This document shows, one piece after another, positions 1-33,063 of a stretch of 33,063 bases of DNA. The notes beneath the pieces are model-generated. The model saw only the letters and a list, made by a program, of their open reading frames with translations, did not search any database and was not told the origin of the DNA. This stretch comes from Clostridiales bacterium (GTDB lineage: Bacteria; Bacillota; Clostridia; Lachnospirales; Lachnospiraceae). Both the position numbers and the translations under genes were made by a program. The DNA lies in contig JAJPYF010000146.1 of NCBI GenBank assembly GCA_021205085.1, forward strand, positions 1-33,063. The letters are read 5' to 3'. How positions within the stretch are numbered: the first letter of the stretch is position 1; each line of letters begins with the position of its first letter.

Positions 1-1444
1 TATCTATAGTGAGATTAACATAGGAATCCGGTTTTGATTTTCGGTTGCTCAGAAGCACCACCGTCTCACAATGCACCGTCTGGCAAAAATTATCCACGAC
101 CCTCACCCGCGCCAGCCGGTACTCCCCTGCGCACAGCACTTTCAGATCCCGCGCCAGCGTCGCAGAATCACAGCTTACATACACGATCCGATCCGGTGCC
201 ATTGCGAGAATCGTATCCAGCAACAGCCGGTCGCAGCCCTTCCGCGGCGGATCCACCACGATCACATCCGCGTGGGCTTTCCGCCCCTCCCGCGCCTCTT
301 TTTCATAGAATTCCGGCAGAATCTCCTCCGCTTTTCCCACAAAAAATTCGGCGTTTTCAATCCCGTTCAGGCGGGCATTCATCCGCGCATCCTCAATCGC
401 CTGCGGCACAATCTCCACGCCGTAAACCTGCCGCGCCTTCTGCGCCAGAAAGAGGGAGATTGTCCCGATGCCGCAGTAGAGATCCCACACCGTCTCCGCG
501 CCGCTCAGTCCTGCATAGTCAAGTGCAAGGCCGTACAGTTTTTCCATCTGCACCGGATTCACCTGATAAAAGGACTGCGGTGAAATCCGGTAAGTCAGCG
601 TTTTTCGTCCATCCGGCAGGCGGACAGAGTCCGTGATATACCCCTGCCCCCAGATCGTCTCTGTCTCCTCTCCGAGAATCACATTCGTCTGCTTCTCGTT
701 AAAATTCAGCGAGGCGGAGGTCATCCCCTCAATTTTTTTCAACTCCGCAACCAGCTCCTCCTGCCGCGGCAGCTTTCTCCCGTTGAGGATCAGACAGACC
801 ATGATCTCTTTTGTCGCAAAACCGCAGCGGATCAGCACATGCCGAACCAGCCCGCTCCCCGTTTTCTCATCATAGGCGCTGATATGATTCCGCTCCATAA
901 ACTCAATGACGGCATCCAGCACCTGCCGGTTGACCGGAAGACCCAGCACGCAGTCCCGGTTCGGGATGATCTGATGGGTTCGACCGGTGTAAAACCCGGC
1001 GACGATTTTCCCGTCGGCATCCGTTCCGACAGGATACTGCGCCTTGTTGCGATAGCGAAAGGGCTGCTCCATCCCCACGATAGCTTCCATGGGAATCTGT
1101 TCAAAACCGCCGATGCGCCGCAGGTTATTCTCTACTTTTTTCTGCTTAAACTCCAGTTGTTTTTCGTAGGAAAGCGCCTGAAGCTGGCAGCCGCCGCACT
1201 GACGGTGAAACACACAGGGCGGATCGATCCGGTCCGGAGACGGCTCCAGAATCTCCATCAGCCGGGCATAGCCGTAGGTTCGCTTCAGCTTTGTCACTCT
1301 CGCGCGCACCAGATCGCCGATGAGGGCATCCTTCACAAAAAAAGTCATGCCCTCATATTTTCCGATGCCCTCCCCGGCGGCACCCATATCTTCTATTTTT
1401 AATACAAACTCATCATTCTTTTTTATGTTCACACTATCTTCCAT
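1..1444 (-). CDS. rlmD: 23S rRNA (uracil-5-)-methyltransferase, RlmD/RumA family (3' end beyond window)
   Basis: Manual reverse translation from ATG at 1444: MEDSVNIKKNDEFVLKIEDMGAAGEGIGKYEGMTFFVKDALIGDLVRARVTKLKRTYGYARLMEILEPSPDRIDPPCVFHRQCGGCQLQ. TRAM-like N-terminus, Fe-S motif Cx5CGGC, and a C-terminal ETVVLLS motif near the left edge. The ORF runs off position 1, so it is absent from the supplied track. Confidence 0.9.
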   Translation of the reverse strand, partial: MEDSVNIKKNDEFVLKIEDMGAAGEGIGKYEGMTFFVKDALIGDLVRARVTKLKRTYGYARLMEILEPSPDRIDPPCVFHRQCGGCQLQALSYEKQLEFKQKKVENNLRRIGGFEQIPMEAIVGMEQPFRYRNKAQYPVGTDADGKIVAGFYTGRTHQIIPNRDCVLGLPVNRQVLDAVIEFMERNHISAYDEKTGSGLVRHVLIRCGFATKEIMVCLILNGRKLPRQEELVAELKKIEGMTSASLNFNEKQTNVILGEETETIWGQGYITDSVRLPDGRKTLTYRISPQSFYQVNPVQMEKLYGLALDYAGLSGAETVWDLYCGIGTISLFLAQKARQVYGVEIVPQAIEDARMNARLNGIENAEFFVGKAEEILPEFYEKEAREGRKAHADVIVVDPPRKGCDRLLLDTILAMAPDRIVYVSCDSATLARDLKVLCAGEYRLARVRVVDNFCQTVHCETVVLLSNRKSKPDSYVNLTID

Positions 1445-1531
1445 ACACTTCTCACAACGATTGTTTATAAAATATCGCATTGTTTGCGATACAGGTATCC
1501 GATTTTATCTGTTCTTCGTACAAACCGGAGC

Positions 1532-2485
1532 TCACTCCTCCCCGCTGCCGGTTCTGCGGATATTCGACTCAAACAGCCGGTTATACCCCTGCCATTCCAG
1601 GTTGCCCGCCGGCGCAGCCGAAAGCGCCTCCTTCATCGTCTCCATCTTCGCGTCCGCGTTGTCCGCAAAGCTCAGCGCCACGGCTTCCATCAGCGCCGGC
1701 TTCTTCGGTGAGCCGTACTCAAGTTCCCCGTGATGCGCCAGAATACAATGGATCAGCTCCGAGGCCGTCCGCTTCGGGAAACCGTCAATCGCATCAATGT
1801 GATCCTGCACCTCCATGGCGCCGATCACGATATGGCCCAACAGCTGTCCGTCGTCCGTGTAATCGTTCGCCGGGAACTTTGACAGCTCCTTCAGCTTTCC
1901 GATGTCATGAAACATCGCCGCGGCAAGCAGAAGATCCCGGTTCATCATGGGATAGAGCTTGCAAAAATACTCACAGATCTGTGTCACATGGAGCGTGTGC
2001 TCCACCAGTCCTCCCACAAACCCGTGATGAACGCTCTTCGCCGCCGAGTGGAACTGGAACCGTTCGGCAAAATCCGCGTCGAGGAAGAAGGACTCCGCCA
2101 GCTTTTTCAGCCACGGATTCTTAAATTGCGCAATGTAAGCCGTCAGTTCCCGGTACATCTGCGGAATATCATGCTCACTGACCGGCAGATAATCCACTGC
2201 GTTCACCGAATCTGCCTGCACCCGTTTCACGCGCTTTACATTCAGCTGAAGCTTCCCCTGAAAGCTGGTCACATCGCCCATGACATAGACATAGTCCAAC
2301 GAATCAAACTCCTCGATCCCGCCCGAATTCACATCCCATATCTTGGCGTCCAGCGTGCCCGTCTTATCCTGCAGCATCAGCGAATCATACGGTTTCCCCG
2401 CCTTCGTCAAAAATGTCTGCTTCTGTCGGCAGAGGTATACCTCCGAAATCCGGTCGCCCTCCCGCAATGGCTCTATAAATCTCAT
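1532..2485 (-). CDS. yhaM: 3'-5' exoribonuclease YhaM-like (OB-fold plus HD domain)
   Basis: 317 aa; N-terminal OB-type segment (TFLTKAGKPYDSLMLQDKTGTLDAKIWD) and HD motif (AAAMFHDIGKLKEL). Confidence 0.88.
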   Translation of the reverse strand: MRFIEPLREGDRISEVYLCRQKQTFLTKAGKPYDSLMLQDKTGTLDAKIWDVNSGGIEEFDSLDYVYVMGDVTSFQGKLQLNVKRVKRVQADSVNAVDYLPVSEHDIPQMYRELTAYIAQFKNPWLKKLAESFFLDADFAERFQFHSAAKSVHHGFVGGLVEHTLHVTQICEYFCKLYPMMNRDLLLAAAMFHDIGKLKELSKFPANDYTDDGQLLGHIVIGAMEVQDHIDAIDGFPKRTASELIHCILAHHGELEYGSPKKPALMEAVALSFADNADAKMETMKEALSAAPAGNLEWQGYNRLFESNIRRTGSGEE

Positions 2486-2522
2486 CGTACCGTTCCTCTC
2501 TCTCTGATCAATTTACCAATTC

Positions 2523-2551
2523 ATTATAAGTTTTTCCCTGCCGCCTTGCAA
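2523..2551 (-). promoter_or_regulatory. candidate sigma-A-type promoter for yhaM (TTGCAA-17-TATAAT on minus strand)
   Basis: Minus strand TTGCAA GGCGGCAGGGAAAAACT TATAAT, about 40 nt upstream of the yhaM start. Confidence 0.65.
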
Positions 2552-2619
2552 CCGAAACTTGCGGCCAAAACCGAACCGAAATTCCTGCGCACCTGCCCTT
2601 GCCGCGGCGGATCGAACTC

Positions 2620-2648
2620 TTGCAATTTACATATAATTCCGTTACAAT
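2620..2648 (+). promoter_or_regulatory. candidate promoter for mutS2 (TTGCAA-17-TACAAT)
   Basis: TTGCAA TTTACATATAATTCCGT TACAAT, about 30 nt upstream of the mutS2 ATG at 2680. Confidence 0.65.
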
Positions 2649-2679
2649 ATTTATTCAGAATATAAAAAGGGACGCTTCC

Positions 2680-5055
2680 ATGAATCAAAAGGTATTACAC
2701 ACATTAGAATACGACAAAATCATCTCCCTTCTGGCCGATCAGGCTACCTCGGATGCCGGGAGGGAGCTGTGTCTGAATCTGCGCCCTATGACGGATCCGG
2801 ACCGGATTGCACAGGCGCAGGCCGAGACCGGCGATGTGCTGAACCGGATATTCCGTAAGGGGAACCTCTCCTTTAGCGGCCTGAAAAATCCGGCGTTCCA
2901 GATCCGGCGTCTGGAGGTGGGCGGCGCCTTAAACATCGAGGAGCTTCTGATGATCTGCCGCCTGCTGGAAGTGACCGGAAAAGCAAAAGCATACGCGCGG
3001 GAGACCCGTGAGGATGTCCGGCCGGATTCACTGGATGAATTGTTTGCCGGATTGGAGCCGCTGACGCCGCTTCTGGAGGAGATTCACCGCTGCATCCCCG
3101 GTCCTGACGAGGTCAGCGATGCGGCAAGCCCTGCCCTGCACAACATCCGTCGGCAGATCCGCACGATCAACGACCGGATCCACGCTGCCATGAACAGCCT
3201 CTTAAACAGCCAGACGACCCGGACCTATCTGCAGGACGCGGTCATCACCATGCGCAACGGCCGTTACTGCCTGCCTGTAAAAGCAGAGTACAAGGCACAG
3301 ATGCCCGGCATGATCCACGACCAGTCCTCCTCCGGCTCCACGCTTTTCATCGAGCCGATGTCTGTTGTAAAGCTGAATAATGATTTAAAGGAAACGCGGC
3401 TGAAGGAAAAAGAGGAGATTGAAAAAATCCTCGCCGAATTGAGCAACCATGTAGCGGAATACAGTTCCGCCATCACGCAAAATTACCGCACTCTGACCAC
3501 GCTGGATTTTATCTTTGCGAAGGCAAAGCTTGCGAAAATCCAGAATGCCATGCCGCCGGTCTTTAACACAGACGGCAGGATCAACATCCGGAAGGGGCGG
3601 CACCCGCTTCTGGATCCGCACCGGGTCGTGCCCATCGACATACGCCTCGGCAATGCGTTTCATCTTTTGATTGTTACCGGACCAAACACCGGCGGAAAAA
3701 CGGTCTCACTGAAGACCATCGGCCTCCTGACCCTGATGGGACAGGCGGGCTTACACATTCCGGCGGGAGACCGCTCCGAGCTTTCTGTCTTTAAGCAGGT
3801 CTACGCCGACATCGGGGACGAGCAGAGCATTGAGCAAAGCCTCAGTACCTTCTCCTCCCACATGACAAACATTGTCTACATCTTAAAAAAGGCGAACCGC
3901 GGAAGCCTCGTGCTCTTCGACGAGCTCTGCGCCGGTACGGATCCGGACGAGGGCGCTGCCCTTGCGGCCTCGATTCTGGAGCAGCTGCGCCGGCGGGGCA
4001 TCCGGACGATGGCCACCACCCACTACAGTGAGTTAAAGCTCTATGCGCTCTCCACGGAGGGCGTGGAAAATGCCTGCTGTGAGTTTGATGTGGAGACCCT
4101 GAGTCCCACCTACCATCTGCTCATCGGGATTCCCGGCAAGAGCAATGCCTTCGCCATCTCACAGAAGCTGGGCCTGTCCCCGCGTCTCATCGAGGACGCG
4201 CGCACGCGCATTTCCAGTGAGAATGAGAGCTTTGAGGATGTCATCTCGGATCTGGAACAGAGCCGCCGCACGATTCAGCGGGAGCAGGTTGAGATCAGCC
4301 AATACAAAGCCGAGGCGGAGGCGCTGAAAAAACAGCTGGAGGAGCAGCAGGAAAAGCTGAACGAAAGCCGGAGCCGCATGATCCGCGAAGCCAGTGAGGA
4401 GGCTGCCGCCATACTCCGCGATGCAAAGGCAACCGCCGACGAGACCATACGCAATTTCCGCAAATTCGGAAAAACGGCCATCGATACCGCGGCAATGGAA
4501 AAAGAGCGGGAAAAGGTTCGCCTGAAAATGGAGGCTGCCCAAAACAAGGCAGCCATCCCCAAAAAGCCGACGGAAAACCGCAGTATTCCCAAGAATCTCC
4601 GGCTGGGCGATACCGTCAGGGTGTTGAGCATGAATGTAAAGGGAACCGTCCACACACTTCCGGATGCAAAGGGCAACCTGTATGTACAGACCGGCATCCT
4701 TCGCTGTCAGGTAAACATCCGCGACCTGATCCTTCTCAAGGATGAGGATCCGCTCCGCCCGAAAACAGCCAAAACCGGCGCCGGACAGTTAAAAATGTCC
4801 AAGTCTCTCTCCGTCTCCTCCGAGATCAACCTTATCGGAAAGACGGTGGATGAAGCCACGCATGCACTGGACAAGTATCTCGACGACGCTTATCTGGCTC
4901 ACCTGAAAACGGTCCGTATTGTCCACGGGAAAGGCACCGGCGCGCTGCGCAAAGCGGTTCACGAGCATCTGCGCCGCCAGAAAAACATTGAAGAATATCA
5001 CCTCGGCGAATTCGGCGAAGGTGACAGCGGTGTGACAATCGCCACATTCCGTTAA
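2680..5055 (+). CDS. mutS2: MutS2 (MutS-family ATPase with C-terminal Smr domain)
   Basis: Start at MNQKVLHTLEYDKIISLLADQA rather than the upstream in-frame start; Walker A (TGPNTGGKTVSLKT); Walker B region (LVLFDELCAGTDPDEG); Smr motif (VRIVHGKGTGALRKAVHEHL). Confidence 0.96.
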   Translation: MNQKVLHTLEYDKIISLLADQATSDAGRELCLNLRPMTDPDRIAQAQAETGDVLNRIFRKGNLSFSGLKNPAFQIRRLEVGGALNIEELLMICRLLEVTGKAKAYARETREDVRPDSLDELFAGLEPLTPLLEEIHRCIPGPDEVSDAASPALHNIRRQIRTINDRIHAAMNSLLNSQTTRTYLQDAVITMRNGRYCLPVKAEYKAQMPGMIHDQSSSGSTLFIEPMSVVKLNNDLKETRLKEKEEIEKILAELSNHVAEYSSAITQNYRTLTTLDFIFAKAKLAKIQNAMPPVFNTDGRINIRKGRHPLLDPHRVVPIDIRLGNAFHLLIVTGPNTGGKTVSLKTIGLLTLMGQAGLHIPAGDRSELSVFKQVYADIGDEQSIEQSLSTFSSHMTNIVYILKKANRGSLVLFDELCAGTDPDEGAALAASILEQLRRRGIRTMATTHYSELKLYALSTEGVENACCEFDVETLSPTYHLLIGIPGKSNAFAISQKLGLSPRLIEDARTRISSENESFEDVISDLEQSRRTIQREQVEISQYKAEAEALKKQLEEQQEKLNESRSRMIREASEEAAAILRDAKATADETIRNFRKFGKTAIDTAAMEKEREKVRLKMEAAQNKAAIPKKPTENRSIPKNLRLGDTVRVLSMNVKGTVHTLPDAKGNLYVQTGILRCQVNIRDLILLKDEDPLRPKTAKTGAGQLKMSKSLSVSSEINLIGKTVDEATHALDKYLDDAYLAHLKTVRIVHGKGTGALRKAVHEHLRRQKNIEEYHLGEFGEGDSGVTIATFR

Positions 5056-5093
5056 ACCCCAAAAGCGGGCACTGTAATAAAAAGGAGAATTTC

Positions 5094-5792
5094 ATGAGCG
5101 CAAAACAGAAAATATTAATCGTAGACGACGACGCCAATATCGCAGAGCTGATCTCCCTGTATCTCCTGAAGGAATGTTATGACACCATGATTGTTTCCGA
5201 TGGGGAGTCTGCTCTCCGCGAATTCCAAAACTATCATCCGGATCTGATCCTCCTCGACCTGATGCTGCCGGGGATCGATGGCTATCAGGTATGCCGGGAG
5301 ATCCGCTCGCACTCCAACACACCGATCATTATGCTCTCCGCAAAGGGAGAGGTCTTCGACAAGGTTCTCGGTCTGGAGCTGGGCGCAGATGACTATATTA
5401 TGAAGCCCTTCGACTCAAAGGAAATGGTCGCGCGGGTCAAGGCGGTGCTCCGCCGTTTCCAGCCCTCCATGCAGGCATCTCCGGAAAATGAGATCAAATG
5501 CGTCGAATATCCGGACCTCGTTGTCAATCTGACAAACTACTCTGTCCTTTACAAAAATCAGGTGGTAGACATGCCGCCGAAGGAGCTGGAGCTTTTATAC
5601 TTCCTCGCGGCTTCCCCCAATCAGGTTTTTACCAGGGAACAGCTTCTCGACAACATCTGGGGCTATGAATACCCGGGTGACACGCGCACAGTGGATGTCC
5701 ATGTCAAGCGTCTGCGGGAGAAAATCAATGACAGCGATAGCTGGGGCATCGCCACTGTCTGGGGCATCGGTTACAAATTTGAGACGAAATAA
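5094..5792 (+). CDS. OmpR/PhoB-family response regulator
   Basis: Receiver (ILIVDDDANIAELI...DLILLDLMLPGIDGYQV...KPFDSKEM) plus winged-helix C-terminus (LPPKELELLYFLA-like, YEYPGDTRTVDVHVKRLREKI). Confidence 0.95.
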   Translation: MSAKQKILIVDDDANIAELISLYLLKECYDTMIVSDGESALREFQNYHPDLILLDLMLPGIDGYQVCREIRSHSNTPIIMLSAKGEVFDKVLGLELGADDYIMKPFDSKEMVARVKAVLRRFQPSMQASPENEIKCVEYPDLVVNLTNYSVLYKNQVVDMPPKELELLYFLAASPNQVFTREQLLDNIWGYEYPGDTRTVDVHVKRLREKINDSDSWGIATVWGIGYKFETK

Positions 5793-5843
5793 ATTCCCTG
5801 ATCGTTCCAAACGCACCATTCATGAACAGGAAGGAACGCCGAC

Positions 5844-6959
5844 ATGGCAAAGAAGCATATCCTAAACCGAAATTCAAAAAACCTCCGGGAACCTGCCAGA
5901 AAAATATTTCTTCTGCGCGTGCTGTTCACCTATGTGGTTTTCTGCGTCATCGGTTTTATCGCGACATCCTATCTCTCATCGGACGACGAGCTGAGGTTCC
6001 GCCAGCTGACCTTCACAGTCGCTGATCTGAAGGAGTTTTTCTTCACCGGATACTTTCTCATCTATGTGATTGTAACCCTTTCCGCCCTGATCATCATTAT
6101 CGTATACATCGTTACGATCAACCGGCCGCTGCGCCTCATCGTCCGGGCCGCAGCCTCCTACGCAGACGGTGATTATGAGACTCCGATCCCCTATCACGCA
6201 CACAATGAACTGGGATTTATCACCGATGTGATGAACTGTATGGCACAGGAGCTGAACTCCCTGGAGGATGACCAGCGCAAATTTGTATCAAATGTCTCCC
6301 ATGATTTTCGATCCCCTCTGACATCCATCAAAGGATATGCGGAGGCGATCGCAGACGGCACCATTCCGCCGGAGCATCAGGACAAATATCTCCATGTCAT
6401 CATAGCCGAGACGGAGCGCCTGGAAAAGCTGACGCAAAGCCTGATGGAGCTCAACAAATACAGCGCGAAGGGTGTCCTTTTAAACCTGACCTCCTTTGAC
6501 CTGAATGAAATGATCCGCCAGACGCTGCTGACCTTCGAGGGCAGAGCCATTGAGAAAGGGCTGACGTTTCACCCTCTGCTCACCGATGGCGAACTTTTGG
6601 TGAAGGCGGACTCCGCCAAAATCGAACAGGTTCTTCACAATCTGATCGACAACGCCGTGAAATTCAGCACATCCGGTTCCAGAATTGATATTGAAACTAC
6701 AATCAAGAACGGGAAAGCGTTCACCTCCGTCAGAGACTACGGCATCGGCATTCCCAAAGACAGTCTGAATAAAATCTGGGAGCGCTTCTATAAAACCGAC
6801 CTGTCCCGCGGCAAAGACAAAACCGGCACCGGCCTCGGTCTTGCCATCGTAAAGGAGATTATCCACGCTCACCACGAGAATATCAATGTCATCAGCACAG
6901 AGGGCGTCGGAACAGAGTTTATCTTCTCGCTCACGCTGGCTTCCCCATCGGCACAATAG
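5844..6959 (+). CDS. sensor histidine kinase (two TM segments, HAMP, HisKA, HATPase_c)
   Basis: VSHDFRSPLTSIKGYAEAI H-box, N-box EQVLHNLIDNAVKF, G-boxes DYGIGIP and GTGLGLAIVKEI; directly downstream of the response regulator. Confidence 0.95.
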   Translation: MAKKHILNRNSKNLREPARKIFLLRVLFTYVVFCVIGFIATSYLSSDDELRFRQLTFTVADLKEFFFTGYFLIYVIVTLSALIIIIVYIVTINRPLRLIVRAAASYADGDYETPIPYHAHNELGFITDVMNCMAQELNSLEDDQRKFVSNVSHDFRSPLTSIKGYAEAIADGTIPPEHQDKYLHVIIAETERLEKLTQSLMELNKYSAKGVLLNLTSFDLNEMIRQTLLTFEGRAIEKGLTFHPLLTDGELLVKADSAKIEQVLHNLIDNAVKFSTSGSRIDIETTIKNGKAFTSVRDYGIGIPKDSLNKIWERFYKTDLSRGKDKTGTGLGLAIVKEIIHAHHENINVISTEGVGTEFIFSLTLASPSAQ

Positions 6960-7001
6960 CAAAAGCACCCCCCCCACACAAATCAAATACTCTGAAACAA
7001 A

Positions 7002-7062
7002 AACCCCGGCCTGTGCTCCGGAAACAGATTTCCTATCTGTCTCAGAACACAGAACCGGGGTT
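7002..7062 (-). terminator. Rho-independent terminator of the ribosomal superoperon, possibly bidirectional with the kinase gene
   Basis: Outer stem AACCCCGG (7002-7009) with CCGGGGTT (7055-7062), CTGTG (7011-7015) with CACAG (7048-7052), inner ACAGAT (7024-7029) with ATCTGT (7035-7040). On the minus strand it is followed by TTTTGTTTC. Confidence 0.85.
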
Positions 7063-7082
7063 CTCATTCATCATTCTGCAGT

Positions 7083-7607
7083 TTACACAAGCTCCAGCAC
7101 AACCATCATGGCAGCATCGCCCTTCCGCGGTCCGATCTTGATGATCCGTGTATAACCGCCCTTGCGATTCTTATACTTCGGTGCGATCTCGGTAAAGAGC
7201 TTGTCGACCATATCGACCTTCTTGCGATCCTTCTTTTTCTCGCCCGTCTCTACCACCGGATACAGCAGCTTCAGCATCTGTCTTCTCGCATGCAGTCTGG
7301 AAGGAAGATCCTTCTTGATTGTCTTGTCTACCTCATCGTAAACGGTGACCTTTTTCCCGTCCACAACCTCTTTCACTCTCTTGCCGTCCTTATCCTTGCG
7401 GGCAACCTTTGCCTTTACGGTGACTTCCTCGTAGTTATCCGCTTCTTTGACAGCCAGAGCGATCATCTTGTCCGCGAACTCGCGAACTTCCTTTGCCTTT
7501 GCCTCTGTCGTAACGATCTTTCCGTGATACAGCAAAGATGTTACCTGACTTCTGATCAGGGATTTTCTCTGGTCAGACGTTCTTCCTAATTTGCGATATT
7601 TCGCCAT
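7083..7607 (-). CDS. rplQ: 50S ribosomal protein L17 (long form)
   Basis: [26 protein letters not shown]...[25 protein letters not shown]. Confidence 0.96.
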
Positions 7608-7693
7608 AATATAAGTCCTCCACTCTGTGAATGAACCGGACAGCGCTCTTCGGGCTTACCTGTCCTTCCACATTGTTACAAAAAACTACTCTC

Positions 7694-8653
7694 TTATTCT
7701 TCACTTTGATTTAGCTGTAATCCAAGCTCTTTCAGCTTCGCCAGCACTTCTTCCAGAGACTTCCGTCCCAGATTGCGAACCTTCATCATATCTTCCGGCG
7801 TGCGATTCGTCAGCTCCTCGACCGTATTGATTCCGGCCCTCTTCAGGCAGTTGTAGGAACGAACGGAAAGCTCAAGCTCATCGATGCTCATCTCCAGAAC
7901 CTTTTCCTTCGCATTGTCCTCCTTCTCGATCATAACCTCCGCCGTTCTGGCGTTCTCGGAAAGATCGATGAAGAGGCTCAGATGCTCGCTCAGAACCTTT
8001 GCCGCAAGGCTGACCGCCTCATCCGGCTCCAGTGTTCCGTTGGTGTACACATCCAATGTCAGCTTGTCATAGTCCGTAATCTGTCCGACACGCGTATTCT
8101 CCACAGAGAGATTTACACGCTCTACCGGTGTATAGATGGAATCCACCGCGATAATACCGATCGGCGTGTCCTCGTTCTTGTTCTTTTCGGAACTGACATA
8201 GCCGCGGCCCTTCGTGATCGTGAGCTCCATATAGAGTCTGGAATCGGCTCCTCCGTTCAAATGGGCAATCACAAGATCCGGGTTCATGACCTGAATGTCG
8301 GAATCCACCTGAATATCCGCCGCGGTCACAACGCCCTCGCCCTCAAACTCGATGTAAGCAACCTTTGCCTTGTTTGTTGAGCTGGTATTTTTCAACGCCA
8401 GGCTCTTGATGTTCATGATGATCTCTGTCACATCTTCCTTAACTCCGGGGATGGAAGAAAACTCGTGTAAAACGCCGTCGATCTTAACCTGACTGACTGC
8501 TGCGCCGGGCAGGGAAGAAAGCATAATTCTTCTCAAAGAGTTGCCAAGTGTGGTACCATATCCTCTTTCGAGCGGCTCTACGACAAACTTGCCGTATTTT
8601 TTATCTTCTGAAAGTTCAGCAATCTCGATATTGGGTTTTTCAAAATCGAACAC
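7694..8653 (-). CDS. rpoA: DNA-directed RNA polymerase alpha subunit
   Basis: [31 protein letters not shown]...[18 protein letters not shown]. Confidence 0.98.
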
Positions 8654-8692
8654 TCCACAATCCTCCTTTTTAATGTGCCCTACTTACATCGT

Positions 8693-9286
8693 TTATTTCG
8701 AATACAACTCGACGATCAGCATCTCATCTACCGGCACATCGATCATCTCTCTGGTCGGCAGTTCTTTGACCGCGCCGCTTAAATTCTCCTGATCGACATC
8801 CAGCCACTCCGGAACCAGGCGTCCTGCGGTCGCCTCCAGAATCTCCTTATAGCGCGGAGAACTCTTGGACTTCTCCCGGATCTCGATGGTGTCGCCGGCT
8901 TTTACCAGATAGGAGGGAATGTTTACACATTTCCCGTTGACCAGCACATGCTTGTGATCGACGATCTGTCTCGCCTCTCTTCTGGTTCTCGCAAGACCGA
9001 GACGGAAAATGACATTGTCCAGTCTGCACTCCAGCATCACGATCAGGTTCTCACCGGTCATGCCCTTCATCCGGTCCGCCTTCTTATAGTAGTTGTGGAA
9101 AGGCTTCTCCAGAACGCCGTAGATGAACTTTGCCTTCTGCTTTTCTCTCAGCTGCAGTCCATACTCGGACATTTTGCGGTTTGATCTCTTTAACTGTCTC
9201 TTTGATTTTTTATCAATTCCTAAGTACGTCGGCTCTAATCCGAGCGATCTGCATCTCTTAAGAACGGGTACTCTGTTTACTGCCAT
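8693..9286 (-). CDS. rpsD: 30S ribosomal protein S4
   Basis: S4 domain ([35 protein letters not shown]) and operon position. Confidence 0.97.
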
Positions 9287-9304
9287 ATTCGGTCAACCTC
9301 CTGA

Positions 9305-9700
9305 TTAAACTCTTCTGCGTTTGGGCGGACGGCAGCCGTTGTGCGGCACCGGCGTGACATCTGTGATACTTGTTACCTCAAGACCCGCCGCTGAGAGCGC
9401 ACGGATCGCTGCCTCTCTTCCCGAACCCGGTCCCTTCACGAAAACATCCACTGTCTTTAAGCCGTAGACAAGAGCTGCCTTCGTCGCGGTCTCTGCCGCC
9501 ATCTGCGCAGCATAGGGAGTAGATTTCCTTGAACCTCTGAAGCCAAGGCCGCCGGCACTTGCCCATGATAAGGCATTGCCCTGAGCATCAGTCAACGTCA
9601 CGATGGTGTTGTTGAAAGAAGCCTGAATATGTGCCTGTCCGCGTTCAACGTTTTTCTTTACACGCTTTTTCGTTACTTTCTTTGCAACTTTTTTAGCCAT
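9305..9700 (-). CDS. rpsK: 30S ribosomal protein S11
   Basis: [30 protein letters not shown]...[12 protein letters not shown]. Confidence 0.98.
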
Positions 9701-9728
9701 AATTAAACTAACCTACTTTCTGCATTCA

Positions 9729-10100
9729 TTATTTCTTTTTGCCTGCTACTGTCTTCTTCGGGCCTTTTCTGGTTCTGGCGTTTGTCTTGGTCTTCTGACC
9801 GCGAACCGGAAGTCCCTTTCTGTGGCGGATACCGCGATAGCATCCGATCTCCTGGAGACGCTTGATATTCATGGCGGTGTCTCTTCTCAGATCACCTTCC
9901 ACCATGATGCCCTCCGTCTCGATGGCCTCGCTGATGGCCTTGACCTCATCATCGGTCAGATCCTTGCAGCGGGTATCCGGATTGACATTCGCCGCAGTGA
10001 GCAGACGGCGGGAAGTGGCAACGCCGATGCCGTAAATATAAGTCAATCCAATCTCTACACGTTTTTCTCTTGGTAAATCTACACCTGCGATACGAGCCAT
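9729..10100 (-). CDS. rpsM: 30S ribosomal protein S13
   Basis: [26 protein letters not shown]...[26 protein letters not shown]. Confidence 0.98.
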
Positions 10101-10425
10101 GTGTGTTTACACCTCCATAATGATTATCTGGACCAGAGGTCCGTTCATGATTTCCCGCAGCGCTTCAATCCTGTCAGTGAACAATGAATTCAGAGGGGAA
10201 TTCACTGCAGCCGCACACATCGAAGATCACGGGCCCGCTGCCGCCCTTTTTGATTCAAACAGATCCTGTTCCAAATCGGTGCTCTGTGGCAGAGTCATCC
10301 GGGGAGGAACGGATTATGCAGTAAATGCGCACCTGCGGCAGTCCTGCCGCGATGCTCCAACCTGCTCTCATCATCTATGCACAGTTTCTTCTATATAATA
10401 AGAAAGAACTGTGCCAACATGATAA
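10101..10425 (-). promoter_or_regulatory. long structured leader/intercistronic region upstream of rpsM
   Basis: About 325 bp without a convincing gene. Several perfect inverted repeats: 10379-10414 (GCACAGTT/AACTGTGC), 10335-10350 (GCGGCA/TGCCGC), 10258-10270 (AACAG/CTGTT), 10185-10204 (TGAATTC/GAATTCA), 10130-10142 (GGACC/GGTCC). Confidence 0.5.
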
Positions 10426-10539
10426 TTAACCCTGTCTCTGTTTGTGTTTCGGGTTCTCGCAAATGATCATAACCCGACCCTTACGCTTGATTACCTTGCA
10501 CTTCTCGCACATCGGTTTAACGGATGCTCTTACTTTCAC
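10426..10539 (-). CDS. rpmJ: 50S ribosomal protein L36, zinc-binding form, GTG start
   Basis: Manual translation of minus strand: (V/M)[36 protein letters not shown]. 37 aa, below the ORF track cutoff; SD GAAAGGAGGG upstream. Confidence 0.95.
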
Positions 10540-10660
10540 AGCAAACCCTCCTTTCATAGTAATCGCGCTGTCAATATAGTTGCTTTATAGCATAAAACCT
10601 TTGAATTACCGGTTTTTTGCTCGACTTTAAACGCTCCTGATTTTCAGAGCGCCGATGTTT

Positions 10661-10689
10661 ATTATAGCATGGCATATAAGCCAATGCAA
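10661..10689 (-). promoter_or_regulatory. candidate internal promoter for rpmJ and the alpha operon (TTGCAT-17-TATAAT with extended -10 TGC)
   Basis: Minus strand TTGCAT TGGCTTATATGCCATGC TATAAT; TGCTATAAT fits the extended -10 pattern TGnTATAAT. Lies in the 182-bp infA-rpmJ gap. Confidence 0.65.
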
Positions 10690-10721
10690 ACATTTTTTCA
10701 ATTATTTTAAAAAAATCTGCC

Positions 10722-10940
10722 CTATTTGTCTCTCCAGATGATCCTTCCCTTTGTCAGATCGTAGGGGGAAAGCTCAAGAGTTACCTTGTCGCCCGGAAGG
10801 ATGCGGATAAAATTCATGCGAAGCTTTCCGCTGATCGTTGCCATGATCTGGTGGCCGTTCTCAAGTTCCACTTTAAAAAATGCATTGGGGAGCTTCTCAA
10901 CCACGACGCCTTCCACTTCAATTACATCTGCTTTTGACAT
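10722..10940 (-). CDS. infA: translation initiation factor IF-1
   Basis: [72 protein letters not shown]. Confidence 0.98.
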
Positions 10941-11196
10941 TTTCTTCCTCCTGATACAATTTCAATGCCCTCTTTATTTCCAGATCTCCCGGATCCCCGC
11001 CCCGCGTCAGCGGCTCCGCCACTGCCGGGGAGATATTACCGATGACCTGAATATGTTTCCGTTTTTTCCGTTTGGGATGCCCGACCGTCCGTCTTACACC
11101 GTCCGCCAGAGAAACAAAATCGCCGTCCTCTCCCACGATCACATACAGGCGATCCTTATCGTGACCCGCCTTAGATCTCGCCAGTCTGAATTTCAT
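10918..11196 (-). CDS. KOW-domain RNA-binding protein (L14e/L6e/L27e-like)
   Basis: 92 aa; [58 protein letters not shown] before ATG; overlaps both map and infA. Confidence 0.85.
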
Positions 11197-11959
11197 GCCT
11201 TTCCTCCTCGGTTAGGGTCAAAATCTCCGGCTCTCCATCGGTAATCAGGATCGTATTCTCATAGTGCGCGGAAAGCGACCGGTCGCGGGTGACCACCGTC
11301 CAGTTGTCATCCATCCACTCCACTTCCCATGTACCTGCATTCACCATCGGCTCTACGGCCAGCGTCATCCCTTCCCGCAGACGAATCCCTCTGCTCTTCT
11401 GGCGGAAATTCGGAATCTGCGGATCCTCGTGGAGCTTTGCCCCGACACCGTGTCCTACCAGATCCTTCACCACGCCGTATCCGAAGCTCTCACAGTAATC
11501 CCCGATCGCGTTGGAAATCTCGTGAAGATGATGGCCGCTTCTGGCATACCGGATTCCCTCGAAAAAGCTTTGGCGCGTCCGCTCGATCAGCAGCTTCGCC
11601 TCCTCGGAAACTTCACCGATGGCATGTGTCCGCGCTGCGTCGGAATGGTACCCTTTATAAATACATCCCATATCCAGGCTTACGATATCCCCGTCCTGAA
11701 TGATGCGGTGTTTTGTGGGAATTCCGTGAACGACCTCCTCGTTAATGGAAACACAGACCGAACCCGGAAACCCGTTGTAATTCTTGAAATTGGGAACACA
11801 GCCGAAGCTTCGAATCATCTCCTCCGCCTTCCGGTCTACATCCAGCGTTGACATTCCCGCCCTGAGCTCCCTGCCAAGATCCTGATGGACAATGGCTATA
11901 ATTCTGCAAGCCTCGCGCATCAGCGCGATCTCGCGTTCTGACTTAACTGATACTGACAT
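11171..11959 (-). CDS. map: type I methionyl aminopeptidase
   Basis: SVCVSINEEVVHGIPTKHRIIQDGDIVSLDMGCIYKGYHSDAARTHAIG...GHGVGAKLHEDPQIPNF. Confidence 0.97.
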   Translation of the reverse strand: MSVSVKSEREIALMREACRIIAIVHQDLGRELRAGMSTLDVDRKAEEMIRSFGCVPNFKNYNGFPGSVCVSINEEVVHGIPTKHRIIQDGDIVSLDMGCIYKGYHSDAARTHAIGEVSEEAKLLIERTRQSFFEGIRYARSGHHLHEISNAIGDYCESFGYGVVKDLVGHGVGAKLHEDPQIPNFRQKSRGIRLREGMTLAVEPMVNAGTWEVEWMDDNWTVVTRDRSLSAHYENTILITDGEPEILTLTEEERHEIQTGEI

Positions 11960-11983
11960 GAACTGCCTCCGAAATAATCCGAA

Positions 11984-12628
11984 TTATTTTTCCAGCAGTG
12001 CAACGATCGCATCAAAAACCTCATTCATCGGCTGCGTTCCGTCCACCGTTTTCAGAATGCCCTGCGCGGTATAATAATCGATCAGAGGCTGCGTCTGGTT
12101 ATGGTAAACATCCAGACGTTTTTTCACGGTTTCCGCTTCGTCATCGGCTCTCAGCACGACCGGACTCCCGCAGCGGTCACAAATGCCCTCGACCTTTGTC
12201 GGGATATTGACGATGTGATAGGTTGCACCACAGTTTAAACAGGCTCTTCTTCCGGACATTCTGGTGATGATATTCTCATCCGGCACATCCACGTCGATCG
12301 CATAGTCCATGCTCTCTCCGCGCGCATTCAGCGCTTCCGTCAGACACTCTGCCTGCGGAATCGTCCGCGGAAACCCGTCGAGGATAAATCCATCCCTGCA
12401 ATCCTCGTTGGAGATTCGGTCAACGACAAGATCACAGGTCAGCTCATCCGGAACCAGAAGCCCCTGATCCATATATACCTTTGCCTTTTTCCCAAGCTCC
12501 GTTCCCGCTTTCAGGTTGGCGCGAAAGATATCTCCCGTGGAGATGTGCGGAATCCCATATTTATCCGCGATCAGTTTTGCCTGTGTGCCTTTTCCGGCAC
12601 CCGGTGCCCCCAACATTATAATCTTCAT
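11984..12628 (-). CDS. adk: adenylate kinase (zinc-finger lid type)
   Basis: MKIIMLGAPGAGKGTQAKLIADKYGIPHISTGDI...CLNCGATYH...CDRCGSPV. Confidence 0.98.
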   Translation of the reverse strand: MKIIMLGAPGAGKGTQAKLIADKYGIPHISTGDIFRANLKAGTELGKKAKVYMDQGLLVPDELTCDLVVDRISNEDCRDGFILDGFPRTIPQAECLTEALNARGESMDYAIDVDVPDENIITRMSGRRACLNCGATYHIVNIPTKVEGICDRCGSPVVLRADDEAETVKKRLDVYHNQTQPLIDYYTAQGILKTVDGTQPMNEVFDAIVALLEK

Positions 12629-12646
12629 ATTGACCTCCTCTAAGAC

Positions 12647-12691
12647 ACAGAAGCGGAGATACCGGTTCCCCGAATATCTCCCACTCTCTGT
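12647..12691 (-). other. strong hairpin in the secY-adk intercistronic spacer
   Basis: Minus strand GGAGATA-TTCGG-GGAA-CCGG-TATCTCC, extended by ACAGA/TCTGT; no U-tract follows. Confidence 0.5.
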
Positions 12692-12696
12692 ATTGA

Positions 12697-14013
12697 TTAA
12701 TCATTTAAAAATCCTTTGTAATTGCGAACCAGCATCTGAGACTCGATCTGCTTTAAGGTCTCGATGATAACGCCCACGATAATGATCAGCGATGTACCTC
12801 CGAAAGATACGTCCGCATTGAACACTCCCTCAAAGAAAATCGGGATGATCGCGACAATCACAAGACCGACTGCGCCGATAAAGATGATGTAGTTCAGCAT
12901 CTTCGTCAGATAGTCGCTGGTCGGCTTGCCCGGACGAATACCCGGAATAAAACCGCCCTGTTTTTTCAGGTTGTCTGCAACCTCAAGCGGGTTGAAGGTG
13001 ATGGACGTATAGAAATACGCAAATGCAATAATCAAAGCGATATAGATTGCCAGTCCGATGTTGTTGATCGGCGTGTTGAAATCAAACCAGTTCGACTGTG
13101 TCAGCATATTCAGGATCTTTCCCCACACGGATGTCCCGCCGGTCTTACCCAGCAGCTGGCAAATAATCACCGGAAACATCATCAGAGACTGTGCAAAGAT
13201 GACGGGAATAACGCCGGCCGTGTTGACCTTCAGGGGAATCTGGGAGGACTGTCCGCCCACCTGCTTCCTGCCCATAACCTTGCGTGAATACTGGACAGGG
13301 ATTCTCCGCTCTGCGCCCTGAAGCAGGACAACCAGAACGACCACCAGAACAATGATCGCCACGATAATTGCCGCATTCAGAACCGCTGTTGCGATCTCCT
13401 TCCCCTGTACAAACTGCCCGAACAATGTCGTCAGGTCGGACGGGAGCCTGGAGATAATATTAATCGTCAGGACGATGGAGATTCCATTCCCGACACCGCG
13501 CTCCGTGATGCGCTCACCGATCCACATGATCACGGTGGAACCCGCGGTCAGTGTGACCACTGTCATGATCACGTTCAGTGCATTAAACTCAGTGAAAAGA
13601 CCCTGTCTTCCGAATGCAATGGACATAGCCAGAGATTCCATGATCGCCAGTCCGACGGTCAGGTATCTTGTAATCGCAGTCAGCTTTTTCCTTCCGTCCT
13701 CGCCGTCCTTCTGCCACTCCTCAAACTTCGGAATCGCGATGGTCAGCAGCTGGATGATGATGGATGATGTGATATACGGCGTAATATTCAGCGCAAAGAC
13801 CGACATATTTTCAAAGGAACCGCCGGTGATCGCGTCAAAAAAGCCAAAGGCATTTCCCGAGTTCTCGGAAAACCACTCGGCAAAATACTCGCCGTTTATA
13901 CCCGGAATCGGAATCTGAGACCCGATACGCACCACGATCAGCATCAGGAAGGTAAAGATGATTCTGTTTCTTATTTCCTTGATTTTAAATGCATTACGGA
14001 CTGTCTGGAGCAT
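12697..14013 (-). CDS. secY: preprotein translocase subunit SecY
   Basis: [40 protein letters not shown]; multiple TM segments; GGFIPGIRPGKPTSDYL. Confidence 0.98.
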   Translation of the reverse strand: MLQTVRNAFKIKEIRNRIIFTFLMLIVVRIGSQIPIPGINGEYFAEWFSENSGNAFGFFDAITGGSFENMSVFALNITPYITSSIIIQLLTIAIPKFEEWQKDGEDGRKKLTAITRYLTVGLAIMESLAMSIAFGRQGLFTEFNALNVIMTVVTLTAGSTVIMWIGERITERGVGNGISIVLTINIISRLPSDLTTLFGQFVQGKEIATAVLNAAIIVAIIVLVVVLVVLLQGAERRIPVQYSRKVMGRKQVGGQSSQIPLKVNTAGVIPVIFAQSLMMFPVIICQLLGKTGGTSVWGKILNMLTQSNWFDFNTPINNIGLAIYIALIIAFAYFYTSITFNPLEVADNLKKQGGFIPGIRPGKPTSDYLTKMLNYIIFIGAVGLVIVAIIPIFFEGVFNADVSFGGTSLIIIVGVIIETLKQIESQMLVRNYKGFLND

Positions 14014-14456
14014 TAGATCACCTCTGCTTTTCCACCCAGTGCTTCAATTTTTTCTTTTGCCGAACCACTGAATGCGTTAACCTGCACCGTAAGCTTCTTT
14101 GTAAGCTCACCATTGCCGAGAATCTTGACGCCGTCTCTGGGATTTCTCACGATACCGGCCTCAACCAGTGTGTCAACAGTCACTACTGTGTCATTATCAA
14201 ATGCTTCCAGCGAGGAAACATTCACAGCAACAATATCCTTGGTGTTTCTGTTTGTGAAACCTCTCTTCGGGATACGTCTGTAGAGAGGCATCTGGCCGCC
14301 CTCAAATCCGGGTCTCGGTGCTCCGGAACGTGCTTTCTGGCCCTTATGTCCGTATCCGGCGGTCTTTCCGTTCCCTGAGCCGTGTCCGCGACCTCTGCGG
14401 AAACGATCCCCGTGTGTTGAACCCGCTGCGGGTTTTAAATTCGATAACTCCATCAT
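14013..14456 (-). CDS. rplO: 50S ribosomal protein L15
   Basis: [44 protein letters not shown]. Confidence 0.98.
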
Positions 14457-14472
14457 GGCACCTCCTTACCTG

Positions 14473-14655
14473 TTAAATTTCCTCAACTTTTACCAAATGG
14501 CTGACCTGGCGGATCATACCGCGGGTCGCCGCGTTGTCCGGAAGCTCGACTGTCTTATTCAGCTTCTTTAAGCCGAGAGCTGCTACAGTCTTTCTGTGCT
14601 TCGGGATCGCACCAATCGTTGATTTTACAAGTGTGATTCTTAATTTATCTGCCAT
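14473..14655 (-). CDS. rpmD: 50S ribosomal protein L30
   Basis: [60 protein letters not shown]. Confidence 0.97.
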
Positions 14656-14668
14656 TGTCCTGTCCTCC

Positions 14669-15178
14669 TTAACCCAGTATCTCTTCCACAGACTTGCCGC
14701 GAAGTCTGGCTACTTCCTCCGGGGATTTCAGCTGGCGAAGTGCCTCGATCGTTGCCAGGACAACATTCTGCTTATTGTTGGAGCCCAGAGATTTGGTACG
14801 GATGTTTTTGATGCCGGCAAGCTCGCACACGCTACGTGCGGGGCCGCCCGCGATAACGCCGGTACCTTCCGGGGACCGCTTCAGGAGCACGGATGCGCCT
14901 GTGTGCTTTCCGGTAGAATCATGAGAAATACTGTTGTTTTCATCCAGCTTTACCTCAATGAGATTCTTCATGGCATCCTCTTTTCCCTTGCGAACCGCCT
15001 CGGGAATTTCCTGTGCCTTGCCTAAGCCTGCGCCGACATGACCGTTCCGGTCACCTACGACAACCAAAGCTGTGAAACGCATATTCCGTCCGCCCTTCAC
15101 AACCTTTGTTACACGCTTGATCGCCACGGTTTTTTCTTCTAATTCAAACTGATCCGGGTCAATAATTGCTCGTTTCAT
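14669..15178 (-). CDS. rpsE: 30S ribosomal protein S5
   Basis: [48 protein letters not shown]. Confidence 0.98.
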
Positions 15179-15196
15179 CGTCGCTCTCCCTCCCTG

Positions 15197-15565
15197 TTAA
15201 AAGTTTAATCCGGCTTCACGCGCCGCATCTGCCAGTGCCTGAACCTTGCCCTGATAGATATAACCGCCTCTGTCAAAAACAACGGTGGTGATACCCTTCT
15301 CCAGTGCCTTCTTTGCAATGGCTGTACCGACTGCCTTCGCCGCGTCCACGTCGTCTGTATACTTCAGCGCGGATTTGATATCCTTTTCCATGGTGGAAGC
15401 TGCGCAAAGAGTAACCTGAGCGTCGTCGTCAATAATCTGGGCGTACATGTGCTTGTTGCTCCGGAAGACTGCCAGGCGTGGCCGTGCAGCAGTTCCCGCT
15501 AAATGATTCCGCATTCTTCTGTGCTTTTTCACACGAACATCTGCTCTTGATTTTTTATTTATCAT
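15197..15565 (-). CDS. rplR: 50S ribosomal protein L18
   Basis: [35 protein letters not shown]...[26 protein letters not shown]. Confidence 0.98.
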
Positions 15566-15583
15566 TACCTGTCACACCTCCAA

Positions 15584-16123
15584 TTATTTCTTGCCGGTCT
15601 TACCAACTTTGCGACGGATCACTTCATCGGCATACTTGATACCCTTGCCCTTATACGGCTCCGGGCTCCTCTTGCTTCGGATCTCTGCTGCGTACTGGCC
15701 GACCTTTTCCTTGTCGATGCCCTTCACAGTAATCTTATTTCCATCTACGACGGACTCCAGCCCCTCCGGATCTGTCATCTCCACCGGATGAGAATATCCC
15801 AGTGTCAATGTCAGCTTTTTGCCGGACTTGGCAGCCCTGTAACCGACACCGTTGATCTCCAGCACCTTGGCATAGCCCTCGGTCACACCGATGACCATGT
15901 TGTTGATCAGGGTTCTTGTCAATCCATGCAGTGATTTCATTTTCTTCAGGTCGTTCGGTCTGGATACGACAATCTCACTGCCTTCCTGTTTAATCTCCAT
16001 CTCCTCCGGAAGCACTCTCTCCAGTGTTCCCTTCGGACCTTTTACAGTCACATGATTATTTTCTGCGATCGTCACCGTTACGCCGGCCGGAATCGCGATT
16101 GGCATTCTTCCTATACGTGACAT
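15584..16123 (-). CDS. rplF: 50S ribosomal protein L6
   Basis: [19 protein letters not shown]...[25 protein letters not shown]. Confidence 0.98.
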
Positions 16124-16159
16124 GCCCGTACCTCCTAAAATTTAATTGATTGTGGATGC

Positions 16160-16564
16160 CTACCAGACGAAGGCTAATACTTCGCCGCCGACCCGGAGCT
16201 TTCTGGCTTCTTTGTCCGTGATCACACCCTGGTTGGTGGAAAGGATCGCAATACCGAGACCTCCCAGCACCTTCGGGATATCATCCTTGCCTGCATATAC
16301 GCGAAGACCCGGCTTGGAAATTCTCTTGATACCGGAGATAACCTTTTCGTTTTTGTCCGCGCCGTATTTTAAGGTGACACGGATCGCCTCGAAATTCCCG
16401 TCCGGAATCATCTCATACTTTGTGATATAACCCTCGTTATATAAAATATCCGCGATGGCGATCTTCATTTTTGACGAAGGGATATCTACTACATCATGCT
16501 TTGCGATATTCGCATTGCGGATTCTTGTAAGCATATCCGCGATTGGATCGTTTGTCGTTCTCAT
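16160..16564 (-). CDS. rpsH: 30S ribosomal protein S8
   Basis: Start chosen at [34 protein letters not shown], not the 7-codon upstream extension. Confidence 0.97.
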
Positions 16565-16578
16565 ACTCTGCCTCCTCC

Positions 16579-16764
16579 TTACCAACTGGATTTCTTCACA
16601 CCCGGAATCTCGCCCTTGTAGGCCAGCTCGCGGAAGCAGATCCTGCAGATTCCGTATTTTCTCAGCACAGAATGCGGACGCCCGCAGATCCTGCAGCGAG
16701 TATATTCTCTGGTAGAGAATTTCGGTTTGCGCTGCTGTTTAACTTTTAAAGATGTCTTAGCCAT
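16579..16764 (-). CDS. rpsN: 30S ribosomal protein S14, zinc-binding (type Z)
   Basis: 61 aa with [38 protein letters not shown] (two CxxC pairs). Confidence 0.97.
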
Positions 16765-16779
16765 GAAAATTCCCTCCTG

Positions 16780-17319
16780 TTATTTTGCAAATGGCATATT
16801 GAACTGTGCCAGTAACTCCCGCGCCTCTTCATCCGTCTGGGCGGATGTGACAAAGATGATATCCATACCGCGTACTTTATCGATCTTGTCATACTCGATC
16901 TCCGGGAAAATCAGCTGCTCTTTGATGCCGAGAGCATAATTGCCTCTTCCGTCAAAAGAGTTCGGATTTACACCGCGGAAGTCACGCACACGCGGAAGCG
17001 CGAGGTTGATCAGGCGGTCGACAAACTCATACATCTTCTCGCCGCGCAGTGTAACCTTGCATCCGATGGCCATGCCTTCTCTGAGCTTGAAGTTTGCGAC
17101 AGATTTCTTTGCAATGGTCTTGATCGGCTTCTGTCCGGAGATGATCTCCAGATCCTTCATCGCAGACTCCAGAATCTTTGCATTTTCCTTCGCCTCGCCG
17201 ACGCCCATGTTGATGACAACCTTCTCAAGCTTCGGCACCTGCATGATATTCTTATATCCGAATTTCTTGATCATAGCATCTACGATCTCATTTTGATAAG
17301 CTTCTTTCAATCTACTCAA
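16780..17319 (-). CDS. rplE: 50S ribosomal protein L5, TTG start
   Basis: (L/M)[41 protein letters not shown] at 17319-17317 preceded by SD AAGGAGG at 9-nt spacing. The listed ORF to 17490 has a non-homologous extension. Confidence 0.93.
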
Positions 17320-17335
17320 CTCGATGGACCTCCTT

Positions 17336-17659
17336 CTAATCAATGATCTTGCCCGTCTTCTTGGCGACGCGCTTCTTGATCGGTTTGCCCTTCTCATCCA
17401 CGCCGTCAAAGACGAATCCGATTCTGGTAGGCACTCCATCCGCAAGGTACATGACGTTGGAAATATCGATCGGCGCTTCCTGCTGGACAATACCGCCGGC
17501 CTGGTTTGCCATACTCGGCTTTGTATGCTTCGTGATCATGTTGATCCCCTCAACCGTCACTCTGTTATGCTTTGCGTCAACAGCGATTACTTTGCCTTCT
17601 TTATCTTTATCCTTGCCGGCAATCACCCTGACTGTATCACCTTTTTTAATTTTAAGCAT
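17336..17659 (-). CDS. rplX: 50S ribosomal protein L24
   Basis: [48 protein letters not shown]. Confidence 0.98.
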
Positions 17660-17672
17660 GAATCGCTACCTC

Positions 17673-18041
17673 CTATAGTACTTCCGGAGCAAGGGAAACA
17701 ATTCTCATAAACTGTTTCTCACGAAGCTCCCTGGCAACCGGTCCAAATATACGGGTTCCTCTCGGAGTCTTGTCGTCCTTGATGATCACGGCAGCGTTCT
17801 CATCAAAACGGATGTAAGAACCATCCTTCCTGCGGATCTCCCTCTTTGTGCGGACAACAACCGCTTTTACAATGTCACCCTTTTTGACAACTCCGCCTGG
17901 TGTTGCATCTTTGACCGTTGCAACAATAATATCGCCAACACGGGCATATCTTCTCGTAGAACCGCCCATAACACGGATGCAGAGAATCTCTTTTGCTCCT
18001 GTGTTATCAGCCACCCTAAGCCTGCTTTCCTGCTGAATCAT
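17673..18041 (-). CDS. rplN: 50S ribosomal protein L14
   Basis: Start at [27 protein letters not shown], 39 codons inside the listed ORF; 122 aa. Confidence 0.97.
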
Positions 18042-18061
18042 ACTGGCAGCCTCCTTTATGA

Positions 18062-18319
18062 TTATTTCGCTTTCTCCATGATCTCGACAAGTCTCCATCT
18101 CTTTTCCTTGGACAGCGGTCTTGTCTCCATAACTCTGACGGTATCGCCGATACCGCACTCGTTGTTCTCATCATGAGCTTTTAATTTGTAGGTCTTTTTT
18201 ACAATCTTGCCGTAAAGCGGGTGTCTCACGTTATCCTCGACAGCAACGACGATGGTCTTATCCATCTTATCGCTTACCACTTTTCCGACACGTGTTTTTC
18301 TAAGATTTCTTTCTTCCAC
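18062..18319 (-). CDS. rpsQ: 30S ribosomal protein S17
   Basis: [74 protein letters not shown]. Confidence 0.98.
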
Positions 18320-18349
18320 GGGATTCTCCTTTCAGGGCCTTTGCCGAAA

Positions 18350-18550
18350 CTACTCCGCCTTCTCAGCGATCACTGTCTTGATCCTGGCAATGTTCTTCTT
18401 GACTTCCTTCAATCTCGCTGTGTTCTCCAGCTGATTGGTAGCGTTCTGGAACCGGAGATTGAAAAGCTCTTTCTTTGCAGCTACAAGCTGGTTATTTAAC
18501 TCGGCAGGACTCTGTGCTCTCAACTCTTCTAAATATTTAACCGATTTCAT
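18350..18550 (-). CDS. rpmC: 50S ribosomal protein L29
   Basis: [64 protein letters not shown] preferred to the GTG three codons upstream. Confidence 0.94.
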
Positions 18551-18551
18551 T

Positions 18552-18977
18552 CTATTCACCGCCTTCTAAATCTTCACGTGAAACGATCTTGCACTTGCAC
18601 GGCAGCTTATGCACCGCCAGGCGAAGTGCTTCACGGGCAACGTCTTCGGGAACGCCGGCAACCTCAAACATGACACGGCCCGGCTTTACTACCGCAACCC
18701 AATACTCCAGTGAACCTTTACCTTTACCCATTCGGGTCTCAGCCGGAGTGGCCGTTACCGGTTTGTCGGGGAAGATTTTGATCCATACTTTACCGCCACG
18801 TTTCATATGACGGGTCATGGCAACACGGGCAGCTTCGATCTGGTTGGACTTAATCCAGCAGGGCTCCATGGCAACGATTCCATACTCACCGTATGTGATC
18901 TTGTTGCCTCTCATTGCCTTTCCTTTCATCGTACCACGGAACTGTTTCCGGTGTTTTGCTCTCTTCGGCATTAACAT
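18552..18977 (-). CDS. rplP: 50S ribosomal protein L16
   Basis: [42 protein letters not shown]. Confidence 0.98.
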
Positions 18978-19630
18978 TATCGATCTCTCCCTTCCACTGC
19001 TTTTTTCGGAAGAACTTCGCCGTTGTAGATCCAGACCTTCACACCGACTTTTCCGTATGTGGTGTCTGCCTCTGCGAAGCCATAGTCAATATCTGCTCTC
19101 AGAGTCTGCAGCGGAATCGTTCCCTCACTGTAAAACTCAGAGCGGGCAATATCCGCTCCGCCGAGACGCCCGGACACAGCAGCCTTGATTCCCTTTGCGC
19201 CGGCCTTCATGGTTCTGCCCATGCAGAACTTCATCGCGCGGCGGTAAGAAATACGGTTCTCCAGCTGTGCCGCAATGTTCTCGGCCACAAGCTGCGCATC
19301 CCTGTCCGGTCTCTTGACCTCTTTGATATCAACGATCATTTTCTTGTCGGTCAGCTTCTGAAGCTCTTTCTTGACCTTCTCAATCTCTGCGCCTCCCTTA
19401 CCGATGACAACACCCGGCTTCGCAGTGTAAACGGTAACCTTTACACGGTCGGATGCCCGCTCGATCTCGATATTGGAGATACCGGCGCTGTACAGCTTTT
19501 TCTTTAAAAACTGTCTGATATTGTAATCTTCAACCAGGAGATCTGCAAAGTCCTTCTCTGCGTACCACTTAGAACTCCAGTCTTTGATAATACCAACTCT
19601 CAATCCATGCGGATTCACTTTCTGTCCCAT
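18977..19630 (-). CDS. rpsC: 30S ribosomal protein S3
   Basis: [37 protein letters not shown] motif [19 protein letters not shown]. Confidence 0.98.
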
Positions 19631-19641
19631 GCTTTAACCTC

Positions 19642-20028
19642 CTACCTTTCGTTCAGCACAATGGTGATGTGGCTCATCCTCTTCTCGATCCGGTAAGCTC
19701 TGCCCTGTGCCCTCGGCTGAATCCGTTTCATTGTGGGACCTTTGTTCGCGTAGCATTCCTCGACATAAAGGTCGTCAATGTTCATTCCGTTATTGTTCTC
19801 AGCGTTTGCAATCGCCGACTGTAATAATTTCTCAATGATGCTCGAAGCATATCTCGGATTGTACTTGAGGATCGCCAGTGCGGTCTTTACATCCTTGCCG
19901 CGGATCGCGTCCAGTACAAAGCAGGCTTTCTGCACAGATACCCTCGCGTAAGATAACTTAGCGGAAGGTCTGGTATCTTTCTGAGCATTTCTCTCACGTT
20001 TGATCTGTGATCTATGTCCCTTTGCCAT
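19642..20028 (-). CDS. rplV: 50S ribosomal protein L22
   Basis: AKLSYARVSVQKACFVLDAIRGKDVKTALAILKYNPRYASSIIEKLLQSAIANAENN...RIQPRAQGRAYRIEKRMSHITIVL. Confidence 0.98.
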   Translation of the reverse strand: MAKGHRSQIKRERNAQKDTRPSAKLSYARVSVQKACFVLDAIRGKDVKTALAILKYNPRYASSIIEKLLQSAIANAENNNGMNIDDLYVEECYANKGPTMKRIQPRAQGRAYRIEKRMSHITIVLNER

Positions 20029-20050
20029 GGATAATAACCTCCTTTACGAA

Positions 20051-20332
20051 TTATCTTACTCTGGATTTCTTCTCGTCCTTGCCGTGTCCTCTGTAGGTAC
20101 GGGTCGGTACGAACTCACCAAGCTTATGGCCGACCATATCCTCTGTGATATATACAGGAACATGTCTTCTGCCATCGTGAACCGCAATTGTATGTCCAAC
20201 CATCTGCGGAAAGATCGTGGAACGGCGGGACCAGGTCTTGATCACAGACTTGTCACCGGAGGCGTTCATCGCGTCTATCTTTTTCAGTAAGCTTTCATCA
20301 GCAAATGGTCCTTTTTTTAATGAACGTGCCAT
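20051..20332 (-). CDS. rpsS: 30S ribosomal protein S19
   Basis: [83 protein letters not shown]. Confidence 0.98.
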
Positions 20333-20343
20333 TCTATTCCCTC

Positions 20344-21186
20344 CTATTTGATCGCTCTGCCGTCACGTCTTCTGACGATCATCTTATTCGACTGCTTATG
20401 CTTCTTCCTCGTCTTTAAGCCGAGCGCAGGTTTGCCCCACGGTGTGCTCGGGCCGGGACGTCCGACAGGAGCTCTGCCCTCGCCGCCGCCGTGCGGGTGA
20501 TCATTCGGGTTCATAACCGAACCGCGAACCGTAGGACGGATGCCCATGTTGCGTTTCCGGCCGGCCTTGCCGTAGTTGATCAGATTGTGGTCGGCATTGC
20601 CGATCACGCCGACGGTTGCACGGCACTCGATCGGAACCATTCTCATCTCGCCGGAGGGAAGACGCAGAGTGGCATACTTTCCTTCCTTCGCCATAAGCTG
20701 TGCGCCCATGCCGGCCGCGCGGACCATCTGGCCGCCCTTGCCCGGGTGCATCTCAACGTTGTGTACCATTGTACCAACCGGAATATTTGCCAGCGGAAGG
20801 CAGTTCCCGGTGTGCACCTCGGCATCCGGGCCGTTCATGACCTGCATGCCGTCTGTCAGTCCCTCCGGAGCCAGGATGTATGCCTTTTCTCCGTCCGCAT
20901 AACAGATCAGTGCGATATTTGCTGTCCGGTTCGGATCATACTCAATGCCGATGACCTTTGCCGGAATGCCGTCTTTGTTCCTCTTGAAATCGATCACTCT
21001 GTATTTTTTCTTTGCACCACCGCCATGGTGTCTCACAGTAATCTTACCCTGATTATTACGCCCGGAATGCTTCGGAATGGCAACTACAAGGGACTTCTCG
21101 GGAGTCTTTTTCGTGATCTCAGAGAAATCGGACCCTGTCATCTGCCTTCTGGAAGGTGTATACGGGTTATATGTCTTGATTCCCAT
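20344..21186 (-). CDS. rplB: 50S ribosomal protein L2
   Basis: [21 protein letters not shown]...[54 protein letters not shown]. Confidence 0.98.
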
Positions 21187-21200
21187 AATGAATCTCCTTT

Positions 21201-21500
21201 CTACAATCCTGCAAAAATCTCGATATCAGCACTTTCCTCGGTGAGCTGGACAATGGCTTTCTTGGTCTTTGCTGTCTTACCGTAGGTCATGCCCCGTCTC
21301 TTATTCTTGCCCTCGCAGTTCATCGTGCGGACACTCTTGACGATCACGCCGTCAAACATCTTTTCAACAGCTTCCTTGATCATGCTCTTTGTAGAGTCCG
21401 GATGAACCAGGAAAGTATATTTCTTCTCCGCCATAAGGTTCATGGATTTCTCCGTCACAACCGGCTTGAGGATTACGTCGTAATACTGTACGCTTGCCAT
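21201..21500 (-). CDS. rplW: 50S ribosomal protein L23
   Basis: [81 protein letters not shown]. Confidence 0.98.
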
Positions 21501-22120
21501 TATGCATATACCTCCTCGATTTTTTCTACTCCGGCTTTCGTCGTGATCACGGTGTCATACTTCATGATATCGTACACGTTGATCGTGGAGACCAGCGCGG
21601 TCCGGACCGCCGGAACATTGGCCGCGGACTTCTCAATCACAGTGTCTTTCTCGTCCAGCACAACCAATGCCTTGGAAACCTTCAGGTTATTTAATACTTT
21701 CACAAAATCCTTTGTCTTGATCGCCTCCAGCTTCAGCTCGTCCAGAACGATGAATTTCTCATCCTGTACTCTGCTGGTAAGCGCCGACTTTAAGGCCGCT
21801 CTCTTTTCTTTCTTGTTCATCTTGAAAGAATAATCTCTCGGCTTCGGGGCAAATACAACGCCGCCGCCCTTCCACTGCGGTGCCCGGATGGAACCCTGTC
21901 TCGCATGGCCGGTGCCCTTCTGCCTCCACGGCTTTCTTCCGCCTCCGCGAACCTCAGAGCGCGTCTTCGCACTCTGCGTACCCTGGCGATTGTTCGCCAG
22001 CTGCTGCACAACTGCCATGTGTACCAAATGCTCGTTTATCTCTACTCCGAAAACAGCATCGTTCAGATCCATGGAGCCGACTGTGCTGCCTTCCATATTA
22101 TAAACAGATACGTTAGCCAT
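21500..22120 (-). CDS. rplD: 50S ribosomal protein L4
   Basis: [24 protein letters not shown]...[63 protein letters not shown]. Confidence 0.98.
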
Positions 22121-22146
22121 CTGTATGTCCTCCTTTCCAGAATCAG

Positions 22147-22824
22147 TTAAGCCTTAACGGATTCCCTGATCGTCACTAAAGATTTCTTCGGTCCCGGAAC
22201 GGAACCTTTGATTAAAAGCACGTTGTTCTCAGCATCCACACGGACGACTTCCAGATTCTGGACCGTGACCTTCACGCTGCCCATGTGACCCGGCATTCCC
22301 TTGCCCTTGAACACCTTGCTCGGAGAGGAACACGCACCGTTGGAACCCTGATGGCGATGGAACTTGGAGCCGTGAGTCATGGGACCCCTGTGCTGACCGA
22401 ATCTCTTGATCGTTCCCTGATAGCCCTTTCCTTTGGAAATGGCTGTGGCATCGATCTTATCTCCAACGGCAAAAATGTCAGCCTTGATCTCGTCCGCCAG
22501 CTTATACTCATCCGCGTTCTCAAACTTAAACTCGCGGACATACCGTTTGCCCGACACGCCCGCCTTGTCGAAGTGCCCCTTCTCAGGCTTGTTCACGCCG
22601 TGTCTGTGTCGGATCTCCTTTCGGCCGCTGGCATCCTTGCTGACTGCCTTTTCCTTCTTGTCCGCAAAGCCAACCTGCACGGCGCTGTAGCCGTCGTTTT
22701 CCACAGTTTTGATCTGTGTCACATAGCAGGGACCGGCCTCTAAGACAGTGACGGGAATCAGCACGCCGTTCTCATCAAAAACCTGCGTCATCCCAAGCTT
22801 GGTCGCTAAAATAGCTTTCTTCAT
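22147..22824 (-). CDS. rplC: 50S ribosomal protein L3
   Basis: [40 protein letters not shown]...[40 protein letters not shown]. Confidence 0.98.
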
Positions 22825-22850
22825 TATGTTTACCTCCTGTTTTTTCTACA

Positions 22851-22888
22851 GCGGAACGCTTTCGCGCTCATCCTAGAAATAGGACCGC
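22851..22888 (-). other. paired hairpins in the rpsJ-rplC spacer (possible small three-way junction)
   Basis: Minus strand TCCTA-TTTC-TAGGA followed by GAGCGC-GAAA-GCGTTC, bracketed by GCGG/CCGC; just upstream of the rplC SD. Confidence 0.45.
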
Positions 22889-22894
22889 CATTTA

Positions 22895-23206
22895 CTATTT
22901 CATTTTGATATCGATACTCACACCGGCCGGCATCTCCAGTCTGCTCAGCGCATCGACTGTCTTCTGCGTCGGTGCAATGATGTCGATGAGTCTCTTGTGA
23001 GTTCTCTGCTCGAACTGCTCGCGGGAATCCTTGTACTTGTGTACGGCGCGGATGATTGTCACCACTTCCTTCTTTGTGGGAAGGGGCACCGGTCCGCTCA
23101 CCTGGGATCCGTTTTTCTTCACAGTTTCGATGATTTTCTTCGCCGATGCATCCACCATCTCGTGGTCATAGGCTTTCAGAATGATTCTCATGACTTGGTT
23201 TGCCAT
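22895..23206 (-). CDS. rpsJ: 30S ribosomal protein S10
   Basis: Start chosen at [76 protein letters not shown]; 103 aa. The upstream in-frame extension is leader sequence. Confidence 0.97.
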
Positions 23207-23421
23207 AAAAAAAGTCGCCTCCTTTTCGCACTTTTGTTCAGTACGACAAGCGGTGACTGTACACTCTCCCGTGTGTTTCATCTTATCTCCACACGGCATC
23301 GACCTCTCGGCCTAACTTCGTACAGTGACTTGTCGTCAGTTTCCTAACTTGACATTCGCTCCACGGAAAACCTGCCACGGCGGGCAGCAACCTCACGCTT
23401 CTTCGCTATCATGCCACAGCA
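23207..23421 (-). promoter_or_regulatory. structured 5' leader of the S10 operon (candidate cis-regulatory RNA)
   Basis: Stems: 23243-23250/23329-23336 (ACGACAAG/CTTGTCGT), 23256-23262/23320-23326 (ACTGTAC/GTACAGT), 23269-23275/23290-23296 (CCGTGTG/CACACGG), 23301-23312 (minus GGCC-GAGA-GGTC), 23335-23353 (GTC-A-AGTT AGGA AACTGAC), 23372-23387 (CTGCC/GGCAG), 23210-23235 (hairpin with SD in the loop). Confidence 0.65.
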
Positions 23422-23427
23422 TCAGTT

Positions 23428-23456
23428 ATTTTAATTGATTGCGATTCAAAATGCAA
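23428..23456 (-). promoter_or_regulatory. candidate S10 operon promoter (TTGCAT-17-TAAAAT)
   Basis: Minus strand TTGCAT TTTGAATCGCAATCAAT TAAAAT, about 220 nt upstream of the rpsJ ATG. Confidence 0.65.
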
Positions 23457-23589
23457 GCACTTTTTATTCCTGCCGGAGATAAAATTGTATTTTTTTAAGT
23501 ACAATCTGTTTTCTGATTTGCATATGGAAAAAACCGGTTCGCTATAGTATGATACATTACAGAAAATATTGCAGGGAAAGGAAGCCGCC

Positions 23590-24453
23590 ATGTGGATTGC
23601 AGATAAATGGAAGGATTACGAGGTCATTGACTGTTCGGGAGGAGAAAAAGTGGAGCGCTGGGGCGCCTACACCCTCGTGCGTCCGGACCCGCAGGTAATC
23701 TGGGAGACTCCCCGGACTGCAAACGGATGGAAGCATCCGAACGCGCACTATCACCGCAGCAAAAAGGGCGGCGGAGAATGGGAATTTTTTGACCTTCCGC
23801 AGCAGTGGAGCATCCGATACCCCGCTCTCAGCCTGACCTTCAACCTGAAACCGTTCAGCTTCAAGCACACCGGCCTTTTCCCGGAACAAGCCGCAAACTG
23901 GGACTGGTTCTCCGAAAAGATCCGAAAAGCCGGCCGGCCGGTCCGGATCTTAAATCTCTTCGCCTACACCGGCGGTGCAACGCTCGCCGCCGCTGCGGCC
24001 GGAGCCGCCGTGACCCATGTGGACGCCTCCAAAGGCATGGTCCAGTGGGCAAAAGAAAACGCAGCCTCCTCCCGCCTTGCGGATGCCCCCATCCGCTGGC
24101 TCGTGGACGACTGCGTCAAGTTCGTGGAACGGGAGATCCGCCGCGGGAACCACTACGACGCCGTCATCATGGATCCCCCCTCCTACGGCCGCGGCCCCAA
24201 AGGAGAAATCTGGAAAATCGAGGACTGCATCTACCCGCTGGTAAAGCTGTGCACCCGGCTCCTGTCCGATGATCCTCTCTTTTTCCTCATCAACTCCTAC
24301 ACCACCGGCCTGCAGCCGGCAGTCCTCGCCTACATGCTCGGCACCGAAATGCAGCCGTATGGCGGCACCGTCACCGCAGAAGAAATCGGACTGCCCGTCA
24401 CCGCAAGCGGCCTTGTGTTGCCGTGCGGCGCATCCGGCCGTTGGGAAATATAA
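23590..24453 (+). CDS. class I SAM-dependent rRNA methyltransferase-like protein (RlmI/RlmK-like fold)
   Basis: NLFAYTGGATLAAAAAGAAVTHVDASKGMVQWAKENA (SAM motif) and AVIMDPPSYGRGPKGEIWK (catalytic loop). ATG at 23590 preferred over 23569, with SD AAAGGAAG. Confidence 0.85.
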   Translation: MWIADKWKDYEVIDCSGGEKVERWGAYTLVRPDPQVIWETPRTANGWKHPNAHYHRSKKGGGEWEFFDLPQQWSIRYPALSLTFNLKPFSFKHTGLFPEQAANWDWFSEKIRKAGRPVRILNLFAYTGGATLAAAAAGAAVTHVDASKGMVQWAKENAASSRLADAPIRWLVDDCVKFVEREIRRGNHYDAVIMDPPSYGRGPKGEIWKIEDCIYPLVKLCTRLLSDDPLFFLINSYTTGLQPAVLAYMLGTEMQPYGGTVTAEEIGLPVTASGLVLPCGASGRWEI

Positions 24454-24472
24454 TACTTCGCATCCGTCTGTA

Positions 24473-26065
24473 TTACTTCTCCCTCAGCGCCTTCCGGTAC
24501 TCCATCGGGCTGACCGAATAAATCTGCTTAAAGGCATCCACAAAGCGCCGCACATTATTATAACCCACCCGCTCACCGATCTCATACGTCTTGTAATCCG
24601 TCTCCCGCAGCAGCCGCAGTGCTTCATCCATGCGGATTGAGGTCAGATACGCCTTGTAGTTCTGCCCGGTCTCTTTTTTGAACATGGCGCTGAAATAATT
24701 CTGGCTGACACAGGCCACCGAGGCCAGCTCCTTGATAGAGAGATCCTTATTATAATTCTGGCGGATATAGCGCTTCACATCCTCGATCAGCACCTTATCC
24801 TCGGATCTGCCCTTGGCATAAACCCGCTGAATCAGATCTTCATAGTGCGCATGAACACATTTCTTCAGGTTCGCCATCGTGTACTGTGCATATACCTTCT
24901 GCTGAAGCTCGTCCTGCATCTCATAGAAGTCCATATCCAGCAGGCGATACTGATTCAGCCTAAACCCGAGGTCTCCGGCAAACGTCATGGTCCGCATAAC
25001 GACCGCATCCCAGTTTCCGTAATGAATCGACTCAATATCATCCATGATCCGGTCGATCCAGTCCATCACATGCTCATCCTTGGCGATGATCGCACGGAAT
25101 GCCTGTTCCACATCCTCCTTATAATTCTCAAAAGAGACATGGTATTCCCGGTGAATCTTTGACGCATCAAGGATGGTCTTCTCCTCAAAATGACAGAGTC
25201 CGAACGCGAATTTCGCTTCCTTATAAGACTGCAGCATTTCCGACGGCTCATCTGTCGCCGTGCCGATCCCCATACAGAGTTCCACTCCGCACTCCCTCTC
25301 GACCTTGTCCCGGATCGGCTCCACATATTTCTCCGCAAACGCCTCCCGATCCTCATTCGGAAAGACGCCCATGAGATGCAGGGCATCCTCATCCTTTTTA
25401 ATGATAAATCCGATCTTTTGCGAACCAAACGCCTCCGACAAACGGTTAAACACAGAAAACCGCGTCAGATTAAACTGCCCGAATGACTCCTCGTTCAATC
25501 TGGCCGCCACGTCCGGCCGGATGCCGGCACTGATGCCGACAAAAAAGCGGTCGCGAAGGTCAATCTGCTCCTCCCGGAACATCTGATACAGATCCTCGTT
25601 CTCATAGTTTCTTCCATTATTAATGTCCTCGAACAGCTTCTGGAACTCATCCTTCTCCGGTTTGAAAATCTCGGCCGTGTTCTGCTCCTCCAGAATCTGA
25701 AGCGCCTTTTTCACGGCATCCTCCAGATCCTTTGCCCCCACCGGCTTTAAGAGATAATCCACCCCCCCATTTTTGATCGCCTCCTGCGCATAGGAAAACT
25801 CCTGATATGCGCTGACAAAGATAAACTTCGCCTTTCCGCCGTGCTCATTGTACCGGCGCAGCACCTCCAGTCCGCTGATGCCGGGCATCTGGATATCCGC
25901 CACCACGACATCCGGCTCCTCGCGCAGAATGCACTCCATCAGCTCTGTCCCGTCATTGGCTTCCGCGACAATCTCAATCCCGAGCGCCTCCCAGTCAATC
26001 AGTCTTTTTAAACCTCTCACGATCACTCTCTCATCATCCGCAATGATTGCTTTTCGCATACTCAA
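24473..26065 (-). CDS. YesN-type response regulator (receiver plus AraC-type HTH)
   Basis: N-terminal receiver (AIIADDERVIVRGLKRLIDW...DVVVADIQMPGISGLEVLRRY...KPVGAKDLE) and AraC HTH (IKELASVACVSQNYFSAMFKKETGQNYKAYLTSIRMDEALRLL...GYNNVRRFVDAFKQIYSVSPMEYRK). Confidence 0.95.
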   Translation of the reverse strand: MSMRKAIIADDERVIVRGLKRLIDWEALGIEIVAEANDGTELMECILREEPDVVVADIQMPGISGLEVLRRYNEHGGKAKFIFVSAYQEFSYAQEAIKNGGVDYLLKPVGAKDLEDAVKKALQILEEQNTAEIFKPEKDEFQKLFEDINNGRNYENEDLYQMFREEQIDLRDRFFVGISAGIRPDVAARLNEESFGQFNLTRFSVFNRLSEAFGSQKIGFIIKKDEDALHLMGVFPNEDREAFAEKYVEPIRDKVERECGVELCMGIGTATDEPSEMLQSYKEAKFAFGLCHFEEKTILDASKIHREYHVSFENYKEDVEQAFRAIIAKDEHVMDWIDRIMDDIESIHYGNWDAVVMRTMTFAGDLGFRLNQYRLLDMDFYEMQDELQQKVYAQYTMANLKKCVHAHYEDLIQRVYAKGRSEDKVLIEDVKRYIRQNYNKDLSIKELASVACVSQNYFSAMFKKETGQNYKAYLTSIRMDEALRLLRETDYKTYEIGERVGYNNVRRFVDAFKQIYSVSPMEYRKALREK

Positions 26066-27867
26066 GGCTCCTTCCAGATCGGCAATGTAAATGTTATGAC
26101 TGTTCCCATTCCCTTTGTACTCTGTACCGTATATCCGTATTCTGCGCCGCAGTTCAGCTTGATCCGGTCATACACATTCTGCATGCCGATACTGGCTGTT
26201 CCGTCCGACTCAATCGTGCCAACCTCATGGTTCTCAAGAGAATCCATAATGTGCCGCACACCTTCCTCGTCCATGCCAACGCCGTCATCCATCACCACAA
26301 TCTCCAGATGATCGCTCTTTCTCTCCACGCGAATCGCCACCGCGCCATAGCCTTTTTTCTCTCGAAGGCCGTGACGAATCGCATTCTCCACCATGGGTTG
26401 GAGAATCAGCTTCGGGATCATCAGCGTCTGGTCCTCGTCTTTCAGATAGACCATCAGCGATATCCTCTCCTCATAGCGGATCCGCATCATCACGAAGTAT
26501 TCCCGTATGGAGTCGATCTCATCCTTCAGACAGACCCGCTCCGACTGGGGGCCCATAACATACCGAAGCTGCTTTGCCAGGCTCTCCAGCAGCTGCGCTG
26601 TTTTCCGGTCATTCTGCTCCAGGGCGGTCATGCGGATAATATCCAGCGAATTGTACAGGTAGTGCGGCTGAATCTGCATTTTCAGGGCATTCATCTCCGC
26701 GTCCTGCCGACAGATCTGCGCCACATACACCTGATTGATATAATCCGTCAGCCTCTCCGTCATGTGGTTAAACCCATCCGCCACATATTCCATCTCATCA
26801 TTTGTGTCCAGTTCCACCCGGACATCCAGATTCCCCTGCTCCACCTCTTCCATGGCCGCCTTCAGTTTCCTCGTCGGCTCACTCATCCAAATGGAAAACA
26901 CCATATACAGAATCAGAAGGAACGCACCCGCAAAGGCGACAATCAGAATCAGAATCGAAACGCTCTGATAAAAAGCCCCCATAATATCGCTGTTTTCCAT
27001 GATCAGAACCGCATAGGCATCTACACCGGAAATTTTCTGGTAAAAGACCCACTGACTGCCGATTTTTTCATAGCCGCTGCCGCCGTCGAGCAGCTCTTCA
27101 CAGAAAGAAAGCGGATGGCTGCTTCCCAGATAATCCCCGGTATCGCCGCTGTAGATGTAGGAGGAAGCCGCCGGGCTGTACACATAAAAGCTGCCTATGT
27201 TCAGACTGGATTTCTCAATCAGCTCCTCAATATCATCGACATTGATATCCGCGTACAGTGTCGCCAGCCGCTGACTGCATGTCGTCTCAATGGAAGTCAC
27301 ATCCATATAATTGCGGACAAGGCTGAAAATATAATCCTCCGAGCTGACACAGATCTCCGCTTCAGGAAATGTGCCGAACAGCATCATCCCGGTCAGACTG
27401 TCCCCTTCCTGATAGAAATCCATGGTCGTAAATGACTCGGCGCCGTTTCTAAGCGTTTTGCCCTGACTGTAATACAGGCTGTAGACATTTCCGTATGTAT
27501 CCACCAGCCGGAGGGAGGAAATAAACTCACTCTTTGCCATGATATCGCCGAGCGCCTCCCGGACGGTGAGCTCACGTTCAGACCGCTCCGCCGTTACATC
27601 CGTCAAAACCTCCGCCAGTGTGCTCCCGTCCGAATCCTGATAATCATACAATTCGCCCATGGCCTCATCCACACTGTCCATGAGATCCTCTATATTGTTC
27701 GCCACATACACGGTCATATCTGAGTAAGCCGCCGTCATGCTGTCTCGAAGCAGCCCGCTGTAGCGCAGGAAGAAAAACAGGCTTAAGAGCAGCAGCGGAA
27801 TCAGCCCGAAAAAAATAAAGGCGACCGTCATTTTGGAAAAAGTTGTCCGGTATTTCTTTTTACTCAT
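26062..27867 (-). CDS. YesM-type membrane sensor histidine kinase (HAMP, His_kinase, HATPase_c)
   Basis: Start MSKKKYRTTFSKMTVAFIFFGLIPLLLLSLFFFLRYS; extracytoplasmic sensor; MQIQPHYLYNSLDIIRM phosphoacceptor motif; ATGA overlap with the SBP gene upstream and the regulator downstream. Confidence 0.94.
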   Translation of the reverse strand: MSKKKYRTTFSKMTVAFIFFGLIPLLLLSLFFFLRYSGLLRDSMTAAYSDMTVYVANNIEDLMDSVDEAMGELYDYQDSDGSTLAEVLTDVTAERSERELTVREALGDIMAKSEFISSLRLVDTYGNVYSLYYSQGKTLRNGAESFTTMDFYQEGDSLTGMMLFGTFPEAEICVSSEDYIFSLVRNYMDVTSIETTCSQRLATLYADINVDDIEELIEKSSLNIGSFYVYSPAASSYIYSGDTGDYLGSSHPLSFCEELLDGGSGYEKIGSQWVFYQKISGVDAYAVLIMENSDIMGAFYQSVSILILIVAFAGAFLLILYMVFSIWMSEPTRKLKAAMEEVEQGNLDVRVELDTNDEMEYVADGFNHMTERLTDYINQVYVAQICRQDAEMNALKMQIQPHYLYNSLDIIRMTALEQNDRKTAQLLESLAKQLRYVMGPQSERVCLKDEIDSIREYFVMMRIRYEERISLMVYLKDEDQTLMIPKLILQPMVENAIRHGLREKKGYGAVAIRVERKSDHLEIVVMDDGVGMDEEGVRHIMDSLENHEVGTIESDGTASIGMQNVYDRIKLNCGAEYGYTVQSTKGMGTVITFTLPIWKEP

Positions 27868-29204
27868 GACGCGCCTCCCGCTTCTGACCGGTTCCATGCT
27901 TTCTGAATCTGCTGCAGGCCCTCCTCCACGGAGCAGTCTCCGTTCATGATCTGCTGCACCAGCTCCAGCATGTTCTTTTCAAAGTCCTCCGGCGTATCCT
28001 CATTCCCGATATAAACGGAAACGCGCTCATCCGCGGCCTGAAATGCCTCCCACGCATCCTCAAGGACAGAGCCCTCCTCATAGTCTGTCTGCACGCCCGT
28101 GAGAGGGAATGTTCCGGACGCCTCGCAGAGCTCCGTATACGCATCATCTGAGTAAAACCATGAGAGGAATGTCATCGCCGCCTCGTATTTCTCCTCATCC
28201 CCGGCGCACTCCGCCGTCACCGACCAGAAGGTGTCCAGATTATCCGTGGCGTAGATTGTACCGGATTCGTCCGGCACATAAAACCAGCCGAGATCCATCT
28301 CCGAATTCAACTGTTGAATCGCCGCCGCGGTCCACGGTCCGGTATAGATCAGGGCAACCTCGCCCTCCGACATCATGTAGGAAAGGCTGGTATCCGTCGT
28401 GGACAGCCATGAGGTATTCACATATCCCTGCGCACAGAGATCATACAGATGCCCCATCATGACCTCCGCCTCCTCATTTGTCCACGCCACTTCTCCGGCA
28501 CTGCATTTTTTCAGCCAGTCCTCGTCCACCGTGAGAATGTCCGTGTGGAAAAAGTGATTCACCCAGAACTCCATATGCCACAGATCGGATCCTCCGATGC
28601 CGATCGGGGTGACCCCGTTGTCCCTCAGCGTCTGACAGATTGCTAGAAAATCATCGTAGGTTTCCGGCTCATCCAGCCCGTACTCCTCAAAAAGGGTCCG
28701 ATTGTAGAGAATGCCCCAGGGCGACTCTACGGCGCCGACGCCGTACACACTCCCGTCATAGGTATAGACAGAGGAGACCAGAGAGGCGACCTCATCCGTA
28801 ATCTCCCCGAGGAGTCCGCTCGCCGCGTAAGCTTCCGGCGTTTTCAGCTGGACGATATCCCCCAGCTCCCCCCGTGCGATCCTCTGCGTCAGAATATCCT
28901 CATAGACGCTATCCTCGTAATTGACCTCGTAATTGATTTTGATATCCGGATACATCTCCTCAAATTCCCGAACCGCATTCTCGATGGCGGAATTCCACTG
29001 GGGGTTCTGATAAGCGTAGACAAGCTCCAGCTCGATCTGCTCCTCAGCCGATCCGGTCTTCATATCCGCTGATTCCTTCCGGCTGACAAAAATATCATAG
29101 ATCAGAACAACGCACAGCCATGCCAGAATCAGGAAGAAGACCAGAATAATGCCTGTGATTTTTTCGGGAAATTTCGGTAATTTTTTTCTTCGTTTTTCTC
29201 TCAT
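27864..29204 (-). CDS. extracellular solute-binding protein (family 1 sugar-type SBP), apparently anchored by an N-terminal TM helix
   Basis: TM segment ITGIILVFFLILAWLCVVLIYDIFV without a good lipobox; SBP features QNPQWNSAIENAVREFEEMYPDIKINYEVN, YGVGAVESPWGILYNRTLFEEYGLDEPETYDDFLAICQTLRDNGVTPIGIGG. Confidence 0.9.
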   Translation of the reverse strand: MREKRRKKLPKFPEKITGIILVFFLILAWLCVVLIYDIFVSRKESADMKTGSAEEQIELELVYAYQNPQWNSAIENAVREFEEMYPDIKINYEVNYEDSVYEDILTQRIARGELGDIVQLKTPEAYAASGLLGEITDEVASLVSSVYTYDGSVYGVGAVESPWGILYNRTLFEEYGLDEPETYDDFLAICQTLRDNGVTPIGIGGSDLWHMEFWVNHFFHTDILTVDEDWLKKCSAGEVAWTNEEAEVMMGHLYDLCAQGYVNTSWLSTTDTSLSYMMSEGEVALIYTGPWTAAAIQQLNSEMDLGWFYVPDESGTIYATDNLDTFWSVTAECAGDEEKYEAAMTFLSWFYSDDAYTELCEASGTFPLTGVQTDYEEGSVLEDAWEAFQAADERVSVYIGNEDTPEDFEKNMLELVQQIMNGDCSVEEGLQQIQKAWNRSEAGGAS

Positions 29205-29248
29205 CGTCTCCGTATCTCTTATCTTCTGCCTGTCATTAATTGGTATAC

Positions 29249-30037
29249 TTACGGCTGCTCTGTCACGGCAAACTCCAGACCAAAGAGTGCCGCGCCCAGC
29301 GCGCCGACAATCTCCGGCTGTTCATAGATATAAAGCGGGGAACCCAGGCTCTCCTCCAGCGCGCTCACCACGCCGGGATTTTTGGCGACGCCGCCGGTCA
29401 TCATAAACTCCTTCTCCAATCCCACCCGTTTCAGGAGAGAAACCGCCTTTCCGGCGATCGCCCGGTGAATGCCGCGGGCAATGTCCGCCGTCTCCTTGTT
29501 TTGTGCAATGAGGGAAATCACCTCTGATTCCGCGAAAACGGAACACATGCTGCTGATCTCCACGTTCTGCGTGGATTTCAGCGAAAGCGGCCCCAGCTCC
29601 TCAATGTCAATCTCCAGTGTCCGCGCCATCATCTCAAGGAACCGCCCGATACCGGCGGCACACTTGTCATTCATGACAAAATCCGCCACATCCCCGTGCG
29701 CATCCAGCCGGATCGCTTTGGAATCCTGCCCGCCGATATCCAGAATCGTGCGGACAGCCGGATTCAGAAAATGAGCCCCCTTCGCGTGGCAGCTGATCTC
29801 CGTCACATTCCGGTCTGCAAACGGGATGCTGACCCGCCCGTAGCCGGTGGATATGATCAGAGAAATTTCTTCCCGGTCAAGCCCTGCTTTTTCCAGAATC
29901 TCCCGCAGAATCTTCTCCGCACTGTCGCCGCTTCGCGCGCCTGTGCGGATGACCGCCCATGACAAAATCTCCCGTTTTTCGTTTAAAATAACCGCGTTGG
30001 TGGATGTAGAACCGCTGTCAATTCCCATCACATACAT
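29249..30037 (-). CDS. possible independently initiated activase (internal start within the fusion ORF)
   Basis: Internal ATG at 30037 (MYVMGIDSGSTST) at the canonical activase N-terminus, preceded by a strong SD (GAAAAGGAGAACATCCG-ATG). Confidence 0.55.
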   Translation of the reverse strand: MYVMGIDSGSTSTNAVILNEKREILSWAVIRTGARSGDSAEKILREILEKAGLDREEISLIISTGYGRVSIPFADRNVTEISCHAKGAHFLNPAVRTILDIGGQDSKAIRLDAHGDVADFVMNDKCAAGIGRFLEMMARTLEIDIEELGPLSLKSTQNVEISSMCSVFAESEVISLIAQNKETADIARGIHRAIAGKAVSLLKRVGLEKEFMMTGGVAKNPGVVSALEESLGSPLYIYEQPEIVGALGAALFGLEFAVTEQP

Positions 30038-31102
30038 CGGATGTTCTCCTTTTCTTCCTATATTATAGTCGGGCGGCTGCCTGTCCGCTTCCACATCGCT
30101 CCGACGCAGGCGCGGCTCCGCCTCCGCATCGTCCGCAAAACAGCTTCGGCATAATTCTTCCGCACATTCCGAACCGTCTCCCTGCGGCGAACCGCTCTGT
30201 GCCTCCTGCCGCTCATGCCGTCTGCGCGCGCGCAGCGATTCCAGAAACGCCTCCACGCGGGTCAGGATCTGTCCGGCGCCCTGGCTGGTGGCATCCGTCT
30301 CCAGCTTCACCATGGGCAGATTCTCCTCCTCTTTCAGCCTCGTATATTCATAAGAGTAGATGTCGCAGAACTTCACCGTGTGATAGATAATACCGTCCAG
30401 CCCGTCCGCCATCTCCGACAGCCTCTGCCTGCGCTCAGCCACCTGACTCATCCGCATACAGGGGATCTGTCCGAGCAGGCTTCGCGCATAGCTTTGCAGA
30501 ATATTCTCACGGTCAACCTCATATGTCCGGACAATGCCGGTACAGGTCAGGTCAAGGGCAATTTCGGCGCCCTCGCTCTCAATGAGCTTCCTGATCTCGG
30601 AGCCGGGCCGTGCCCCCGCCAGACAGACCCGAAGATCCGCCGTCTTCTCCGGAAGCGCTCCCGCCTCCCGCAGCTCCTTTTTGCGAAGCTGCATCTCAAA
30701 CTCCCTGCTGCAATGGTCAGCCAGTTTCTCCGAATCAAAATGCTTTCCCGAAAACGCGGCATATCCCCGTATCAATGCCTCCATCTGCCGCGTGTAAAGG
30801 GAGACGGTGGCATCGTTGACCTTCCTCGGAAGGTCAAAGCAAAAGAAAAACTTTTCCGGATAACGAAGCCGCAGCGTATCATACAATCTCCGCGCACTGT
30901 CACAGCAGGTTGTAAAAAGCATCCCCTCGTAGTTTCCGTTTCCAAACTCCTCCAGCACTGCCTTGACATAGGAGCACATATTCGGGTGCATCAGCGTATC
31001 TGCCTGTGTAAAATTCGCGACATGCGGCTCCATCAGGACCACCGGCGTGTCAAAAGCCTCCACAATCTCAATGGGAGCGTATTTGCACATGTATGCAATC
31101 AT
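29249..31102 (-). CDS. in-frame fusion: 2-hydroxyacyl-CoA dehydratase D-component-like (HgdB/YjiM/DCCP) plus BadF/HgdC-type ATPase activase (YjiL-like)
   Basis: N-terminal half has FTTCCDSARRLYDTL, LDLTCTGIVRTYEVD and VKFCDIYSYEYTRLKEEENLPMVKLETDAT. C-terminal half has GIDSGSTSTNAVILNEKREIL, LDIGGQDSKAIRLD, MNDKCAAGIGRFLEMMA and MTGGVAKNPGVV. No stop codon between them. Confidence 0.88.
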   Translation of the reverse strand: MIAYMCKYAPIEIVEAFDTPVVLMEPHVANFTQADTLMHPNMCSYVKAVLEEFGNGNYEGMLFTTCCDSARRLYDTLRLRYPEKFFFCFDLPRKVNDATVSLYTRQMEALIRGYAAFSGKHFDSEKLADHCSREFEMQLRKKELREAGALPEKTADLRVCLAGARPGSEIRKLIESEGAEIALDLTCTGIVRTYEVDRENILQSYARSLLGQIPCMRMSQVAERRQRLSEMADGLDGIIYHTVKFCDIYSYEYTRLKEEENLPMVKLETDATSQGAGQILTRVEAFLESLRARRRHERQEAQSGSPQGDGSECAEELCRSCFADDAEAEPRLRRSDVEADRQPPDYNIGRKGEHPMYVMGIDSGSTSTNAVILNEKREILSWAVIRTGARSGDSAEKILREILEKAGLDREEISLIISTGYGRVSIPFADRNVTEISCHAKGAHFLNPAVRTILDIGGQDSKAIRLDAHGDVADFVMNDKCAAGIGRFLEMMARTLEIDIEELGPLSLKSTQNVEISSMCSVFAESEVISLIAQNKETADIARGIHRAIAGKAVSLLKRVGLEKEFMMTGGVAKNPGVVSALEESLGSPLYIYEQPEIVGALGAALFGLEFAVTEQP

Positions 31103-32415
31103 CGCGGTTCACCTCGTCCCATATCCTCTGTCTCCATACTGTTTCCGGCATGTTTATGTGCCTCTATAATCTCTAAGAATGCCTCAAACCGCGTCCGGAT
31201 CTGCCCGTCATGGCTGTTGCGGCGGTCCATCCCGTCTCCGTCGAGAATCAAAAACGGCATGCCGATCTCCTCCATCTTCTGCTTCAGGATCAGGGCTCCG
31301 CCGGAGGACTGCTTGCATCCCCAGTGGCAGAAATTGATCACCCCGTCAGGGCGGATTTCCTTTACGACCTCCTGCACCATATCGGCCTTTCGCTCGTAGG
31401 AACCGGTATAAATGTTATTGATCATCTTCTTTGCCAGCGCTTCCAGCGGATGATCGATGTCCAGCGGCTCCATGTAATCCAGGCTCATCTCAAGGCCCTG
31501 AATCTGATAATCCCGGCTGCCGTTAAAGTAGCGCTTTAAGGTCTCCTGATAGTAAGGCAGAAGATGCACCCAGAAAATATTGACACCGTGAAACTCCGGC
31601 GCGGCGGCCACCTCCGCCTCCATCATACGATAAAAATCATAAATCTCCGGCGTTCCAATATTCAGATGATTCGCGAACAGCATAAACATCTGCATCGTCA
31701 GAGTGCTGGGATACTCCTTTGTCCTCATCATGGAGAGCGTCCGGCGGTAGCTTTCCTTGGAACGGTTCTCCCGATCCAGCACCTCGCGCAGCCGGTCCAC
31801 ATCCAAACTTTTCCCGAACGTATCAGAGAGACATCCGATCAGTTCCCGAAGCTGGTCGACGACATAAGCCTCCGCCTCCAAAGAATACTGGTCCGGAATA
31901 TCCAGAAGAAATGAGGGAACATGGTGCTTTTCCGACAGATAGCGGAAAGTATTGACATTTCCGTCACAGATCGTGGAGGTCGTCACGGCAAATGCCGCCG
32001 GTGAAATCACACGGCTGTCGACGGCGCCGATGAAATTTTTATGGTAGGAGCAGAGCGTCGGCGCAATCCCCTCATCCTCCGCGTAATCCAGGAAATAATT
32101 CTCAATGGTAAATCCGGACAAAAAGGAGGCCAGGCACTCGACCGAAAGGGTGTGTACATCAAAACACTGCAGGATCTCCACCGGGGCAAAAATATTGGCC
32201 CACACGGTATGCTCCGGCCGCCGCAGCGCCGCCAATACCTCCCCCACCGCGTACGTATTCAGATACCGCCATGCCGCCGGTATATTGCGATCCGCCAGAT
32301 GCTTCGTCCGAAACAGTTCCAGCGCCAAGCCGGTCTTGATCATGCGTTCGGCCACCCGCGGATGATCCGGCGCGTATTTTTTTATCATATTTCCGTAAGT
32401 CTGGACAAGATTCAT
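31099..32415 (-). CDS. 2-hydroxyacyl-CoA dehydratase-family protein (D-component, HgdA/HgdB-like)
   Basis: 438 aa; Cys motifs TLCSYHKNFIGA, STICDGN and INFCHWGCKQSSGG in 2-hydroxyacyl-CoA dehydratase context; ATGA overlap with the next gene. Confidence 0.88.
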   Translation of the reverse strand: MNLVQTYGNMIKKYAPDHPRVAERMIKTGLALELFRTKHLADRNIPAAWRYLNTYAVGEVLAALRRPEHTVWANIFAPVEILQCFDVHTLSVECLASFLSGFTIENYFLDYAEDEGIAPTLCSYHKNFIGAVDSRVISPAAFAVTTSTICDGNVNTFRYLSEKHHVPSFLLDIPDQYSLEAEAYVVDQLRELIGCLSDTFGKSLDVDRLREVLDRENRSKESYRRTLSMMRTKEYPSTLTMQMFMLFANHLNIGTPEIYDFYRMMEAEVAAAPEFHGVNIFWVHLLPYYQETLKRYFNGSRDYQIQGLEMSLDYMEPLDIDHPLEALAKKMINNIYTGSYERKADMVQEVVKEIRPDGVINFCHWGCKQSSGGALILKQKMEEIGMPFLILDGDGMDRRNSHDGQIRTRFEAFLEIIEAHKHAGNSMETEDMGRGEPR

Positions 32416-32416
32416 C

Positions 32417-33063
32417 TCACACCTCGATCACGCGCTGCCCCGCGGCTTTTAGCAGACGGTTCATGACAGCCTTTCCGATCCTCAGGTCGGCAAAGCTCTC
32501 CGAGAGGATCCGGTCCACGCCCAGATCATCAAACTCCCGCAGAAACGCGTAGAGGTTGCGGGCAATGCTGTCCGCGTCTCCCCGGCTGCCGATGCATTTC
32601 ACCACATCCGCGCGGTACCATTCCCTTGTCTCCTCGGTGCAAATGATGCCGGTGCGCTCCCCTCTCGAACGGTTTTCCTCCGCAATCGCGTTCATGCGCG
32701 CCGCCACGCGATGCGGTTCCCCGCTGACAATGGTAAGCTCCGCCTTCGGCGCATAGTGGCGGTATTTCATCCCGGGAGCCTTCGGCCGCACATTCTCCCC
32801 TGTCCCCGCAAGGCCGGGGTCATCGCAGACCGAGCCGATCACATCCGACAGCATTTCCCCGGTAATATAGCCCGGCCGCAGAATCATCGGCATTTCGTCG
32901 CCGGCCCATGTCCCGTCCGCACGCCTTGAAATGCCGCTCAGGTCAATGATCGTGGACTCTATGCCGATCCCGACCGCGCCCCCGTCAAGAATCATCGGGA
33001 TTTTCCCCTGCAGATCCGTATAAACATGCGCCGCCGTGGTGGGGCTCGGACGTCCGGAAGTGT
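32417..33063 (-). CDS. sua5: L-threonylcarbamoyladenylate synthase, Sua5-type (N-terminus beyond window)
   Basis: Edge reads TSGRPSPTTAAHVYTDLQGKIPMILDGGAVGIGIESTIIDLSG...ILRPGYIT, then Sua5 C-terminal domain (RPKAPGMKYRHYAPKAEL). The listed 32995 start is internal. Confidence 0.92.
   Translation of the reverse strand, partial: TSGRPSPTTAAHVYTDLQGKIPMILDGGAVGIGIESTIIDLSGISRRADGTWAGDEMPMILRPGYITGEMLSDVIGSVCDDPGLAGTGENVRPKAPGMKYRHYAPKAELTIVSGEPHRVAARMNAIAEENRSRGERTGIICTEETREWYRADVVKCIGSRGDADSIARNLYAFLREFDDLGVDRILSESFADLRIGKAVMNRLLKAAGQRVIEV

Follow-up and report, generated by a model that had tools for sequence, protein, structure and literature searches.

Does the transcript leader in front of rpsJ regulate the S10 cluster, the largest ribosomal protein (r-protein) cluster, and through which parts of the RNA would it do so? 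The question was raised by a 33,063-nt stretch of DNA from a member of the Lachnospiraceae (hereafter the window), in which rpsJ (22895–23206, minus strand), encoding ribosomal protein S10, is the first gene of the cluster and is followed by rplC, rplD, rplW, and rplB (NCBIfam). The sequence between the putative transcription start and the rpsJ ATG (23206–23204) occupies positions 23207–23421 of the minus strand. A first-pass annotation had described it as a leader of several stems, probably bound by an r-protein of the same operon, and had left its catalogue status undecided. All the pairings named there were found on the minus strand, and a fold computed for the plus strand was set aside because the element lies on the other strand. 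Our analysis gives good support to an autoregulatory leader of the S10 operon, half of which turned out to be catalogued already.

Putative promoter and catalogued aptamer domain

The 5′ limit of the leader was placed by means of its promoter. A −35-like hexamer TTGCAT (23451–23456) and a −10-like hexamer TAAAAT (23428–23433) are separated by 17 nt on the minus strand, in the arrangement proposed before, and because of this promoter at 23456–23428 the transcript probably starts near 23421, which would also be the approximate end of the leader. The pair of hexamers fell below the threshold of a simple consensus promoter scan. The layout TTGnnn-15/19-TAnnnT was nevertheless present at a nearly fixed distance 5′ of the aptamer in 97 of 104 relatives, vs 8.7% in shuffled upstream sequence. 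The putative 5′ end of the transcript carries a CUGUGGCA box (23412–23419, minus strand), which adjoins the edge of the Rfam model described below, lies outside it, and appears as CUGUGRCA in 76 of 104 relatives (among loci L001–L159). The GUGRC of this box could pair with GUCAC of the junction arms; both sides vary little.

On the other side of the promoter, the S10 operon has its intergenic region in common with a divergent gene for a SAM-dependent RNA methyltransferase-like protein (23569–24453, plus strand), and the start of the same neighbor is visible in relatives L009 and L044. Beyond the divergent gene, consecutive genes for an AraC-type response regulator, a sensor histidine kinase, and a sugar ABC substrate-binding protein (24473–29204, minus strand) make up an ordinary carbohydrate-uptake two-component set, as judged from family matches.

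A search of Rfam with cmscan assigned positions 23330–23411 (minus strand) to RF03136, the S10-Clostridia ribosomal protein leader, with a score of 92.5 bits (E 4.8e-18) against a gathering cut-off of 35.1 bits. The match spans the full-length model (1–81) and lies in the 5′ UTR of the S10 cluster, and no other Rfam family gave an above-chance match in the leader. The two 5′ hairpins seen earlier belong to this aptamer domain. P1 (23361–23398, minus strand, from the Rfam structure line) holds the pairing CUGCC/GGCAG, and P2 (23331–23354, minus strand, from the structure line and from folds), UGUC-AA-GUUAG-GAAA-CUGAC-GACA, includes the hairpin first read as GTC-A-AGTT AGGA AACTGAC (23353–23335). 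The results ruled out that the whole structure is uncatalogued; the RF03136 model, however, reaches just the start of the junction arm, and the three-way junction (23336–23243) and everything from there to the rpsJ ATG, including the alternative hairpin and the U-tract described below, lie outside Rfam coverage. The uncatalogued stretch that separates the aptamer from the ATG measures 123 nt.

P2 can form in two registers of similar support, each of which pairs in about 90–98% of cells. Its GACA segment is also part of the 5′ strand of P4, a helix of the junction. The Rfam register (UGUC/GACA) excludes P4, whereas the register read in the first-pass annotation leaves most of P4 possible.

Hits to RF03136 occurred in 184 of 200 genomes from the window's family, 225 of 295 from its order, and 154 of 399 from its phylum; the genomes of B. 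subtilis and L. lactis, which served as controls, carry the element too. In relatives in which the start was located, rpsJ lies 3′ of the match; a second match in genome G770, considered as a home other than rpsJ that might give a clue to the ligand, again precedes rpsJ and rplC. Eckert and Weinberg (2020, PMC7247131) regard RF03136 as an extension to Clostridia of the S10 r-leader that Yao et al. (2007) had described for Firmicutes. The literature searched named no experimentally shown ligand for the Firmicutes S10 leader. A leader-peptide attenuator was also considered for the aptamer region and rejected, the short ATG...TAG frame over the aptamer of the window losing its ATG in relatives (GGCATGATAGC to GACATTGATAGC).

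A three-way junction between the aptamer and rpsJ

Downstream of the aptamer, a two-segment long-range stem had been proposed to enclose two hairpins. Both segments are present: ACGACAAG (23336–23329) can pair with CTTGTCGT (23250–23243), and ACTGTAC (23326–23320) with GTACAGT (23262–23256). In the RNA, the 5′ arm of the junction, ACGACAAG UC ACUGUAC (23320–23336, minus strand), consists of the 5′ strands of P4 and P5, and the 3′ arm, GUACAGU CACCG CUUGUCGU (23243–23262, minus strand), of the 3′ strands of P5 and P4. Between the arms lie the hairpins P6, GGCC-GAGA-GGUC (23301–23312, minus strand), and P7, CCGUGUG...CACACGG (23269–23296, minus strand). The P6 arm varies across the family, so that the GAGA tetraloop hairpin is confined to close relatives. 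The 3′ side of P7, ACACNCGG, is strongly conserved, and the native pairs of P7 beat 300 of 300 permutations. The leader as a whole is more stable than its dinucleotide shuffles (z −2.67).

Almost without exception, the rpsJ leaders that we collected from the window's order (about 155 sequences, among them 97 distinct arm pairs) retain this downstream part. Of 145 extracted leaders, 123 gave a match to the arms; the leaders with no match came from outside the order except for two, in which the arms have diverged. Throughout the family and the order we found a conserved chain that starts with (A/G)CGACAAG(A/G)UCACUGUAC and a variable middle ending in ACACNCGG, continues with GU(A/G)CAGUCACC(G/A)CUUGUCGU(A/G)CU and a loop, and ends with AGU(G/A)CGAAAAGGAGG(C/G/A)GACUUUUUUUAUG; the junction is the pairing between the first and third segments of the chain. 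Mimicry of rRNA by the ACACACGG segment is not claimed, short matches of this kind being expected by chance.

In 113 distinct rows, the proportion of cells that pair is 96.9% for P4 and 99.2% for P5. Because most arm positions hardly vary, co-variation was assessed by a permutation test, which ignores relatedness and compares the duplex energy of the two arms as they occur together in each sequence with that of arms redealt among the sequences (300 permutations). The native arms beat all 300 permutations with the 97 distinct arm pairs and with sets dereplicated to 37, 24, and 14; when only 8 dereplicated pairs were left, 13 of 300 permutations reached the native mean. Compensatory changes span the whole helix in several lineages, namely ACGAUG/CAUCGU (L114 and L160) and ACGACG/CGUUGU (L120 and L176), and further ACUGUAU/AUACAGU (L178), CACUGCU/AGCAGUG (L188), and CCAG/CUGG (L190). 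Judged by this comparison of related leaders, the three-way junction is real, and its arms co-vary. Many arm positions are almost invariant, and part of the conservation may therefore be for sequence.

An alternative hairpin with the Shine-Dalgarno sequence and a U-tract

A second partner for the junction 3′ arm GUCACCGCUUGUCGUACU is AGUGCGAAAAGGAGGCGAC, a complementary segment that includes the Shine-Dalgarno sequence AAGGAGG (23218–23224, minus strand) and is followed by exactly UUUUUUU (23207–23213, minus strand) and then by the AUG. The resulting alternative hairpin, AGUCACCGCUUGUCGUACU-loop-AGUGCGAAAAGGAGGCGACU, spans 23207–23258 (minus strand) together with the U-tract. Its 5′ strand overlaps the junction 3′ arm, its 3′ strand contains the Shine-Dalgarno sequence, and we propose it to be a fused intrinsic terminator and Shine-Dalgarno sequestor. 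The hairpin alone was predicted at −18.3 kcal/mol in the window; over 127 distinct relatives its mean energy was −16.2 kcal/mol and its mean z-score −2.9, and in 122 of the 127 the Shine-Dalgarno sequence is paired within it. The upper stem CGUACU/AGUGCG co-varies strongly, with double changes in 26 cells along with 12 further pair types, and the lower stem (GUC/GAC, CC/GG, and CUU/AGG) is retained in 98–100% of cells, its base GUC/GAC being replaced by CAG/CUG in L114, L121, L161, L166, and L171. None of 300 permutations was as good as the native hairpin strands at 115, 27, or 16 sequences. In one lineage (L188, L189, and L191), P5 (CACUGCU/AGCAGUG) and the U-tract are kept, P4 is apparently lost, and the alternative hairpin is only weak.

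Comparative evidence of this kind makes the strongest case against chance. It is highly improbable that the segment 3′ of the aptamer is an ordinary conserved UTR or a DNA-level signal devoid of RNA function: high sequence identity, which such a reading would explain, does limit co-variation at many positions, but the compensatory changes already contradict it, and the permutation tests on both helices and the folding z-scores also stand against it. Improbable as well, though to a lesser degree, is an extended or second protein-binding domain in the junction, whose bound protein would block the ribosome with no strand exchange. A role of that sort would fit the conservation of ACACNCGG, GUACAGUCACC, and CGAAAAGGAGG beyond pairing needs, the recurrence of a segment similar to ACACNCGG in the leaders L080, L089, and L094, and the direct abutment of the aptamer on the Shine-Dalgarno sequence in distant leaders; yet the co-variation seen in the alternative hairpin is independent of the junction, and such a role has no need of it. 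The alternation of the junction 3′ arm with the hairpin that carries the Shine-Dalgarno sequence and the U-tract makes the junction look like an expression platform, and not simply like the protein-binding fold that had been assumed at first.

The energies of the two folds were computed for the window. With the junction enforced, the leader reached −71.9 kcal/mol and the Shine-Dalgarno sequence was fully unpaired; with the hairpin enforced, it reached −73.0 kcal/mol and the Shine-Dalgarno sequence was mostly paired, the two folds being nearly isoenergetic. A transcript ending before the 3′ strand of the hairpin was predicted to fold into the junction. The predicted energies would match the needs of a co-transcriptional switch and are no proof of one by themselves.

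The U-tract has a length of 7 in 112 of 127 distinct relatives. In the window and its relatives it stands directly after the terminator-like hairpin, as expected of an attenuator; it goes with the platform, being absent from all distant leaders that lack the arms, and none of the other CDSs checked in the window has a T-run longer than 4 within the 22 nt 5′ of its start. A simple terminator scan did not report the hairpin, and the lower stem has two conserved mismatches (A.C and G.A) in nearly all sequences, from which it follows that this is not a canonical strong terminator. These mismatches, the position of the Shine-Dalgarno sequence inside the hairpin, and the leaders L080, L089, and L094, in which the same arm logic is seen with no U-tract, are what would be expected if the two folds competed solely over Shine-Dalgarno exposure, the U-tract serving as an unstructured or translation-enhancing spacer and termination being absent. 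We regard such a purely translational switch as rather unlikely, but as a serious alternative, since a U-run of mostly exactly 7 directly 3′ of the stem is kept across the order, is missing from distant leaders without the platform, and precedes no other checked CDS of the window.

Proposed switch and interchangeable platforms

The identity of the aptamer, the co-variation of both pairings, the near-equal energies of the folds, the placement of the Shine-Dalgarno sequence, and the U-tract, all read from the sequence, led us to consider it fairly probable that the leader is a two-domain autoregulatory RNA, in which the RF03136 aptamer is followed by a 3′ expression platform that switches a fused terminator and Shine-Dalgarno sequestor. 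When no protein is bound, the 5′ arm GACAAG-UC-ACUGUAC would pair with GUACAGUCACCGCUUGUC once the latter has been transcribed. In this ON state the junction would act as antiterminator and antisequestor, RNA polymerase passing and the Shine-Dalgarno sequence staying free. An excess of r-protein would hold the aptamer, and P2 would claim the GACA strand of the junction 5′ arm; the freed arm GUCACCGCUUGUCGUACU could then pair with AGUGCGAAAAGGAGGCGAC. In the OFF state, the hairpin could end transcription at the rpsJ start because U7 comes at once after the stem, and in molecules that escape termination the same hairpin would mask the Shine-Dalgarno sequence. We infer that the two folds are in competition in vivo, that transcription does terminate, and that the switch runs in this direction. 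The second P2 register, which coexists with most of P4, would weaken the step of strand competition. As to the ligand, L4 appears most likely by precedent, a best guess made only because L4 is the regulator of the E. coli S10 operon.

The proposed anti-antiterminator/antiterminator/terminator logic under r-protein control is the same as that of the L10(L12)4 attenuator in the B. subtilis rplJL leader, for which the scheme has been shown (Yakhnin et al., 2015, PMC4538822). As in rplJL, mutually exclusive antiterminator and terminator pairings are found here, both of them conserved. The operon, the protein, and the sequence are different, however, and unlike in rplJL, the proposed terminator hairpin here also includes the Shine-Dalgarno sequence and reaches as far as the start codon. 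The E. coli S10 leader serves the same operon as the leader studied here. In that system, L4 acts on transcription and translation through partly overlapping sites, and NusA-dependent pausing at an attenuator hairpin is part of the termination mechanism (PMC10931766), whereas the hairpin in our leader itself contains the Shine-Dalgarno sequence. The rpsJ motif RLC-47-1 of Peptostreptococcaceae is likewise a candidate ribosomal leader before rpsJ in Clostridia; it was reported from three genera of another family (PMC11109978). A described platform for the S10 leader was not found in the literature searched; the downstream stems may have been drawn before, in Yao et al. (2007) or in the supplements of PMC7247131.

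Elsewhere in the phylum the picture changes. Most leaders there have no junction, and P2 (e.g., GUCCG...CGGGC) runs directly into GAAAAGGAGG, so that protein binding would occlude the Shine-Dalgarno sequence. In L080, L089, and L094, the junction logic is written in different letters: GCGAC.UUAAGAC occurs with GUCUUAAGUCGC and GCGACA.GGGGAA with UUCCCCUGUCGC, and in L089 and L094 the segment UUCCCC has two possible GGGGAA partners, one in the 5′ arm and one at the Shine-Dalgarno sequence. Since these three leaders have no U-tract, their action would be limited to translation; the U-tract sets the window's order apart. Long structured stretches between the aptamer and the Shine-Dalgarno sequence were seen in L194, L195, and L197, which represent other lineages of the class.

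We give about an even chance to the broader view that one r-protein aptamer is used throughout the phylum with interchangeable platforms: most distant lineages would rely on direct occlusion of the Shine-Dalgarno sequence, some on an antisequestor that affects translation alone, and the window's order on a combined intrinsic terminator and sequestor hairpin. If this is true, a single binding event would shut the S10 cluster at two levels in that order. The leader itself is known, and what is uncatalogued is its strongly conserved expression platform, which points to a possible extension of the Rfam model for the window's order. With a likely switch placed beside a known aptamer, the candidate leader becomes a mechanism that can be tested through its defined ON and OFF pairings, and the comparison of lineages would offer a clear example of a single protein-binding RNA combined with different platforms.
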